Shown here piece after piece: positions 1-64,000 of a stretch of DNA of 64,000 bases; within the stretch, counting starts at the first letter, position 1, and each line of letters begins with the position of its first letter. The position numbers and the translations under genes were made by a program. Where the stretch lies: positions 1 through 64,000 of the forward strand of contig NZ_JADFAJ010000012.1 of assembly GCF_015665295.1 (NCBI RefSeq), written 5' to 3'. The stretch is from Maricaulis sp. (lineage in GTDB: Bacteria; Pseudomonadota; Alphaproteobacteria; Caulobacterales; Maricaulaceae). Below the pieces are notes generated by a model, which was not told the origin of the DNA, did not search any database, and was given only the letters and a program-made list of their open reading frames with translations.

Positions 1-1350
1 GCGGGCGTCTCCTGGGTTGGCGAGAACGGCTTCTTCGGCGTCGCGGTCAAACAATCGAATGCGCTCTACGGCATCCCGGGCGGCCATGCCCATGGCGAGC
101 ACGAGGACGAGGATCATGACGAGGATCATGACGAAGATCATGCTGACGAGGATCACGATCATGACGAACACGGTCATGAGGATGTTCGCATTGACCTCGA
201 GCAGACCCGCTTCGACGTGCGCGGCGAGTGGCGCGATCTGGGTGAGCATATCGACCGCGTGAGGTTCTCTTTCGGCACGGGCAGCTATGAGCATGTCGAG
301 CTGGAAGGCGACGAAGTCGGCACCCGTTTCACCAATGAAGGATGGGAGGGCCGCATCGAGGCGCGCCACACCCCGATCAATCTGTGGGGCGGGACCTGGG
401 AAGGCGCGGCCGGTCTGCAGGCCTTCAATCGCGACTTCGCCGCCGATGGCGAGGAAGCCTTCGTTCCGCCGTCTGAAACCGCCGACTGGGGACTCTTCTT
501 CGTCGAGCGCTGGGATACGGGTGATTGGGGTCTGGAAGGCGGTCTGCGGGTCGAGCAGCGCGATCTCGACACCCCGACCGACAGCCGCAGCTTCGATACG
601 TTCAGCGTTTCCGGCTCGGTTTTCGTGCGCCCGGCGCGCGACACCTTCCTTGCCTTCACCCTGTCGTCGGCCGAGCGGGCACCGACCGATGTCGAACTCT
701 TCGCCGACGGTCCGCATGTCGCCACGCGCTCCTATGAGCAAGGCGATGCGAACCTGGCGGTCGAGCGCGCCCTTTCGGCAGAGCTGACGGCGCGGACGCT
801 GATCGCGGACTGGTCGCTGGAAGCCTCGATCTTCCGGGCCGACTATGACGGCTTTATCGCCGCCTATGCGACGGGCACCGAGGAAGATGGCCTGCCGACC
901 TTTGCCTACAGCCAGGACGATGTGGTCCTGTCCGGCTTTGAGGGGCGCCTGGAAGGCCCGCTCGGTTCGCTGGGCGGATGGGATATCGACGGTGAGCTGA
1001 CCGGTGAATATGTCCAGGCCAGCCTGGACAGCGGCGGGGACCTGCCGCGCCTGCCGCCGCTGTCACTGACGGGCGGCGTGACGGCCTCCCGTGGCGGTCA
1101 CGACCTGCATGTCGAAGTCGAATGGGCGGACGTCCAGAACGACACGGCGGCCTTCGAGTTCAAGACGCAGTCCTATGTGCTGGTCAATGCGCGCTGGACC
1201 TTCGAGCCCTTCGAGGCGCGTGATCTTCGGGTGATCCTGGAAGGCCGCAATCTCACCGACCAGGAAGCGCGTCTGCACACATCTGTCCTGAAAGACCAGG
1301 TGCCGCTGCCGGGGCGCAATTTCCGCGCAGCGCTGGTTCTCGACTTCTAG
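1..1350 (+). CDS. TonB-dependent receptor, C-terminal part, probable zinc type (5' end outside window)
   Basis: The reading frame is open from base 1, so the plug and first barrel strands lie upstream. The visible 449 residues are amphipathic barrel strands and end in a typical aromatic terminus (LVLDF). Bases 85-180 encode a 32-residue stretch with 10 His among Asp and Glu, built from repeats of DEDH. Such a His/acid-rich extracellular loop is known in ZnuD-type zinc receptors, so zinc import across the outer membrane is the likely job (inference). The segment GRNLTDQEARLH near the end is the usual receptor signature. The stop is followed by a perfect hairpin. Other metals (nickel, cobalt) cannot be excluded. 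Confidence 0.88.
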   Translation, partial: AGVSWVGENGFFGVAVKQSNALYGIPGGHAHGEHEDEDHDEDHDEDHADEDHDHDEHGHEDVRIDLEQTRFDVRGEWRDLGEHIDRVRFSFGTGSYEHVELEGDEVGTRFTNEGWEGRIEARHTPINLWGGTWEGAAGLQAFNRDFAADGEEAFVPPSETADWGLFFVERWDTGDWGLEGGLRVEQRDLDTPTDSRSFDTFSVSGSVFVRPARDTFLAFTLSSAERAPTDVELFADGPHVATRSYEQGDANLAVERALSAELTARTLIADWSLEASIFRADYDGFIAAYATGTEEDGLPTFAYSQDDVVLSGFEGRLEGPLGSLGGWDIDGELTGEYVQASLDSGGDLPRLPPLSLTGGVTASRGGHDLHVEVEWADVQNDTAAFEFKTQSYVLVNARWTFEPFEARDLRVILEGRNLTDQEARLHTSVLKDQVPLPGRNFRAALVLDF

Positions 1351-1360
1351 CAAGCCGTCC

Positions 1361-1390
1361 GCGACAGCCTGCCGCGCGGCAGGCTGTCGC
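1361..1390. terminator. Perfect 13-bp hairpin after the TonB receptor gene
   Basis: Arms GCGACAGCCTGCC and GGCAGGCTGTCGC are exact inverse complements around a 4-base loop, 10 bases after the receptor stop. There is no T tract, so it may be a weak or factor-assisted terminator, or an mRNA-stabilising 3' hairpin. Confidence 0.5.
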
Positions 1391-1435
1391 GCGGCGAAAC
1401 GCGCACTGCCCTGTGCAGGCGGCTGGGTCCAGAAA

Positions 1436-1456
1436 GTCCCTACACTTTTTAGGGAC
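1436..1456 (+). promoter_or_regulatory. 7-bp inverted repeat just upstream of the ompW ribosome binding site
   Basis: Arms GTCCCTA (1436-1442) and TAGGGAC (1450-1456) flank a 7-base T-rich loop and end 2 bases before the GAAAGGA Shine-Dalgarno region of the next gene. It could be a repressor operator or a leader hairpin that affects initiation. No regulator is identifiable from the sequence. Confidence 0.35.
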
Positions 1457-1471
1457 GAAAGGATCAATCCC

Positions 1472-2092
1472 ATGAAACGCCTGTATCTCACCGCTGCCCT
1501 TGTCGCGCTGGTCGCGGCCGCGCCCGCCTCGGCCGAGAGCGGTGACTGGCTGGTTCGCCTGCGCGGCATAAACGTGGCCCCCAATGAATCTGCGGACATC
1601 GCCACGATTGGCGGCGATGTCGATATCGACACCTCGATCGTGCCGGAACTGGACATCACCTATTTCGTGCGGGACCAGTGGGCGCTTGAACTCATTCTCG
1701 GGGTCACACCGCATGATGTGATGGCCGTTGGCACCAGCCTCGGCGACGTCGATCTCGGTGACGTGACCCTGCTGCCGCCGACGCTGACGCTGCAATATCA
1801 CTTGAATCCTGACGGACAGGTCCGGCCCTATCTCGGTGCCGGGGTCAATTACACCCATTTCTTTGATGCCGACCTGCCCGCAGGCTCGACCCTGACCGCG
1901 ATCGATTATGATGCCAGCTTTGGTCTCGCCGCCCAGGCCGGGGTTGATTTTGCCCTCGACGAAGACTGGGTCTTCAATGTCGATGTCAAATACATCGATA
2001 TCGATACGGACGTGACCATCAATGGCGCAATCGCTGCCGATGTTCAGATCGATCCGGTGGTTTTCGGACTGGGTTTCGGCCGCCGCTTCTGA
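1472..2092 (+). CDS. ompW: OmpW-family outer membrane protein
   Basis: The protein has 206 residues with a Sec signal peptide (cleavage near ASA-ES, residue 22) and alternating hydrophobic strands suited to the eight-stranded OmpW barrel. Family hallmarks visible are the WLVRLRG start of the mature chain, the central PTLTLQYHL and YLGAGVNYT segments, and the terminal GFGRRF strand. OmpW proteins form narrow hydrophobic channels in the outer membrane; the physiological substrate here is unknown. The start has AAAGGA 8 bases upstream. A short inverted repeat precedes it and a rho-independent terminator follows, so it is probably monocistronic. Confidence 0.9.
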   Translation: MKRLYLTAALVALVAAAPASAESGDWLVRLRGINVAPNESADIATIGGDVDIDTSIVPELDITYFVRDQWALELILGVTPHDVMAVGTSLGDVDLGDVTLLPPTLTLQYHLNPDGQVRPYLGAGVNYTHFFDADLPAGSTLTAIDYDASFGLAAQAGVDFALDEDWVFNVDVKYIDIDTDVTINGAIAADVQIDPVVFGLGFGRRF

Positions 2093-2115
2093 TTTTTGCA
2101 GTTGCCGGTCAAGTC

Positions 2116-2148
2116 AAATGCCGGGCGGGTCATCCGTCCGGCATTTTT
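2116..2148 (+). terminator. Rho-independent terminator of ompW
   Basis: The stem pairs ATGCCGGGCGG with CCGTCCGGCAT (one G-T pair) around a 5-base loop and runs directly into TTTTT, 24 bases after the ompW stop. Confidence 0.85.
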
Positions 2149-2246
2149 CTTGCTACAGCATGCTCGCACAGGCCTGCGCCGCTCCGTTGCCGGGGCAGGT
2201 CATATCCGCTATCCAGTGCGCAAAGAACTTACAAGGGGTTTCTATC

Positions 2247-3032
2247 ATGGTCGACGCTGCCGCCAACGAGCCGCGCCTTACCGGGACTGTTCCGCTCTAC
2301 AAGAATGTGGAGCCGCTCAATCGCCAAAAACACGCCAAATACGGTGTGAACACGGTTACTCAGCCGTTCAACTTCCTCAAGGACTGGCATTTCGTGCCAG
2401 CCATCAGCGCGGAATTCCCGCTGGCTTGCGGCAGCTATCCGATCATCTTCCTCGGCGAGAAGAAGATGCCGATCCTGGTCATGGGCCTGCGTCAGGGTTC
2501 CAACGTCTTCGTGTCCGCCGACGGCCAGTTCGACTCCGAACACTACATGCCGGCCTATGTCCGTCGCTATCCCTTCGTGAGCGCCGCCAATCCGAACGAC
2601 CAGCCGTCCACGGTGTGCGTCGATCTGGATGCCGAGTTTGTCGTCACCGAGAATTCGGAGCGTCCCTTCTTCGACGCCAATGGCGAGCCGACCGAGTATA
2701 CGCGCCAGGCCATCGATTTCGTGTCCGCTTTCGAGAATGATGCGCGCGCCACGGAAGCCTTTGTCGAGCGTCTGGTCGCCCTCGACCTGCTCGAGAAGAA
2801 AGACGTCAAGGTGTCCAATCCGGATGATCCGGAAAACCCGGTCACCGTCGCCGAGTATTTCGGTGTCTCTTCTGAAAAGTTTGACGCCCTGCCGGCTGCC
2901 AAGCTCAAGGAATTGCAGAGCAATGGCGATCTTGCGCACATCATTTCGCACATGATCTCGCTGCAGCGTTGGGACCGTATCCTGCGCCGTACGTCGAACC
3001 TTGCAGCGGCTCAGGCACCGGTCCAGGCCTGA
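2247..3032 (+). CDS. SapC-family protein
   Basis: The product has 261 residues, with no signal peptide and no membrane segment. It matches the SapC family of alphaproteobacteria: an N-terminal PLYKNVEPLNRQKH segment, central FPLACGSYPIIF and YVRRYPFV motifs, and a C-terminal region rich in charged helices. The biochemical role of the family is not settled; the name comes from a surface-array or transport context and should not be over-read. ATG 2247 is preferred because AAGGGG lies 8 bases upstream; earlier in-frame codons overlap ompW. Terminators on both sides make it an independent unit. Confidence 0.8.
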   Translation: MVDAAANEPRLTGTVPLYKNVEPLNRQKHAKYGVNTVTQPFNFLKDWHFVPAISAEFPLACGSYPIIFLGEKKMPILVMGLRQGSNVFVSADGQFDSEHYMPAYVRRYPFVSAANPNDQPSTVCVDLDAEFVVTENSERPFFDANGEPTEYTRQAIDFVSAFENDARATEAFVERLVALDLLEKKDVKVSNPDDPENPVTVAEYFGVSSEKFDALPAAKLKELQSNGDLAHIISHMISLQRWDRILRRTSNLAAAQAPVQA

Positions 3033-3055
3033 TCGTCTGACTGATCTGATCCATG

Positions 3056-3084
3056 AACGGCCGTGCCCCCGGGTGCGGCCGTTT
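3056..3084 (+). terminator. Terminator-like hairpin after the SapC gene
   Basis: AACGGCCG (3056-3063) pairs with CGGCCGTT (3076-3083) 24 bases after the stop and is followed by T-rich sequence interrupted by GCA. Confidence 0.6.
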
Positions 3085-3186
3085 GCATTTGTGATCACGG
3101 TTGCGCGAAGCCGGTTCGACGTGGACGAAAAAGCGACTATATCCTCCGCACATACGCTGATCGTCGCGGTTCCAAGAGGTAGTTGA

Positions 3187-5301
3187 ATGCGTGTCCTGAA
3201 CGGGCTGTTTTCCCTGATATTGATCGCGGTTGCGACGGGTTTTGCCACCGCTCCCGCCCCGGCCCAGTCCGGCTGGTCGAGCGGGCAGGAAATCATCGAG
3301 GCCGAACTGGTCTCGGACCGCGCTGTCGTGGCCCCGGGCGATGCCTTCCATATCGGGCTGCACCAGATCATGCCCGAAGGCTGGCATACCTATTGGCGCA
3401 ATCCCGGCGATAACGGCCTGCCGGTCGAGATCGACTGGACGCTGCCGGCGGGGGTCGAGATCGGTGACGTGGTCTGGCCGACGCCGATCGAGCTGCCGCT
3501 TACCGACATGATCATGGATTATGGCTACAAGGACGAACTCGTCCTGCCCATGCCGGTTACGGTCGCTGCAGACTTTGCCGGCACCATGATCGAGCTGCAG
3601 GCCGATGCAACCTGGCTGGTCTGTGACGATATCTGTGTCCCGGAAGAGCGGATGCTCTCGCTGACGCTGCCGGTCGCGGAGACCAGCGTCCAGGACGAGG
3701 CGGGCTATTGGTATATCCGTGCCGCACTCGATAGCGAGCCCCGGGCCGACCCGGAAGTTGCCGCCCGCCTGTCCGTGGAAGGTGGCCATGTCATCCTCGA
3801 GCTGGAAGGTCCCGCTTTCGGCGATCCGGCCATGATCACGGCGCTGCGCTTTTTCCCCTATGAAACCGGCGTCGTCCGCAATGCCGGTCTCCAGGCCCTG
3901 TCAGCCGGTGAGGGCACCACGCTGGTGGTAATGGAGCCGGGCTATGCGGTTCAGTCCGCAGCGCTCAGCGCGCAAGGCGGTGTCGTGACCTGGACCGATG
4001 CACGCGGCGACCATGCGATCGCGATCTCTGCCGATCCCGGTCCAGGCGGATACGGCCTGCCGCCGCGCAGTGGCGCGGTGACGCAGAACGCCGCGCCGGT
4101 CGGCGTGATCGGACTGTTATTGCTGGCCTTTGGCGGTGGTCTCATCCTCAACCTGATGCCGTGCGTCTTCCCGGTCTTGTCGATCAAGGTTCTGAAATTC
4201 GTGCAGGTGGCCCACGCCGATGCCGGCGCCGTGCGGGCCCAGGGCGTGTTCTTCCTGGTCGGTGTACTGGTCAGCTTTGTCGGTCTCGCCGGCGCCCTTG
4301 TCATCCTGCGCGAAATCGGGCTGCCGGTCGGCTGGGGCTTCCAGCTGCAGGTTCCCATCGTCGTCGCCGGCCTGGCGCTGCTGCTTTTTGCAATTGGCCT
4401 CAACCTGCTCGGTGCCTTCGAGGTGGGAACCCGCCTGATGGGGCTTGGTTCCGGACTCGCCGACAAGCCCGGCTGGAAGGGCGCTTTCTTCACCGGCGTG
4501 CTTGCCGTTGTGGTCGCGGCCCCCTGTGTCGGGCCTCTGGCTGCCGGCGCCCTCGGACTGGCGCTGACCCAGCCGGCAATCGTCGTCCTGCTGGTCGCCG
4601 CGGCCATGGGCCTGGGACTGGCGGCGCCCTTCGTGATGTTCGCGCTCTTCCCGACCCTGTTGCGCTTCCTGCCCAGGCCGGGCGGCTGGATGGTCACCTT
4701 CAAGCAATTCCTGGCCTTCCCGATGTTTGCCTCGGTGGTGTGGTTGAGCTGGGTGCTGGCGATCCAGTCCGGTCCTACTGGCCTGATCTTTCTCGGCAGC
4801 GCCATGCTGGCGCTTTCCTTCGCCGTCTGGGCCCACGGTCAGGGCCACCGGGTCTGGTCGGTCATCGCCATCATCGCCCTGGCGCTGGGCGTGGTCAGCC
4901 TGGTTGCCATCGCGCGCCTGCCGGCGGCGACCAATTCGACCGCCATGGCCGGCGAGGAGGAGATCTGGTCACGCGAGCGGGTCGCCGAGCTGCAGGTCAT
5001 GGGGCAGCCGGTCTTTGTCGATGTGACGGCGGCCTGGTGCGTGACCTGCCAGATCAACAAGCTGACCGTGCTCAATTCCGACACCGTCAAGGATGCCTTC
5101 GAGACGTTTGGCGTCGTCAGCATGCGGGCCGACTGGACCAATCGCAATGAGACCATCGGCGCGCTGATCAGCGAGCATGGCCAGGCGGGCGTTCCGCTTT
5201 ATCTGATGTATCCGGCGTCCGGCGGATCGCCGCGTGTGTTGCCCACCGTGCTGACCACCGGCGGGTTTGTCGATCAGCTGGAGTGGGCGGCGAGCAACTA
5301 G
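3187..5301 (+). CDS. ScsB/DsbD-family membrane thiol:disulfide reductant conductor
   Basis: The 704-residue protein has three modules: a signal peptide and periplasmic beta domain with a Cys pair (C146 and C150, CDDIC); a membrane DsbD domain (about residues 300-585) with one Cys in each half (MPC at 326, APC at 447); and a C-terminal thioredoxin-like domain with WCVTC (C618, C621). Electrons would pass from cytoplasmic thioredoxin through the membrane cysteines to the periplasmic domains, keeping envelope partners reduced. The long N-terminal domain and CxxxC resemble ScsB of Caulobacter more than classical DsbD (inference). Its start has AAGAGG 8 bases upstream. No thiol partner gene is adjacent. 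Confidence 0.85.
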   Translation: MRVLNGLFSLILIAVATGFATAPAPAQSGWSSGQEIIEAELVSDRAVVAPGDAFHIGLHQIMPEGWHTYWRNPGDNGLPVEIDWTLPAGVEIGDVVWPTPIELPLTDMIMDYGYKDELVLPMPVTVAADFAGTMIELQADATWLVCDDICVPEERMLSLTLPVAETSVQDEAGYWYIRAALDSEPRADPEVAARLSVEGGHVILELEGPAFGDPAMITALRFFPYETGVVRNAGLQALSAGEGTTLVVMEPGYAVQSAALSAQGGVVTWTDARGDHAIAISADPGPGGYGLPPRSGAVTQNAAPVGVIGLLLLAFGGGLILNLMPCVFPVLSIKVLKFVQVAHADAGAVRAQGVFFLVGVLVSFVGLAGALVILREIGLPVGWGFQLQVPIVVAGLALLLFAIGLNLLGAFEVGTRLMGLGSGLADKPGWKGAFFTGVLAVVVAAPCVGPLAAGALGLALTQPAIVVLLVAAAMGLGLAAPFVMFALFPTLLRFLPRPGGWMVTFKQFLAFPMFASVVWLSWVLAIQSGPTGLIFLGSAMLALSFAVWAHGQGHRVWSVIAIIALALGVVSLVAIARLPAATNSTAMAGEEEIWSRERVAELQVMGQPVFVDVTAAWCVTCQINKLTVLNSDTVKDAFETFGVVSMRADWTNRNETIGALISEHGQAGVPLYLMYPASGGSPRVLPTVLTTGGFVDQLEWAASN

Positions 5302-5310
5302 CCACCGGAC

Positions 5311-5787
5311 TTACCCGCCCGAGAGGGCCGGGCAACTGGCGGGCAGTTCGACGTTCGCAAGGTCGGTATCGCTGTCAACGGCGGGTGCGATCTCGCTCGC
5401 ATCCGACATCAGTGCGGCCAGATCGGTATAGATATGGGCCTGCTCGGCGGCGGTCTCTGCGGCGTTGAGGGCTTCAAGGCGCGAGGCTGCATCAGCCGAC
5501 ATGCCGCGGAAGATGCAGCGCAGGTCGATCGGGCCGCCGGCCTCATCGATCCGCCGGCTCATCAACAGCGCCTCGACGGAAAACTGTTCCAGCTCGAAAG
5601 AAAGCGGGTCCTCGATATCAAGCGGGCTGGCCGGCGCGGCGGGGCGCAGGGCGGCCTGCCGGGCGCGTTCGCGGGCGGTGGCGCCGATAGCGTCGGCGAA
5701 GGCCGCGAACGCGCCGCCCGGTCCCGCGAAAGCGGCAGAGCTGGTCAGCAGGCTCGCGGCGAAGGCGGCAATCAGGGCGGATTTCAT
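5311..5787 (-). CDS. Secreted hypothetical protein with two cysteines
   Basis: The 158-residue product begins with a clear Sec signal peptide (MKSALIAAF..., cleavage near AFA-GP). The mature part is Ala-rich and helical and has two Cys (RCIF and the C-terminal SCPALSGG) that could form a disulfide. I do not recognise a family. ATG 5787 is chosen because it begins the signal peptide and has GGGAGAG upstream; a longer frame to 5877 lacks a site. It converges on the DsbD/ScsB gene with only 9 bases between stops. A periplasmic disulfide substrate of that neighbour is conceivable but untested. Confidence 0.65.
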   Translation of the reverse strand: MKSALIAAFAASLLTSSAAFAGPGGAFAAFADAIGATARERARQAALRPAAPASPLDIEDPLSFELEQFSVEALLMSRRIDEAGGPIDLRCIFRGMSADAASRLEALNAAETAAEQAHIYTDLAALMSDASEIAPAVDSDTDLANVELPASCPALSGG

Positions 5788-5968
5788 CGGACTCTCCCGT
5801 ACGGTCTTGGCCTGTCTTAGCAGTAACGCCTTGATTTCCGGTGAATCGACCGGCATCTCCCCTTTCAGTCTGCGCACGCGGGTTCACACAGCGCGCCGGC
5901 TCGTGGAAAACACCGCCTGAACAGGGTCGTCATGCGCGGGCAGGCGATCCGGCAAACCGGAGATCGAG

Positions 5969-7444
5969 ATGAGCGCCAAGAAACCCTTCCGACCCAAGGC
6001 CCGCCGTCCGCGCGGCTTTGAAGACCGCAGCGGGTCTGTCCTCCGGGTCGAGCGCCATCTGGTCGAGACCGCCAGCCGGATCTATGACGACTGGGGGTTC
6101 GAGCCGCTGCAGACCTCCGCTTTCGAATATGCCGACGCGCTCGGCAAATTCCTGCCTGACGAGGAACGGCCCAATGAGGGCGTGTTCGCGCTCGAGGATG
6201 ATGACGGGCAATGGCTGTCGCTGCGCTACGATCACACGGCGCCCCTGGCCCGTTTCGTGGCCGAGAATTTCCAGGATCTAAACAAGCCCTATCGCCGCTA
6301 TCAGGCGGGCGATGTGTGGCGCAATGAGAAGCCGGGACCAGGCCGTTTCCGCCAGTTCGTGCAATGCGATGCCGACACCGTCGGCGCCGGCAGCCCGTCT
6401 GCCGATGCCGAGATGATCGCGCTGGCCGCCGATGTCATGCGCGCGGTTGGCCTGGCCGATGGCGATTATGTGGTGCGGGTCAATGACCGCCGCATCCTCG
6501 ACGGCGTGCTGGAATCCATCGGCGCCGCCGATCCGGAGCGCCGCATGCGCGTGCTTCGGGCCGCCGACAAGCTCGACCGGCTCGGCCGCGACGGTGTCGC
6601 GCTCCTGCTCGGCGAAGGCCGCAAGGACGAGTCCGGCGACTATACCGAAGGCGCCAGGCTCGACGCGGCCGGCATCGACACGGTGCTCGGCTTTCTCGAT
6701 GCCGGCGGTGGCAGCCGCAGCGATGTGATCGCCCGCCTGGAGCCGCTGATCGGGACCTCCGAGACAGGCAAGGCGGGCCTCGCAGCGCTTGCCGAGATCG
6801 ATGCGGTGCTCAGCGCCATCGGCGTGGGTGTCGACCGGGCCCTGTTCGACCCGTCCGTCGTCCGCGGTCTTGGCTATTACACCGGACCGGTCTTCGAGGC
6901 CGAGCTGCTGGCGCAGGCCCAATATGAGGACGGTTCGCCGATCCAGTTCGGCTCGGTTGGCGGTGGCGGTCGCTATGACGATCTGGTCTCGCGCTTCACC
7001 GGGCAGGCTGTGCCCGCCACCGGCTTTTCCTTCGGGGTCAGCCGCTTCGCCGCCGCCCTGTCGGCCCTGGGCCTGACCGGTTCGGTCGAGGAGAAGCCGC
7101 TGGTGCTGGTCGTGGCCAGCGAGAAGGACCAGTCCGCTGCCTATCTGGCCATGGCACGCGAGCTGCGCGCCGCCGGGTTCCGCGCCGAAGCCTTTGTCGG
7201 CTCAGGCAATATGGGCAAGCAGATGAAATACGCCGATCGGCGCGGCGCGGTGGCGGCTGTCATCGTCGGATCGGATGAGCGCGAACAGGGCCTGGTCACG
7301 ATCAAGGATCTCAAGCTGGGCGCGCGCCTGGCTGCGGATATCAGCGATAACAAGCAATGGCGCGAAGAGCAGCCGGCGCAGGAAACCGTGTCCCGCGAGG
7401 GCTGGATTGCGGCGGTGTCCGCAGTCTCCCAACGCAACAAGTAG
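5969..7444 (+). CDS. hisS: Histidyl-tRNA synthetase
   Basis: Class II synthetase of 491 residues that charges tRNA-His in the cytoplasm. Visible signatures: the motif 2 region (RYDHTAPLARF and FRQFVQCDADTVG), the histidine-binding loop VVRGLGYYTGPVFEAEL, motif 3 GGGGRYDDL, and a C-terminal anticodon-binding domain (about 360-470). The loop reads RGLGYY where most bacteria have RGLDYY, as expected for the alphaproteobacterial branch known to use tRNA-His lacking the G-1 base (family knowledge). The start has GGAG upstream. It is transcribed alone; a strong terminator stands 165 bases after the stop. Confidence 0.95.
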   Translation: MSAKKPFRPKARRPRGFEDRSGSVLRVERHLVETASRIYDDWGFEPLQTSAFEYADALGKFLPDEERPNEGVFALEDDDGQWLSLRYDHTAPLARFVAENFQDLNKPYRRYQAGDVWRNEKPGPGRFRQFVQCDADTVGAGSPSADAEMIALAADVMRAVGLADGDYVVRVNDRRILDGVLESIGAADPERRMRVLRAADKLDRLGRDGVALLLGEGRKDESGDYTEGARLDAAGIDTVLGFLDAGGGSRSDVIARLEPLIGTSETGKAGLAALAEIDAVLSAIGVGVDRALFDPSVVRGLGYYTGPVFEAELLAQAQYEDGSPIQFGSVGGGGRYDDLVSRFTGQAVPATGFSFGVSRFAAALSALGLTGSVEEKPLVLVVASEKDQSAAYLAMARELRAAGFRAEAFVGSGNMGKQMKYADRRGAVAAVIVGSDEREQGLVTIKDLKLGARLAADISDNKQWREEQPAQETVSREGWIAAVSAVSQRNK

Positions 7445-7608
7445 TGGCAAAAAGTCGAGCGTGTAAGGTCGCTTATCCCCAAGCGTCAAGATTTGGGGGG
7501 TTGACGTAACCGGGTGCTCACGTCAACGTCGTAATCGGACTGGGCCTGACCGCTCTGTCTTTTGGCGTTTCGGGGAGGAGACGCCCTTTATCGACCAACC
7601 GTTATCTC
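7445..7608 (+). other. Long hisS 3' leader-like stretch, possible structured RNA
   Basis: No protein is supported in these 164 bases. They hold an 8-bp hairpin (GTTGACGT at 7500-7507 with ACGTCAAC at 7520-7527) and GC-rich sequence up to the terminator. It could be only a long 3' UTR, or a small RNA that uses the hisS terminator as its own. Confidence 0.3.
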
Positions 7609-7637
7609 GGGGCTGGCCTTTGCCAGCCCCTTTTTTT
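7609..7637 (+). terminator. Strong rho-independent terminator
   Basis: GGGGCTGGC (7609-7617) pairs perfectly with GCCAGCCCC (7622-7630), the loop is CTTT, and seven T follow. It ends transcription from hisS or from a small RNA between. Confidence 0.92.
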
Positions 7638-7685
7638 GAGTTGTTTCTGGCTCGGGGCCACCGGCTTTTTATCCGGTTCCGGACA

Positions 7686-7719
7686 TGAAAAGGGCGGACC
7701 TGCCTGCGCCGGTCCGCCC
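7686..7719 (-). terminator. Rho-independent terminator of the coiled-coil protein gene
   Basis: On the minus strand GGGCGGACC pairs with GGTCCGCCC around a 10-base loop and is followed by TTTTC. It stands about 25 bases after the stop of the gene at 7746-8903. Confidence 0.75.
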
Positions 7720-7745
7720 CTTGCCTGGCTGGAAAGGATTGCCGG

Positions 7746-8903
7746 CTACTCGTCCCGGTCCCGGTCCCCGTCCCCGTCTGTCTCGATCTCCATGATGACC
7801 ACACGGTCGCCGCCATCCAGCTCGATCACGCGACGATTGTCGGCACGTTGCACGCGCTCGATGCGCATGGTCCGCCGCATGTCGCGCCCTTCATGGCGAT
7901 CTCCGTGGGCGGCGCCCGAAAGGCGGTCGACCTCCAGGCGGTTGAGCCAGTCGACCAGATCGTCGCCGGTCTGTTCCTCGCCATCGATCCACACGCGCCG
8001 GCCGTCATCGGTCTGTTCGACGCGAATATCGTTGACGTCATCGCTGCCCATGACCTCGCGCAGCCGCGAAACATCGGCCATCCGGGCGGCTTCACCGGCC
8101 CGCAGGACTTCAATGCGGGCGTGACGCCGCTCTTCATCGCCGCGCAGGATTTCGACGCGGGCGCGGGCCATATCGCGTTCGGCCCGGGCCATGTCGCGGG
8201 CAGCGCGCTCGATCTCGACGCGGATCTGGCGCTGGTCGACTTCAATCTGCCTGCCAGCCTCGCGCAGCTCGCGGCGAGCCTCTTCCATCGCTTCCCGCAT
8301 TTCCTCGCGGGCTTCGCGCAGCTCGGCGCGTACCTCGGCCTGTTCCGCCTCGCTGAGATCATTCCAGTCCCGCGAATTGGTGATGCGGTCCTCGTCGAGC
8401 CCGGCGAGCGCCGCCTCGAGCGACTGCATCACCGTGGCTTCCAGGGCTTCCCCGTGAACGCCGTCGAGGTCAATGACCATGCGCGCGAGGTGGTTTTCCA
8501 TGTCGGCGAGGTGTTCGGCACGCTCGGCCATGTGGACTTCGAACTCGCGACCCATCCGGACGTGTTCGCCCTCGATCACGCGGACATTGTCGCCCTCGAT
8601 GACGACCACGCTGCGCGGGCCGGTTTCGATGCGCTCACCGTCGACGCGAACGAGATTTTCTTCGATCTCGATCTCCTGGCCGTCGATACGGATGACGGAC
8701 CGCTCGCCATCGCGGTCGATATGGATGGTCCGGTCGCCATTGGCGCCCCGGATTTCGACAACCTGGCCGTCATCGCCAACAAATGTGGCGTGGTGGTCGG
8801 TCGTGACATGGACGCGCATCTGTCGGGCGTCGTCATCGTCCAAGGCAAAGGCGGCAGCCCCGGTTACGGCAAGGGCAGCGCCCGCCAGCAGGAATCGTTT
8901 CAT
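7746..8903 (-). CDS. Secreted, highly charged coiled-coil protein of unknown function
   Basis: The 385-residue product has a Sec signal peptide (cleavage near AFA-LD). It then has a beta-rich part (about 25-110) of repeated I-R-I-D/E-G strands, a long Arg/Glu/Ala helix (about 165-285, e.g. EEMREAMEEARREL) with heptad character, and a C-terminal part ending in a GDGDRDRDE tail. It has no Cys in the mature chain and no membrane segment after the signal, so it should be a soluble periplasmic or exported protein. I do not recognise a family with confidence; the beta part resembles repetitive charged strands rather than an enzyme. It is divergent from the GH3 gene and followed by its own terminator. 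Confidence 0.7.
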   Translation of the reverse strand: MKRFLLAGAALAVTGAAAFALDDDDARQMRVHVTTDHHATFVGDDGQVVEIRGANGDRTIHIDRDGERSVIRIDGQEIEIEENLVRVDGERIETGPRSVVVIEGDNVRVIEGEHVRMGREFEVHMAERAEHLADMENHLARMVIDLDGVHGEALEATVMQSLEAALAGLDEDRITNSRDWNDLSEAEQAEVRAELREAREEMREAMEEARRELREAGRQIEVDQRQIRVEIERAARDMARAERDMARARVEILRGDEERRHARIEVLRAGEAARMADVSRLREVMGSDDVNDIRVEQTDDGRRVWIDGEEQTGDDLVDWLNRLEVDRLSGAAHGDRHEGRDMRRTMRIERVQRADNRRVIELDGGDRVVIMEIETDGDGDRDRDE

Positions 8904-9139
8904 CGCATGTGTCCCTCTTCAATCTGTCGCCAGACTGCACCGCCAAGCCTTACAGCGCCCCTGTGCGCTGCTAAAATATTTGTCACGATGGCTGCCCGGG
9001 CCGGTGACAGCTTGCGGCCAAGCCGGCAGGTGCAAACGCCTGCGCAAGGAAATGCCGGGAGACGGGCTCACTGCGCCTGAGGGGCGAGTGGACTTGCCAG
9101 CGAGCGGACCGGTCAGCATGGTCGTCGACAGGCAAGCTT

Positions 9140-10267
9140 GTGACGGACAAAGACATGGATCGACGACACGTTCTGCAATCGGGTCTCGCGGCCACATTGA
9201 TGGCGGCGGCAGGGCCCGCGGCCCGTGCCAGCCTTCCCGAAACGATTGCCGAGCGGTCGCTCGCCGAACGGGTTGGCGAGATGCTGCTCGTGGGTTTCAT
9301 CGGCTCGACGGCCGAGACCGAAGGCGCGGACATCATCGACGCCCATCTGGCCGACAAGCGGATCGGCGGCGTTCTCTTCCTGCGCCACAATGCCCGGACC
9401 CGCGAGGGGGCGGAGGGCTCTGCCGCCCGCTTCCGCGCGACCAGACCGGATGCCTGGATGGCGATCGACCAGGAGGGCGGCCTCGTCCAGCGCCTGTCGC
9501 GCGATATGGGCTATACGTGGATCCCGCGTGCCATGCAGGTCGTCGAGGAGCGCGGCCTCAGCGGTGCCCGCGAGCTCTATGCGATCGGGGGGCGCGAGCT
9601 CAAGACGGCCGGTTTCAACATGAATCTCGCGCCGGTCGCCGACCTGCACGATCCCGAGAATGCGGTGATCGGTCGTCATGGCCGCGCCTATGGCACCGAT
9701 GGCGAGACCATTGCCGCCTATGCCGGGGCCTTCATTGATGCGTTCGAGGCCTCCGGCGTGGCCTGTGCGATCAAGCATTTCCCCGGCCATGGCCGTTCAC
9801 GCGGAGACAGTCATGACGGCTTCGTCGACATTTCCGAGAGCTGGAGCGAGGCCGAGCTGGCGCCTTTCCGCGAGCTGATCCATGACGGCAAGGCGCATCT
9901 CATGATGGGCGGCCACCTGACCAATCGTCAGCTCGATCCCAGCGGCGAGCCGGTGACCTTCTCGGCGCCGGTGCTCGAGGACCTTCTGCGCGGTCAGCTC
10001 GGCTTTGACGGGGTGGTGATGACCGATGATCTCGACATGGGCGCCATCCGCGACAATTACGATCAGCGCGAAGCCGTGCTGCGCGCCATCGAGGCCGGCA
10101 ATGACATGATCATGCTGTCCAACTCCGCCGCCCCCGACGCCGAACTGCCGCAGCGCATCGTCGGCTGGGTCGAGGCGGCCATCGCGGATGGCCGCCTGAC
10201 CGAGGCGCGCATCAACCAGTCGGTTGCCCGACTGGCCGTGCTGAAGCAGCGGGTCTCGCCGGGCTAG
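9140..10267 (+). CDS. Glycoside hydrolase family 3 (NagZ-like beta-N-acetylhexosaminidase), Tat-exported
   Basis: The 375-residue GH3 TIM-barrel has the NagZ-type elements KHFPGHG (212-218), the Asp-His dyad in DSH (223-225) and the nucleophile loop TDDLDMG (295-301). NagZ enzymes cut GlcNAc from muropeptides. Classical NagZ is cytoplasmic, but this protein starts with a twin-arginine signal (DRRHVLQSG plus a hydrophobic stretch ending ARA), so it should act in the periplasm. The start is uncertain: GTG 9140 or ATG 9155, both before the Arg pair and neither with a strong ribosome site. Its stop overlaps that of the convergent peptidase gene in the bases CTAG. Confidence 0.85.
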   Translation: MTDKDMDRRHVLQSGLAATLMAAAGPAARASLPETIAERSLAERVGEMLLVGFIGSTAETEGADIIDAHLADKRIGGVLFLRHNARTREGAEGSAARFRATRPDAWMAIDQEGGLVQRLSRDMGYTWIPRAMQVVEERGLSGARELYAIGGRELKTAGFNMNLAPVADLHDPENAVIGRHGRAYGTDGETIAAYAGAFIDAFEASGVACAIKHFPGHGRSRGDSHDGFVDISESWSEAELAPFRELIHDGKAHLMMGGHLTNRQLDPSGEPVTFSAPVLEDLLRGQLGFDGVVMTDDLDMGAIRDNYDQREAVLRAIEAGNDMIMLSNSAAPDAELPQRIVGWVEAAIADGRLTEARINQSVARLAVLKQRVSPG

Positions 10268-12228
10268 TCTTGCGGCGTCCCGTTCTCGCGCAGATAGCTG
10301 TCCAGGAAGTTTACATATGCCTCCGAGGCCGCAATGCGATTGTCGCGGCGGCGGAAGCCATGACCCTCGTCCGGGAAGAGAACGTATTCAACATGAACGC
10401 CATTGGCGCGCACGGCCTCGACCAGTTCATCACTCTCCACCTGCAGCACGCGCGGATCATTGGCGCCCTGGACGACCAGCATCGGGCGGACAACATTCTC
10501 GGCGTGGAAGAGCGGCGAGATGGCGTGATGACGTTCGGCATCGGTCGCCGGGTCGCCCATTTCATCATAGAGGGCTTCGCGGAAGCTCTCCCACCAGGGC
10601 GGGATCGAGGCCAGGGTGCGTTCCCAATTGGTGACGCCGAAAATATTGATCCCGACATCAAAGGCTTCCGGATGGAAGGTGAGGGCGGCGGCCGTCATGT
10701 AGCCGCCATAGGAGCCGCCGATCACCCCGACCTCGTCGGCCGAGACCCAGTCCTGCTCCCGCAGCCAGTCACCGGCGGCGACAATGTCGCGCAGGTCTTC
10801 CTCGCCATGACGGCGATCATCCATGTGGAAGAAGGTTTTGCCGTAGCCTGACGAGCCGCGATTATTGGCGGCGTAGACGGCATAGCCGTGATTGACCAGG
10901 TGCTGGATGGTGGCGGAGTAGCCGATCCGGCTCTGCCCGCCCGGACCACCATGGACCCAGACCAGGGCCGGCACCGGATTGTCGGCGCTGGCCTCGTGCG
11001 GGCGGTAGAGAATGCCCGGGATTTCCAGACCGTCGAAGCTTTCGAAACGCACGACTTGCGCATCGACCATCTCGTCTTCCGAGATTGCCGGGTTGAGCGC
11101 ATTGGTCAGCTGGGCATGGGCCTGGCTGGCCAGATCCACGACATGCAGGTTGGACGGCGAGGTTGCGGAGTTGATCAGGAAGGCGATGCGGCTTTCGTCG
11201 CGTGAAAAACGGACCGAGCCGATATCACCGGCCGGCAGGTCAGGCAGGGTCAGGCTCATGCCGGTCGTGGTGTCGAGAATGGAGACCTCGGTGCGGGCAT
11301 CGGCATTGATGCCGGAGACGCGATACTGGCCACTGTCGGAATAGATCACGAACTGGACGTCCCACTCCGCCTCGATCAGCGGCGCGGTTTCGCCTGTCGC
11401 GAGATCATAGGTCCAGGCCTGGTTGAACTCGCCATGCTCGTCCGTGGCATAGACCAGTTGCGTGCTGTCCGGTGTGAAGGTGTAGACGCCGTGCGCGATA
11501 TTGCCCTCATGGGCCGTGATCACGCTGGGCTCGGTCTCGCCGGACGCCAGGTCGAGCAGCAGGATATCGCTGTCGGCCGAGGTCCGGTTGCGCACCAGGG
11601 CCAACCAGCGCCCGTCCGGGCTGACATCGCCGATCTCCAGCGCGTCGTCATTCTGGAACACAAAGCCGCTCTCATAGCTCAGCGTGTCATAGGCATAGAT
11701 GTCCATGGCGCTCTGGTCGCGCTCATTGGTCATCAGCCACATGTCATTGCCGTCCGGCGACCAGCCGAGGAATTGCGCGCGAACCTCCTCACCGGGCGTG
11801 ATGTCGTTCAGGCGCCCGTCCAGCTCACGCACAAAGATGTGGGAGATCTCATTGCCGCCGGTGTCCGCCGTGACGACGGCGCGGTCGTCGGTCGGGAACC
11901 AGGACAGGGCGTAGGTGGCATTGGTGTCTGACTCGGTCAGCGCCTCGCGCTCGCCGGTGTCGGGATCAACGGCATAGGCATTGAACACCCCGGTCTCGTC
12001 CGAGGAGATCAGGATGCGGCTGTCGTCCGCCGACCAGGCGAAGCCCGCCGAGGAGGCGAGCGAGAAACTGGTGGTCTGGTGGAAGGTGGCCGCGTCATGG
12101 CGGGCGACGGTTTCGGCCGCCGCAGCTGGCGCCTCGGCGGTTTCGGTCTCGGTGCCGGGTTGGGCAGGCTGGCAGGCGGCCAGCAGGCCGGCCATGAACA
12201 GGCAGGAACCGGTAATCAGGTATTTCAT
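10264..12228 (-). CDS. S9-family (prolyl oligopeptidase-type) peptidase, lipoprotein
   Basis: The 654-residue protein has a lipoprotein signal (MKYLITGS... with lipobox LLAAC), a beta-propeller of WD-like blades (about 50-390, many S-P/R-D-x-S/T-x-I/L motifs), then an alpha/beta hydrolase domain. The catalytic triad is visible: S506 in GGSYGG, D591 in GANDPRV and H623 in DEGHGF. Family members cleave short peptides, as dipeptidyl or acylaminoacyl peptidases; substrate specificity cannot be read here. A membrane-anchored periplasmic role in peptide use is likely. ATG 12228 is chosen for its GAGGGG site and the signal peptide. Confidence 0.9.
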   Translation of the reverse strand: MKYLITGSCLFMAGLLAACQPAQPGTETETAEAPAAAAETVARHDAATFHQTTSFSLASSAGFAWSADDSRILISSDETGVFNAYAVDPDTGEREALTESDTNATYALSWFPTDDRAVVTADTGGNEISHIFVRELDGRLNDITPGEEVRAQFLGWSPDGNDMWLMTNERDQSAMDIYAYDTLSYESGFVFQNDDALEIGDVSPDGRWLALVRNRTSADSDILLLDLASGETEPSVITAHEGNIAHGVYTFTPDSTQLVYATDEHGEFNQAWTYDLATGETAPLIEAEWDVQFVIYSDSGQYRVSGINADARTEVSILDTTTGMSLTLPDLPAGDIGSVRFSRDESRIAFLINSATSPSNLHVVDLASQAHAQLTNALNPAISEDEMVDAQVVRFESFDGLEIPGILYRPHEASADNPVPALVWVHGGPGGQSRIGYSATIQHLVNHGYAVYAANNRGSSGYGKTFFHMDDRRHGEEDLRDIVAAGDWLREQDWVSADEVGVIGGSYGGYMTAAALTFHPEAFDVGINIFGVTNWERTLASIPPWWESFREALYDEMGDPATDAERHHAISPLFHAENVVRPMLVVQGANDPRVLQVESDELVEAVRANGVHVEYVLFPDEGHGFRRRDNRIAASEAYVNFLDSYLRENGTPQD

Positions 12229-12455
12229 GTCTATCCCCTCATTTGTCGCCAACTGATAAACGCGGGAGTGTAGCAGAAAGCAAGCGGTGAGCGGAAATGA
12301 CGGGGGCCTGTGCCGCCATTCTTGTCTCGGCAGCTGGAGCGCGGTGATATTTCTGGCATATTCCGCAATATTCACCTGTCATTCCCGAGCCGACTTTCCA
12401 AGACTGCGTGTGTTGGCGCTGCCCGGAGCAGCGTGAAGACGTGGACACAAGAGAC

Positions 12456-13169
12456 ATGATGAAGTTCGGCGACTATCTCAGACAGGCCCGTGAGGCCCGC
12501 CACTGGACCCAGCCGGAGGCGGCGGCCCGGGCCGGGATCGAGCAATCCTACCTGTCCAAGCTTGAGGCCGGGAAATCCTATCCCTCTGACGATGTGTTCG
12601 AACGGCTGGTCCAAGCCTACGACATCGATGTGAAAGCCCTGGTTCGCCATCTCGATCCGGCCGAGGCGAAGGCCCTGCGTGACATTCAAAGTCTGCGCAC
12701 GGCCCGGCTGATCCTGCACCGCGCTGTTCAAACCATGTCGCGGGGATGGATGCTGGCCGGGCTCGCCTGCCTTCTGATCGGCGGCGCATCGGCTGGCGCC
12801 GCCCTGACCGCGTCCGATACAAGCCATGAAGAATACATCTATCTTTCCCGGGGCGTGATCGCGCCGGGGGAAGCCTTTGACGTGTTTGACCGGGTCGATG
12901 CCTCGCCGGGCGAAAATCCCGAGGCGGCGGCAGCGTTGAGAGCGCAGCAGATCGCGTTGCAGGACCGCATCGATGAAGAAGTCCGCATCCAGCGCACCTT
13001 GCAGGGCGAGGGATATTTCGAGACCGTCGAGGGCGGGCGCCGCTATTTCCGTGCGCTCGACAGCCAGACCGTTATCGAACGGTCGCCCCTGCGCTGGTTC
13101 TGGGTGCCCGGCCTGATGTTCCTGTTCGGCGCCTTGGGCTGTTTCACCATCAGTTGGCGCTGGAAATAA
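12456..13169 (+). CDS. Membrane-anchored XRE-family transcription regulator
   Basis: The 237-residue protein has an N-terminal helix-turn-helix of the Cro/CI type (about 4-62; WTQPEAAARAGIEQSYLSKL is the recognition region). A transmembrane helix follows (about 97-118), then a roughly 90-residue segment with charged helices, and a second transmembrane helix at the C terminus (about 213-233, ending WRWK). The HTH and the tail would face the cytoplasm and the middle part the periplasm, as in one-component membrane regulators. The ATG pair at 12456/12459 starts the HTH; upstream codons have no site. It lies 58 bases ahead of the beta-lactamase-fold gene on the same strand and may regulate it. 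Confidence 0.75.
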   Translation: MMKFGDYLRQAREARHWTQPEAAARAGIEQSYLSKLEAGKSYPSDDVFERLVQAYDIDVKALVRHLDPAEAKALRDIQSLRTARLILHRAVQTMSRGWMLAGLACLLIGGASAGAALTASDTSHEEYIYLSRGVIAPGEAFDVFDRVDASPGENPEAAAALRAQQIALQDRIDEEVRIQRTLQGEGYFETVEGGRRYFRALDSQTVIERSPLRWFWVPGLMFLFGALGCFTISWRWK

Positions 13170-13227
13170 GCGCCAACGCCCGGGGCGGTACCACCAGCCT
13201 CTGAAAACACACAATCCGGAGAGTTCC

Positions 13228-14760
13228 ATGTTACAGCTTCGCACCCTGGCGGGTGTCGTGGCCGGGGCGCTGTTGTGCCTTGTGCCGGCCATCGCGCACG
13301 CCCAAACCACCGGTACCGACCCGGTTCTCACCGACCGAGTCAATCAATTCTTGCGGCAAAGCGAGGCCAATGGCGTCGTGCCCGGCGGGATCGGGATCTG
13401 GGTCGATGGCGAGCCGGTTTATCAGGGTTTTTTCGGTGAAGCCGACCGGCGTACCGGCCGCAGTTTCGACGCCGACACCCTGTTCGATATCGGCTCCCTG
13501 ACCAAACAATTCACGGCGGCGGGCATTCTCGTTCTGGCCGATCAGGGTCAGCTCACGCTGCAGGATCGGCTCGCCGATCATTTCGGCGATGTGCCGGCTG
13601 ACAAGGCGGATATCACGATCGACCAATTGCTCAGTCATTCGTCCGGATTGTCCGATGATACCGGCGGCTTCCAGGGGCATGATGCCGATCCCTTCGTGTC
13701 CGAAGCGGACTTCATGTCCGCCTTGTTCGCCAGCCCGCTGACTTCGCCGCCGGGCACGCGCCACGAATACACAAATGCCGGATATTCGGTGCTCGCCTCG
13801 ATCATTGAACGTGTGTCCGGGCAAGACTACGAAGCCTTTTTGCGCGAAGCCCTGTTCGAGCCGGCGGGTATGCAGCAGACCGGCTACCGGCTGATGGACT
13901 GGCGCGAGGACCAGGCGGCGCGCGGCTATAATTACCGCCAGCCCGATCCGGCGCGGGCCGATACCGGCTGGTTCTATCTGGAACGCTGGAATGACGAGCC
14001 TGTGACCTGGCATTTGCGGGGCAATGGCGGCCTGCATTCCACGATGGCGGACCTGGAGCGCTGGCATCGCGTCCTGCAGGAGAACCGCCTTCTCTCACCG
14101 GGAACCCGCGCACTGTTCGAGGCGCCCCATATTCCCAGCGGTTTCGATGGGCGGCCGGGTTTTACCCATTACGGCTATGGCTGGGCGGTCGGTACCAGCC
14201 CGGACGGAACGCCCGTGCTGAGCCATAATGGCGGCAATTCGATCTTCTTTGCCTCGATCCACCGCTACCCGGAAGAGGATGTTCTGGTCCTGCATCTCAC
14301 CAATGAGGCCAGTCGGGAGATCGAGCGCGTGGGTTATGCGATCCGCCACATGCTGTTTGACGATGGCTTTGAGCCCGCGCCGATCGCGCCCTACTCGATC
14401 CGCTTGATCCAGGCATTCACCGCGCATCATCCGCCGGCTGCGGCAGGCCGCCTGCCGGCCTTGCTGGAGACAAGCGGGGCAGGGCCTATAGAGGAGGCGT
14501 GGATCCTCAACCGGCTTGGCTATCATCTGCTGGGAGAGGGCCGGACAGACTGGGCCATCGCGCTCCTGCAATGGAATACGCAGCTCTTTCCCGACGATGG
14601 CAATTTGCAGGATTCCCTGGCTGAAGCCTATGCCCATTCAGGGCAGCACGCTTTGGCGATCCGGCGCTACCGGCAGGCGCTGGCAATGGATCCGGGCGAT
14701 GGCAATTGCCAGTGGTGTGATCATGCGCGCCAGGAAATCACGCGGCTGCGAGGGGAGTAG
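13228..14760 (+). CDS. Beta-lactamase-fold serine hydrolase with C-terminal TPR
   Basis: The 510-residue secreted protein has a signal peptide (cleavage near AHA-QT) and a class C beta-lactamase/DD-peptidase-like domain (about 35-385). The catalytic set is visible: SxxK as SLTK (S90, K93), YxN (Y181, N183), and HNG (H333-G335) in place of KTG. The last 100 residues form one or two TPR-like helical repeats (WAIALLQWNTQLFPDDGN..., HALAIRRYRQALAMDPGD). Family members hydrolyse esters, D-peptides or small amides; the true substrate is unknown and antibiotic resistance should not be assumed. CGGAGAG lies before the ATG. A bidirectional terminator follows. Confidence 0.85.
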   Translation: MLQLRTLAGVVAGALLCLVPAIAHAQTTGTDPVLTDRVNQFLRQSEANGVVPGGIGIWVDGEPVYQGFFGEADRRTGRSFDADTLFDIGSLTKQFTAAGILVLADQGQLTLQDRLADHFGDVPADKADITIDQLLSHSSGLSDDTGGFQGHDADPFVSEADFMSALFASPLTSPPGTRHEYTNAGYSVLASIIERVSGQDYEAFLREALFEPAGMQQTGYRLMDWREDQAARGYNYRQPDPARADTGWFYLERWNDEPVTWHLRGNGGLHSTMADLERWHRVLQENRLLSPGTRALFEAPHIPSGFDGRPGFTHYGYGWAVGTSPDGTPVLSHNGGNSIFFASIHRYPEEDVLVLHLTNEASREIERVGYAIRHMLFDDGFEPAPIAPYSIRLIQAFTAHHPPAAAGRLPALLETSGAGPIEEAWILNRLGYHLLGEGRTDWAIALLQWNTQLFPDDGNLQDSLAEAYAHSGQHALAIRRYRQALAMDPGDGNCQWCDHARQEITRLRGE

Positions 14761-14772
14761 AGGCAAAAGAAA

Positions 14773-14804
14773 AGGCCCGCTCCATGGGAGCGGGCCTCTC
14801 TTTT
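14773..14804. terminator. Bidirectional rho-independent terminator between the hydrolase gene and groEL
   Basis: AGGCCCGCTCC (14773-14783) pairs with GGAGCGGGCCT (14787-14797). The plus strand continues CTCTTTT. The minus strand continues TTTTCTTTT, making it the likely end of the groES-groEL transcript 170 bases after the groEL stop. Confidence 0.9.
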
Positions 14805-14827
14805 AGTCGGTCGGGTGACCGGCATGA

Positions 14828-16648
<1,821 letters not shown>

Positions 16649-16685
16649 CTAACTTGAGAGGATGGGGTCAGATCGACGCGGGCGG

Positions 16686-16973
16686 TTACGCCATCACGCC
16701 GAGAATGTCCGACTCTTTCATGATCAGCAGCTCGACACCGTCAACGGTGACTTCGGTGCCGGACCATTTGCCGAACAGGATGCGGTCGCCGGCCTTGACG
16801 TCGAGCGGACGGACCGAGCCGTCTTCCTTGATCGCGCCGCCGCCGATGGCGACAACTTCGCCTTCCTGGGGCTTTTCCTTGGCCGTGTCCGGGATGATGA
16901 TCCCGCCCTTGGTCGTGGACTCTTCTTCGACGCGCTTTACCAGCACGCGGTCGTGCAGAGGACGAAAGGTCAT
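16686..16973 (-). CDS. groES: Co-chaperonin GroES (10 kDa)
   Basis: The 95-residue co-chaperonin forms the heptameric lid on GroEL. The sequence starts [16 protein letters not shown], with the mobile loop [20 protein letters not shown] and the C-terminal ESDILGV. Length and motifs are normal. It is the promoter-proximal gene of the operon: a CIRCE element and a TTGACG/TATCTC promoter lie 55-118 bases upstream of the start on the same strand. Expression should rise on heat shock and be repressed by HrcA (the hrcA gene is not in this window). Confidence 0.97.
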
Positions 16974-17027
16974 CTTGGTCTATCTCCAACAAGAGGACTG
17001 AATGTTTCCGGCAATCGGCGGGGGTCG

Positions 17028-17054
17028 TTAGCACTCACCCCGACCGACTGCTAA
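17028..17054 (-). promoter_or_regulatory. CIRCE operator (HrcA site) of groES-groEL
   Basis: On the plus strand TTAGCACTC, 9 bases, then GACTGCTAA: the CIRCE consensus with one changed base in one arm (GACTGCTAA instead of GAGTGCTAA). It lies between the promoter and the groES start, where HrcA would block transcription. Confidence 0.9.
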
Positions 17055-17062
17055 CAGCGCCG

Positions 17063-17091
17063 GAGATAGGCGGTCGATGCCGCCTCGTCAA
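17063..17091 (-). promoter_or_regulatory. groES-groEL promoter
   Basis: On the minus strand TTGACG (17091-17086), a 17-base spacer, then TATCTC (17068-17063). The same bases also read CTTGAC...CCTATCT, the pattern of alphaproteobacterial RpoH promoters, so housekeeping and heat-shock recognition may overlap. CIRCE begins 8 bases downstream. Confidence 0.75.
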
Positions 17092-17240
17092 GAGAGAGGT
17101 CATGCAAGGGCGCGCCGCCAAGCCGGCGGATGGCCGGTCAGCTTGCGTTCATGTCGGGAAAGATAAATCCGGACATTGCCATGGCTGTCATATGAATTGA
17201 TATGATAGACATCGAGTTGCGTTACCGAGAGGGATCCCCG

Positions 17241-17924
17241 ATGAAACTCCGCCCAACCATTCTTCGCACGACCGCCCTGACCATCGCGGCATTGTCCATG
17301 GTCGCTTGTACGACGACCGACCCCTATACCGGCGAAACGCGCGCCAACAATACGGGTCGTGGTATTCTTATCGGCGCAGCAGCAGGTGCGGCGCTCGGCT
17401 ATCTCACCAACACCAATGACAGCGAAGAGGGCCGGACCAACGCCCTGATCGGTGCCGGTGTGGGTGCGCTCGCCGGTGGTGCCATCGGCAATTACATGGA
17501 CCGTCAGGAAGCGGCCATGCGCGAGGCGCTGTCCGACACTGGCGTCGGCGTCCGCCGTGAAGGCAATGACCTTCGGCTCATCATGCCCGGCGATGTCACC
17601 TTCGCCACCAATTCGGCCAATATCCAGGGCCAGTTCTACGGCATCCTGAGCGATGTCTCGACGGTGCTGAACCGCTACCCGGCGACCTATGTCGATATTG
17701 TCGGTCATGCCGACAGTGTTGGCGCTGCCGAGTACAACCAGCAGCTCTCCGAGCGCCGGGCCCTGGCCGTCGGCAATTACCTGATCGCGCAGGGCGTCCT
17801 GCGGGATCGTTTCTACATTGCCGGCATGGGCGAGCGTTCGCCGATTGCCTCCAATGACACCGCCGATGGCCGTCAGCGCAATCGTCGCGTGGAAATCCTG
17901 ATCCGTCCGCACACCACTTCATAA
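17241..17924 (+). CDS. OmpA-domain lipoprotein with glycine zipper
   Basis: The 227-residue protein has a lipoprotein signal (Cys after SMVA), a glycine-zipper segment (about 40-95, e.g. GAAAGAALGYL and GAGVGALAGGAIGNYM), then a C-terminal OmpA/Pal peptidoglycan-binding domain (about 115-225; DIVGHADSVGAAEYNQQLSERRA). It would tether the outer membrane to peptidoglycan. ATG 17241 follows GAGAGGGA and starts the signal peptide; the upstream frame lacks these. It is monocistronic with a terminator 27 bases after the stop. It is not Pal itself, since no tol genes adjoin and the zipper is extra. Confidence 0.88.
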   Translation: MKLRPTILRTTALTIAALSMVACTTTDPYTGETRANNTGRGILIGAAAGAALGYLTNTNDSEEGRTNALIGAGVGALAGGAIGNYMDRQEAAMREALSDTGVGVRREGNDLRLIMPGDVTFATNSANIQGQFYGILSDVSTVLNRYPATYVDIVGHADSVGAAEYNQQLSERRALAVGNYLIAQGVLRDRFYIAGMGERSPIASNDTADGRQRNRRVEILIRPHTTS

Positions 17925-17951
17925 GCGAGCGGATTCTTCACAGGAAATGAG

Positions 17952-17986
17952 AAGCGACCCGTCGGATCGGCGGGTCGCTTTAATTT
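17952..17986 (+). terminator. Rho-independent terminator
   Basis: AAGCGACCCG (17952-17961) pairs with CGGGTCGCTT (17971-17980), then TTAATTTAT. It ends the OmpA-lipoprotein transcript. Confidence 0.85.
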
Positions 17987-18036
17987 ATGCATATTATTAT
18001 AGATCAACATGTTAGATGGTGTTTCGACCATCGGGG

Positions 18037-18052
18037 TTTACCTTCGTTAACC
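18037..18052 (+). promoter_or_regulatory. CtrA-like box upstream of the TipF-like gene
   Basis: TTTA-N6-TTAACC resembles the cell-cycle regulator CtrA motif (two TTAA half-sites; consensus spacing is 7). A second TTTAACC lies near 18078. Two GANTC (CcrM-type) sites follow at 18100-18104 and 18108-18112, just before the ATG at 18124. Confidence 0.45.
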
Positions 18053-18123
18053 AAACGACAACCCGCCACGGCACAGTTTAACCTTCAAGCACACCTGACG
18101 ACTCGCTGATTCGAAGGCCCGAC

Positions 18124-19347
18124 ATGCCCCGCGCATCCGACATCTTGATCCTGCTGACCTACATCACCATCGCGGCCGTTGCCGCAATCGGCTTCGAGTT
18201 CTTCGGCCTGATGCCGACACTCAATGCCTGGATGATGGGGGCGATTGTCTTTATCGTGGCCGGGATGGCGCATTCCGCCTCGGCCCGCGGTCAGGAACGG
18301 CGGGCGCTGGAGAGCGAGATCCACGAGCTGAAGGCCGCCAATCTTGCCCTTGCGGAAGAATTTGAAGCAGCCCAGTCGCGGATCGACGAGATCGCCGACG
18401 AGCTGCGTGCGGAATCGGTCGAGCGTGACAATGCACTGGTGCATGAAGTGAAAGTGCTTGAGGACCTGGTCCGCCGCGTCGGTCCGGCAGGGGTCCAGAC
18501 ACGTGCGGATGCACCGGCACAGGAAGCCTCCACGTCGCGCACGGATATCGACACTGTGCGCGAGGCTCTCGCGGCCAACCGCGTCGATCTCTACCTGCAG
18601 CCGGTCGTGACCCTGCCGCAACGCCGTACCGCCTTCTACGAGAGCTATACCCGACTGCGTGATGCGACCGGTCGCATTCTGGCGCCGGGCGCCTTCATGG
18701 CGGCCGCCGAGGAAGCCGGTCTGATGGCCGAGGTCGACAATCTCCTCCTGTTCCGCTGCGTCCAGATCGTCCGCCGCCTGACCGGTCAGGACCGCAAGGT
18801 CGCGATCTTCTGCAACATCTCGCTCAACTCGCTGTCGGACGAGACCTTCTTCCCGGAATTTCTCGACTTCATCCGCCAGAACAAGGACCTGTCCGGCTCG
18901 CTCATTTTCGAGATTTCGCAGCAGGCCTTCGAGGAACGCGACGCCATCGCAGCGCGCAACATGGCGCGCATGGCCGATTTCGGCTTCCGCTTCTCGATTG
19001 ACCGGATCAATCATGTCGAACTCGATCTGACCGAGATGGAACGTGCCGGTGTCCGCTTCGCCAAGATCTGCGGTCGACGCCTGCTCGACGCAATCGACAA
19101 TTACGAGTCGATCGCCGGCTATGAGGCGGGTGCCATTGCCACCGAGGACATGGCTGGCCTGTTCGGCCGTCACGGGATTGAGCTCATTGTCGACAAGATC
19201 GAGGATGAGGCGACGGTGGTCGAAGTGCTGGAAATGGACGTCGCTTACGGGCAGGGCCATCTGTTTGGCGAACCACGTCCCGTACGCGATGATGTGCTGG
19301 ATGGCGCGCGCGATGCGCCGAGCAATGTCATCCAGATGACCGCCTGA
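18124..19347 (+). CDS. tipF: TipF-like degenerate EAL-domain membrane protein (flagellar placement)
   Basis: The 407-residue protein has two N-terminal transmembrane helices (about 8-50), a coiled coil (about 55-125) and an EAL-fold domain (about 140-390). Where active c-di-GMP phosphodiesterases have EALxR, this one reads ESYTRLR (E173), and other metal ligands are poorly kept. The domain more likely binds c-di-GMP than cuts it. The order TM-coiled coil-degenerate EAL is that of Caulobacter TipF, which positions flagellum assembly at the new pole (family knowledge). Nearby cheY-cheZ and CtrA-like and GANTC sites in the promoter support a cell-cycle-controlled motility role (inference). Confidence 0.75.
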   Translation: MPRASDILILLTYITIAAVAAIGFEFFGLMPTLNAWMMGAIVFIVAGMAHSASARGQERRALESEIHELKAANLALAEEFEAAQSRIDEIADELRAESVERDNALVHEVKVLEDLVRRVGPAGVQTRADAPAQEASTSRTDIDTVREALAANRVDLYLQPVVTLPQRRTAFYESYTRLRDATGRILAPGAFMAAAEEAGLMAEVDNLLLFRCVQIVRRLTGQDRKVAIFCNISLNSLSDETFFPEFLDFIRQNKDLSGSLIFEISQQAFEERDAIAARNMARMADFGFRFSIDRINHVELDLTEMERAGVRFAKICGRRLLDAIDNYESIAGYEAGAIATEDMAGLFGRHGIELIVDKIEDEATVVEVLEMDVAYGQGHLFGEPRPVRDDVLDGARDAPSNVIQMTA

Positions 19348-19395
19348 TCCAAACGCCGCATTGACCGCCCGGCGCGCGCCTGCTTCAAGCGCGGC

Positions 19396-20247
19396 ATGAT
19401 ACCCGAACTCGCCACACTCGGCCCGCTCCGCGACCGCTATGACACGCTCTACTGCGATGTCTGGGGTGTCATTCGTGATGGTCACGACCTGCTGCCCGAA
19501 GCGGTCGATGCCCTGCTGAGGTTTCGCGCCAGCGGAGGCCGGGTCTGCCTGGTCTCAAACTCGCCAAGGCGCAGTTCCAGCCTGGCGCATTTCCTCGCCG
19601 ACATGGGCCTGCCCGACGCGGCAACTGACGCCATGGTGACCTCGGGCGATGCCATCCATGCCCAGCTGGTCAAGCGCACGCCCGGCAAGGCGTTCAATAT
19701 CGGACCCGAGCGCGACAACAGCCTGTATGCCGGGCTCGACCTTGAATTCACGGATATCGAGCAGGCCGACTTCATCGCGTGCACCGGTCCGGATGATTAC
19801 TTCAACGGGCGGCCTGAAGACTATGACGCGGTGCTGAAGCGGGCACTTGAGCGCAACCTCGATCTGGTGTGCGCCAATCCGGACATTGTCGTGCAGTCGG
19901 GTAACCGTCTTGTCTTCTGCGCCGGGGCGATCGCCCGTCATTATCGCGAGATGGGCGGAACCAGCATCGTCGCCGGCAAGCCGCACCGGCCGATCTACCG
20001 GCTGGCCCGGCGGGCCCTGGAAGCAAAAGGTTTCGAGGTCGAGCTGGCGCGGGTCCTGGCGATCGGCGACGGTCCGGAGACCGATGTCGAAGGCGCCATG
20101 CGGGCAGGGGTTGATTGTCTCTTCATCGCCGACGGCATTCTCGGCGAAACGCTCAACGGCGGCCGCCTCGATCCCGAGACAGCCGCCGTCGCGCTGAAGG
20201 ATTATGGCGTGTCGGCCAGCTATGTCGCGGACCGCCTCACCTGGTAG
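19396..20247 (+). CDS. HAD-superfamily class IIA hydrolase (TIGR01459 type)
   Basis: The 283-residue HAD phosphatase has motif I DTLYCDVWGVIRDG (DxDxx variant with Cys: the first Asp of YCDVWG is the nucleophile), motif II LVSNSPR, and motif III/IV VAGKPHRPIY plus IGDGPETDVEGA. It belongs to the NagD/4-nitrophenylphosphatase-like group, with the cap between motifs II and III. The substrate is unknown, probably a sugar or nucleotide phosphate. It starts 48 bases after the TipF-like gene and could be co-transcribed; it converges with cheZ, 12 bases away. Confidence 0.82.
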   Translation: MIPELATLGPLRDRYDTLYCDVWGVIRDGHDLLPEAVDALLRFRASGGRVCLVSNSPRRSSSLAHFLADMGLPDAATDAMVTSGDAIHAQLVKRTPGKAFNIGPERDNSLYAGLDLEFTDIEQADFIACTGPDDYFNGRPEDYDAVLKRALERNLDLVCANPDIVVQSGNRLVFCAGAIARHYREMGGTSIVAGKPHRPIYRLARRALEAKGFEVELARVLAIGDGPETDVEGAMRAGVDCLFIADGILGETLNGGRLDPETAAVALKDYGVSASYVADRLTW

Positions 20248-20259
20248 ATCGTCGTTCGG

Positions 20260-20949
20260 TCAATCGAACAGGGAGTCGATCGAGCCCTGGTCGAGGTCGG
20301 AGGCCGGCGCCGCGTCGGAGAACATCGCGTCGATGTCATCCTGGCTGGTTTCCGGTCCGCCAATTGCCGGGCCGTTCAGCAGTTGCTCGCGCGCCCGCTT
20401 CTCCTGCTCGGTCTCTTCGACGACATGGTCGGCATCCCGCACGCCCATGACTTCGGCAAAGCGGGACACGCGGTTTTCCACGTGGCGCAGCGAGGTCACG
20501 ACCTTGGAGACGCGTTGGCCGGCGAGATCCTGGAAGCTGCACGCCTCGATGATGGTCATCATGCGCGCTTCGACATTGGCCCGGTAGGCGTCATAGTCGG
20601 CTTCATCGTCACAGAGCACGGCTTCCGCCTCGCTCATGATGGTCTCGGTCGCCCGTTCGGTATCCCCGACGACGGCCTCGAGTTCCTGGCCGGCTGTCGG
20701 AATGCGTTCGGTCTTGATATCGTTCGGCCGCAGGGCGGCGATCTCGTCGCGTGTGCGGGAGATATAGTCCGCGATATAATTGAATTCCTGGCAGATCGAC
20801 TGGTCGAGGGAGCTGAAGAACAGCTTCATCGTATCCGTCAGCTGGTGCGCCAGCTTCAGGACTTCCATGATCTGGGCATCCTGCAGATCGCTCGCTTTCA
20901 ACGAAGCAAGGGACGTGCGGACTTGCGCGGCAACATTGGCGGCGGGCAT
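20260..20949 (-). CDS. cheZ: CheZ-family chemotaxis phosphatase
   Basis: The 229-residue helical protein carries the CheZ active motif as ACSFQDLAGQRVSKV, with the catalytic Gln at residue 145. CheZ proteins insert this Gln to dephosphorylate CheY-P. The C terminus ends in an acidic amphipathic peptide (DDIDAMF..., SIDSLFD) like the CheZ tail that docks on CheY. ATG 20949 is chosen because GGAAGGAGG lies 5-8 bases upstream and it fits the family start. It follows cheY by 54 bases on the same strand, forming a two-gene signalling unit away from a full chemotaxis operon. Confidence 0.85.
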   Translation of the reverse strand: MPAANVAAQVRTSLASLKASDLQDAQIMEVLKLAHQLTDTMKLFFSSLDQSICQEFNYIADYISRTRDEIAALRPNDIKTERIPTAGQELEAVVGDTERATETIMSEAEAVLCDDEADYDAYRANVEARMMTIIEACSFQDLAGQRVSKVVTSLRHVENRVSRFAEVMGVRDADHVVEETEQEKRAREQLLNGPAIGGPETSQDDIDAMFSDAAPASDLDQGSIDSLFD

Positions 20950-21003
20950 GGGGCCCTCCTTCCTTTGCAGACTCAAACGAGGGTGAAGCGGCTCATCGAG
21001 CGA

Positions 21004-21390
21004 CTAGAAGTCGCCGAGAACTGCTGACATCTTCGATTTGAGAGTTCCGGCGTTGAAGGGCTTCACGATGTAATTGTTCACACCAGCCCGTTTCGCCGCG
21101 ACCACGTTTTCGGTCTTGGATTCTGCGGTTACCATAATGAAGGGCGTCGCCTTCATGCTCTCATCTGCGCGAACTTTCTGCAGGAGCTCGTAGCCCGTCA
21201 TGGGCTCCATGTTCCAGTCTGAGATCACCAGACCGTACTTGTTTTCCTGCATTTTCGCGTAGGCTTCCTGGCCATCGGCGGCCTCGTCCACATTTTCGAA
21301 CCCAATCTGCTTGAGCAGGTTGCGAATAATGCGGATCATGGTTTTGTAGTCATCCACGACCAGGATCGGCATCGTCATATCGACAGCCAT
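21004..21390 (-). CDS. cheY: CheY-like single-domain response regulator
   Basis: The 128-residue receiver domain has all CheY residues: the acidic pair D13-D14, phospho-acceptor D58 (VISDWNM), Thr in MVTAES and Lys in YIVKPFN. It has no output domain, so it acts by docking on the flagellar switch or another target. ATG 21390 has GGAGAC upstream; Met5 or Met7 are alternatives. It is first in the cheY-cheZ unit. A TTAACC box on the same strand lies about 95 bases upstream. Confidence 0.9.
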   Translation of the reverse strand: MAVDMTMPILVVDDYKTMIRIIRNLLKQIGFENVDEAADGQEAYAKMQENKYGLVISDWNMEPMTGYELLQKVRADESMKATPFIMVTAESKTENVVAAKRAGVNNYIVKPFNAGTLKSKMSAVLGDF

Positions 21391-21480
21391 GCTTAGTCTC
21401 CATCCACTCGGCGCGTTTACACAAGGACAGCTTGTTCCGCTGTCTTCAGCGAGGACCCTAGACATTCGCGGATAAAAATC

Positions 21481-21486
21481 GGTTAA
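21481..21486 (-). promoter_or_regulatory. TTAACC half-site upstream of cheY
   Basis: TTTAACCGAT on the minus strand, in the divergent region between cheY and the MaoC gene. It matches one half of the CtrA motif seen before the TipF-like and histidine-kinase genes. Weak alone. Confidence 0.3.
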
Positions 21487-21511
21487 AGCGGATACAAAGA
21501 TGGAGTCGCCC

Positions 21512-21955
21512 ATGTCCGAAGTGCACGGCATCAGCCTGGATGAATTGGAAATTGGTCTTTCCGCAGAGGCAGTTAGGACTGTCACTGAGGAAGATTTGGA
21601 TATGTTTGCGAAAGTGTCCGGCGACTATAATCCGGTGCATATGGACGAGGAATTTGCCCGAGCGACGCCATTTCGGGGTCGGATCGCACACGGTGCGCTG
21701 GTCGCGTCCTACATCTCCGGCGTGCTCGGAAACCAGCTGCCCGGACCGGGCGCCATCTTCCTCGGGCTGAACATGCGCTTCTTCCATCCGACCCGGATCG
21801 GCGACGAGGTTCGCACCCGCGTCGAGGTGAAGTCCGTCGACTTGAAGTCGCGCAAGGCGGTGATGGATTGTTCCTGCTATGTCGGCGACAAGCTGACCAT
21901 GCAGGCCGAAGCCGAGGTGATGGTCCGCAAGCGTCGCCGCAAGTCGGCCGACTGA
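21512..21955 (+). CDS. MaoC-like (R)-enoyl-CoA hydratase
   Basis: The 147-residue single hot-dog domain has the hydratase-2 motif: FAKVSGDYNPVHMDEEFA followed by RIAHGALVASY, placing the catalytic Asp and His (D and H of GDYNPVH). Such enzymes hydrate enoyl-CoA or enoyl-ACP in fatty acid or polyhydroxyalkanoate metabolism. ATG 21512 is preferred over ATG 21500 because GGAG sits 6 bases before it. It ends 6 bases before ribF and is likely co-transcribed with it, though the functions are not obviously linked. Confidence 0.88.
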   Translation: MSEVHGISLDELEIGLSAEAVRTVTEEDLDMFAKVSGDYNPVHMDEEFARATPFRGRIAHGALVASYISGVLGNQLPGPGAIFLGLNMRFFHPTRIGDEVRTRVEVKSVDLKSRKAVMDCSCYVGDKLTMQAEAEVMVRKRRRKSAD

Positions 21956-21961
21956 TCACCG

Positions 21962-22906
21962 ATGCGGATCCTGCAGGGTTATAGCGGTCTCCCCGTAGAC
22001 AGCCGCGGCGCCGTCATTGCGCTCGGCAATTTCGACGGTGTCCATATGGGGCATCGTCATGTCATCGCCCTGGCCGGCGGCCTGGCGGAGACGCTGGACG
22101 CTCCGCTCGGCGCCGCCCTGTTCGATCCCCATCCGCGCCGCTTCTTCGCGCCCGATGCACCGGCCTTCCGCCTGATGAGCGAGCGCCGCCGCAATGCGAT
22201 CCTGGAAAGTCTCGGCGTCCGGCAGCTGCACGTCTTGCCGTTTTCGATGGACATGGCCCGGATGACGCCCGCCGAATTCGTCGGCAATGTTCTCGCCGAA
22301 GGGCTGGGCATCGCCGGCATTGTCACCGGCGAGGATTTCCGCTTCGGCGCCGGCCGGACCGGCGCGACCGATGATCTCGCGCGCCTCTGTGCAGAACACG
22401 GGATCGCGACGGCCTTCGCCGAACTGCACGGCAATGGCGCCGACAAGGTCTCCTCGACCCGCATCCGCAAGGCGATCCATGATGGCGACATGCGCGCTGC
22501 AGAAACCCTGCTCGGCACGCCCTGGGCCGTCGAGGCCATCGTCCAGCGTGGCGACCAGCGCGGCCGCACGATCGGCTTCCCGACCGCCAATCTCACCCTG
22601 GGCGACTTCGTGCGCCCGGATTATGGTGTCTATGCGGTGCGGGTCGGCGTTGATGGTGGCGGCCCGTCCATTGCCGCGGTCGCCAATATCGGCAAGCGCC
22701 CGACCGTTGATGGCGCAACCGAATTGCTGGAAGTGCATCTGCTCGACTGGACGGGTGACCTCTATGGACGCACGCTGGAGGTCGAGTTCTTTGATCATAT
22801 CCGCCCGGAAAGGCGCTTCGACGGGCTCGACGCCCTCAAGGCGCAGATCGCCGCAGATGCCGAGGCCGCCCGCGCGGTGCTGAGCGGTCTGTCTGGACCG
22901 GCCTGA
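21962..22906 (+). CDS. ribF: Bifunctional riboflavin kinase / FAD synthetase
   Basis: The 314-residue enzyme makes FMN and then FAD from riboflavin. The N-terminal nucleotidyltransferase half has GNFDGVHMGH (HxGH-like), FDPHPRRFF and the SSTRIR motif. The C-terminal kinase half (about 180-305) has RGRTIGFPTANL and the ANIGKRPTV and LEVHLLDW segments. Length is normal. It lies upstream of ileS-lspA, the order found in many proteobacteria. Confidence 0.96.
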   Translation: MRILQGYSGLPVDSRGAVIALGNFDGVHMGHRHVIALAGGLAETLDAPLGAALFDPHPRRFFAPDAPAFRLMSERRRNAILESLGVRQLHVLPFSMDMARMTPAEFVGNVLAEGLGIAGIVTGEDFRFGAGRTGATDDLARLCAEHGIATAFAELHGNGADKVSSTRIRKAIHDGDMRAAETLLGTPWAVEAIVQRGDQRGRTIGFPTANLTLGDFVRPDYGVYAVRVGVDGGGPSIAAVANIGKRPTVDGATELLEVHLLDWTGDLYGRTLEVEFFDHIRPERRFDGLDALKAQIAADAEAARAVLSGLSGPA

Positions 22907-23086
22907 CGGGCTCTGTTACACGCGAGGCATGGTCTCGATGTCCTTGTTCATATGCCCGGCAGCGCCTGCCACTGCCCTTGCCATCGGGCGAATTACCGGC
23001 CCGGGCCGCCGCGTGTGATGTGGGCGGTTCCGGGACATGTCCTGCCTTGAACCCATGACCATAAAAGACCGCAAGGATCCGATCCG

Positions 23087-26059
23087 ATGACGGACACGCC
23101 TTCGAAGACCGACGCAACAGACGCTGGTCGCGACTACAAAGACACGCTTTTCCTGCCGACCACCGATTTCCCGATGCGCGCCGGCCTGCCGCAGCGCGAG
23201 CCGGAATGGCTGGAACGCTGGGCGAAACTCGACCTCTACAAGCGTCTTCGGGCCCAGGGCGAGGGCCGTGAGCGCTGGGTGCTGCATGACGGTCCGCCCT
23301 ATGCCAATGGCCATATCCATATCGGCACCGGGATGAACAAGATCCTCAAGGACATGGTCGTCCGCTCCAAGCAGATGGCCGGCTTCGACGCGCCCTATCG
23401 TCCGGGCTGGGACTGCCATGGCCTGCCGATCGAGTGGAAGGTCGAACAGAATTTCCGCGCCAAGGGGCGCAACAAGGACGACATCCCGGTCAAGGAGTTC
23501 CGCGCCGAGTGCCGCAAATATGCCAGCGAATGGGTCGGCATCCAGTCATCCGAATTCCAGCGCCTGGGCGTCAGCGGCGAGTGGGATGATCCCTACACCA
23601 CCATGGCTTTCGAGGCCGAAGCCGCGATCGTGCGCGAATTCCTCGCCTTTGTGGAACAGGGCCTGGTTTATTGTGGCTCTGCCCCGGTGATGTGGTCGCC
23701 GGTCGAGAAAACCGCCCTGGCCGAGGCCGAGGTCGAGTATCAGGACAAGGTGTCCTCGACGATCTTCGTGCGCTTCCCGGTGCGCGGTGTCCGCAAGGAT
23801 GGCACGGCGATCCCGAAAACCTGTATCGGCGCTCATGTCGTCATCTGGACGACCACGCCCTGGACGATCCCCGGCAATCGCGCGATCTGTTTCTCGCCGG
23901 AGATCCGATACGGCCTCTACAAGGTCACCGGCGTCGATGGTGGCGAGTTCAAGCCCTGGGCCATGCCCGGCGATCTCCTGATCGTGGCCGACGCGCTGTG
24001 GGAAGAGACTGCCAAGGCGGCGATGATCGGCAATTGGGAACGCGTCGACACGATCGACCCGGGCGGCTTTGTCTGCTCGCACCCGCTCTCGGAACTCGAC
24101 CGGTTCTGGAGTTATCCGGTGCCGCTGTTGCCGGGTGAGCATGTTACCGACGAGGCCGGTACCGGTTTCGTGCACACGGCGCCCAGCCATGGTGCCGAGG
24201 ACTATGTCGCCTGGATGTCAGCGCCGGAATGGCATGACAAGGACGCCCCCGTCCCGCACATGGTTGACGAGAACGGTGCCTATTATCCGCATGTGCCGGT
24301 TTTTGCGGGGATGAACATCATCCGTCTCGACGGCAAGAAGCAGGGCCAGGACGGCCCGGCCAACAAGGCGGTCATGGACGAGCTGATCGTGCAGGGCAAG
24401 CTGCTCGCCCGCGGTCGTCTTGAGCACTCCTATCCGCACTCCTGGCGCTCCAAGGCACCGGTCATCTTCCGCAATACGCCGCAATGGTTCGTCGCCATCG
24501 ACCGGCCGATGAAGTCCGGCGGCACGCTGCGCGAGAAGGCCCTCAAGGGGATCAGCGAGACCAGCTTCACGCCGAAGATCGCCGAGAACCGCATCCGCTC
24601 CATGGTCGAGCAGCGCCCCGACTGGCTGGTTTCGCGCCAGCGCGCCTGGGGTGTGCCGCTGACCATGTTTGTCGAGAAGGGCACGACCCGTGTGCTCAAT
24701 GACCCGACGGTCAATGAGCGGATCATCGATGCGGTCGCCGCCGATGGTGCCGATGCGTGGATCGAGCGCCCCGCCGCCGATTTCCTCGGCAGCGAGTATG
24801 ACGCCGGGAATTACGAGAAGATCACCGATATCCTCGATGTCTGGTTCGACAGTGGCTGTACGCACGCCTTTGCGCTCGAGCCGCGGGCCGATCAGAAATG
24901 GCCGGCCGATCTTTATCTGGAAGGTTCGGATCAGCATCGCGGCTGGTTCCAGTCGTCCTTGCTGGAAAGCGCCGGCACGCGCGGCCGCGCACCTTATGAC
25001 GCCGTGCTGACGCACGGTTTCGTCATGGCCGGCGATGGCCGCAAGATGTCGAAATCGTTGGGCAATGTCCTCGCCCCGATCGAGATCGGCAAGAAATACG
25101 GGATCGAGATCCTGCGCCTGTGGGCCGCCGCCCAGGACTTCACCGACGATCTGCGCATCTCCGAGGAGATCCTGCAGACCTCGGTCGATGCCTATCGCAA
25201 GATGCGCAACACGCTGCGCTATCTGCTCGGCGCGCTGCACGGTTACGACCAGACGCTCGAACACGTCCCGCACGACCGCATGCCCTCGCTCGAGCGCTTC
25301 ATGCTGCATCGCCTGCATGAGCTCGACGGTGTCGTGCGCGACGGCTATGCGACTTATGACTTCAAGAAGGTCTATGCGGCGCTGTTCAATTTCTGCGTCG
25401 TCGACCTGTCGGCCTTCTATCTCGATATCCGCAAGGACAGCCTGTATTGCGACCGGCCCGACGATAGCCGGCGCAAGGCCTGCCGCTCGGTGATGCATGA
25501 AATCTTCATGCGCCTGACCGCCTGGCTGGCGCCGATCATGCCCTTCACCATGGAAGAGGTCTGGCTGTCGCGTTTCCCGTCCGAGGATGACAGCGTGCAT
25601 CTTCGGACATTCCCGAAAACGCCGCGCGACTGGCATGACGGGGCGCTGGCCGAGAACTGGCGCACCATCCGCCGCCTGCGCCGCGTGGTGAACGGGGCGC
25701 TGGAAGTCGAGCGTCGCGAGAAGCGGATCGGGTCCAGCCTGGAAGCCGCGCCGCGTGTGCATGTCACCGATGCCGCCTATCGCGCCGCACTGTCGGCCGA
25801 GACTTCGGGCGATGTCGACGACTTCCTGGCCGAGATCGGCATCACCAGCCAGGCCTACCTGGTTGACGGGGCCGCCGAAGGCGAGGCCTTCCGCCTTGAT
25901 GATGTGGCCGACGTCGCCGTCGTCCCGGGCCGGGCTGAAGGCAGCAAATGTGCGCGCTCGTGGAAATACTCGACCGCGATCGGTGCAGATCCCCGCTATC
26001 CGGACCTGAGCCCGCGTGATGCCGATGCCGTCGCCTGGTGGGACGCAACACATGCCTGA
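23087..26059 (+). CDS. ileS: Isoleucyl-tRNA synthetase
   Basis: The 990-residue class I synthetase has the HIGH-type motif in ANGHIHIGTGMN and KMSKS in GRKMSKSLGN, the CP1 editing domain between (with WTTTPWTIPGNRA) and an anticodon domain. The C-terminal zinc module found in many bacterial IleRS is degenerate: only KCARSWKY remains and the partner Cys pair is replaced by YPDLSP. Absence of the full Cys set is common in alphaproteobacteria (family knowledge). Its last 8 bases overlap the start of lspA, so the two are translationally coupled. Confidence 0.97.
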   Translation: MTDTPSKTDATDAGRDYKDTLFLPTTDFPMRAGLPQREPEWLERWAKLDLYKRLRAQGEGRERWVLHDGPPYANGHIHIGTGMNKILKDMVVRSKQMAGFDAPYRPGWDCHGLPIEWKVEQNFRAKGRNKDDIPVKEFRAECRKYASEWVGIQSSEFQRLGVSGEWDDPYTTMAFEAEAAIVREFLAFVEQGLVYCGSAPVMWSPVEKTALAEAEVEYQDKVSSTIFVRFPVRGVRKDGTAIPKTCIGAHVVIWTTTPWTIPGNRAICFSPEIRYGLYKVTGVDGGEFKPWAMPGDLLIVADALWEETAKAAMIGNWERVDTIDPGGFVCSHPLSELDRFWSYPVPLLPGEHVTDEAGTGFVHTAPSHGAEDYVAWMSAPEWHDKDAPVPHMVDENGAYYPHVPVFAGMNIIRLDGKKQGQDGPANKAVMDELIVQGKLLARGRLEHSYPHSWRSKAPVIFRNTPQWFVAIDRPMKSGGTLREKALKGISETSFTPKIAENRIRSMVEQRPDWLVSRQRAWGVPLTMFVEKGTTRVLNDPTVNERIIDAVAADGADAWIERPAADFLGSEYDAGNYEKITDILDVWFDSGCTHAFALEPRADQKWPADLYLEGSDQHRGWFQSSLLESAGTRGRAPYDAVLTHGFVMAGDGRKMSKSLGNVLAPIEIGKKYGIEILRLWAAAQDFTDDLRISEEILQTSVDAYRKMRNTLRYLLGALHGYDQTLEHVPHDRMPSLERFMLHRLHELDGVVRDGYATYDFKKVYAALFNFCVVDLSAFYLDIRKDSLYCDRPDDSRRKACRSVMHEIFMRLTAWLAPIMPFTMEEVWLSRFPSEDDSVHLRTFPKTPRDWHDGALAENWRTIRRLRRVVNGALEVERREKRIGSSLEAAPRVHVTDAAYRAALSAETSGDVDDFLAEIGITSQAYLVDGAAEGEAFRLDDVADVAVVPGRAEGSKCARSWKYSTAIGADPRYPDLSPRDADAVAWWDATHA

Positions 26060-26651
26060 ATGGGCGTTTGAGATCCGGCGGCGCCTTGCCGCGTCGCCGG
26101 TCCCGCGCCTCGGCCTGGGTATCGCGGCTATTGTTCTGGTGCTCGACCAATTGTCGAAATGGTGGGTGCTGGCCGGCCTCAACTTCTCGCCGGAGGGCTG
26201 TCTGGACTACCAGCGGGCCGAGGGCGCCGAGCGGCTGCTTCTTGCCAATACCTGCGGTCATATCGAGGTCTCGCCGGTCTTTGATCTCACCATGGTGTGG
26301 AACAAGGGTGTCAGCTTCGGGCTTCTCGGGGCTGACGGGCCAGTCGGGCGAACCATTCTCATCGCCTTTTCCGTGCTGGTCGCCATCGGATTGATCGCCG
26401 GCCTGCTCAATACCGGCCCGATCAAGGCGACGCGCAGACTCCAGGGGATTGCCTTCGGCTTCATTATCGGCGGCGCTCTGGGCAATGCCATCGACCGTGG
26501 CCTCTATGGTGCAGTCGTGGATTTCCTCAATTTTTCCGATGTCTATTTTCCCTACGTCTTCAATGTAGCGGATGTCGGCATCAATCTCGGCGTCGCGGCC
26601 ATCGTGCTCGACGTCTTTATCAATGATCGCAAACCCGCCTCCGACACCTAG
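26052..26651 (+). CDS. lspA: Prolipoprotein signal peptidase (type II)
   Basis: The 199-residue inner-membrane aspartic protease removes signal peptides from lipoproteins after diacylglycerol transfer. Four hydrophobic helices are visible. The catalytic aspartates are D148 (GNAIDRG) and D174 (FNVADVGI). Between helices 1 and 2 is a longer than usual loop (about 42-72, with three Cys), a difference from the E. coli enzyme. The start ATG 26052 lies inside the last codons of ileS. Lipoprotein substrates are abundant in this window. Confidence 0.95.
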   Translation: MPEWAFEIRRRLAASPVPRLGLGIAAIVLVLDQLSKWWVLAGLNFSPEGCLDYQRAEGAERLLLANTCGHIEVSPVFDLTMVWNKGVSFGLLGADGPVGRTILIAFSVLVAIGLIAGLLNTGPIKATRRLQGIAFGFIIGGALGNAIDRGLYGAVVDFLNFSDVYFPYVFNVADVGINLGVAAIVLDVFINDRKPASDT

Positions 26652-26726
26652 TGTGGAATGCGGGGTGGAGTGACACCCCGGCTTCAGGTAAAACTGGGCC
26701 AGACAAGAATTCGGAGTCTCACAGAG

Positions 26727-27269
26727 ATGCGTATGCGTACTGCTCTTATTGCCGCGACCACTGCGGCCATCGCCCTATCCGGCTGCAGCAATGTGTCGCG
26801 CGCGCTCGGCGCCGAGCGTTCGACGCCGGACGAGTTCCGCACCGTGACCATCGCACCGCTGACGGTTCCGCCGGAATACAATCTGCGTCCGCCGCGTCCC
26901 GGCGAGCCGCGCCCGGACGAGATCTATCCCGACCAGCAGGCCCGCGCGGCCCTGCTCGGCTCGCAAGGCGAGTTTGAAGGCTCTGACGCCGAGGCTCTCC
27001 TGGTGGCCCGCGCCGGTGGCGGTTCGGCCGATCCCTTCATCCGCTCCATCATTGATGGCGAGATGGCCAGTGTCGTCCGCAAGAATCGCGGATTTGCCGA
27101 CATGGTCCTGTTCTGGCGTGACGGCGAGTATCGTCCGCAGGGTGATGCCACGCCGCTCGACGCCGAAGCCGAAGCCCTGGCCCAGGAGCGCATCCAGAAT
27201 GTCACCGGCGGTGGCGAAGTGGAAATCGAGCGCGACCGTCGCCTCCTGCCGAAGCTTCCCGGTCTTTGA
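26727..27269 (+). CDS. DUF3035 lipoprotein (BamF-like)
   Basis: The 180-residue protein has a lipoprotein signal with lipobox ALSGC, followed by SNVSRALG and a Pro-rich segment typical of DUF3035 (LTVPPEYNLRPPRPGEPRP). The family is restricted to alphaproteobacteria. In Caulobacter a member-like small lipoprotein, BamF, associates with the beta-barrel assembly complex, so an outer-membrane biogenesis role is probable (inference from memory of the family). It follows lspA by 75 bases. ATG 26727 is chosen because it begins the signal peptide. Confidence 0.75.
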   Translation: MRMRTALIAATTAAIALSGCSNVSRALGAERSTPDEFRTVTIAPLTVPPEYNLRPPRPGEPRPDEIYPDQQARAALLGSQGEFEGSDAEALLVARAGGGSADPFIRSIIDGEMASVVRKNRGFADMVLFWRDGEYRPQGDATPLDAEAEALAQERIQNVTGGGEVEIERDRRLLPKLPGL

Positions 27270-27355
27270 TCCGCCTGCGCGGGTCCCGTGCGGGCTCGCA
27301 GGTCTGACCGACCCAGGCACTTGACCGACTCAGGGCCAGCCAAGAGGCTGGCCCT

Positions 27356-29257
27356 ATGTCTTTGGCCATGACCCAACCGATTATCCGACGCCTGCCACCG
27401 GAGACGGTGAACCGTATTGCTGCCGGCGAAGTCGTCGAGCGGCCGGCCTCTGTCGTCAAGGAACTGGCCGAGAATGCGCTGGATGCCGGCGCGCGCCGGA
27501 TCGACATCACCGCCGAGGGCGGTGGTCTGGTCCGCCTCCTGATCGAGGATGACGGCAAGGGGATGAGCCCTCAAGAGCTCGAGCTCTGCATCGAGCGCCA
27601 CGCCACCTCCAAACTGCCGGTCGGCGCGGACGGGCAGGATGATCTGCTCAACATCGCCACCATGGGCTTTCGCGGCGAGGCCTTGCCCTCGATCGGCTCG
27701 ATCGCCCGTCTCGGCATCACGACCCAGGCCAGGGGCGAGGGCGATGCCTGGACCATCTTGCTCGAGGGCGGCAAGACCAATGGCATTGCCCCGGCCGCAC
27801 CACTGGGACGCGGCGGCACACGGATCGAGGTGCGCGATCTTTTCTACGCCACACCGGCCCGCCTGAAATTCCTCAAATCGGAACGCTCGGAAAATCTCGG
27901 TATCACCGACGTGGTCAAGCGCATGGCCATGTCGCGGCCCGATGTCGGCTTTTTCCTGACCCTGGACGGGCGCAAGCGCCTGTCCGTGGCGGCCGAGCGC
28001 GGCGAGGGGGCCGAGGCCCGCATCGCCCGCATGTCGGCCATCCTCGGCTCGGACTTCGGCGAGAACGCGCTCGAGGTCGACCAGGAGCGCGACGGCGTCC
28101 GCATTTTCGGCTTTGCCAGCCTGCCGACCTATTCGCGCGGCTCGTCCATGCACCAGTATCTCTTCGTCAATGGCCGTCCGGTCCGCGACAAGCTGCTGGG
28201 CGGGGCGGTGCGCGGCGCCTATCAGGATTTCCTCGCCCGTGACCGCCATCCGGTCGTGGCACTCAATGTCGAACTGCCGACCGGCCTCGTGGACGTCAAT
28301 GTCCACCCGGCAAAGGCCGAGGTCCGCTTCCGCGATGCCGGGCTGGTGCGCGGGCTGATTGTCGGCTCTCTGCGTCATGCCCTGGCCGCCGCCGGCCACC
28401 GCGCCTCGACCACGGTCGCCGGCTATGCGCTGGGGCGGGTGCGACCGGAAGGCTGGCAGCCGCCACAACCGCCGCCGGGCGGCTATCAGTCCCACACCGC
28501 CAGCCTCGCCGGCTGGGGCGCCGCGCGTCCGCCGTCCGAACCGGTCCAGGACCGGGTTTTCGATCCGGGCATGTCGGCCCGTGTCGAACCGGATCAGGCT
28601 GGTTACGGCTCCGGCTTTGGTGAAGGTTCGGCCCAGGGCTTCGCACCGGACCAGCAAGCCTCAGCGCCGCCGCCGGACTGGCCGCTCGGCGTCGCGCGGG
28701 CGCAGTTGCACGAGACCTATGTCGTCGCCCAGACGGCCGATGGCATCGTCATCGTCGACCAGCACGCCGCCCATGAACGCCTCGTCTATGAGCGCATGAA
28801 GAAGATGATCGCCGAGACCGGGGTCCAGCGTCAGCGTCTCCTGGTGCCGGAAATCGTCAATCTCGACGAGGCCGAGGCGCGCCGCCTGCTCGACCGCATC
28901 GACGAGCTCGAAGAACTCGGCCTGGTGATCGAGGCTTTCGGCCAGGGCGCCATCGCCGTGCGCGAAACGCCGTCGCTGCTTAAAAAGCTCGACGTGCAGG
29001 GCCTGATCCGCGATCTCGCCGATGATCTGGCGGAATACGACCAGGCGCTTTCTCTCAAGGAAAAGCTGGAAGACGTGGTCGGCACCATGGCCTGCCACGG
29101 CTCCGTCCGCTCCGGCCGCCGCCTCACCGGCGAGGAAATGAACGCCCTGCTGCGCGAAATGGAGGCGACGCCCCATTCCGGCCAGTGCAATCACGGCCGC
29201 CCGACCTATGTCGAGCTCAAGCTGAGCGATATCGAGCGGCTGTTCGGGCGGCGTTAG
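27356..29257 (+). CDS. mutL: DNA mismatch repair protein MutL (endonuclease type)
   Basis: The 633-residue GHKL ATPase has N-terminal motifs [26 protein letters not shown] and the [18 protein letters not shown] segment. A variable linker (about 350-440) is Gly/Pro/Gln-rich. The C-terminal dimerisation domain carries [12 protein letters not shown], fitting the metal-binding endonuclease motif DQHA-x2-E-x4-E, and later ACHGSVRSG and QCNHGRPT. It should therefore nick DNA itself, as expected in bacteria without MutH. ATG 27356 has AAGAGG upstream; ATG 27368 is the alternative. Confidence 0.96.
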
Positions 29258-29277
29258 GTCAGTCGGGGCGGCACTGG

Positions 29278-29389
29278 CCCTCTCCCTTGGGAGACGGTGT
29301 CGCTTAGCGACGGATGAGGGGGATCAGCTGGCCGGCACCGGGATTTACCCCTCACCCGACCTTCGGCCACCCTCTCCCAAGGGAGAGGG
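29278..29389. repeat. 112-bp palindromic intergenic repeat, copy 1
   Basis: It begins CCCTCTCCCTTGGG and ends CCCAAGGGAGAGGG (perfect terminal inverted repeats), with an inner hairpin GTCGC-TTA-GCGAC and inner GAGGGG/CCCCTC arms. Copy 2 at 41603-41714 has the same length and order. It has no coding capacity. It looks like a REP/MITE-type dispersed element placed at the 3' ends of genes. Confidence 0.85.
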
Positions 29390-29416
29390 AAGGCAACTCT
29401 CTCACGGCCCCCCTCC

Positions 29417-29570
29417 TTGTCATCCCCGCCACCCGCGTTCGCGGGCGCAGGCTTATGGCCTGCGAAGGCAGGCCGCAGAGCGGGGACCCATATGCGCGAT
29501 GTTGGCGGCGCCGGGCTTGTGGGTCCCGGATCTCCTCCCGCTTTCGCGGGGTATTCGTCCGGGATGACAA
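29417..29570. repeat. 154-bp element with TTGTCATCC terminal inverted repeats
   Basis: It starts TTGTCATCC and ends GGATGACAA. Several inner palindromes (GGGACCCA with TGGGTCCC; CGCGTTCGCG; CCCGC-TTTC-GCGGG) give it strong secondary structure. It lies between the ends of convergent mutL and rsmD and may also end transcription. A shorter element with similar ends is at 52870-52927. Confidence 0.7.
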
Positions 29571-29589
29571 ATGAGCGGATGAGGGGGGC

Positions 29590-30150
29590 TTAGCCCCGCG
29601 TCAAAAACAGCACTTTCGCCGCGCCATAGGTTTTCTCAACCTGGCAGGTCCAGCCCGGTGTTTCGGGCGTTTCCTCCACCCCGACTTCCAGCACGGCGAC
29701 GGCATCCTCACTGACCCAGTGGCCCTCGATCAGCTTCTCAAGCGTCTTGGTTCCGAGGCCGAAACCGTAGGGCGGGTCGAGGAAGACGAGGGTGAAGGGG
29801 GCGCCGAGATTGGACGGTTTTTCGCCCAGTGCGGTGGCGTCGCGGCGGTGAATGCGGGTGATGCCGAACAGCTGCAGCGCATCGACATTGTCGCGGATGG
29901 CGCCGCGCGCCTCGGCCGCGAACTCGATGAAGAGGCAGAAGGCGGCGCCGCGTGACAGGGCTTCCAGGCCAAGCGCGCCGGAGCCGGCATAGATGTCGGC
30001 GACCCTGGCGCCCTTGATCGGCGGGCACCAGTCGGCATGCTCGATCACATTGAACATGTTCTCGCGGGCCCGGTCCGAGGTTGGACGGGTCGACTTGCCC
30101 TTCGGCGCGACGAGGGCGCGATTGCGGTACTGGCCACCGACGATCCGCAT
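29590..30150 (-). CDS. rsmD: 16S rRNA (guanine966-N2)-methyltransferase
   Basis: The 186-residue Rossmann methyltransferase starts MRIVGGQYRNRAL, has RPTSDRARENMFN, the SAM loop YAGSGALGLEALSRG and the catalytic DPPYGFG motif, all diagnostic of RsmD. It methylates G966 of 16S rRNA in the assembling 30S subunit. It follows rluB by 6 bases on the same strand, forming a small rRNA-modification operon. Confidence 0.95.
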   Translation of the reverse strand: MRIVGGQYRNRALVAPKGKSTRPTSDRARENMFNVIEHADWCPPIKGARVADIYAGSGALGLEALSRGAAFCLFIEFAAEARGAIRDNVDALQLFGITRIHRRDATALGEKPSNLGAPFTLVFLDPPYGFGLGTKTLEKLIEGHWVSEDAVAVLEVGVEETPETPGWTCQVEKTYGAAKVLFLTRG

Positions 30151-30156
30151 GCCGGA

Positions 30157-31308
30157 CTAGCTCCGCCCGCCCGGCTTGCGTGGCCCGCCGGAACGGCCGC
30201 TGCTGCCGCCCGGTCCGCCGCTGCGGGGTCCGCCTGTGCGGGGTCCGCCAGTGCGAGGGCCGCCGCCGCGCGGGCCATCATCGCGCGAGCCTTTGGGTGC
30301 ACTGCCCTTGGGGCCACTCGGTCGCGGGGCCGGTTTGGCCGTCGGCTTGCCATCCTTGTCGCGCCGGGCGCGGGTGGATTTGGCATCCAGCGGGCGACCT
30401 TTCAGCGTCGGTTCGATCAGGCTGTCATCGATCTCGCGCCTGGGACGGCCCGGCTGGCCCGGCCCGCCCATGGCACGAACACCGGGCTTGTGACCCGATT
30501 GGCCGGGCTTGCGCGGCGGACGGCTCGGCGCGCGCGGCTTGGCAATCGCCTGGCCGGTGGGAACCGCGCCCATCTCGATCAGGTGCCCGCACTGGTCGTG
30601 CAGCACGCGCGACGGCACCGCCTTGATCTCGCCCTTCTCCAGCTGGCCGAGCTGGAAGGGACCATAGGCGATGCGGATCAGCCGGTTGACGCGCAGGCCG
30701 ACGGCGTCGAGCGCTTTGCGGACCTCGCGGTTCTTGCCTTCGCGGATGCCGACCTCCAGCCAGATGTTCGAACCGGTTTCGCGCTCGACCTCGACTTCCA
30801 TCGGGCCGTACTTGATCCCCTCGACGGTCACCCCGGCGCGCAGGATTTTCAGTGCGTTCTCGTTGATCGAACCGAAGGCGCGGGCGCGGTAGCGGCGGGT
30901 CCAGCCGGTTGAGGGCAGTTCCAGGGCGCGGGCGAGCGCCCCGTCATTGGTCAGCAGAAGCAGGCCTTCCGAGGTCAGGTCCAGGCGCCCGATCGAGATC
31001 ACCCGGCCGATATCCTTGGGAATGGCATCGAACACGGTCTCGCGGCCTTCCGGGTCGGCATGGGTGGTCACCAGACCGTCCGGCTTGTGATAGCGCCACA
31101 GCTTGGTGGCGGCCGGCGGTTCGACCCGCTTGCCGTCCACCTCAATGTTTTCGGTGCCCGTGACCTTGAAGGCCGGCGTGTCGAGCGTCTTGCCATCGAC
31201 CTTGATCCGGCCGCCCTCGATCATGCGCTCGACCTCGCGGCGCGAGGCCACACCGGCGCGGGCGAGGAATTTGGCAATACGTTCAGAAGTGTCGGCAGTC
31301 CCGGTCAC
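30157..31308 (-). CDS. rluB: 23S rRNA pseudouridine synthase, RluB/RsuA family, with long basic tail
   Basis: The 383-residue protein has an N-terminal S4 RNA-binding domain (about 10-65) and the RsuA/RluB catalytic core with GRLDLTSEGLLLLTND (catalytic Asp) and EGKNREVRKALDAVGL. The last ~130 residues are low-complexity Arg/Gly/Pro/Lys with GPRTGG repeats. Such disordered tails are common in alphaproteobacterial homologues and may bind RNA. Target U2605 of 23S rRNA is the family expectation. The start is GTG 31308. It is divergent from tadA across only 38 bases and heads the rluB-rsmD unit. Confidence 0.9.
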   Translation of the reverse strand: MTGTADTSERIAKFLARAGVASRREVERMIEGGRIKVDGKTLDTPAFKVTGTENIEVDGKRVEPPAATKLWRYHKPDGLVTTHADPEGRETVFDAIPKDIGRVISIGRLDLTSEGLLLLTNDGALARALELPSTGWTRRYRARAFGSINENALKILRAGVTVEGIKYGPMEVEVERETGSNIWLEVGIREGKNREVRKALDAVGLRVNRLIRIAYGPFQLGQLEKGEIKAVPSRVLHDQCGHLIEMGAVPTGQAIAKPRAPSRPPRKPGQSGHKPGVRAMGGPGQPGRPRREIDDSLIEPTLKGRPLDAKSTRARRDKDGKPTAKPAPRPSGPKGSAPKGSRDDGPRGGGPRTGGPRTGGPRSGGPGGSSGRSGGPRKPGGRS

Positions 31309-31346
31309 GCTTGACCCTTTCGATGCGGCGCTCTAGTGCGCGCAGT

Positions 31347-31841
31347 ATGACGAACCCGCGCGATACACGTTTTATGACGGCGGCGCTACGCCTGGCGCAA
31401 GCGGCAGCTGAGGCTGGCGAGGCGCCGATCGGTGCTCTGGTCGTCGATCCGGCCACGGACCGTATCATCGCACAGGCGCATAATCGCCCGATTGCCGGTC
31501 ATGATCCGACCGCCCATGCGGAAATCCTTGCCCTGCGCGACGCTGCCTTGCTGCTGGGCAATTACCGGCTCACGGGTCTGGAACTCTATGTCACGCTGGA
31601 GCCCTGCGCCATGTGCGCCGGTGCCATCAGCCATGCCCGCATCGGCCGGCTGGTCTTTGGCGCCAGCGATCCCAAGGGCGGGGCGGTGGTCAGCGGGCCG
31701 CGCTTTTTCGAGCAGCCGACCTGTCACTGGCGTCCCGAGGTGGTCTCCGGCATCCTGGCCGAGGACGGCGCGACCCTGCTCAAGGATTTCTTTCGGGCCC
31801 GGCGCAAGGCGAAACCGGCGGAGGCTGGCGATGGTGCATGA
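31347..31841 (+). CDS. tadA: tRNA-specific adenosine deaminase
   Basis: The 164-residue zinc deaminase converts A34 to inosine in tRNA-Arg(ACG). The zinc/catalytic motifs are HAE (H57, E59) and PCAMC (C87, C90). The tail is somewhat longer than in E. coli and basic. ATG 31347 is the first Met before the conserved core; no strong ribosome site is seen. It overlaps the next gene by 11 bases. Confidence 0.92.
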   Translation: MTNPRDTRFMTAALRLAQAAAEAGEAPIGALVVDPATDRIIAQAHNRPIAGHDPTAHAEILALRDAALLLGNYRLTGLELYVTLEPCAMCAGAISHARIGRLVFGASDPKGGAVVSGPRFFEQPTCHWRPEVVSGILAEDGATLLKDFFRARRKAKPAEAGDGA

Positions 31842-32163
31842 TCCCGATCTGGTTGACCGCATGGAAGCGGCCCTTGTCGCCCTTGGCCATAGCCCGGAGC
31901 GTCGGCGCATGTTTGGCGGGGTCGCTCTGATGATCAGGGGAAATATGAGTTTCGGCACCTCCAGGGACGAGCTGCATGTTCGCGTGGGACCGGATCAATA
32001 TGCCGCTGCCCTGGCCAAACCCGGCGCTCGCGAGATGGATGTGACCGGCCGGGTGATGACGGGCTGGGTGACGGTGGACGGCCCGTCCGACCTTGATGAC
32101 GACGCCCTGGCGGCCTGGGCGAAAATGACCGCCGACTTCGTCAACACGCTGCCGGCCAAGTGA
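31831..32163 (+). CDS. TfoX N-terminal-domain protein
   Basis: The 110-residue protein matches the TfoX_N domain: RRRMFGGVALMIRGNMSFG and DELHVRVGPDQYAAAL. Full-length TfoX/Sxy activates competence genes in gammaproteobacteria, but stand-alone TfoX_N proteins are widespread with unknown function, so a competence role should not be assumed. GGAGG sits 6 bases before ATG 31831. It overlaps tadA by 11 bases, so translation is probably coupled. Confidence 0.85.
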   Translation: MVHDPDLVDRMEAALVALGHSPERRRMFGGVALMIRGNMSFGTSRDELHVRVGPDQYAAALAKPGAREMDVTGRVMTGWVTVDGPSDLDDDALAAWAKMTADFVNTLPAK

Positions 32164-32268
32164 TTGCGAAATTTCGATAATTTGCGTTAATACCAATCTG
32201 TCATAAAACCTTGTCTTGAGTTGAATCCGTGCCCGGACGATGAGGAGCCATCCTTTCGGAGCCCCATC

Positions 32269-32733
32269 ATGCGTCGTGCACTGATCAAATACGTTCTCGC
32301 TTCCGCCCTGGCCCTTGCCGGATCCGGCGCAGTCCTGGCCGAGACCGCCGAGTGCGCGGCCGCGTCGATCCTCCTGCGCGACGTCACCATCATCGACGCA
32401 TCGGGCGAATGGGATCACCAGGACATCCTGATCGAGGCCGGGCATATCTCGGCCATCGGCTCGGAGATGGAACTTGAAACCGGGCAATCGGTGATCGAGC
32501 TGGGTCGTCCCGGCGCCATTGTCCGCCCCGGTCTGCAGCCTGCCGCTTCCGGCACCGCGATCTTTATCCGCACCTCGACAGCGGCCAGCCGCCGTTCGGT
32601 CGCGGTCCTCTCGGCCGGCTCCCCGGCAGACCTTCTGGTCTATTCCACGGATGATCGTCTCGCCGGCCAGGTCGAACTCGAGATTCGCGGCGGCCGTATC
32701 GCCGGTCTCACGGATACCTGCTTCGCCGGCTAG
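32269..32733 (+). CDS. Secreted amidohydrolase-like protein lacking the catalytic barrel
   Basis: The 154-residue product has a signal peptide (cleavage near LAE-TA). It then has a stretch matching the N-terminal beta-sandwich strands of metal-dependent amidohydrolases (LLRDVTIIDASG..., DILIEAGHISAIG). After about 45 residues it has the matching C-terminal sandwich strands (GSPADLLVYSTDD..., ELEIRGGRIAGL). The roughly 300-residue TIM barrel with its metal ligands, which should lie between, is missing. It cannot be a normal hydrolase. It may be a decayed gene, or a retained beta-sandwich with a binding role. CGGAG precedes the ATG. It converges with the GNAT gene, sharing CTAG. Confidence 0.6.
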   Translation: MRRALIKYVLASALALAGSGAVLAETAECAAASILLRDVTIIDASGEWDHQDILIEAGHISAIGSEMELETGQSVIELGRPGAIVRPGLQPAASGTAIFIRTSTAASRRSVAVLSAGSPADLLVYSTDDRLAGQVELEIRGGRIAGLTDTCFAG

Positions 32734-33305
32734 GCGAAGCGCGCTTCCAAGCCGGCTTTCACGGCCGGCCATTCCTCCCGCAGAACCGAGAAGAAGACCG
32801 TGTCGCGCCAGTCGCCTGTCCAGCACAGGAGATGGCGGCGCAGCGTGCCTTCGCGGGTCGCCCCCATTTTCGTCATCGCCGCTTGCGAACGCGCATTGAG
32901 GTGATGGGTCTTGAGCTCGACCCGCTCGGCGCCGGCCTCGAAAGCACCGCCCAGCAACAGGTGTTTGGCCGCCGGGTTGACCCGGGTCCCGCGCGCGGTC
33001 CTGCCATACCAGGTCCAGCCGATCTCCAGCCGCCTGTGTTCCGGCGCCAGCGTCAGCCAGGCCGAATGACCGACCGCCGCCCCATCGCTTTGTCGGCGCA
33101 CCAGATGACTGACCTGTGTCCCGGCGCTCGTGCCCGACAGCATCAGGTCGAACCAGGTATCGAAATGCGGGCCGTCGCCACGCAGCGAGGTCAGCGCCCA
33201 GATCTCGGCCTCGTCAGCGAGCGGGCGAAGTTCCTCGCGATGGCCGTCCGTGAGCGGCTCAAGGCGGACAATCGCATTCTCGCGCACCATCGGGATTATG
33301 ATCAT
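32730..33305 (-). CDS. GNAT-family N-acetyltransferase (RimJ/RimL type)
   Basis: The 191-residue acetyltransferase has VRLEPLTDGHREELRPLA at the N terminus, the acetyl-CoA segment EIGWTWYGRTARGTRVNPAAKHLLL and the C-terminal VELKTHHLNARSQAAMTKMGATREGTLRRH. These features fit the RimJ/RimL branch that acetylates amino groups of proteins or small molecules; the substrate is unknown. ATG 33305 has GGAGG 6 bases upstream and overlaps the stop of the TauE/SafE gene by ATGA. Confidence 0.87.
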   Translation of the reverse strand: MIIIPMVRENAIVRLEPLTDGHREELRPLADEAEIWALTSLRGDGPHFDTWFDLMLSGTSAGTQVSHLVRRQSDGAAVGHSAWLTLAPEHRRLEIGWTWYGRTARGTRVNPAAKHLLLGGAFEAGAERVELKTHHLNARSQAAMTKMGATREGTLRRHLLCWTGDWRDTVFFSVLREEWPAVKAGLEARFA

Positions 33306-34045
33306 GCCGAACCTCCGACAAGCAAGAGCACGCCGCGCACCACATAGACGCCGCCGATGACCGAGACGATCCATTTCGTCCATTTGCGGAACTGGACATC
33401 GCTCATCAGTGCCAGGAAACGCGCGCCCGCCGTGGTGCCGAGAATGGCCAGCGGGGCAGCGACCAGCAGCCATTGCACGGACGGCAGGGAGGCGGCGGTG
33501 AGGGCGGGCAGGATGTAATAGGCGATCTTGACGCCATGGCTGACCACCTGGGTCGCCGCCTTGGTCGCCACAATGCTGCGCCGGTCGGTTTGCGTATCGG
33601 CGAAGAAGACGTCCAGCAGCGGGCCGGACACGCCGGCCACGACATTGAGACCGGTGACCACGAAGCCACAGGCCACGGCGTGGTGCGGCCGCGCGGCGTC
33701 GAGATGCAGGACGCGCTTGGGCAGCCAGATCACGGCTGGCACCAGTCCCAGGATGATGAAGAGCCAGGGTTTGGACAGTTCGAAACTGGCGAAGGCGAGC
33801 AGGCCGGCTGCGGCAGCCGAACCGGCGAGATAGATGGCCAGGGTGCGCCAGTCGATCCATTTGAGATGAAGGACGGCGCGCCAGCCATTGGACACGCTCT
33901 GGATGATGCCGTGAACCACCATCGCCGAGGCGACCGGCAGGACCAGCGCCAGCGCCCCCATCAGGATCAGCCCGCCCGCCATGCCGAACACGCCTGAAAT
34001 GAAGGCGGTCACAAAGGTCGCGAGCAGGAGAAAGGCAGCGGTCAT
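33302..34045 (-). CDS. TauE/SafE-family membrane transporter
   Basis: The 247-residue protein has about eight hydrophobic helices and the family start FVTAFISGVFGMAGGLILMGAL. TauE/SafE proteins are proposed exporters of sulfite or organosulfonates; specificity is not visible. It is translationally coupled to the downstream GNAT gene (ATGA overlap), an odd pairing that may hint at a common substrate. Confidence 0.85.
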   Translation of the reverse strand: MTAAFLLLATFVTAFISGVFGMAGGLILMGALALVLPVASAMVVHGIIQSVSNGWRAVLHLKWIDWRTLAIYLAGSAAAAGLLAFASFELSKPWLFIILGLVPAVIWLPKRVLHLDAARPHHAVACGFVVTGLNVVAGVSGPLLDVFFADTQTDRRSIVATKAATQVVSHGVKIAYYILPALTAASLPSVQWLLVAAPLAILGTTAGARFLALMSDVQFRKWTKWIVSVIGGVYVVRGVLLLVGGSA

Positions 34046-34140
34046 GCGCGGACTATATCGCCCCGTTCCGGTCCGGCGAGTCGGGAGTGCAGGCGGGTGT
34101 GAAGCTTGCGGAGCATAGCCAGAACTTGTGGTGTGCGGGT

Positions 34141-34410
34141 ATGTCGAAGTGGGGCCGAACTCTCAAGCGCTTGGCGACGGTGGTCCTGGCGCGAGGGCTT
34201 CGCTGGCGACCACGTTGCGCAACGGCGAATGCTGCGCTTTGGAAAAGCTGGGAGGAGACAAGTCGCGCGCTTGGGCTGGGCTTGCTCGGCCTGTCCCTGT
34301 TCGCAGGGAAGAGTGCTGCGCGGCCGGGCAGCTTTCTCGCGGGCATGTCACTGATTGTGACAGGCTGGGTCTGCGCCTTCTATCTCGGGCGCGGGGAGCG
34401 AGTGGAATGA
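34141..34410 (+). CDS. Small membrane protein, hypothetical (start uncertain)
   Basis: The 89-residue frame has a basic N-terminal half and two hydrophobic stretches near the end (LGLGLLGLSLFAG and FLAGMSLIVTGWVCAFYLG), finishing GRGERVE. Codon third positions are moderately GC-rich, better in the second half, so the real start may be downstream or at GTG 34087. The stop overlaps the next start as ATGA, which favours a real gene. I do not recognise a family. Confidence 0.4.
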   Translation: MSKWGRTLKRLATVVLARGLRWRPRCATANAALWKSWEETSRALGLGLLGLSLFAGKSAARPGSFLAGMSLIVTGWVCAFYLGRGERVE

Positions 34411-34652
34411 TGGCTGATGTCGAAATCGCGCTTTGGCCGGCTTGGGCAGTGCTCGCCTTGATGGCGACAGTCGTCGGGTTCGTGGTCCTCGCCGAGGAGA
34501 GCAAGCGGAAGGCCCGCCGAAAGGGCCAGGTCCGTCGGTCGGGTGTTCGGCATTTCGGACACACGCGGCGCTGCGCGGCACGCCCGCAACCGGAGAGGCA
34601 ATCGCGCTCCGCTCGCGCCGGACGCGGCTTCGGATTTGCGTTTTCCCGGTAA
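34407..34652 (+). CDS. Small single-pass membrane protein, paralogue A
   Basis: The 81-residue frame has one transmembrane helix (about 10-30, LWPAWAVLALMATVVGFVVL) followed by AEESKRKARRKG and a basic tail. The first 40 residues align with the small frame at 34668-34784 (shared LWP, LM-T-VGF-V-AEES-R). The tail after residue 40 has no counterpart and is Arg-rich. Translation is coupled to the previous frame by an ATGA overlap. By the positive-inside rule the tail is cytoplasmic. Function is unknown. Confidence 0.5.
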   Translation: MMADVEIALWPAWAVLALMATVVGFVVLAEESKRKARRKGQVRRSGVRHFGHTRRCAARPQPERQSRSARAGRGFGFAFSR

Positions 34653-34667
34653 GCCGGAGGCAGACCG

Positions 34668-34784
34668 GTGATCGGCGATCTTCAGGTCACCTTGTGGCCG
34701 CTCATGGTCTTCACAGGATTGATGGTGACGGCCGTCGGCTTTGCGGTCTTCGCCGAAGAAAGTCGCCGCCGGAAAGATCGGTGA
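34668..34784 (+). CDS. Very small single-pass membrane protein, paralogue B (38 aa, GTG start)
   Basis: GTG 34668 follows GGAGG by 7 bases and opens a 38-residue frame. It has a transmembrane helix (LWPLMVFTGLMVTAVGFAVF) and the end AEESRRRKDR, closely matching the first 40 residues of the preceding frame. The similarity between two adjacent short frames and the ideal ribosome site are the main evidence that both are real. No family is recognised. Confidence 0.55.
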   Translation: MIGDLQVTLWPLMVFTGLMVTAVGFAVFAEESRRRKDR

Positions 34785-34818
34785 TGGTCAGCGCCCAATA
34801 CGCCAGCCCGCCTTCCCC

Positions 34819-35883
34819 CTAAGCCCCCGCCTGTTTCGCAAATCCCCACGCGGCCTCGGCCATCGGTTCCACGGCGGCGCCCATCTGCGACGCGGTGGCG
34901 TTGGAGGCATTGCCCTGCAAGGACCGGGCATAGACGCCCTGGATGATCGAGGTCAGGCGGAAAATGTTGTAGGCGAAGTAGAAATCCAGCGCCGGAATGC
35001 CGGCGCGGTTGGTGCGCTCGCAATAGGCCTGGGTGTATTGCTCGATCGTCGGGATACCCAGCGCTGCGATATCGACGCCCAGCAGGCCATTACGGATCTC
35101 CGGCGGCATGACCCAGCCCATCAGCTGATAGGTGAAATCGGCCAGCGGGTCGCCCAGGGTGGACAATTCCCAGTCCAGCACCGCGATGACGCGCGGTTGG
35201 GTGGGATGGAAGACCATGTTGTCGAGGCGATAATCGCCATGCACGACGCTGGTGCGTTCCTGCTCGGGGGCGGCCGTCGGCAGCCATTCGATCAGTCGGT
35301 CCATGGCCGGCACCGTCGCGGTCTCGGCGGCCCGGTATTGCTTGGTCCAGCGGCCGATCTGGCGCTGGAAATAATTGCCCGGCTTGCCGTAGTCGCCGAG
35401 ACCGGCGGCCTCGACATCAATCCCGTGCAAATGGGCGAGTGTGGCGTTGGAGGCGTCATAAATGGCGCCGCGCTCGGCCTTGTCGAGATCGGGCAGGAGC
35501 GGATCCCAGAAGATCCGGCCCTCGACGAAATCCATGATGTAGAATTCGGTGCCGATGACCTCGCGCTCCAGGCACAGCCCGTGCATGACGGGCGCCGGAA
35601 AACCCTGGCCACCCAGCGCTTTCATCACCCGGAATTCGCGATCGACGGCATGGGCCGACGGCAGGAGTTTGCCCGGCGGCTTGCGGCGCAGGACATAGGC
35701 CTTGCCCGGCGTCACCAGCTTGTAGGTCGGGTTGGACTGGCCGCCCTTGAACTGTTCCACCGTGAGCGGGCCGGCGAAGCCCGCCACATGGCCCGTCATC
35801 CATTCGGCCAGCGCCGCCTCGTCAAAGGCCAGCGCATCCACAACCGGCTTGGTGCCGGAAAAGCTGTCGTCGATCTCGCTCAT
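34819..35883 (-). CDS. Aminoglycoside-phosphotransferase-like kinase (ACAD10/11-type)
   Basis: The 354-residue protein kinase-like fold has VEQFKGGQSNPTYKL, YVLRRKPPG (ATP-binding Lys region), the catalytic loop HGDYRLDN (HxDxxxxN) and metal motif VLDWELS. This is the branch found beside or fused to acyl-CoA dehydrogenases, where it phosphorylates hydroxy-acyl substrates (4-hydroxy acids in mammalian ACAD10/11). It is not expected to modify antibiotics. Its start shares one base with the amidohydrolase stop (TGATG), so the two are coupled. Confidence 0.88.
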   Translation of the reverse strand: MSEIDDSFSGTKPVVDALAFDEAALAEWMTGHVAGFAGPLTVEQFKGGQSNPTYKLVTPGKAYVLRRKPPGKLLPSAHAVDREFRVMKALGGQGFPAPVMHGLCLEREVIGTEFYIMDFVEGRIFWDPLLPDLDKAERGAIYDASNATLAHLHGIDVEAAGLGDYGKPGNYFQRQIGRWTKQYRAAETATVPAMDRLIEWLPTAAPEQERTSVVHGDYRLDNMVFHPTQPRVIAVLDWELSTLGDPLADFTYQLMGWVMPPEIRNGLLGVDIAALGIPTIEQYTQAYCERTNRAGIPALDFYFAYNIFRLTSIIQGVYARSLQGNASNATASQMGAAVEPMAEAAWGFAKQAGA

Positions 35884-37181
35884 CAGTCCCGATAAACCTC
35901 GCCACCCTTCATCACGAAATCCATGTCGCGGAGTTCGGAGATGTTTTCCAGCGGATTGCCGTCAACCGCGATGATATCGGCAAAGCGGCCGGCTTCGATC
36001 GTGCCGATCTCGCTGTCCATTTGCAGATGGCGCGAGGCGTTGATGGTCGCGGTGACGATTGCCTCCATCGGCGTGAGGCCGGCCTCGACGAGGAGTTCGA
36101 ATTCGCGGGCATTCAGCCCGTGGCGCGAAACGCCGCTATCGGTGCCAAAGGCGATCGTGACGCCGCCCTCATGGGCGCGGCGGGCCATGTCCAGCATGAC
36201 CGGACCCACTTCGCGCGACTTGGCGCGCTGGTTGTCGGTCATGAAATCCGCTGTCTCGGCCAGTTCGGCGACCGTAACCCCGGCCAGGACGGTCGGGACC
36301 AGATAAGCGCCGTTGCGGCGCATCAGGCGGATGCTCTCGCGGTCGAGATAGGTGCCATGCTCGATTGAATCGCCGCCCGCCTCGAGGAAGGAGTTGATGC
36401 CGGTGACACCGTGCGCATGCGCCGTGACGCGGCGGCCCATCATGTGGGCGGCCTCGACAATGGCGGCGAGTTCGTCATCGAAGAATTGCTGTTCGACACC
36501 GGCAGCGGTGTCGGAGAGGACGCCGCCGGTGGCGGTGATCTTGATCACGTCGGCGCCGCCCCGGATCAGCGTCCGCACGGCCTCACGGCATTGCGCCTCG
36601 CCATTGCAGGCGGTCTCGCTGGCGAACATGTGCAGCACGTCGAGTGAGAAGCCGTTGACGTCGGCATGGCCGCCGGTCGGGGTCACGGCCGAGCCGGCAA
36701 TGCGCAGGCGCGGGCCGGGAATGTCGCCGTCCGCGATGGCATCGCGCAGGGCGAGCGAGGCTTCGAAATTGCCGCCCACATCCTGCACCGTCGTGAAGCC
36801 GGCCATCAGCGTGGTGCGGGCATTGACCGCACCGTCAAAGGCGAGGTCGGAGGCCGACATGGTGAAGGTGTTGAAACGCCGGCCCGGGCCCAGCTCCGAT
36901 TGCAGGTGGACATGGCTGTCGATGAAGCCGGGCATCACGTAATCATCGGTCAGGTCGATAATGGTGGCGCCCTCCGGCGTCACATAGCCCGGCTCGATCG
37001 CTTCGATGCGCTCGCCGCGAATGAGGATGGATTGCTCCATCGCCGGGTCTTCACCCGGCACAGCCAGCAGCCAGCCGGCATGGATGACGGTCAGCACGTC
37101 ATCGCTGTCCTGGGCCAGTACGGCCGGGGAAAGTGTCGTGGTGGCGATCAGGGCGATCGCGGTCATGGCTGATTTCAGCAT
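35883..37181 (-). CDS. Secreted metal-dependent amidohydrolase
   Basis: The 432-residue protein has a signal peptide (cleavage near LAQ-DS), N-terminal sandwich strands, then the barrel with metal motif FIDSHVHL, a Lys/His region (DVIKITATGG), HAHG and an EHGTYLD segment, and the metal Asp in AFGTDSGVS. It is the imidazolonepropionase/Xaa-Pro dipeptidase-like branch of amidohydrolases, often acting on dipeptides or cyclic amides in the periplasm. It lies between purD and the APH-like kinase on one strand. Substrate unknown. Confidence 0.88.
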   Translation of the reverse strand: MLKSAMTAIALIATTTLSPAVLAQDSDDVLTVIHAGWLLAVPGEDPAMEQSILIRGERIEAIEPGYVTPEGATIIDLTDDYVMPGFIDSHVHLQSELGPGRRFNTFTMSASDLAFDGAVNARTTLMAGFTTVQDVGGNFEASLALRDAIADGDIPGPRLRIAGSAVTPTGGHADVNGFSLDVLHMFASETACNGEAQCREAVRTLIRGGADVIKITATGGVLSDTAAGVEQQFFDDELAAIVEAAHMMGRRVTAHAHGVTGINSFLEAGGDSIEHGTYLDRESIRLMRRNGAYLVPTVLAGVTVAELAETADFMTDNQRAKSREVGPVMLDMARRAHEGGVTIAFGTDSGVSRHGLNAREFELLVEAGLTPMEAIVTATINASRHLQMDSEIGTIEAGRFADIIAVDGNPLENISELRDMDFVMKGGEVYRD

Positions 37182-37264
37182 CTCGTCTGCCTCCCCGCAA
37201 ACATGTGTCTGCGCAAGAAGATGACGAGCATGCCCGCGAAGTCAAACGGAGTACGCCGTTTGCG

Positions 37265-38542
37265 CTAATGCGTCTTGAGCGCCCGCCAGGCGATGTCGCG
37301 ACGGCAAAACCCGCCGGGCCAGTCGATCTGGTCGACGGCGGCATAGGCGCGGTCAACAGCATAGTGAAGGGTCTCGCCCGAAGCCGTGACATTGAGCACG
37401 CGGCCGCCAGTGGCAGTGCGTTCGCCCTTGGCATTGCGGGCGGTACCGGCTTCAAACACGACCACGCCCTCCATCCGGTTGGCCTCGTCGACGCCGCCGA
37501 TCATGCTGCCCTTCTCATAGGCGTCCGGATAGCCATTGGCAGCCATGACGACCGTGATCGCCGGTTCGGCCGTCCAGCTCAGCGGTGGCATGTCGGCCAG
37601 TGTTCCGGTCGCGGTGGCATTCAGATAGGGCAGGAGGTCGTTTTCAATCCGCATCATCAGGACCTGGCATTCCGGGTCGCCGAAGCGGATGTTGAATTCG
37701 ACGACTTTGGGGCCTTCCGGGGTCACCATCAGCCCGGCAAACAGTACGCCCTGGAAGGGCGAGCCTTCGGCGGCGAGGCCGTTGGCGACCGGCTCGATGA
37801 TCGTTTTCATTGCGGTGTCGATCAGTTCGGGCTTGGCGATCGGGGCCGGGGAATAGGCGCCCATACCGCCGGTATTGGGGCCGGTATCGCCCTCGCCGAC
37901 GCGCTTGTGGTCCTGGGCGGCGCCGCAATAGAGCACGGTTTTGCCGTCACACAGGGCGAAGATCGAGACTTCCTCGCCGGTCATGAATTCCTCGATCACC
38001 AGCGTCTTGGACGCCTCGCCGAACTTGCCCGACAGGAAAGCATCGATCTCGGCCTCGGCCTCCGCCCGGTCGGACAGGATGACGACCCCCTTGCCGGCGG
38101 CCAGACCGTCGGCCTTGAGGACATAAGGCGGCTCGAACCGGTCGAGGAAGGCCTTGGCCTCGCCGGCATTCGAGAAGGTGCCATAGCGCGCCGACGGCAC
38201 GTTGTGACGGGCGTAGAAGTCCTTGGCGAAGGCCTTGGACGCTTCCAGCCGCGCGGCGAGCCGGGACGGGCCAAACGTTGCGATTCCGGCCTGGCGCAGC
38301 CGGTCTGCGAGCCCGTCGCAGAGCGGGTTTTCCGGACCGATGATGACAAGGTCGACCGATTCGTCTCGGGCCAGCTCGACCAGGCCATCGAGATCGGAGA
38401 CGGGGATATCGTGACAGCTCGCCAGCTCGCTGATGGCAGCACTGCCGGGCGCAGCCAGAATGGCCGAGACCATCGGGCTCTGGGCGATTTTCCACACCAG
38501 GGCGTGTTCGCGCCCGCCTGATCCGACAACCAGAACCTTCAT
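37265..38542 (-). CDS. purD: Phosphoribosylamine-glycine ligase (GAR synthetase)
   Basis: The 425-residue ATP-grasp enzyme joins glycine to phosphoribosylamine in step 2 of purine synthesis. Visible marks: MKVLVVGSGGREHALVWK at the start, the ATP-grasp lysine region YVLKADGLAAGKGVVI, EEFMTGEEVSIFAL, and the C-terminal ligands FNIRFGDPECQ. Length is normal. It is divergent from xseA (128-base gap), an arrangement common in alphaproteobacteria. Confidence 0.97.
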   Translation of the reverse strand: MKVLVVGSGGREHALVWKIAQSPMVSAILAAPGSAAISELASCHDIPVSDLDGLVELARDESVDLVIIGPENPLCDGLADRLRQAGIATFGPSRLAARLEASKAFAKDFYARHNVPSARYGTFSNAGEAKAFLDRFEPPYVLKADGLAAGKGVVILSDRAEAEAEIDAFLSGKFGEASKTLVIEEFMTGEEVSIFALCDGKTVLYCGAAQDHKRVGEGDTGPNTGGMGAYSPAPIAKPELIDTAMKTIIEPVANGLAAEGSPFQGVLFAGLMVTPEGPKVVEFNIRFGDPECQVLMMRIENDLLPYLNATATGTLADMPPLSWTAEPAITVVMAANGYPDAYEKGSMIGGVDEANRMEGVVVFEAGTARNAKGERTATGGRVLNVTASGETLHYAVDRAYAAVDQIDWPGGFCRRDIAWRALKTH

Positions 38543-38670
38543 CTGACCCTCAATGCGTCTGTCGCTACACTCTGATCGCCCTGCCTAGCGCAATCGCCGG
38601 ACAATCGCGAGTCTGTCCGACGGTAGTCTGGACATTGCGATGCCCGGCAATCCAATTTACCAGATGAGGC

Positions 38671-40128
38671 ATGAATACGCCCGCGGGAAACATCCACGAA
38701 TTCACGGTTTCCGAGCTGGCCGGCTCGCTCAAGCGCACCGTCGAGGACGCGTTCGGCCATGTCCGTGTGCGTGGCGAGCTGGGCCGGGTCATCGTGGCCA
38801 AGTCGGGTCATGTCTATTTCGACGTCAAGGACGACAAGGCCGTCATCGCCTCGATCGCCTGGAAGGGCACGGCCCAGCGTTTCCGCTTCCGCCCGGAAGA
38901 GGGGCTGGAAGTGGTCATCGAGGGGCGTTTGTCGACCTATCCCGGTCGTTCGCAATACCAGCTCATTGTCGAGTCGATGGAACCCGCCGGCGCCGGGGCG
39001 CTGATGGCGCTCCTGGAAGAACGCAAGAAACAGCTCGCCGCCGAGGGCCTGTTCGACGCCGACCGCAAAAAGGCGATCCCCTTCCTGCCGACGACGATCG
39101 GTGTTGTGACGTCGCCGACCGGCGCCGTCATCCGCGATATCCTGCACCGGCTGCAGGACCGTTTCCCGCGCCATGTCCTGCTGTGGCCGGTCCTGGTCCA
39201 GGGCGAGGCGGCCGCGGGCCAGATCGCCGAAGCGATCCGGGGTTTCAACGCGCTGTCGGCCGGTGGGCCGGTGCCGCGCCCGGACGTGCTGATCGTGGCG
39301 CGCGGGGGTGGCTCGATCGAGGACTTGTGGGCCTTCAACGAGGAGATCGTCGTCCGCGCCGCCGCCGAGAGCGCGATCCCGCTGATCTCCGCCGTCGGCC
39401 ACGAGACCGACACCACCCTGATTGATTTCGCCTCGGACCGGCGCGCGCCGACCCCGACCGGGGCGGCGGAAATGGCGGTGCCGGTGCGGGCCGAGCTGAA
39501 AGCCTCGCTGACCCAAACGGGCGGACGCCTGGTCGCCGCCCTGTCGCGTCATATCGAACGCCGCCGCACCGAGTTGCGCTCGGCCGCCCGGGCCCTGCCG
39601 CGCCCGGCCTCCCTGATGGAGCTGAAGCGCCAGCGCTTCGACATGATCGCCGACAAGCTCGACCCGGCCTTGCTCAATCATGCCGCCGAGAAACGCGGGC
39701 GCCTCAGGGTGCTCGCCGCCGGTCTCAAGCCCGCCGCCCTGTCGCGCGATCTGCGTCAGAAGCGCGAGCTGCTGGCCGAGCGGGCCGGCCGTCTCGCCCC
39801 GGCTGCCGACCGGGTTCGTCGGGACCGCAAGCGCGATCTCGACAATTGGTCGGCCCGGCTGGAAGCCCTGTCGCACCAGTCCGTGCTCAAGCGCGGCTTT
39901 GTGCTGGTGCGCGACCGGGCCGGCAAGCTGGTGCGCTCGGGGGCCTCGCTGATCGAAGGGGCGGGCGTCGATCTTGTCTTTGCCGATGGCGAACGGGCGG
40001 CGCGGATCGAGGGCGGTCGCAGAGCGCCGAAACGGGCACCGGAAACGCCGGAGCCCGTGCGCAAGAGCAAGCCGAAACCCAAGCCGCGCGGCAAGCCGGA
40101 AGCGGAAGGCCAGGGCAAGCTTTTCTGA
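38671..40128 (+). CDS. xseA: Exodeoxyribonuclease VII large subunit
   Basis: The 485-residue subunit has an N-terminal OB fold (EFTVSELAGSLKRTVEDAFGHVRVRGEL..., SGHVYFDVKDDKAVI) and the catalytic region with TSPTGAVIRDI, VLIVARGGGSIEDLWAFNEE and SAVGHETDTTLIDF. A long coiled-coil C-terminal part follows, with a basic tail of KPKPR repeats. With XseB (not in the window) it degrades single-stranded DNA. It is first of xseA-DUF2093-M23. Confidence 0.96.
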   Translation: MNTPAGNIHEFTVSELAGSLKRTVEDAFGHVRVRGELGRVIVAKSGHVYFDVKDDKAVIASIAWKGTAQRFRFRPEEGLEVVIEGRLSTYPGRSQYQLIVESMEPAGAGALMALLEERKKQLAAEGLFDADRKKAIPFLPTTIGVVTSPTGAVIRDILHRLQDRFPRHVLLWPVLVQGEAAAGQIAEAIRGFNALSAGGPVPRPDVLIVARGGGSIEDLWAFNEEIVVRAAAESAIPLISAVGHETDTTLIDFASDRRAPTPTGAAEMAVPVRAELKASLTQTGGRLVAALSRHIERRRTELRSAARALPRPASLMELKRQRFDMIADKLDPALLNHAAEKRGRLRVLAAGLKPAALSRDLRQKRELLAERAGRLAPAADRVRRDRKRDLDNWSARLEALSHQSVLKRGFVLVRDRAGKLVRSGASLIEGAGVDLVFADGERAARIEGGRRAPKRAPETPEPVRKSKPKPKPRGKPEAEGQGKLF

Positions 40129-40177
40129 TGCGGCACAGCCCTCCCGCTCGCCCGCAAACCCTGCTAGAGACAAGAAC

Positions 40178-40408
40178 ATGAGTGATTTCAGTTTCGACAA
40201 AGACTTCCAGGGCGAGGCCATTCTCGAGTTTGGCGACAGCGACTTCATCATCCTGAAGGCGGGCAGTTTCGTGCGTTGCGCCGTGACCGGTGACCCGATC
40301 CAGCTGGACCAGTTGCGCTATTGGAATGTTGACGAGCAGGAAGCCTATCGCGACGTGCTGATCGCGAAACAGCGCTGGATAGAGCTGAACACGGAGCCGG
40401 GCAAATGA
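40178..40408 (+). CDS. DUF2093 protein
   Basis: The 76-residue protein matches DUF2093, a small alphaproteobacterial family: EAILEFGDSDFIILKAGSF, RCAVTGDPIQLDQLRYW and the terminal EAYRD region. No membrane segment is present. Function is unknown. It is usually found beside lpxK, waaA and xseA in this class, as here. Its stop overlaps the next start as ATGA. Confidence 0.88.
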   Translation: MSDFSFDKDFQGEAILEFGDSDFIILKAGSFVRCAVTGDPIQLDQLRYWNVDEQEAYRDVLIAKQRWIELNTEPGK

Positions 40409-41316
40409 TCAGCCTCGCCGTCGTCCTTGCCCTGCAATCCATGACGGCTCTCGTCGATGATGCGTCGGATCCGATCGGTGAACTGATCGCCCGGAATGCA
40501 CCGGAAGCGCGGGAAGTGGCCGTGCCCGGACCGATGGGCTGCCGTGGCCGCCGGGAAGAGGGTGCGCTCATCATCTGCCGGTTCGAGCCGGGCACCCGGC
40601 TTGAGCTTGGCGAGAGTGTCGCCATCGCCGACTCGCAGGGTTTTGCCGTGCTCGGTATTCCGCGCAACGCGCCCGAAGAAATGGTCTTCGAGATTTCGAC
40701 GGCGGATGTCGCCAACAGCATCAACCAGATCGACGAGAGCCCGACCTGGTTCATCACCCAGCGCGAGTACAATCTCCAGCATGTCGATGGCGTGCCGCAG
40801 GCGACCGTGACGCCCGACCCGTCCACCCTGCCGCGCCGTCAGCGCGAATACGCGCAAAAGCAGGACGCCTTCAATTCGGTCTGGGAGGGGCAGGGTTTCC
40901 TCGACGGGTTCATCTCACCCGCCGAGGGCATTACGACCGGCGTCTATGGCTCGGCCCGCGTCTACAATAACGGCCATGAAGGCAGCCCGCACTGGGGGCT
41001 GGACTGGGCCAATGAGGTCGGCACGCCGGTCCATGCACCCGCCGGCGGTCTGGTCACCCTGGCCGAGCCGGACATGTATTACGAAGGCGGTCTGATTTTC
41101 ATTGATCACGGCCAGGGCCTGGTCTCGGCCTTTCTCCACCTGTCCGGTGTCGAGGTTTCGGCCGGCGACGTGGTCGAGCAGGGCCAGCTGATCGGCGCCA
41201 TGGGCGCTGGCGGCCGGGCGACGGGCTCGCATCTCGACTGGCGCGTGAAGCTGCGTAACCAGTTCTATGTCGACCCGCAGAGCCTGCTGGATCTGGACCT
41301 GACAGACCTGCGCTAG
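40405..41316 (+). CDS. M23-family (LytM-like) peptidase with altered zinc motif
   Basis: The 303-residue protein has a short hydrophobic N terminus, a long linker domain and a C-terminal LytM domain (about 180-295). The first metal motif is present (SPHWGLDWA, H-x3-D), but the second, normally HxH, reads GSHLDWRV, so the last zinc His is replaced by Asp. Either Asp serves as ligand, or the protein is an inactive LytM regulator like EnvC/NlpD-type activators of amidases. It is coupled to DUF2093 by ATGA overlap. It probably acts in the periplasm on cell wall. Confidence 0.85.
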   Translation: MISLAVVLALQSMTALVDDASDPIGELIARNAPEAREVAVPGPMGCRGRREEGALIICRFEPGTRLELGESVAIADSQGFAVLGIPRNAPEEMVFEISTADVANSINQIDESPTWFITQREYNLQHVDGVPQATVTPDPSTLPRRQREYAQKQDAFNSVWEGQGFLDGFISPAEGITTGVYGSARVYNNGHEGSPHWGLDWANEVGTPVHAPAGGLVTLAEPDMYYEGGLIFIDHGQGLVSAFLHLSGVEVSAGDVVEQGQLIGAMGAGGRATGSHLDWRVKLRNQFYVDPQSLLDLDLTDLR

Positions 41317-41320
41317 GCGG

Positions 41321-41352
41321 GGCGCGAGTTCCTTCGCTGGAACCTTCGCGCC
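41321..41352 (+). terminator. Terminator-like hairpin after the M23 gene
   Basis: GGCGCGAGTTCC pairs with GGAAC-CT-TCGCGCC (2-base bulge), loop TTCGCT, 4 bases after the stop. It has no T tract. It touches the large palindrome that follows. Confidence 0.4.
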
Positions 41353-41515
41353 ACGCGCGCAATCAGCCATACATCGCTTGTCAGCCAGCAGGCCGTATCC
41401 GTTTCTTCAGCTCAAGGGTGAAACCGCGAAGCGGCCGCTGTGCGGCCCGTGACCTGAAGAAACGGATACGGCGACCTCTCGGCAAGCGGTTTATGGATGA
41501 GTGTGCGCAGGCGCG
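41347..41515. repeat. Large imperfect palindrome (about 170 bp) with a perfect 19-bp core stem
   Basis: The core arms lie at 41392-41410 and 41454-41472 and are exact inverse complements (GCCGTATCCGTTTCTTCAG). Outside them CCATACATCGCTTG (41367-41380) faces CAAGCGGTTTATGG (41483-41496), 12 of 14 paired. Still further out CGCGCC-rich arms pair. The 43-base centre has small GC hairpins. It has no coding capacity. It could be a non-autonomous mobile element or a structured RNA. Confidence 0.8.
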
Positions 41516-41602
41516 TGAATAAACAGGGACAGACACCTACTTCCCAAGCGGAATTCCAAGTCTCGGCTCCAGACTTGATGGGCTGAGGTCGGACGCTAGC
41601 GT

Positions 41603-41714
41603 CCTTCTCCCTTGGGAGAAGGTGTCGCGGAGCGACGGATGAGGGGGATCAGCGCCGCACCACCGGGATTTTCCCCTCACCCGGCCTACGGCCACCCTCT
41701 CCCGGGGGAGAGGG
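41603..41714. repeat. 112-bp palindromic intergenic repeat, copy 2
   Basis: Same length and layout as 29278-29389: CCTTCTCCCTTGGGAGAAGG at the left, GTCGC-GGA-GCGAC inside, CCCTCACCC and then CCCTCTCCCGG...GGGAGAGGG at the right. Differences from copy 1 fall mostly in loops or are paired. It lies 45 bases after the lpxL stop on the other strand. Confidence 0.85.
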
Positions 41715-41758
41715 AAGGCGGTGCTTTACACGCAGCGGCTCAGATGGGGTGTCCCCAC

Positions 41759-42679
41759 CTAGCCCTTGTAAACCGACTTCGCCCAACGCCGATGGACCCA
41801 GAACCATTGCTCGGGCGCCTGGCGGATTTCGCGTTCCACCCATTGATTGATCCGCGTCACCGTTTCGATGATGGCGGCGGACTTGTCGGGATTGGTCGAG
41901 ATTTCGATGGGGTCGTGCACTTCCACCCGGAAGCGCGCCCCGCCCATCCGGCGCACTGACAGCGGCAGGAGCGGGCAGCCATGGCGCATGGCGAGGCGGG
42001 TCGGGCCGGGCGCCGTCATGGAGGGGTGGCCGAAGAAGGGCGCCTCGACGCCGTCATTCATCTTCTGGTCGTTCATCAGCGCCACCGACTCGCCAGCCTT
42101 GAGGGCCTGCATCAGCGCCTTGGCGCCATCGCCGCCCTTGGCGGTCAGCGTCTTGACGCCATAGCCCACCCGCATCGCGGAGATGCGGCGGTCGATCAGC
42201 GGATTATTGGCCGGCCGGTAGGTGATGTGGCAGGGCAGGCCGGTCTGGCTGATCGCGGCCGCGGCGACCTCCCAGTTGGAATGGTGCATCGAGATGATGA
42301 CCGCTGGCTTGCCCGTGTCGCGCAGGGCTTCGAACTTCTCGCGGCCGATGAACTCGACCCGGTCGTTGAACTCCGGCCCGGCGAAGACACCCAGATGCGG
42401 CATTTCGCCGACAAGCCGCCCGAAATTCTCCCACATCCCGCCCAGAAGGCGCTCGATCTCCGGCGCCGCGGCCTCGGGGAAGCAGCGCTGCATGTTGATG
42501 CGGGCCACCTTGTGCACCGGCAGGAGCGGGCCGAGCTTGCGCAGGAGCTCGCCGGCCGCGTCGGAGGCCTTGTCGATCCCCTTGATCTTGTACCAGCCGG
42601 CATAGGCATCCCAGGCGGCGGCTTCGAACCGCCAGCCGATCCGCGTCAGGGTCGAGGCATTGCGCTGGGCGTCTATCAT
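41759..42679 (-). CDS. lpxL: Lipid A acyltransferase (LpxL/HtrB family)
   Basis: The 306-residue enzyme has the HX4(D/E) acyltransferase motif as HHSNWE, then CHITYRPANNPLID, LNDQ-type VALMNDQKM and a C-terminal QWFWVHRRW. LpxL-type enzymes add secondary acyl chains to Kdo-lipid A at the inner membrane. It follows lpxK by 9 bases in the DUF374-waaA-lpxK-lpxL unit, so it likely acts late in the same pathway. Whether it is LpxL- or LpxM-like in position cannot be told. Confidence 0.9.
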   Translation of the reverse strand: MIDAQRNASTLTRIGWRFEAAAWDAYAGWYKIKGIDKASDAAGELLRKLGPLLPVHKVARINMQRCFPEAAAPEIERLLGGMWENFGRLVGEMPHLGVFAGPEFNDRVEFIGREKFEALRDTGKPAVIISMHHSNWEVAAAAISQTGLPCHITYRPANNPLIDRRISAMRVGYGVKTLTAKGGDGAKALMQALKAGESVALMNDQKMNDGVEAPFFGHPSMTAPGPTRLAMRHGCPLLPLSVRRMGGARFRVEVHDPIEISTNPDKSAAIIETVTRINQWVEREIRQAPEQWFWVHRRWAKSVYKG

Positions 42680-42688
42680 GCCGTGGAT

Positions 42689-43702
42689 TTACCCAAGCTC
42701 GCCGCGAGCGTCCATGACGTCACGCAACAGCCCGTCCAGCGCGCCGGGATTGGCAAAGGTCGCGCGGACCGGCCAGGCGGCAATGCGTGTACGCGCGTCT
42801 GCTGGAAGACGCACCCAGTCCTTCTCGGTCGTGATCAGCTGCGCCTCATGGGCGGCGGCGAGCGCATCCAGATGGCGCAGGTCACCCGCGCTGAAGGCAT
42901 GATGATCGCCATAGACCGCGACCTCGCCCAGATCGCCGCCGGCGGCGACCAGCGCATCGAAGAATTTCTGCGGCCGTCCGATCCCGGCAAAGGCGACCAG
43001 CTTGCCCGGCGGTGGCGGCGCCGCCGGCTCCAGCCAGGCATGGAAGACAGGGATTTCCAGATCGGCAAGGCCGAGGCCCGACCAGTCCGGTTCCTTGTCG
43101 GGGCCCGGCATCATCACGATGACGGCGTCGGCGCGGGCGAGGCCCGCCTTGACCGGCTCGCGCAGAGGTCCCGCCGGGAAGATCGTCCCCGGTCCCCAGC
43201 CGGTGACGCCATCGACCACAAGGATCGAGCAGTCCTTGGCAAGGTCGGGATTCTGGTGACCGTCATCCATCAGCACCAGGTCGACACCGCCCGCCGCGTC
43301 GATGGCACGGCCACCGGCAGCCCGGTCGCGCGCGATCCAGGCCTGGCCGGTCCGGGCCAGCAGCAGCGGCTCGTCGCCGACCTGGTCAGCGCCATGCGCT
43401 TCCGGGGCGACGCGCAGCGGGCCGGCCTGCGAGCCGCCATAGCCGCGCGACAGGGAGGCGGTGGTGATGTCCATGGCAGCGAGGCGTTGCATCAGGGTCT
43501 GGGTGACCGGTGTCTTGCCGGTCCCGCCCACGGTGAGATTGCCGATGCAGACCACCTTTGGCCCGATGCGGACCGGCGCCGCCTTGCGGATTCGACGGGC
43601 GACGGCCCAGGCGTAAACCCAGCCAAGCGGAGCCAGCAGCGCCCGCGCCAGGGCGCCGGAGCCGCGACCGCCATCGGTGCGCCAGAAAACCGGTTCCTTC
43701 AT
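42689..43702 (-). CDS. lpxK: Tetraacyldisaccharide 4'-kinase
   Basis: The 337-residue kinase phosphorylates the 4' position of the lipid A disaccharide. The Walker A is CIGNLTVGGTGKTP, followed by SRGYGG and the catalytic LMDDGHQNP, all standard for LpxK. An N-terminal hydrophobic helix (ALLAPLGWVYAWAVA) anchors it to the inner membrane. Its start overlaps the waaA stop by 4 bases. Confidence 0.96.
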   Translation of the reverse strand: MKEPVFWRTDGGRGSGALARALLAPLGWVYAWAVARRIRKAAPVRIGPKVVCIGNLTVGGTGKTPVTQTLMQRLAAMDITTASLSRGYGGSQAGPLRVAPEAHGADQVGDEPLLLARTGQAWIARDRAAGGRAIDAAGGVDLVLMDDGHQNPDLAKDCSILVVDGVTGWGPGTIFPAGPLREPVKAGLARADAVIVMMPGPDKEPDWSGLGLADLEIPVFHAWLEPAAPPPPGKLVAFAGIGRPQKFFDALVAAGGDLGEVAVYGDHHAFSAGDLRHLDALAAAHEAQLITTEKDWVRLPADARTRIAAWPVRATFANPGALDGLLRDVMDARGELG

Positions 43703-44994
43703 GATCGCGTCCCGGTTTTGCCCGCTTCATCCAGCAGCAGTCCGATCGCGGTGAGCGTAGTGTCGAGCGCGCCGCCGGAGGCCTGGGCGATGGCCCGTCT
43801 CGCCGCAGCAAGCGATGGCGCCCGCCCTTGCCAGACTTGCTCGACAGCTTCCGACAGGGTCAGCGCGTCGTCTATCTCCAGCAGGGCGTCATGGCGGCGA
43901 TAGGCGGCGTAGAGATCGTCGAAGCTGGCAACATGCGGTCCGGTAATGACGCAGGCACCCGCCTGGCTGGCCTCGACCGGATTGTGGCCGCCGATTTCGG
44001 GCAGGAGACTGCCCGCGATGAAGGCGGCCGGCGCGAGGGAGAACCAGAGCGGCATCTCGCCCAGCGTGTCGGCGAGCCAGACGGTGTCCTGGCCGTCGGG
44101 CAGCTCACCCCTTGAACGCCGCGCCAGCCGGAAGCCGCGCTGCTCGATCAGCTCCTGCACGGCATTGCCGCGTTCGGGATGGCGCGGGGCGAGGATCAGC
44201 AGGGCGCCGGGATGGGTCTTGTGCAGCAGGCTGTGGGCCGACAGGACCGTAGCTTCCTCACCGTCATGCGTTGAGGCGGCCAGCCATACCGGGCGTCCGG
44301 CAAGGCTGGATCTGAGACGTGACAATTCCTCGGCGTCCGGCGCGAGCGGGCTGGCTTCCAGTTTCAGATTGCCGGCCAGGACGACTTCGCGGCCGGTCAG
44401 GTTTTCCAGGCCGTCACGGGTTCGGGTATCGGCGGCGCCGATCCAGTCGAACGCGTCGAGCAGGCGGCGGACCGCATCGCCGCGCTTGCGCCAGCGCTCC
44501 AGCGAGGCGGCATTCATGCGGGCATTGACCAGTGCCATCGGAATCTTCCGGCGGCGCGCCTCGGTGAGCAGGTTCGGCCAGAACTCCGACTCGGCGAACA
44601 CGCCGGCATCGGGTCGCCAGTGATCGAGGAAACGGCGCACGGCGCCGGGTGTGTCGACCGGGACATATTGATGCTTGGCCTGCGGCGGCAGGCGTTTCTC
44701 CATCAGCGCTGCGGACGTTACCGTGCCGGTGGTGACGAGGAACTCGAGGTCCGGATACCGCCCTGCCATCTGGTCGACCAGGGTGGCGAGGACCAGGCTC
44801 TCACCGACGCTGGCCCCGTGCAGCCAGATCAGACGGCCATCCGGGCGGCGTATTTCGGGGCGTCCCAGGCGTTCATGCCGGCGTGCCGGGTCTTCCTTGC
44901 CCGCACTGGCCCGGCGCGACAGGATGGCCGGCAGGAGGGGAGCGGCGAGCCCGGTGAGCACGCGGTATAGCTGGAGTGAGGCCGGCAGGCTCAC
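43699..44994 (-). CDS. waaA: 3-deoxy-D-manno-octulosonic acid (Kdo) transferase
   Basis: The 431-residue GT30 glycosyltransferase adds Kdo to lipid A precursor. Visible marks: IWLHGASVGE with the base Glu, FAESEFWPN, LVNARMN, the C-domain APRHPER, and the nucleotide-sugar region GGHNPVEASQAG. A short N-terminal hydrophobic anchor is present. It overlaps both neighbours by 4 bases (ATGA), so the unit is tightly coupled. Confidence 0.96.
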   Translation of the reverse strand: MSLPASLQLYRVLTGLAAPLLPAILSRRASAGKEDPARRHERLGRPEIRRPDGRLIWLHGASVGESLVLATLVDQMAGRYPDLEFLVTTGTVTSAALMEKRLPPQAKHQYVPVDTPGAVRRFLDHWRPDAGVFAESEFWPNLLTEARRRKIPMALVNARMNAASLERWRKRGDAVRRLLDAFDWIGAADTRTRDGLENLTGREVVLAGNLKLEASPLAPDAEELSRLRSSLAGRPVWLAASTHDGEEATVLSAHSLLHKTHPGALLILAPRHPERGNAVQELIEQRGFRLARRSRGELPDGQDTVWLADTLGEMPLWFSLAPAAFIAGSLLPEIGGHNPVEASQAGACVITGPHVASFDDLYAAYRRHDALLEIDDALTLSEAVEQVWQGRAPSLAAARRAIAQASGGALDTTLTAIGLLLDEAGKTGTRS

Positions 44995-45761
44995 GCGGGC
45001 GCCTCGGACTCACGACGCGCCCCGCCCGTACCCGAGCGCCGCTTGGTGTCGGGTTCGACGATCTCACCGCCGAGGGCCTCGTCGGCCTCGCGGGTGATTG
45101 CGTTGAGCTGGGTTTCCAGATTGAGGCGGGCGGCTTCCAGCTCGTCCGGTCCGGCGCCCTTGGCGACATGGATCGGCTCACCCCAGATGATGATGCCGTG
45201 GGTGAAGAAATGCGGCAGGCAATGATGGTCCCAGGCCTTGTGCAGGACGGTCTTGCGCCGGGTCGACCAGGAAAAGGGCAGGATCGGCACGCCGGTATCG
45301 CGGGCCATGCGCACGGCGCCATAGCCGGCCCGCATGCGCGGTCCGCGCGGCCCGTCCGGTGTCACCGCGCCGCAGCCACCGGCATTGAGATGATGGACCA
45401 TGGCGCGATAGGCTGCCTCGCCACCCTTGGCCGCGCCGGGCTTGTCGGGATTGCGTGAGGAACCGCGCACCACGCCGACCTTGTACCACCGCGCCAGGCG
45501 CGAGCCGATCTCGCCCTCGCGCGATCGCGAGGCCAGCGCGACCATGCGGTCCTTTTGTCGCGCCCAGCCATGCAACGCCATCAGCACACGGCCATGCCAG
45601 ACACAGCCGAGGATGGGTTTGCGCTCATCCCAGACCGTCGTGACATAGTCGGCATTGCGGTGCTCCCAGCGAATGGAATGCCGCACCAGCTCAAGATAGA
45701 GCAGGATGAGGAAGGCGAGGACTTCCTGGGCCCAGGGCCGGGAGAGCAGGCGTTTGGTCAT
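44991..45761 (-). CDS. DUF374 lysophospholipid acyltransferase-like protein
   Basis: The 256-residue protein has an N-terminal hydrophobic helix (VLAFLILLYLELV), a CVWHGRVL segment at the usual HX4D site, GSSRNPDKPGAAKGG and TPDGPRGPRM, the DUF374 signatures. The family sits with waaA and lpxK in alphaproteobacteria and is thought to acylate lipid A or a related lipid (inference). ATG 45761 is chosen because MTKRLLSRPWAQ matches the family start and AGGG is 6 bases upstream; a longer frame reaches 45866 without a good site. The C-terminal 40 residues are charged and probably disordered. Confidence 0.85.
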   Translation of the reverse strand: MTKRLLSRPWAQEVLAFLILLYLELVRHSIRWEHRNADYVTTVWDERKPILGCVWHGRVLMALHGWARQKDRMVALASRSREGEIGSRLARWYKVGVVRGSSRNPDKPGAAKGGEAAYRAMVHHLNAGGCGAVTPDGPRGPRMRAGYGAVRMARDTGVPILPFSWSTRRKTVLHKAWDHHCLPHFFTHGIIIWGEPIHVAKGAGPDELEAARLNLETQLNAITREADEALGGEIVEPDTKRRSGTGGARRESEAPA

Positions 45762-45864
45762 GTCAGGCCCTAGCTCACCTCCACGGCGCAAAAGGTCAAG
45801 CATGGCGCGCGGTTGCGTCATCGGCGAGACCGGCCTAAATGCGCTGCCAGACGAAAGGCCCAGC

Positions 45865-46527
45865 ATGCCCTATGACTTGAATGACCCGAAGGACCGTGAG
45901 CGCGCCTGGCAGGATTACCTGTGGAAGGATCACGGCATCCTGCGCCAGAAATTCCACAATATGCACGAGGTCGGCGGCGGCATGTGGCGGGCCAACCAGC
46001 CCTCGCCGGAGCGGCTGGAACAGCTGGCGGCGGATGGCTTCAAGACCATTTTGAACATTCGCGGTACCCAGCCGGGCGTCTGTTATTACGATCTCGAGAA
46101 GGACGCCTGCGAGCGTCTCGGCCTCGAAATGATCGACATGCCCTTCGGCTCACGCGAGGCGCCGTATGTCGACCGCATGCAGCGGGCGGTGAGGATTTTC
46201 GAGTCCATCCAGTATCCCGCCCTGATCCATTGCAAGTCGGGCGCAGACCGGGCCGGCATCATCTCCGTGCTGTTTGCGCTGACCCATCTCAAACAGCCCT
46301 ATGACGAGGCCATCCGGCACCTGTCCCTGAAATATCTGCACGTGAAGGCCGGCAAGACCGGCGTGCTGGATTATTTCTTCGAGACCTATCGCGCCTACAA
46401 CGCGGCGACCCCGATCGATTTCTGGGAATGGGTTGAAACGGTCTATGACCGCGACGCGGTGCAGTCAGGTTTCATGTCGAGCTGGTGGGGCAACTTGCTG
46501 ACGGAAAAGCTGCTTCGCCGGGAATAG
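45865..46527 (+). CDS. Tyrosine/dual-specificity phosphatase-like protein
   Basis: The 220-residue protein has the PTP signature HCKSGADRAGI (C123, R129) and the upstream FKTILNIRG and acid-loop FGSREAP. It is cytoplasmic: no signal peptide. It belongs to the broad DSP group of bacterial phosphatases acting on phosphotyrosine, phosphoinositides or sugar phosphates. It is divergent from the Kdo/lipid A unit, where alphaproteobacteria often keep other phosphatase genes, so a link to envelope lipid phosphates is possible but unproven. AAAGG lies before the ATG. Confidence 0.85.
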   Translation: MPYDLNDPKDRERAWQDYLWKDHGILRQKFHNMHEVGGGMWRANQPSPERLEQLAADGFKTILNIRGTQPGVCYYDLEKDACERLGLEMIDMPFGSREAPYVDRMQRAVRIFESIQYPALIHCKSGADRAGIISVLFALTHLKQPYDEAIRHLSLKYLHVKAGKTGVLDYFFETYRAYNAATPIDFWEWVETVYDRDAVQSGFMSSWWGNLLTEKLLRRE

Positions 46528-46596
46528 GCGCCACCCATTTTTTATAACCAGTGAATTCATCAGATATGACGACTCTTTCCACAGGATTGAGTCACA

Positions 46597-46612
46597 TTAA
46601 CGCTCGTTAACC
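46597..46612 (+). promoter_or_regulatory. CtrA-like box upstream of the histidine kinase
   Basis: TTAA-N6-TTAACC (TTAACGCTCGTTAACC) shares 13 of 16 bases with the box before the TipF-like gene. Two GANTC sites (46571-46575 and 46589-46593) lie just upstream. The spacing is 6, whereas the CtrA consensus is usually given with 7. Confidence 0.5.
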
Positions 46613-46655
46613 ACGTTGACGTCCCCGTGCGGGGACAGCGGAGGGAGAGGGGCTG

Positions 46656-48263
46656 ATGCCGGATCTGGCCATACGTTCAGACTATACGCAGGAGCGGTTG
46701 AACCGCCTGAATTTCCTGCTGTCGCGCGAGTGTGGCCCGGCCTTCCTCGAGGCTTTCGTTAAGCAGGCGGCCGAGATCTTCGCCGCAGACCGTCTCTATA
46801 TCGCCCGTATCGACGCAACCCATACACGCCTGCGCACGCTCAAGGTCGCCTGCGCCAGCGCGCTGGTTGGCAATTACTGCTACGACCTCAAGGGTGCCCC
46901 CTGCGCGGATATCATGGAGGCGGGCGCCAATGTCTTCGAAGACGATGTGTCAGCGCGATATCCGCGCGATTTCATGCTCGAGGAAATGGGGATGCGGGCC
47001 TATGTCGGCATGCCGCTCTATAACGGCGCCCAGACGGTCGGCATTGTGGTGGCGATGTTCAAGCGCCCGATCGAGGTCGCTGACGAATTGCTGTCGGTCT
47101 TCAACCATTACCGGCGCCGCCTGACCGGCGAAATCCTCGCTGCGGAGTCCGGCGACCGCGCCGCGTTGGCGATGAAGGGCACGTCGGACGGCATCTTCGA
47201 CATGTGCCTGGAAACCGACCAGATCTATATCTCGGCCCGCGGCCGCGAACTTCTGGGCTACCAGGCGCGCGAATTCACCGCGGCCACGGACGGCTTCACG
47301 ACGCTCATCCACAGCGATGACCGGCCGCGCTTCGAGTCGGCCCGCAACGCCCATTTCCGCGCCGGCCGCCCGTTTGACCTGACTGTGCGACTGAAGGTCG
47401 TTGGCGGACAGCATCGCTGGTTCCGCATGCGGGGCGAGGCAGTGCGGACACCGGATGGCGATCCGGTCCGCCTCGTTGGCGCCCTGACCGATATTCACGA
47501 CCTCGTCGAGGCGCGCCAGCAGGCGACCGAGGCCAGTCGCGCCAAGTCGCGCTTCCTGGCCACGATGAGCCATGAAATCCGCACGCCGATGAATGGGGTC
47601 CTGGGCATGTCGGCCCTGCTGGCCAACACCGAGCTGGAGCCGTCGCAACGCGAAATGGTCAATCTGATCGAGGCGTCCGGCCAGTCCCTGCTGACCATTC
47701 TCAATGACATTCTCGACCTGGCCAATATCGAGTCCGGCCGCTTCGAGGTCGAGCAGGCCAGCTTCAACCCGGCGGAACTTGTGCGAACCGTTGCCGGTCC
47801 ATATCGCATGAAGGCTATGGAAAAAGGGCTGAACCTGCATCTCGAGATCGACCCGGTCGCCGAGCGCGAGGTCGTGGGCGATCCCGCCCGGGTCCGCCAG
47901 ATACTGTCCAACCTGCTTTCCAACGCGGTCAAGTTCACGGATCGGGGCGAGGTGCGCGTGCGCTGCCTGATGACCCAGACCGCCGAACGGACCCATGACG
48001 TCACCTTCGAGGTCGGCGATACCGGGATCGGCATGGATGACGACCTGATGCTGCGCATCTTCATGCCGTTCAGCCAGGGCGAGGCGGTCATGCAGCGCAA
48101 GAATGGCGGAACCGGTCTGGGCCTGGCGATCGCCAAGAAACTGGCCGAGCTGATGGGTGGCGACATCCTGGTGGAAAGTGCGCCGGGTGCCGGCTCGAAA
48201 TTCACCGTCCAGCTGCCCGAAGTCGGTCGCCGTGGCGAGACCCTGCAGGCTCGCGAAGCCTAA
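46656..48263 (+). CDS. Soluble hybrid-less histidine kinase, GAF-PAS-HisKA-HATPase
   Basis: The 535-residue kinase has no membrane segment. Order: GAF-like sensor (about 15-150), PAS with PAC (about 165-285), dimerisation/phospho-acceptor domain with H306 in MSHEIRTPMNG, and an ATPase domain with N-box NLLSNAVKF, G1 DTGIGM and G2 GGTGLGLAI. No receiver domain or adjacent response regulator exists, so it is an orphan kinase, perhaps feeding a phosphorelay elsewhere. The promoter has a CtrA-like box and GANTC sites. Its stop overlaps the convergent exporter gene (CTAA). Confidence 0.9.
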   Translation: MPDLAIRSDYTQERLNRLNFLLSRECGPAFLEAFVKQAAEIFAADRLYIARIDATHTRLRTLKVACASALVGNYCYDLKGAPCADIMEAGANVFEDDVSARYPRDFMLEEMGMRAYVGMPLYNGAQTVGIVVAMFKRPIEVADELLSVFNHYRRRLTGEILAAESGDRAALAMKGTSDGIFDMCLETDQIYISARGRELLGYQAREFTAATDGFTTLIHSDDRPRFESARNAHFRAGRPFDLTVRLKVVGGQHRWFRMRGEAVRTPDGDPVRLVGALTDIHDLVEARQQATEASRAKSRFLATMSHEIRTPMNGVLGMSALLANTELEPSQREMVNLIEASGQSLLTILNDILDLANIESGRFEVEQASFNPAELVRTVAGPYRMKAMEKGLNLHLEIDPVAEREVVGDPARVRQILSNLLSNAVKFTDRGEVRVRCLMTQTAERTHDVTFEVGDTGIGMDDDLMLRIFMPFSQGEAVMQRKNGGTGLGLAIAKKLAELMGGDILVESAPGAGSKFTVQLPEVGRRGETLQAREA

Positions 48264-50002
48264 TCTCCGAACTGCACCTTGCAGAGCCGGGCATAGAGGC
48301 CGTCGCGGGCGACCAGGGCGTCATGCCGGCCTTCTTCGACGATGCGTCCGCCTTCCATGACATAGATCCAGTCGGCATGGCGCACGGTGGACAGCCGGTG
48401 GGCGATGACCAGGCTGGTCCGTCCTTCAGACAGGCGTTCCAGGGCGGCTTGCACGCGCTGTTCGGATTCCGTATCGAGCGCGCTGGTCGCTTCATCGAGC
48501 AGCAGGATCGGGGCGTCCTTGAGGATGGCCCGGGCGATCGACAGGCGCTGGCGCTGGCCACCGGACAGATTGCTGCCACGCGGCCCGACCGGGCTGTCAT
48601 AGCCCTCCGGCAGGGCCATGATGAAGTCATGCGCATCCGCCGCCTTCGCTGCCGCGATGATGGCGTCCTCGCCGGCATCCAGTTGGCCAAAGCCGATATT
48701 GGCCCGCACCGTATCGTCGAACAGGGTTACATCCTGGCTGACCAGCGCCATGGCGCTGCGCAGCGAGACCGAGCGGGTTTCCGTGCCGTCGATCGTGATG
48801 GCGCCAGTCTGGGCGTCATAAAGGCGCGGCAGTAGGTTGAGCACGGTCGACTTGCCGGACCCGGACGGCCCCACGAGGGCGATGGTCTGGCCCGGTTCGG
48901 CTTTCAGGGAGATGTCGGACAGGGCAACCGATCCGTCCGGATAGGCAAAGCTGATCCCGTCGAGCCGGACAGCGCCGTCGGTGACCCTGAGCGCCGGCGC
49001 ATCAAGGGCGGTGGTCACGGTCTCGTCGGTGTCGAGCACGGTGAAAATGCGTTCGAGGACGGCAAACCCCTCCTGCACGACCGCGTTGAGCGTACCCAGG
49101 GCGCGGATGGCCGGCGAGATCACGCCGATCCCGGTGAGAACCCCGATGATATTGCCCAGCGACGTCTCGCCATTGAGCATGCGCCAGCCGGCAAAGGCGA
49201 CAAGGCCGGCAAAGGCCAGACCGCCGACAATTTCCAGGATCGGATCGACCCGGGCCTTGTTCTCGGTGATCTTCAGCAGGAAGCGCAGCCGGTCGAAGAA
49301 GGACTTGCGGGCCCGCTCGGCCTCGTAGTCCTCCAGCCCGTAGGTCTTGACCATGCGGGCGCCGGAAAAGCTCTCCTCCAGCTGGCTCGTCACTTCACCC
49401 ATCTGGGCCTGGGCCTGGGACGAGGTCTTGCGCAGGCGCTGGCCGATCCGGATCACCGGCCAGGCGGCGATCGGATAGACGACCAGGATCAGCAGGGAGA
49501 GCATCCAGTCGAGGCTCAGCATGACGCCGATCGTGATCACCACGGTCAACACGTCACGCATGAGATTGTTGGCCAGGCGAACAATCGTCTCGCGCAGCAG
49601 GGTGATGTCATTGGTGAAGCGCGAGACCAGCGAGCCGGTGCCCTCGGCCTGCAGGCGCGCGAAATCTGCGCGCACCAGCTTGCCGAACATGGCGTTTTGC
49701 AGGTCCTGCATGACATTGAGGGCCAGCCGGTTGGTCTGAACCGTCTGCAGGTAGAGGCTGACACCGCGCAGGGTGGCAAGGCCGATCACGGCCAGCGGTG
49801 CGAGCGGGAAGAAGTCCGCTGCCCCATTGTTCAGCTTGTCGAAGGTCCAGGCGATGACGCCGGCATAGGAGGCCGCCGCCCCGGCGGTGATGGCCGACAG
49901 GAACAGGGCCAGGATGACGAGACCCGGGCGACGCCACAGCCAGTCGCGCCACAGGCGCTTGCCGAGCGCGGCCGTCGAGGAGGGTGGGGTCTCGCCTGTC
50001 AC
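48260..50002 (-). CDS. MsbA-like ABC exporter (fused membrane-ATPase)
   Basis: The 580-residue half-transporter has six transmembrane helices (about 20-315) and an ATPase domain with Walker A GPSGSGKST, signature LSGGQRQR, Walker B ILLLDEATSALD and the H-loop IAHRLST. The sequence type fits MsbA/lipid flippases, and its place near waaA-lpxK-lpxL suggests it flips lipid A or a phospholipid (inference). It lies 15 bases after DUF4170 and 36 + 255 bases after pmbA in one unit. Confidence 0.88.
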   Translation of the reverse strand: MTGETPPSSTAALGKRLWRDWLWRRPGLVILALFLSAITAGAAASYAGVIAWTFDKLNNGAADFFPLAPLAVIGLATLRGVSLYLQTVQTNRLALNVMQDLQNAMFGKLVRADFARLQAEGTGSLVSRFTNDITLLRETIVRLANNLMRDVLTVVITIGVMLSLDWMLSLLILVVYPIAAWPVIRIGQRLRKTSSQAQAQMGEVTSQLEESFSGARMVKTYGLEDYEAERARKSFFDRLRFLLKITENKARVDPILEIVGGLAFAGLVAFAGWRMLNGETSLGNIIGVLTGIGVISPAIRALGTLNAVVQEGFAVLERIFTVLDTDETVTTALDAPALRVTDGAVRLDGISFAYPDGSVALSDISLKAEPGQTIALVGPSGSGKSTVLNLLPRLYDAQTGAITIDGTETRSVSLRSAMALVSQDVTLFDDTVRANIGFGQLDAGEDAIIAAAKAADAHDFIMALPEGYDSPVGPRGSNLSGGQRQRLSIARAILKDAPILLLDEATSALDTESEQRVQAALERLSEGRTSLVIAHRLSTVRHADWIYVMEGGRIVEEGRHDALVARDGLYARLCKVQFGD

Positions 50003-50017
50003 GCCGCGGATCGGAAC

Positions 50018-50272
50018 CTAGCCGTCCTTCTTCTCGGTCGAGGGATCGAGAAGCTTGTGGGCGTGGATGATGAAGTAGCGCATGTGGGCGTTGTCGACCG
50101 TGCGCTGGGCGGCACCCTTCCAGGCGGCGCGGGCTTCGGCATAGCTGCCGAAAGCACCGACGAAATCGACCTCGTCGAGATCCTTGAACTCGCAATTGGT
50201 CGGGTCGACGCAAGCCAGTTCGCCACCGATCACGAGGTGGAGAAGCTGGTTGTTGATCTTGGTTTCACTCAT
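50018..50272 (-). CDS. DUF4170 protein
   Basis: The 84-residue protein matches DUF4170: LLHLVIGGELACVD, VDFVGAFGSYAEARAAWKGAAQRTVDNAHMRYFI. It has no signal peptide or membrane helix. The family is alphaproteobacterial, of unknown function, and lies typically between pmbA/cysQ and the DUF374-waaA-lpxK genes, as here. Confidence 0.88.
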   Translation of the reverse strand: MSETKINNQLLHLVIGGELACVDPTNCEFKDLDEVDFVGAFGSYAEARAAWKGAAQRTVDNAHMRYFIIHAHKLLDPSTEKKDG

Positions 50273-50308
50273 GCCGGGCTCCTAAAATGATGCTGTCCGC
50301 AATGGCGC

Positions 50309-51670
50309 CTAGAGGCCGCCGATGGACATCGCGTCCACGAATACGCTGGGGGCGTTAACAGAACCTCGAAATTCCAGATCACTGGCCGGTACAAGACGGG
50401 CATAGATGTCGATCAGGTTGCCGGCCACGGTGATTTCGCTGACCGGATGGTCGATGACGCCGTTGGCGATTCGATAGCCGGACACGCCGACAGACCAGTC
50501 GCCCGTGTTGGAATTCAGCGAGGGGCCGAACATTTCCATGATCAGCACGCCGTCCTTGATACCGCCGATCATGTCGTCGCGGCTGGTCGAGCCCGCCTCC
50601 ATGTGGAAATTCGTCGGGCCGGCACCGGGCGAGCCGCCCATGGAGCGGCGGGCGTGACCGGTCGGGGTCATGTCGAGCTGGCGGGCGGACGCGGAGTTGA
50701 GGAACCAGGTTGTCAGCCGGCCATCCTCGATGATGGCGCTGCGCTGATTGACCGTGCCTTCGCCATCGAACGGGGCCGAGGCATGGCCCCAGGGGCGGTG
50801 CGGATCGTCGATGACGGTGACGCCCGGCGCAAAGATCATCTCGCCCAGCTTGTCACGCAGGAAGGAGACGCCGCGGGCCACGGCCGGTCCGGAGATGGCG
50901 CCGGCCAGCGAACCGATGAATGTCGTCGATACCCGCCGGTCGAAGACGACGGGCAGGACGCCGGAGGCAATCTTCTGCGGGCCGACACGGCGGGCGGCAC
51001 GTTCGCCGGCTTCGCGGCCGATCTCGATGCGGTCGCGCAGATCGGCGCGGCGACGGGCCGAGGTCGCGGCATAGTCGCGCTCCATCGCGCCGTCCTTGCC
51101 GGCGATCACGCTGGCGCCATAGCCGAACACGCTTTTTTTCCAGCCGGCATTGAAACCGGTCGAGGTGGCATAGGCGGCGGCGCCCTGGCCGGACGAGGCG
51201 AACGCCGCGTCGGTCATGGTCACGCCCTCAACCGCGCGGGCAGCGGTCTCGATGGCGATGGCGGTCTCTTCCAGCTCTTCCGGCGTCCATTCGCCGGCTT
51301 CGAACTGCTCGATCACCGGTGGCGACTTGCACAGGCGTTCCGGTTCGGCGAGCGCGGCATAGGGATCTTCCGGCGCGGCCCTGGCCATGGTCACGGCGCG
51401 ACCGATGGTGAAGTCGCGGCCCTTTTCCGACAGGTCCGAAAAGGCGACACCGGCCTGGCGTTTGCCAACGAAGACCCGCAGGCCTGCATCCAGCGATTCC
51501 GAGCGGCCGATATCCTCCAGCTTGCCGTCGCGAACCGAGAGCTCGGTTTCGCGCGACTCGGCGACTGAGGCTTCGGCACTGTCGGCGCCGGCCTTGAGGG
51601 CGCGGGCCACTAGGTCGGCGGCAATGTCCTGGAGAGCGGCGGGGTCGGGGGCTTTGAAGGTCTGTGTCAT
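50309..51670 (-). CDS. pmbA: TldE/PmbA-family metalloprotease subunit
   Basis: The 453-residue TldD/TldE-type protein has the conserved GLRVFVGKRQAGVAFSD, GVTMTDAAF, and C-terminal NFHMEAGSTSRDDMIGGIKDGVLIMEMFG. It carries no HExxxH motif, which fits TldE (PmbA), the non-catalytic partner of TldD. The pair degrades unfolded peptides and matures some modified peptides. TldD is not in the window. ATG 51670 is chosen because the family start follows; upstream codons add only 12 residues. Confidence 0.9.
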   Translation of the reverse strand: MTQTFKAPDPAALQDIAADLVARALKAGADSAEASVAESRETELSVRDGKLEDIGRSESLDAGLRVFVGKRQAGVAFSDLSEKGRDFTIGRAVTMARAAPEDPYAALAEPERLCKSPPVIEQFEAGEWTPEELEETAIAIETAARAVEGVTMTDAAFASSGQGAAAYATSTGFNAGWKKSVFGYGASVIAGKDGAMERDYAATSARRRADLRDRIEIGREAGERAARRVGPQKIASGVLPVVFDRRVSTTFIGSLAGAISGPAVARGVSFLRDKLGEMIFAPGVTVIDDPHRPWGHASAPFDGEGTVNQRSAIIEDGRLTTWFLNSASARQLDMTPTGHARRSMGGSPGAGPTNFHMEAGSTSRDDMIGGIKDGVLIMEMFGPSLNSNTGDWSVGVSGYRIANGVIDHPVSEITVAGNLIDIYARLVPASDLEFRGSVNAPSVFVDAMSIGGL

Positions 51671-51710
51671 GCAAGCGCTATAGCCCCGCGAGGCCCCGCC
51701 GGGCAATGGC

Positions 51711-52103
51711 TCAACTGATGGCGGTCCAGATCAGGAAGAGCGAGCCGGCGATCAGGGTGACCCAGGTTAGCAGTGTGCCGACGGCCCGGCCGAACGACGT
51801 GCCGGACGAGGTCGACAGGCCCCATGCGTGAAGCAGGCGGCCGAGCGTCAGCGTGATCCCGACTGCGTGGACGACCAGGACCGGTGCGCTGGTCAGCGCG
51901 AGCGCTCCGAGGATGAGCAGACCGACCGGGACATATTCAATGGCATTGCCGTGAACCCTGCAGGCCCGTTCAAGGGCTTCATTGCCGCCCGTCCCGAAGC
52001 CGACCTTGGCGCTCCGGCGATAGCGGACGACGTTGAAGGCGAGGACAATTACGAGCAGCCCGTTGAGGCCGGTATAGAGTGCAAAGGCGTCGAGTGCGGT
52101 CAT
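51711..52103 (-). CDS. MAPEG-family membrane protein (first copy)
   Basis: The 130-residue protein has four hydrophobic helices and the MAPEG signature ALERACRVHGNAIEYVPVGLL. Bacterial MAPEG proteins are related to microsomal glutathione S-transferase; activity is mostly untested. It follows the FrnE-like gene by 37 bases. ATG 52103 has GGAGAGAG upstream. A second, different MAPEG protein lies at 58440-58859. Confidence 0.88.
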   Translation of the reverse strand: MTALDAFALYTGLNGLLVIVLAFNVVRYRRSAKVGFGTGGNEALERACRVHGNAIEYVPVGLLILGALALTSAPVLVVHAVGITLTLGRLLHAWGLSTSSGTSFGRAVGTLLTWVTLIAGSLFLIWTAIS

Positions 52104-52140
52104 GATCTCTCTCCGTCTGACCTGCCCGCTCCGGGCGGGC

Positions 52141-52803
52141 CTATTCTGTTTCGGCCGGTTCCCTGACCGCCTGGCGGATGGCGTCCGCCAGCACGGCCGG
52201 TTCCTGGGCACCGGACACGGCAAAGCGTCCGTTGAAAATATAGGTGGGCACGCCGGACACGCCGAGCTTGCGATAGAACAGCTCTTCCTCCCAGACAGCC
52301 TTCTCGTCGCGATCGGTGGCCAGCAGGTCAGCGGTGACGGCAGCGTCGAGCCCGGCCTTGCCGGCCAGCTCGGCCAGCACGGCGAGGTCGCCAATATCGC
52401 GGCCTTCGCTGAAAAAGGCGGCGAACAGCGCTTCGCCCATCGCATCGGACTTGTCCTGGCCGCCGGCCCAACGCATCAGCCGGTGGGCGTTCAGCGTGTT
52501 CGGCCGCATGGCGATATCGTCGAAGCGGAAATCGATGCCGGCACCCGGCCCCGCCTGTTCGAGATGGTCGCGCATGGCCTTCCATCGGCCCGAGGCCTCG
52601 GCGCCGGAGAATTTCTCGCGCATGTAATCCTTGTAGGGACGCCCTTCGCGCGGCAGCGTCGGGTCGAGCTGGAAGGGGCGCCAGACCGTGTCGACCTTGA
52701 TGTCACTTGTCAGCTTGCGCGCGTCATCCCAATGGCGCTTGCCGAGCCAGCACCAGGGGCAGACGAGATCGGAGACGATATCAACAGTCACAACATGGGT
52801 CAT
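52141..52803 (-). CDS. DsbA-family (FrnE-like) oxidoreductase
   Basis: The 220-residue thioredoxin-fold protein has CPWC (C15, C18) near the start and VSGVPTYIFNGRFAVSGAQ (cis-Pro loop). The helical insert between them is that of the FrnE/2-hydroxychromene-carboxylate-isomerase-like branch. No signal peptide is seen, so it is cytoplasmic; such proteins act in disulfide or glutathione chemistry. Transcribed with the MAPEG gene. Confidence 0.88.
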   Translation of the reverse strand: MTHVVTVDIVSDLVCPWCWLGKRHWDDARKLTSDIKVDTVWRPFQLDPTLPREGRPYKDYMREKFSGAEASGRWKAMRDHLEQAGPGAGIDFRFDDIAMRPNTLNAHRLMRWAGGQDKSDAMGEALFAAFFSEGRDIGDLAVLAELAGKAGLDAAVTADLLATDRDEKAVWEEELFYRKLGVSGVPTYIFNGRFAVSGAQEPAVLADAIRQAVREPAETE

Positions 52804-52869
52804 GCGACTGATTTAGGCGTGTTTGCGGCAAATTGCGAGCGCGGCGAGCGGCGCATTCATGAGCCGGTT

Positions 52870-52927
52870 CGTCATCCCCCCGGCCAGGACACCAGGTCAT
52901 CGCGGACCTGCGAACGAGGGGATGACG
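52870..52927. repeat. 58-bp element with CGTCATCCCC terminal inverted repeats
   Basis: CGTCATCCCC at 52870-52879 and GGGGATGACG at 52918-52927 are exact inverse complements; the centre holds AGGTC...GACCT. Its ends resemble those of the element at 29417-29570. Non-coding. Confidence 0.6.
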
Positions 52928-52958
52928 CCCACCGGCCACCCACCGACCGGAAGTCGGG

Positions 52959-53177
52959 CTAGACAGTTATGTCCAGCAGGGTCTCTGTCATGTCGCTGGC
53001 GATACGGGCGGTGACCACGGCGGCGGAGTGTGCGGCCTCGGCCTTTTTCAGCGCCACGGCTGCCTGGATGATGTCTTCTCCCTTGGCCGCATTGTTGACC
53101 ATCTCACGGGCTGCCACGCCTGCATGGGACTGGGCGGACATCATGCCGGCAACGGCTGTATTGAAAGCGACATTCAT
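52959..53177 (-). CDS. Mini flagellar axial-like protein (rod/hook N and C ends only)
   Basis: The 72-residue protein reads like a shortened rod or hook protein. The start (FNTAVAGMMSAQSHAGVAAREMVNNA) resembles the N-terminal helix of FlgB/FlgC/FlgG-type proteins. The end (ALKKAEAAHSAAVVTARIASDMTETLLDI) resembles their C-terminal helix (pattern AxxxYxAN...ixTxdxMlxtLl). The central domain is absent. It could be an adapter in the flagellum, or a protein of similar coiled-coil build by chance. A TTAACC box and a GANTC site lie 50-60 bases upstream, as for other motility genes here. Confidence 0.5.
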   Translation of the reverse strand: MNVAFNTAVAGMMSAQSHAGVAAREMVNNAAKGEDIIQAAVALKKAEAAHSAAVVTARIASDMTETLLDITV

Positions 53178-53222
53178 GGGCTCACGATACGCCCGCCACG
53201 GCGAAGCCCGGAGCGGAGATTG

Positions 53223-53235
53223 GAATCACGGTTAA
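53223..53235 (-). promoter_or_regulatory. TTAACC half-site with adjacent GANTC
   Basis: Minus strand TTAACCGTGATTC, 46 bases before the mini axial-like gene. CtrA half-site plus CcrM-type site by pattern only. Confidence 0.35.
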
Positions 53236-53287
53236 GGCCGGGTATCCAAGGCCTGATCGGCGGATCGATGCCCCGTCGCGTCCCCCG

Positions 53288-53303
53288 GGACTGAAATCAG
53301 TCC
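53288..53303. other. 16-base palindrome in the divergent gap
   Basis: GGACTGA-AA-TCAGTCC, between the mini axial-like gene and the DUF1232 gene. Possible operator; no partner known. Confidence 0.3.
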
Positions 53304-53381
53304 GTTCCCGCTATTGGCGGGGCGGGCGGTATGGGACAAGCTCCGCATCAATCAGCGGCTACAGGAAGGTGCCACACTGTC

Positions 53382-53954
53382 ATGACCAATTCGTCCACCC
53401 CGACCCTCAAGGTTGAGTTCGAACTCTCTGAATCCGATCTCGCCTTCTTCCGGGACCGCCTCGACAAGGCGCGCGAAGATCGTGCCGATCTGGACGAAAG
53501 CCGCATTACGGCCGGCGTGGCGGACATGATCACCAAGGCGCTGGCGTCCAATCCGCCGGAATTCGTCAGGACCCGCCTGCGCCAGCTTGGCCCGCTTGTC
53601 GCGATGCTGGACGACGCCGAATGGCGCCTCGAGGGCGAAGACCGTGAGCGCGTGCTCAATGCACTGGCCTATTTCGTCGATCCGGACGACCTCATCCCCG
53701 ACTCGACCCCGGGCATCGGCTATATCGATGACGCCATCATGATCGAGCTGGTCGCGGCCGGCCTGGCGCCGGAACTGGAGGCCTATGCCGAGTTCATCGC
53801 CCACCGCGAGGATCTCAAGGCGCCGGACAGCACGCCCAAGCCGCCGCTGGATGAAGTGCGGACGGTCATGCAGGACCGCATGCGTCGCCGCCGCGGTCGC
53901 GCCAAGGCCGGTGGCCTGTGGTCACACTCGACGGCGATCCGCCACTATTTCTAG
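53382..53954 (+). CDS. DUF1232 (YkvA-like) protein
   Basis: The 190-residue protein carries the DUF1232 core ALAYFVDPDDLIPDSTPGIGYIDDAIMI (about 105-135), a short amphipathic region seen in YkvA proteins of unknown function. The N-terminal 100 residues are charged and helical; the tail is Arg-rich (MRRRRGRAK). ATG 53382 is chosen; a longer frame from 53331 lacks a better site. It converges on the aminotransferase gene. Confidence 0.8.
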   Translation: MTNSSTPTLKVEFELSESDLAFFRDRLDKAREDRADLDESRITAGVADMITKALASNPPEFVRTRLRQLGPLVAMLDDAEWRLEGEDRERVLNALAYFVDPDDLIPDSTPGIGYIDDAIMIELVAAGLAPELEAYAEFIAHREDLKAPDSTPKPPLDEVRTVMQDRMRRRRGRAKAGGLWSHSTAIRHYF

Positions 53955-54028
53955 ATATTCCGCTTTCAGGAATACCGCAGACAACCGGCCCGGCATCCTC
54001 CCTCGACCGGGTCGGTCTGCACCAGGTG

Positions 54029-54053
54029 ATCCGGGCGGTCAGACCGCCCGGAT
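54029..54053. terminator. Hairpin at the end of the aminotransferase gene
   Basis: ATCCGGGCGGTC pairs with GACCGCCCGGAT around a single central base, spanning the aminotransferase stop codon (54039-54041). No T tract. Likely shared end for convergent transcripts. Confidence 0.5.
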
Positions 54054-55247
54054 TGCCGGCTGTCTGGATTTGAGGAATTCGGTGACGCCGCGCGCTGCCT
54101 GGCGGATGCGCTGCTCGTTCTCCACGAGGGCCAGGCGCACATAGCCTTCGCCATGCTCGCCAAAGCCGATGCCCGGCGCGACCGCGACGCCGGCCTCTTC
54201 CATCAATTGCTTGGAAAACTCCAGCGAACCCATTTCCTCGCAGCCGCGTGGCAGCGGGGCCCAGGCAAACATCGACGCTTCCGGCGAGGGAATGGCCCAG
54301 CCGGCCCGGCCGAAGCTTTCCACCAGCACATCACGGCGATGCTTGTAGATCGCACGCACCTCGTCGACGCAGTCCTGCGGTCCGTCCAGCGCCGCACAGG
54401 CGGCGACCTGGACCGGCGTATAGGCGCCGTAGTCGAGATAGGATTTCACCCGCGCCAGGGCGCTGACCAGTCGTTTCGAGCCGGCCGCAAAGCCGACCCG
54501 GAAACCGGCCATGGAATAGGTCTTGGACATTGAGGTGAACTCGATCGTGCGGTCCTTCGCGCCCTCGACCTGCAGCATGGACGGGGTTGGTTCGTCGCCG
54601 AAATAGATCTCGGCATAGGCGAGGTCCGACAGGATGAGGAGGTCATGCTCCTCGGCAAAGGCGACCACCCGCCGGTAGTACTCCAGCGTAGCGGTCTGCG
54701 CGGTGGGGTTGGAGGGATAACACACCACCACGGCTATCGGTTTCGGCACGGTATGGCGCACCGCATGTTCCAGTCCGCGCAGGTATTCCTCGGGCGAGGG
54801 CGCGTGGACATGGCGGATCGTGCCGCCGGCGATCAGGAATCCGAATGTGTGGATCGGATAGGAGGGCGAGGGCGCCAGCACCACATCGCCCGGTGCCGTG
54901 ATCGCCTGGGCGAGATTGGCAAAGCCTTCCTTCGAGCCCAGCGTGACAATGACCTCGCTGTCCGGATCCAGCTCGACATCGAAGCGCCGCTTGTAATAGC
55001 GCGCCTGCGCCTTGCGCAGGCCGGGTATGCCGCGCGAGGCGGAATAGCCATTGGTGCGCGGCTTCTCGGTCGTCTCGCGCAGCTTGGCCAGGATGTGCGG
55101 CGGCGTCGGCAGGTCCGGATTGCCCATGCCGAAATCGATGATGTCCGCACCATTGGCCCGCAACTTGGCCTTCAGGCGATTGACTTCTTCGAAAACATAA
55201 GGCGGCAGACGCTTGGTGCGGTGAAATTCCATCGTTGAGTCCGGCAT
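54039..55247 (-). CDS. alaC: Class I aminotransferase (AlaC / LL-diaminopimelate type)
   Basis: The 402-residue PLP enzyme has RLPPYVFEEVNRLK, IDFGMGNPD, YPSNPTAQ, SDLAYAEIYF and the PLP-Lys motif SMSKTYSMAGFRVGF. This set fits AlaC (glutamate-pyruvate aminotransferase) more than LL-DAP aminotransferase, although both are close. It would make alanine from pyruvate. Start: Met at 55247 fits the family; 55265 and 55232 are alternatives without a decisive ribosome site. Confidence 0.87.
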   Translation of the reverse strand: MPDSTMEFHRTKRLPPYVFEEVNRLKAKLRANGADIIDFGMGNPDLPTPPHILAKLRETTEKPRTNGYSASRGIPGLRKAQARYYKRRFDVELDPDSEVIVTLGSKEGFANLAQAITAPGDVVLAPSPSYPIHTFGFLIAGGTIRHVHAPSPEEYLRGLEHAVRHTVPKPIAVVVCYPSNPTAQTATLEYYRRVVAFAEEHDLLILSDLAYAEIYFGDEPTPSMLQVEGAKDRTIEFTSMSKTYSMAGFRVGFAAGSKRLVSALARVKSYLDYGAYTPVQVAACAALDGPQDCVDEVRAIYKHRRDVLVESFGRAGWAIPSPEASMFAWAPLPRGCEEMGSLEFSKQLMEEAGVAVAPGIGFGEHGEGYVRLALVENEQRIRQAARGVTEFLKSRQPAIRAV

Positions 55248-55357
55248 GATCGAATTTTTTCCCATAGAACGCGGTCTCGGCTCTTACTGCAAGAGGCTAG
55301 ACCCAGCGCAAGGCGGGAATTGGCAGGGATCGCGGCGGAAATTGGGCTGTCAGCGCG

Positions 55358-55383
55358 GCACCCTGCCCGGGCGGGCAGGGTGC
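55358..55383 (-). terminator. Perfect 11-bp hairpin after the lipoprotein gene
   Basis: GCACCCTGCCC and GGGCAGGGTGC with a 4-base loop, 29 bases after the lipoprotein stop on the minus strand. No T run. Probable transcript end of the TetR/protease/lipoprotein unit. Confidence 0.55.
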
Positions 55384-55412
55384 TGATTTCATACGGCATG
55401 AGGGGCGCCGCT

Positions 55413-56231
55413 TCAGTTGCCGCAATCGGCCCAATGCGCGCGCAGCAGCGCATCCCATTCCGCGGCGCCGCCATCGCTGACGCGCAGAAGGTTCAGCTCG
55501 AAATCCGAATAGCCGGGATGGTTCGGCACCGGAAATGCGGCATGGGTGATGTAGCCCTCGCGCGCATTGATGCGTAGGGTGCCGGCCGGCCCGGTCGAGC
55601 GCTCGCCGGTGAGGGCGGTGCCGCTCAGGTCATAGCTGTACTCGCCATTGTCCAGACCGGTCGGGCTGGCGGTGACATCGCCCATCCAGACCAGCGGGTC
55701 CGGCGCCGACGGATCGGCCCACAGCAGGGCCATGCCGAAGTCGAAGGCGGCGCCGGGGTCGCGCAGATAGGGTGTGACTGCCGTCAGGCTGGCGAGGTCG
55801 AAATCGAACAGGTGCCAGTGCGGCGACGCGATTTCGACGTCATTGCGGATTTCCATATCGGGCAGGCGCACCACCATGTCCATCCGGTCACCGGCCTCGT
55901 TCTGCTCAAGGAAGGCGAACTCCATCACCTCCGCCTCGGGGCGCAGCTGCCCGCCGACAAACTGGCGGGCGGAGAAGGTGTCGAGATCGAGCTCTGCAGT
56001 CACCAGGGCGGCATTTCCGCACAACCCGTTCTCCTTGTAGACCTCCAGCGAGGTCGGGCTGGCGCGGTAGACGGTGACGCGTTCATCCAGGCTGCCATCC
56101 TGGTTGGTGCGCTCGTAGTAGAGTATGCGGCCGACATGGTCGTTCGCCGCGACATGCGCAAACTCGTTGGCCTGGCAGGCCGAGGTCAGAAGGGCGAGGG
56201 CGGTCGTGGCGAGGGCGAGGCTCTTGGTCAT
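55413..56231 (-). CDS. Hypothetical lipoprotein
   Basis: The 272-residue protein has a lipoprotein signal (lipobox LTSAC) and then a beta-rich chain with no motif I recognise. Two further Cys (LCGN and the terminal DCGN) could pair. It begins 3 bases after the stop of the S41-like gene, so the two are co-translated and probably work together in the envelope. It is followed by a strong hairpin. Confidence 0.7.
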   Translation of the reverse strand: MTKSLALATTALALLTSACQANEFAHVAANDHVGRILYYERTNQDGSLDERVTVYRASPTSLEVYKENGLCGNAALVTAELDLDTFSARQFVGGQLRPEAEVMEFAFLEQNEAGDRMDMVVRLPDMEIRNDVEIASPHWHLFDFDLASLTAVTPYLRDPGAAFDFGMALLWADPSAPDPLVWMGDVTASPTGLDNGEYSYDLSGTALTGERSTGPAGTLRINAREGYITHAAFPVPNHPGYSDFELNLLRVSDGGAAEWDALLRAHWADCGN

Positions 56232-56234
56232 GGC

Positions 56235-57536
56235 TCAGGTCTCCGGATTGTAGGACAGGGCTGCGGCCAGCACGGGGTCCGTGCCGGCGGCGTAATCGTC
56301 GAAGCGGTAGGGAAGGGTGATGTCAGGCGCGTGATTGGCGCGCGCGTCGCCCGGCGTTGCGGTGGCGTAGTATTCGCTGGCATGGATCAGCGGCAGCCCC
56401 GTGTTCGGTGTCACCCAGATATTGGTTTCGCCGTAGTGATTGGGCCGGTCTGCGGCGGCCTGGCCAAAGCGGATCGCGCCGGTCCGGTTTTCGAGCCGGG
56501 ACAACAGCATGATTGCGGCAGAGTGGGTCTGGCGACCGGTCAGGACGCGAATTCGCCCCGGCCGGGACAATGCCTCGCTGGCTATCAGAACATCGACAAA
56601 GGCCGGGTTCAGGGATCCGTCTCCGCCCAGGCAACGGCGCAGGTCCAGAACAAGGACCGGTTCATCGAGCGCTTCAGCCGCGGCGACCGCCTGGCGGGCG
56701 AGTCCGGCGAAGGCTTCGGGTTGGTCAGTGATCGAGAACACCTGCAGATAGGCGGCATTGTCCAGGGCGGTGACGAGACGGGCCGGCGCGGTCATCGGGG
56801 CCTGCCAGAGCGGGGTCCCGACTGCGGCCGTGTGCCAGGTCGCGACGCCTTGCGGGCCGCCATCCATCGAGAAAACCCAGTCATACCGCATGTCCGCGTC
56901 CAGCGGGTGCAGGGTTGCGACGCGGCTCCTGTCTCCATCGGTCAGCGTGAGTGCGATTATCTCAGCCGTTTCGGCCAGGCCCAGTGCGGCCAGCAACTCG
57001 GCCTGCATCAGCCATTCCGGCGCCAGCTCGCGGGAGAAGTTCACGGCGTCGCGCGGCAGGATTTCCAGGGTCCGGGCGAGCGCTTCGGCAACCGGGACCC
57101 GGCCGAAGGCCTCGACCCGCAAGCCGACCAGTTCAGGGTCGGTTGCGCCGACAATGAAGAGCCCGTCGTCAAAGAGTTCTAAGCGAACCGGCAATGAGCG
57201 GAAGCCGGGTCCGGGCGGCAGGCCATCGAACGGAAGGGCATGCATCGGCATCCAGGTATGACCATCGCCGACCAGCGCGAGCAGGCGCGCCATCCCGACA
57301 ATGCGCCCGGCCTCGGACATTTCGGGCAGGCGGGCGCGATAGGCATCCAGCTGTGCCTCCCAGATTGCCCGCGACGTGGTGTGATGCAGATTGGGATGGT
57401 TGGTCTCGAGCGTCTCGACCAGGGCGTCGAGATCTGCATGCCATTCGGCGGGATCATGGGGTGCGGGCTGGGCCAGGGCCGTGCTGGTGGCGAGGGCCAG
57501 GCCCAATACGGCCGGGCTGATCGGTATGCGGGTCAT
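56235..57536 (-). CDS. Secreted S41-like (C-terminal processing) protease
   Basis: The 433-residue protein has a signal peptide (cleavage near ALA-QP), an N-terminal helical domain (DLDALVETLETNHPNLHH, typical of S41-like proteins), GDGHTWM, and a C-terminal protease core with LDLRRCLGGDGS and the presumed nucleophile in THSAAIMLLSRLE. There is no PDZ motif that I can see clearly. Substrate unknown. A TetR-type palindrome lies 22 bases upstream of the start. Confidence 0.78.
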   Translation of the reverse strand: MTRIPISPAVLGLALATSTALAQPAPHDPAEWHADLDALVETLETNHPNLHHTTSRAIWEAQLDAYRARLPEMSEAGRIVGMARLLALVGDGHTWMPMHALPFDGLPPGPGFRSLPVRLELFDDGLFIVGATDPELVGLRVEAFGRVPVAEALARTLEILPRDAVNFSRELAPEWLMQAELLAALGLAETAEIIALTLTDGDRSRVATLHPLDADMRYDWVFSMDGGPQGVATWHTAAVGTPLWQAPMTAPARLVTALDNAAYLQVFSITDQPEAFAGLARQAVAAAEALDEPVLVLDLRRCLGGDGSLNPAFVDVLIASEALSRPGRIRVLTGRQTHSAAIMLLSRLENRTGAIRFGQAAADRPNHYGETNIWVTPNTGLPLIHASEYYATATPGDARANHAPDITLPYRFDDYAAGTDPVLAAALSYNPET

Positions 57537-57557
57537 GCGGTCTCCGGTTCACTTAAA

Positions 57558-57571
57558 TGGACTTGAGTCCA
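57558..57571 (-). promoter_or_regulatory. Operator upstream of the S41-like gene
   Basis: TGGACT-TG-AGTCCA, a perfect palindrome between the TetR stop and the S41-like start. It matches the palindrome ahead of tetR at 58286-58303 in the half-site AGTCCA and overall length. Confidence 0.65.
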
Positions 57572-57622
57572 AATGTCATGATCGAGAGATGCAGCCCGGT
57601 CCGGGAATGGATGCAGCGCGCC

Positions 57623-58267
57623 TCAGCTTTTTCTCGTCAACCCGTCCAGGACCAGCGAAAACCGGGCTTCCAGCAGGGCGGAAAGATCGTCCCGCTGTCC
57701 GCCGGCAACCCATTCATGGGCGCTCGCGGTCAGGACTGCGAGCAGCAGGCCGGCAAGGCTGGCGGCTGATTGATCATCGCGGACTTCGCCGGTTGCCTGA
57801 CCCGCCCGGATGAGAGCCTGCATATGGGTGAGCATGGCGTCATCGGTCTCCCGCTCGGTCGCCGCAAGCGGCTGGCGCGGCGCGGTCAGGCCGGCAATTG
57901 CGGCGACGATCCGGCGGTGGCGCATGGCGCGGGTGCCCGCGATGCGGCCCAGATCGAGCATGGAAGCCCGAAAGCCTGGCCGCGGTTTTGCCCGGGCTTC
58001 GGCGAGGATCTCATCCGTCATTCGCCTGAAGAAGCATGCCAGGATCAAATTCTTGGACGGGAAATGGTTGAACACGCTCGACCGGGCCATGCCCGCAGCC
58101 GCCGCGATATCCGCCATGGTCACCGCGTCCGGCCCGCGTTCCGCGAACAGCTCGATGGCTGCGGCAAGGATGCGGTCATGATTGCGCTGGACGCGGCTGC
58201 GGCCGGGCGCTGAGGAGACGGGCGCTGAGGAGACGGGCGCTGAGGAGACGGGCGGCGTATCGGGCAT
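57623..58267 (-). CDS. TetR-family transcription regulator
   Basis: The 214-residue regulator has an N-terminal HTH (about 25-72: ILAAAIELFAERGPDAVTMADIAAAAGMARSSVFNHFPSKNL region) and a helical ligand domain. Before the HTH is a repeat of PVSSA units encoded by a 15-bp tandem repeat. It lies upstream of the S41-like and lipoprotein genes on the same strand, and a matching palindrome precedes both, so it likely represses itself and that unit. The ligand is unknown. Its gene is divergent from the second MAPEG gene, whose promoter may also be covered by the operator. Confidence 0.88.
   Translation of the reverse strand: MPDTPPVSSAPVSSAPVSSAPGRSRVQRNHDRILAAAIELFAERGPDAVTMADIAAAAGMARSSVFNHFPSKNLILACFFRRMTDEILAEARAKPRPGFRASMLDLGRIAGTRAMRHRRIVAAIAGLTAPRQPLAATERETDDAMLTHMQALIRAGQATGEVRDDQSAASLAGLLLAVLTASAHEWVAGGQRDDLSALLEARFSLVLDGLTRKS
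58205..58249 (-). repeat. Three exact 15-bp tandem repeats inside tetR
   Basis: GGGCGCTGAGGAGAC repeated three times without change, encoding the SSAPV units at the N terminus of the TetR protein. In-frame, so copy-number change would only lengthen or shorten the tail. Confidence 0.95.
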
Positions 58268-58285
58268 GATCCTGTGTCCCGTGAA

Positions 58286-58303
58286 ACTGGATGTCAGTCC
58301 AGT
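58286..58303. promoter_or_regulatory. Operator between tetR and the MAPEG gene
   Basis: ACTGGA-N6-TCCAGT, an inverted repeat 19 bases upstream of the tetR start. It contains TGGA...AGTCCA like the site at 57558-57571. Confidence 0.6.
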
Positions 58304-58439
58304 CGATGCGGAGCGGGCGGCAAACGGATGCAGAACAGGCCGCGGGCCCGGCGATTTCCATCATCATGTTGTTTTCGCCTCGCCAAACCCTGTCAATGCG
58401 GATTACCGTGCCGGGAAAATGGCCGGGGAGGGCTGCAAG

Positions 58440-58859
58440 ATGTTCCAATCAATGATGACGCCGATACTGGCGCTGGTGTGCTGGACGCTGATCATGTGGG
58501 TGTGGATGTATGCCACCCGCATTCCGGCCATGCGCAAGGCGGGGATCGATCCGGCGACCGCGAAAGACAAGTCGGTGATGGACAGGCTGCCCATCGAGGT
58601 GCGGCGGATCGCGGACAATTACAATCATCTCCACGAGCAGCCGGTGATCTTCTATGCCCTGGTGCTCTATTCGCATCTTGTCGGCGTGTCGGACGAATTC
58701 AACATCATGCTGGCCTGGGCCTATGTGCTGATCCGGGTGATCCATTCGCTGATCCAGTGCCTGTGGAACTTCATCCCGATGCGTTTCCTCGTCTTCTGCC
58801 TTGGCTCGATCGTGCTGGTGATCATGGCGGTGCGCAACGTCATGGCGGTGCTGGCCTGA
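58440..58859 (+). CDS. MAPEG-family membrane protein (second copy)
   Basis: The 139-residue protein has four hydrophobic helices and the MAPEG-like signature RIADNYNHLHEQPVIFYALVL. It is only distantly like the MAPEG protein at 51711-52103. GGAGGG precedes ATG 58440. Divergent from tetR; the shared region has a TetR-type palindrome, so control by that regulator is possible. Confidence 0.87.
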   Translation: MFQSMMTPILALVCWTLIMWVWMYATRIPAMRKAGIDPATAKDKSVMDRLPIEVRRIADNYNHLHEQPVIFYALVLYSHLVGVSDEFNIMLAWAYVLIRVIHSLIQCLWNFIPMRFLVFCLGSIVLVIMAVRNVMAVLA

Positions 58860-58862
58860 AGC

Positions 58863-58897
58863 CTGTCTGCCCCGGGTCTCGTCCCGGGGGCCGACAG
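58863..58897 (+). terminator. Hairpin after the MAPEG gene
   Basis: CCCCGGG-TCTCGT-CCCGGGG with outer CTGTC/GACAG arms, 3 bases after the stop; a TTTT stretch follows 20 bases later. Confidence 0.5.
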
Positions 58898-58942
58898 CGG
58901 CTCAGGATTTTCATCGTCCGCGCTAGGTGCTAACGGAGCGAC

Positions 58943-60016
58943 ATGCACGCACCTGAAGCCAGACTCGCCCAAGTCATCGACCGCTTCGACCAGGTGGAAG
59001 CCCGCCTGGGCGCCGCCGTCGATCCCGATGAAATCGTCAAGCTCTCCAAGGAGCATGCCGAGCTGAAGCCCGTGGCCGAGAAGGCCAATGCGCTGAAATC
59101 GGCGCGCGCGGAACTCGCCGAACTCGCCGAGATGATGGAGGGCGAGGACGCCGAGATGGCCGACATGGCGCGTGAGGAATACTACGCGCTGAAAGAACGC
59201 CTGCCCGCGCTCGAGCACGATATGAGCCTGATGCTGCTGCCCAAGGACAAGGACGACAGCGCCAATGCCATGATCGAGATACGCGCTGGCACCGGCGGTG
59301 ATGAAGCCGCCATTTTCGCCGGCAATCTCTATGGCATGTACCAGCGCTATGCCCAGCTGCGTGGCTGGACCTGGGAGCTGGTCTCGGCGTCGGAAGGCGA
59401 GCATGGCGGCTACAAGGAAGTCGTCGCGGCGATCTCCGGCAATGGCGTGTTCGGGCGGCTGAAATTCGAGAGCGGTGTGCACCGGGTCCAGCGCGTACCG
59501 GCGACGGAAAGCCAAGGGCGGATCCATACGTCTGCCGCGACGGTTGCGATCATGCCGCAGCCGGAAGACATCGATATCGAGCTGGACATGGGCGATGTGC
59601 GCGTCGATACGATGCGCGCCTCGGGCGCCGGCGGCCAGCACGTCAACAAGACCGACAGTGCCGTGCGCATGACCCATATCCCGACCGGGCTGGTCGTGGT
59701 CTGCCAGGAAAAATCGCAGCACCAGAACCGGGCACGGGCGCAGGAAATCCTGAAGGCCAAGCTGTATGATATGCAGCGCGAGGCCGCGGCGGCCGAGCGC
59801 GCCGCCGACCGCAAGGGCCAGATCGGCTCGGGCGACCGCTCCGAGCGCATCCGCACCTATAACTATCCGCAGGGCCGGGTCTCCGATCACCGTATCAACC
59901 TGACCCTGTACAAGCTCGACGACATTGTCGCCGGTGACGGGCTGGACGAAGTGATCACGGCGCTGATTTCCGAAGACCAGGCAGCGCGCCTGGCCGCCCT
60001 CGAAGCGGACGGGTGA
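58943..60016 (+). CDS. prfA: Peptide chain release factor 1
   Basis: The 357-residue release factor ends translation at UAA and UAG. The GGQ loop is at 230-232 ([16 protein letters not shown]), and the domain order and length are normal. The codon-recognition loop reads [12 protein letters not shown], with PAT in place of the common PxT form. It overlaps prmC by four bases (GTGA), whose product methylates the GGQ glutamine. Confidence 0.97.
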
Positions 60017-60954
60017 GCCCGATGGCGACCGGCCCTTTCGACAGGCTGGTCGATGCTGCGCGGTCCGGTTTCGACGCCGCCGACCACAAGCCGCTGCTCG
60101 AGGCCTGGCAGGGCTTGTCGCTTGCGCAATTGCGCGCAGACCTGATCGAACGCCTGCTCGCGGCCGGTATTGACGAGGCGGCGGATGAGGCCCGGTTCCT
60201 GATCTCCCACGTCCTCGCCCCTGTGCCGCTGGCGCAGGCCTTGGCCGATCCGGCCCTGTTTTCCTGGCAACAGGCCGAGGCGGTCGCCGCGCTGGCCTGG
60301 CGCCGCCTGCAACGTGTGCCCCTCTCGCAAGTCCTGGGCAGCCAGCCATTCTGGACGCTCGACCTGGCCGTGACACCGGACGTTCTCACCCCGCGCGCGG
60401 ACACCGAGACCCTCGTCGAGGCGGTGCTGGCGGAAACCGGCTCCGGCGCGGCGCGGCTCGTGGACCTGGGAACGGGCTCGGGCGCCATCCTGCTTGCGCT
60501 GCTGTCGGAACGCCCGGCCTGGACGGGGCTTGGCGTGGACCTGTCCGACGCTGCCCTCGCGGTCGCGACCGGCAATGCCGTGCGCTGCGGTCTCGCGAAT
60601 CGCGCCCGATTCCTGCGTGGGCGCTGGGGGGCGGGGCTGGCCGGAGGCTCGGTCGATATCCTGGTCTCAAACCCGCCCTATATCGTATCTGACGTGCTGG
60701 CCGGGCTTGAGCCGGAAGTGCGCGATCATGAACCCGCCCTGGCGCTCGATGGCGGCGCAGACGGGCTGGATGCCTATCGCGACATCATCGCCGATCTGCC
60801 GCGCCTGCTGGTGCCGGGCGGCCTGTTTGCGTTTGAGATCGGCCATGATCAGGGCGAGGCCGTCAGCGCTCTGGCGCGCGAGGCCGGCCTGGTTGGTGTC
60901 GCCGTGAAGCCGGACCTCGCCGGGCTTGACCGCGTGGTCATCGGGCGGCGTTGA
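60013..60954 (+). CDS. prmC: Release factor glutamine methyltransferase
   Basis: The 313-residue SAM enzyme has a helical N-terminal domain, then [15 protein letters not shown] and the catalytic NPPY in ILVSNPPYI. It methylates the Gln of the GGQ motif in release factors. The start is either GTG 60013, overlapping the prfA stop, or ATG 60022; both keep the protein intact. Order prfA-prmC-DUF4167-clpB is common in alphaproteobacteria. Confidence 0.95.
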
Positions 60955-60978
60955 GATGATGACCGCTAAAAGGACTTG

Positions 60979-61083
60979 GAATGACCGGCCTCGCAGTCTA
61001 GGGTCCGGACCAAGGCAGGTGGATCGCGCCAGTACGGGGGTCTCGCGCGGCCGGATGAGCCACCTGCCATTATCCGGTCATTC
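60979..61083 (+). other. Nested inverted repeats upstream of the DUF4167 gene
   Basis: The outer arms GAATGACCGG (60979-60988) and CCGGTCATTC (61074-61083) enclose GGCAGGTGG (61014-61022) and CCACCTGCC (61060-61068), plus a small GGTCCGGACC palindrome. The 105-base fold lies between prmC and DUF4167. It could be a leader RNA, a 3' structure of prmC or a small mobile element. Confidence 0.5.
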
Positions 61084-61180
61084 ATTTGGATCCCCAAGTA
61101 CCAGCGCACAGGCTTGCACCTGCGAATGCACCGCAAAGCCCTAAGCAAGAATGCATCGCTGTTGAACAGGATTAGGCGAT

Positions 61181-61939
61181 ATGAAGCGTCAACGTGGTCG
61201 AGGACGTAAGCCCGGCAATTCCGCGAACCGTAGCTATGAGAGCAATGGTCCCGAGGTGAAGATCCGTGGCAATGCGTCCCAGATCTATGACAAATACATG
61301 CAGCTGGCGCGCGATGCGTCGCTGGCCGGTGACCGCGTGCGGGCGGAAAATCTCTTCCAGCACGCCGAGCACTATCTCCGCATTGTCCAGCTGAACCAGC
61401 CCAAGCGTGATCCCAACCAGGATGACGACAATGGCGACAACATGGATGATGACGAGGACGCCAATCAGTTCCAGGGCAGTTATGGCGGTAATGGCAATGG
61501 CCAGGAGCGCCAGGAGCGCGGCGAGCGCCAGGACCGCGGTGAACGCCAGGACCGGGGTGATCGCGGTGACCGTCAGCCGCGCGAACGCCGGGATCGTGAG
61601 CAGGGCGAAGCCCGCGAGCCGCGCCGCAGCCGCAATAATCGCAGCCGCAATGACCGCTCCAATGAGCGTGATGGTGAGCGCGAGACCCAGGACGATCCGC
61701 TCGGCGTGGTGACCCCGCAAGGTGACGCGCCGTCCGAACAGACAGCATCCGACGCACCGAACGAGGCCGGCAACGAGGCTGAAGAGCCGCGGCGCCGGAC
61801 CCGCCGTCCGCGCCGGACCAAGGCCGAGATGGAAGCCGCCCGCGCGGCCGAAGCCGCGCTCAAGTCCGCCTCGGACAAGGCCGATGAGGGCGGGTCCGAC
61901 AAGACCGGCGGTGATGGTCCGGAGAGCGAAGCCGCCTAG
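61181..61939 (+). CDS. DUF4167 RNA-binding-like protein
   Basis: The 252-residue protein begins MKRQRGRGRKPG and has the DUF4167 core NRSYESNGPEVKIRGNASQIYDKYMQLARDA with RAENLFQHAEHYLRI. The rest is low complexity: QERGERQDRGERQDRG-like repeats, then Ala/Glu-rich sequence. The family is alphaproteobacterial. A nucleic-acid role is inferred only from the basic, Arg-rich sequence. It converges with the MOSC gene, stops overlapping in CTAG. Confidence 0.85.
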   Translation: MKRQRGRGRKPGNSANRSYESNGPEVKIRGNASQIYDKYMQLARDASLAGDRVRAENLFQHAEHYLRIVQLNQPKRDPNQDDDNGDNMDDDEDANQFQGSYGGNGNGQERQERGERQDRGERQDRGDRGDRQPRERRDREQGEAREPRRSRNNRSRNDRSNERDGERETQDDPLGVVTPQGDAPSEQTASDAPNEAGNEAEEPRRRTRRPRRTKAEMEAARAAEAALKSASDKADEGGSDKTGGDGPESEAA

Positions 61940-62691
61940 GCGAGGCTGACCGGATCGCCCGGCGCGATCTCGCCATCTTCCAGGACGCTCAGATAGAGAC
62001 CGCAATCCATGTGCCCGTAGTGCTCGAACAGCGCTGCGGGCACATTGGTATCGAGCGCGCCGCTTTCCGGATTGACGCTGGTTGCGACGCAGCGCCGGAT
62101 ACGGCTCTCAACCCGGCAGGCGACACCGCCGATGCGGATCGCCTGGCCGACCAGGTCGAATTCTTCCCAGGGCGCCAGACCGTCGATCAGGAGATTGCCG
62201 CGAAAGCGAACCGGGTCGAGCGACTGGCCGGTCCGGTCCGAGAGGTCGCGCACCGAGGCGGCATTGATCAGCGAGATCTGCGGCATCGGGATATCCGTCA
62301 TCGCCTGGCCGGGGGCGTGGACCAGCCGCAGCGGCTCGCGCGCGGCGTCGCCCAGAAGGCCGCGCAGGCAATCGAACAGCGGTGCATGCGTGGCCGGATT
62401 GTCCAGCGCGATGGTGACCGGGTCGGCGCCATCCAGACTGACTGAATAGGTGTGCTCGGCCGGCAAATAGCGACAGGTGAGACGGGCCAGTTCTGCCTGC
62501 CCGGCCAGCATCAGGAAATGCTTCTTCTTCACATGGCCCGGTGCCGCATCATCGAAGGGCGAGGGTCCGTTCTCGATGGCAAAGGCGCGGTCCATCGGCA
62601 GGGTGTGGAAGGCGCGCAAGGCGACATGTGTCAGCGAATCCGGACCAAGTCCTTTGACGGGAAAACGCGTGATGGCTGTAAGCTGCGGCAT
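61936..62691 (-). CDS. MOSC-domain protein
   Basis: The 251-residue protein has an N-terminal MOSC_N beta-barrel (FPVKGLGPDSLTHVAL) and a MOSC domain with the conserved Cys in RIRRCVATSVNPESG. MOSC proteins relate to the molybdenum cofactor sulfurase C domain and to mARC-type reductases; they bind Mo-cofactor or move sulfur. No molybdenum genes adjoin. Substrate unknown. Confidence 0.87.
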   Translation of the reverse strand: MPQLTAITRFPVKGLGPDSLTHVALRAFHTLPMDRAFAIENGPSPFDDAAPGHVKKKHFLMLAGQAELARLTCRYLPAEHTYSVSLDGADPVTIALDNPATHAPLFDCLRGLLGDAAREPLRLVHAPGQAMTDIPMPQISLINAASVRDLSDRTGQSLDPVRFRGNLLIDGLAPWEEFDLVGQAIRIGGVACRVESRIRRCVATSVNPESGALDTNVPAALFEHYGHMDCGLYLSVLEDGEIAPGDPVSLA

Positions 62692-62807
62692 GGGATTGAG
62701 TCGCTCCGTGGGTTCCGCTCGAAACCGGGGTCAGAATGTCGCGGACCGGCCCCTTGTGTGGTGCATATGCAACACCTACATGCGGTCTGACACGCGATCA
62801 GGCCGCG

Positions 62808-62838
62808 CTTGATCAAGGCGGCGGAGCGCAACCTATCT
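62808..62838 (+). promoter_or_regulatory. Heat-shock (RpoH-type) promoter of clpB
   Basis: CTTGAT (62808-62813), 18 bases, then CCTATCT (62832-62838). It matches the CTTG...CCTAT pattern of alphaproteobacterial RpoH promoters and the reading of the groES promoter. The start codon is about 20 bases downstream. Confidence 0.65.
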
Positions 62839-62859
62839 CGCCTTATCCGGGGGATCGAC

Positions 62860-64000
62860 ATGGAATTCGAGAACTATACAGACCGCGCGCGGTCCATCAT
62901 CCAGGCCGCACAGGGCCTGGCGCTTAAATCAAGCCATCAGCAATTCACGCCCGTCCACGTGCTCAAGGCGCTGATGGACGATAATGCCGGTCTGGCCGGT
63001 AATCTCATCAAGGCTGCCGGCGGCCGGGCCCGCCAGGTGCAGGACGGAGTCGACCAGGCCCTGGCCGCGATCCCCAAGGTCGAGGGCGGCGAAGCCAAGC
63101 TCTATCTCGCGCCCGAAACCGCCAAGCTGTTCGGCGCCGCCGAGGACGCGTCCAAGAAGGCCGGTGACCAGTATGTCACCGCCGAGCGCATCCTGCAGGC
63201 GATCTCGCTGGCCAGTGGCTCGAAGGCACACGACATACTCAAGGCCGCCGGTGTCACGCCGCAGGGGCTCAACACCGCCATCAATGATCTGCGCCAGGGC
63301 CGGACCGCCGACAGCCAGTCGGCGGAAGAGGGCTATGAGGCGCTGAAGAAATACGCCCGCGATCTCACGGAAGTCGCGCGCGAGGGCAAGCTCGATCCGG
63401 TGATCGGCCGCGATGAGGAAATCCGTCGTGCCATCCAGGTCCTGTCGCGCCGGACCAAGAACAACCCCGTGCTGATCGGTGAGCCCGGCGTCGGCAAGAC
63501 CGCGATCGCTGAAGGTCTCGCCCTGCGCATCGTCAATGGCGATGTGCCGGAAAGCCTGAAGGAGAAACGCCTTCTTGCGCTGGACATGGGCTCGCTGATC
63601 GCCGGTGCGAAGTATCGCGGTGAATTCGAGGAACGTCTGAAGGCCGTGCTTTCCGATGTGGAAAGCGCCAATGGCCAGATCATCCTCTTCATCGACGAGA
63701 TGCACACGCTTGTCGGCGCCGGCAAGACCGATGGGGCGATGGATGCGTCCAACCTTTTGAAGCCGGCCCTGGCGCGCGGCGAGCTGCACTGCGTCGGTGC
63801 CACCACGCTGGATGAATACCGCAAGCATGTCGAAAAGGACGCCGCCCTGGCGCGGCGCTTCCAGCCGGTCATGGTGGAAGAACCGACGGTCGCCGATACG
63901 GTTTCCATCCTGCGCGGGCTGAAGGAAAAATACGAGGTGCACCATGGCGTGCGCATCGCGGACAGCGCGATTGTTGCTGCGGCCAATCTCTCCAATCGCT
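62860..64000 (+). CDS. clpB: Disaggregase ClpB, N-terminal part (3' end outside window)
   Basis: The visible 380 residues begin [17 protein letters not shown] with the two Clp-N repeats (to about 145), a linker, and the first AAA+ module with Walker [13 protein letters not shown], Walker [15 protein letters not shown] and [15 protein letters not shown]. ClpB works with DnaK to resolve aggregates after heat stress. CGGGGGA precedes the ATG. The coding frame runs out of the window after SNR. Confidence 0.96.

Follow-up and report, generated by a model that had tools for sequence, protein, structure and literature searches.

Three short open reading frames on the plus strand, here called ORF1, ORF2 and ORF3, lie between two minus-strand genes in the Maricaulis sp. 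DNA that was analysed (Table 1; the window is this whole stretch, at its full length of 64,000 nucleotides). The initial annotation had described a cluster of tiny membrane-protein genes at this place, and coordinates, start codons and flanks were all found as claimed, with a strongly hydrophobic segment in each of the three products. Both the ATGA overlap and the GGAGG site that it had reported are present, but they do not share one junction, as ATGA joins ORF1 to ORF2 and GGAGG precedes ORF3. The suggested paralogy of ORF2 and ORF3 was borne out by 45% identity and 63% positives over 38 residues (BLASTP E = 9e-12, a single comparison).

Table 1. Coordinates of the genes and of the promoter and ribosome-binding elements at the locus (window positions).
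Feature	Position	Strand	Remarks
TauE/SafE-family membrane protein, flank, outside the operon	33302-34045	-	Pfam PF01925, E = 1e-16
-35-like hexamer TTGCGG	34106-34111	+	TTGCGG, TTGTGG or TTGCAG just before the box in 11 loci
LexA box (candidate) GAGCATAGCCAGAAC	34111-34125	+	one mismatch to GAACN7GAAC; form GAGCN7GAAC
Degenerate -10 TGGTGT	34129-34134	+	17-nt spacing from the -35 hexamer
ORF1	34141-34410	+	ATG, 89 aa; membrane protein
ORF2	34407-34652	+	ATG, 81 aa; ATGA overlap with the ORF1 stop
Shine-Dalgarno GGAGG of ORF3	34656-34660	+	from reading of the sequence
ORF3	34668-34784	+	GTG, 38 aa; single-TM micropeptide, ORF2 family
APH-type phosphotransferase-family protein, flank, outside the operon	34819-35883	-	Pfam PF01636, E = 4.8e-55

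The initial annotation had made its proposal depend on conservation of the reading frames in relatives, a test that left it standing. Of the 18 other Maricaulis genomes ten were found to keep ORF1 and eight to lack it, so that, with the window's genome included, 11 of 19 genomes are carriers (tblastn, E 3e-5 or better). Ortholog E-values reach 1e-28 in the sequence search and 1e-39 in the profile search, the latter with a profile that contains these orthologs. In all ten other carriers an ORF1 of 86-90 residues is directly followed, at the same place, by an ORF2 of 31-42 residues. Selection was judged from close pairs only, synonymous sites being saturated or nearly so in distant ones. Four close pairs, three of which were drawn from three genomes and hence are not independent, gave dN/dS values of 0.22-0.29 for ORF1; for ORF2, three of the four gave 0.16-0.25 and the fourth showed one amino-acid change and no synonymous change. 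By the substitution pattern in these close pairs, the frames are real genes under purifying selection.

As far as the sequence searches reached, the ORF1/ORF2 module seems to be specific to Maricaulis, with nothing convincing outside the genus. The eight non-carriers, one of which (G008) is only 69% complete, gave no ORF1-profile match at E 0.1, and the neighbourhood of the TauE and APH genes is intact in all of them. Within the family (99 genomes, ORF1 profile) eight genomes were matched, namely seven Maricaulis and G039 at E 0.0088. The search of the class (385 genomes, with scoring limited to 13 candidates in each) returned the window's own genome only, and in a scan of 84,980 species, with one genome each and a single peptide pattern as seed, 7 of 34 stretches were confirmed, all from Maricaulis; distant relatives could escape both of these searches. 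Rejected as weak were the ORF1 matches outside Maricaulis (that of G039, one in G031 at E 0.001 and others with higher values), ORF2-profile matches in five genomes outside the genus (E 0.004-0.009) and many further ORF2 matches there at E 0.001-1. An ORF2 match in G052 reached E 6e-5 and was likewise rejected, the stretch holding a stop.

Hydropathy assigns one hydrophobic segment to ORF1, two or three to its counterparts in some relatives, and one each to ORF2 and ORF3, from which an inner-membrane location of the ORF1 and ORF2 proteins is predicted. Across the 11 ORF1 sequences 13 residues are invariant, including S36-W37-E38 (SWE). The N-terminus of ORF1 is mostly cationic and amphipathic to a varying degree, the best 18-residue hydrophobic moment near it being 0.45-0.79 in most carriers and 0.55 in the window. 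AlphaFold places helices at residues 3-21, 31-54 and 62-88 of ORF1, with a mean pLDDT of 64, and ORF1 is thus modelled, at low confidence, as a helical hairpin; ORF3 is modelled as one helix, residues 2-37, with a mean pLDDT of 87. None of the three proteins matched a Pfam or NCBIfam family above cut-off, and ORF1 matched no PDB sequence. Matches below cut-off were dropped as chance, in Pfam DUF3261 and L13e with ORF2 as well as DUF2244 (E 0.057) and B12D (E 0.53) with ORF3, and in NCBIfam two with ORF2 (E 0.067 and 0.11). As to a mobile origin, viral contigs gave 42 pattern matches of which none was confirmed, no PHROG match was better than E 0.58 and no relative of ORF1 was found in plasmids (tblastn, E 0.01); a search of PADLOC for defence genes gave none at E 1.

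ORF2 and ORF3 each match the ORF2-family profile (E = 2.7e-20 and 2.8e-20, both sequences being inside the profile), and among the nine carriers within the 200-genome sample the window's genome alone has two strong matches of this family. A second match in G015 was left out (E 0.0016, inside a 197-residue frame), and the two carriers outside that sample, G011 and G013, have one ORF2 each as read from the locus. By this comparison the extra ORF2-family copy is a duplication, seen in the window's genome only. ORF2 stands at the ancestral position and consists of a single-TM micropeptide part of about 38 residues and an arginine-rich C-terminal tail of about 40 residues that was not seen in the ten relatives. 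ORF3 is of canonical length for the family, and its closest counterpart is the one ORF2 that G016 carries (63% at the amino-acid level, 67.5% at the nucleotide level). The dN/dS values towards G016 are 0.57 for ORF1, 0.66 for ORF2 and 0.22 for ORF3, each from few changes. Small as these counts are, the sequences suggest that ORF3 retains the old role and that ORF2 is drifting or specialising. In G005 and G002 a 96-residue frame with hydrophobic stretches and a TTG start within ORF2 was observed, which is possibly a third operon gene there.

The gap between the TauE and APH genes of the eight non-carriers holds neither ORF1 nor ORF2, and no GA(A/G)CN7GA(A/G)C on the strand of the operon; the opposite strand has two box matches, in G006 and G003, that each carry two mismatches. 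G006, the TauE of which is 90% identical to that of the window, shows by eye, in comparison with G016, an apparent promoter vestige that has lost its second half-site and still ends with an ATG. Carriers and non-carriers are interspersed on the TauE tree, where the best tree requires four changes and the well-supported branches (4 of 16 inner branches) force at least two; read on this tree, the module is one that was lost, or gained, more than once. As it is missing in 8 of 19 Maricaulis genomes, it is not essential. Beside TauE, several Maricaulis have a frame of about 155 residues (MSVTVI.SG.AA.VG..LGLGSL..P.WG..VVRL; loci L027, L030, L107, L108 and L109), which occurs with or without ORF1/ORF2.

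Upstream of ORF1 a direct repeat GAACN7GAAC was found, exact in 8 of the 11 carriers and with one mismatch in the other three, namely the window, G010 and G002. This is the repeat given as the Caulobacter LexA box, GTTCN7GTTC (PMC12700426), on the opposite strand. A box matrix was trained on 30 exact boxes taken from in front of other genes in Maricaulis; a single gene, that of a 31-residue peptide, contributed 22 of them across 12 genomes. Scored with this matrix, the box of the window is the top site of the 64 kb on both strands; its 12.0 bits lie 0.8 above the runner-up at 11.2 and below the weakest training box (training range 12.3-35.3). With the 15-nt matrix from the same training boxes the upstream box outscores all other sites in every one of the 11 loci (6,332-6,506 sites per locus), that of G010 being as weak as that of the window.

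The box fills the spacer between the -35 and the -10 element of a sigma70-like promoter. The -35 hexamer was matched by script in ten loci and by eye in L026 (TTGCAG), where the script had taken an upstream TTGTGG. For the -10 element relatives have TATAAT (G018), TATAAG (G001, G012 and G013) or TATAGG (G002 and G005); the promoter of G018, TTGTGG-N17-TATAAT, is intact. A standard sigma70 scan called no promoter, and it becomes visible only through the comparison of relatives. In 10 of the 11 carriers the start codon follows the box by 15-16 nt and the -10 element by 6-7 nt (L026 and L027 by eye, the latter with ATG 16 nt after the box); it is ATG in eight of these, TTG in G018 and GTG in G002. 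The remaining carrier, G010, has ACG at the usual place, its nearest in-frame start being a GTG two codons earlier. Given a start codon 15-16 nt after the box, the ORF1 mRNA is probably leaderless or nearly so.

LexA was found in all ten genomes searched, and the same type of box lies upstream of lexA in the window's genome. Twenty chosen stretches of this genome, covering 22 of its 56 exact box sites, were read; by eye and from their translations the boxed genes presumably include recA, uvrA/ssb, a uvrD-type helicase, ruvC, an imuA-like and a YedK-like gene, and about half of the stretches have no recognisable SOS gene. The box upstream of the gene named recA by eye, GAACACAAGCGGAACatctatgg, closely resembles the operon box in G001, G012 and G013. 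Genome-wide, the 56 exact sites compare with 47 for the reversed control pattern; the repeat is thus hardly enriched, and the case was therefore built on position and conservation and not on a single match. From the same numbers, together with the share of stretches lacking a recognisable SOS gene, it follows that a lone box means little. The conserved box upstream of ORF1, however, points to induction by DNA damage. At the level of the genus, its position and conservation make LexA control of the operon very likely; in the window's own strain, where the box has one mismatch and the -10 element is poor, such control is still rather probable. No paper on Maricaulis together with LexA, or with DNA damage or the SOS response, was found in the literature covered, which leaves out most subscription journals.

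Outside the window a second candidate was observed, a 31-residue TM peptide (MRRLVHDVSAATAVLGFAWMIAMWGSVLGAA, G000:C5:146140-146232, loci L063 and L088) with two exact LexA boxes upstream. Its family is present in 12 of 12 Maricaulis sampled, and 18 of 19 loci have an exact box no more than 150 nt upstream. Among 299 genomes of the order its profile gave matches at E 0.05 in 77. Of these, 60 belong to the window's family, 57 of them with E 0.001 or lower; the other 17, with E values from 8e-4 to 0.05, lie in other families and were left out. All of these 17 matches are partial, and 14 fall inside frames of at least 190 residues. This peptide is likely a candidate SOS division inhibitor and, likened by description, more likely to be the counterpart of the Caulobacter inhibitor SidA than is the operon of the window. 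As a consequence, the latter may be a second or backup SOS effector, and the presence of an SOS-boxed 31-residue peptide counts against the main reading of the operon that is set out below.

Among the SOS-induced membrane proteins that were looked up, what is described is mostly a stop of septation (SidA, YneA and SosA as against DinQ). SidA is given as a 29-residue inner-membrane protein that interacts with FtsW (PMC4211646); YneA is reported to bind TM7 of FtsW, with structure predictions placing several other SOS inhibitors on the same protein (PMC13396833), and SosA is described as an SOS-induced membrane protein that blocks septation at a late stage (PMC6851548). DinQ is presented as an SOS-regulated single-TM peptide, the overexpression of which depolarises the membrane and lowers ATP, and TisB is named as a similar locus (PMC3567139). 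The proteins encoded in the window fit the group of SOS-induced small membrane division inhibitors in their small size and TM helix, as seen in hydropathy and predicted helices. With reasonable though not high confidence, the locus is therefore read as a LexA-repressed operon of small inner-membrane proteins, most likely an effector of a division checkpoint. The assumed mechanism starts with LexA bound to the GAACN7GAAC box between the -35 and -10 elements, whereby the operon would be repressed. Upon DNA damage, RecA would bring about LexA cleavage and the promoter would be released, with transcription expected to begin on the ORF1 start codon or immediately beside it and to yield a leaderless or nearly leaderless mRNA. 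ORF1 and ORF2 would be made together, with translation of ORF2 coupled to that of ORF1 in the window as in its nearest relatives. The ORF1 hairpin and the single TM helix of ORF2 may then function, probably in partnership, within the inner membrane and could delay cell division by TM-helix binding to the septal wall-synthesis complex, in the way of SidA or YneA with FtsW. Division inhibition by the ORF1 and ORF2 products is a guess by analogy to which we assign a somewhat less than even chance. More tentative still is the picture as a whole, i.e., a Maricaulis-specific two-protein SOS checkpoint in which a hairpin protein and a co-translated TM micropeptide would act on the septal wall synthase or on another inner-membrane machine, beside the second SOS micropeptide found throughout the family, from a leaderless promoter with the LexA box as its spacer, and with the micropeptide duplicating and changing its tail in the lineage of the window.

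Several other readings have to be weighed against the division checkpoint. The DNA is high in G+C and 87 frames of at least 30 residues overlap 7 kb, so that open frames by themselves are little evidence; that the three are chance frames and their conservation an alignment artefact is nevertheless extremely improbable, being contradicted by ortholog E-values down to 1e-28, dN/dS values of about 0.2 and the near-constant spacing from box to start. The main rival is an SOS-induced membrane modulator of the TisB/DinQ kind, in which the cationic N-terminus of ORF1 and the TM micropeptides would reduce ATP or the membrane potential and hold back the cell during damage, with no specific target in the divisome. 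The amphipathic stretch near the ORF1 N-terminus beside TM segments in most carriers would suit it, as would the LexA box, for which DinQ is a precedent (PMC3567139). The 13 invariant ORF1 residues including SWE, however, in our judgement exceed the needs of a simple pore-former, and the window has no Rfam family at the gathering threshold (new RNAs would escape); a modulator is thus held to be unlikely, if worth keeping in mind. Less probable again is an SOS-controlled accessory of an inner-membrane complex outside division, serving respiration, transport or envelope repair. In its favour, single-TM micropeptides are here coupled with a larger membrane protein, but the flanking genes are on the opposite strand and of unrelated type, no known complex gene is linked, and matches to Pfam, NCBIfam (above cut-off) and the PDB are absent. 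The initial annotation had favoured subunits or regulators of membrane complexes in general; this may yet hold, but the conserved LexA box, which it had overlooked, is the stronger pointer.

For the species of the window itself, it is conceivable that the operon is decaying or that its SOS control has been lost. The GAGCN7GAAC box, the TGGTGT at the -10 position and the run-on tail of ORF2 would agree with this, as would the raised dN/dS of ORF1 and ORF2 towards G016 (0.57 and 0.66 against 0.22 for ORF3) and the lack of the genes in G006 in spite of its 90% identical TauE. Against it, ORF1 is intact and has all 13 residues that are invariant among the other ten carriers, ORF3 is canonical, the box still is the top-scoring site in 64 kb, and other pairs with the window give ORF1 dN/dS values of 0.18 and 0.26, from few changes and near-saturated synonymous sites. 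On balance, decay or loss of control is regarded as rather unlikely.

Compared with known systems, the division-checkpoint reading resembles SidA of Caulobacter crescentus, as both involve a small inner-membrane protein, LexA control and the same kind of direct-repeat box; likened by description, the Maricaulis locus differs in being a two-gene operon (three genes in the window) with a first protein of 86-90 residues. DidA, likewise from Caulobacter, is described as an integral membrane protein that is induced upon DNA damage and inhibits division (PMC4211646), yet as independent of SOS (DriD) and as binding FtsN, whereas the Maricaulis locus has a LexA box; this likeness, too, is by description. 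With YneA of Bacillus subtilis and SosA of Staphylococcus aureus, described as SOS-induced membrane proteins blocking septation, the locus shares its general type; unlike YneA with its LysM domain and SosA, whose C-terminal domain is extracellular, ORF1-ORF3 have no domain above cut-off. TisB and DinQ of Escherichia coli are alike as SOS-regulated TM peptides, but ORF1 is longer than these and has a partner coupled to it, and DinQ is described as being countered by a small RNA in the style of a type I toxin-antitoxin system, while in the window no Rfam family was found at the gathering threshold.

SOS division inhibitors vary from one bacterial group to another, and homology searches often miss them on account of their small size; a conserved LexA box fixed beside a start codon offers a homology-free way to candidates. 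If confirmed, the locus would provide an SOS effector of two membrane proteins and a comparison for the convergence of unrelated SOS peptides on FtsW, as well as a checkpoint gene that is both lost and duplicated inside one genus.

Elsewhere in the window's genome, a LexA-type box (GAACAAGATAAGAAC, G000:C10:93196-93210, locus L068) was observed between divergent frames, which by eye we take to be a ROK-type sugar kinase and the cell-cycle regulator DivK; judged from its place in the sequence, this box could be a link between SOS and the DivK-CtrA circuit, or chance.
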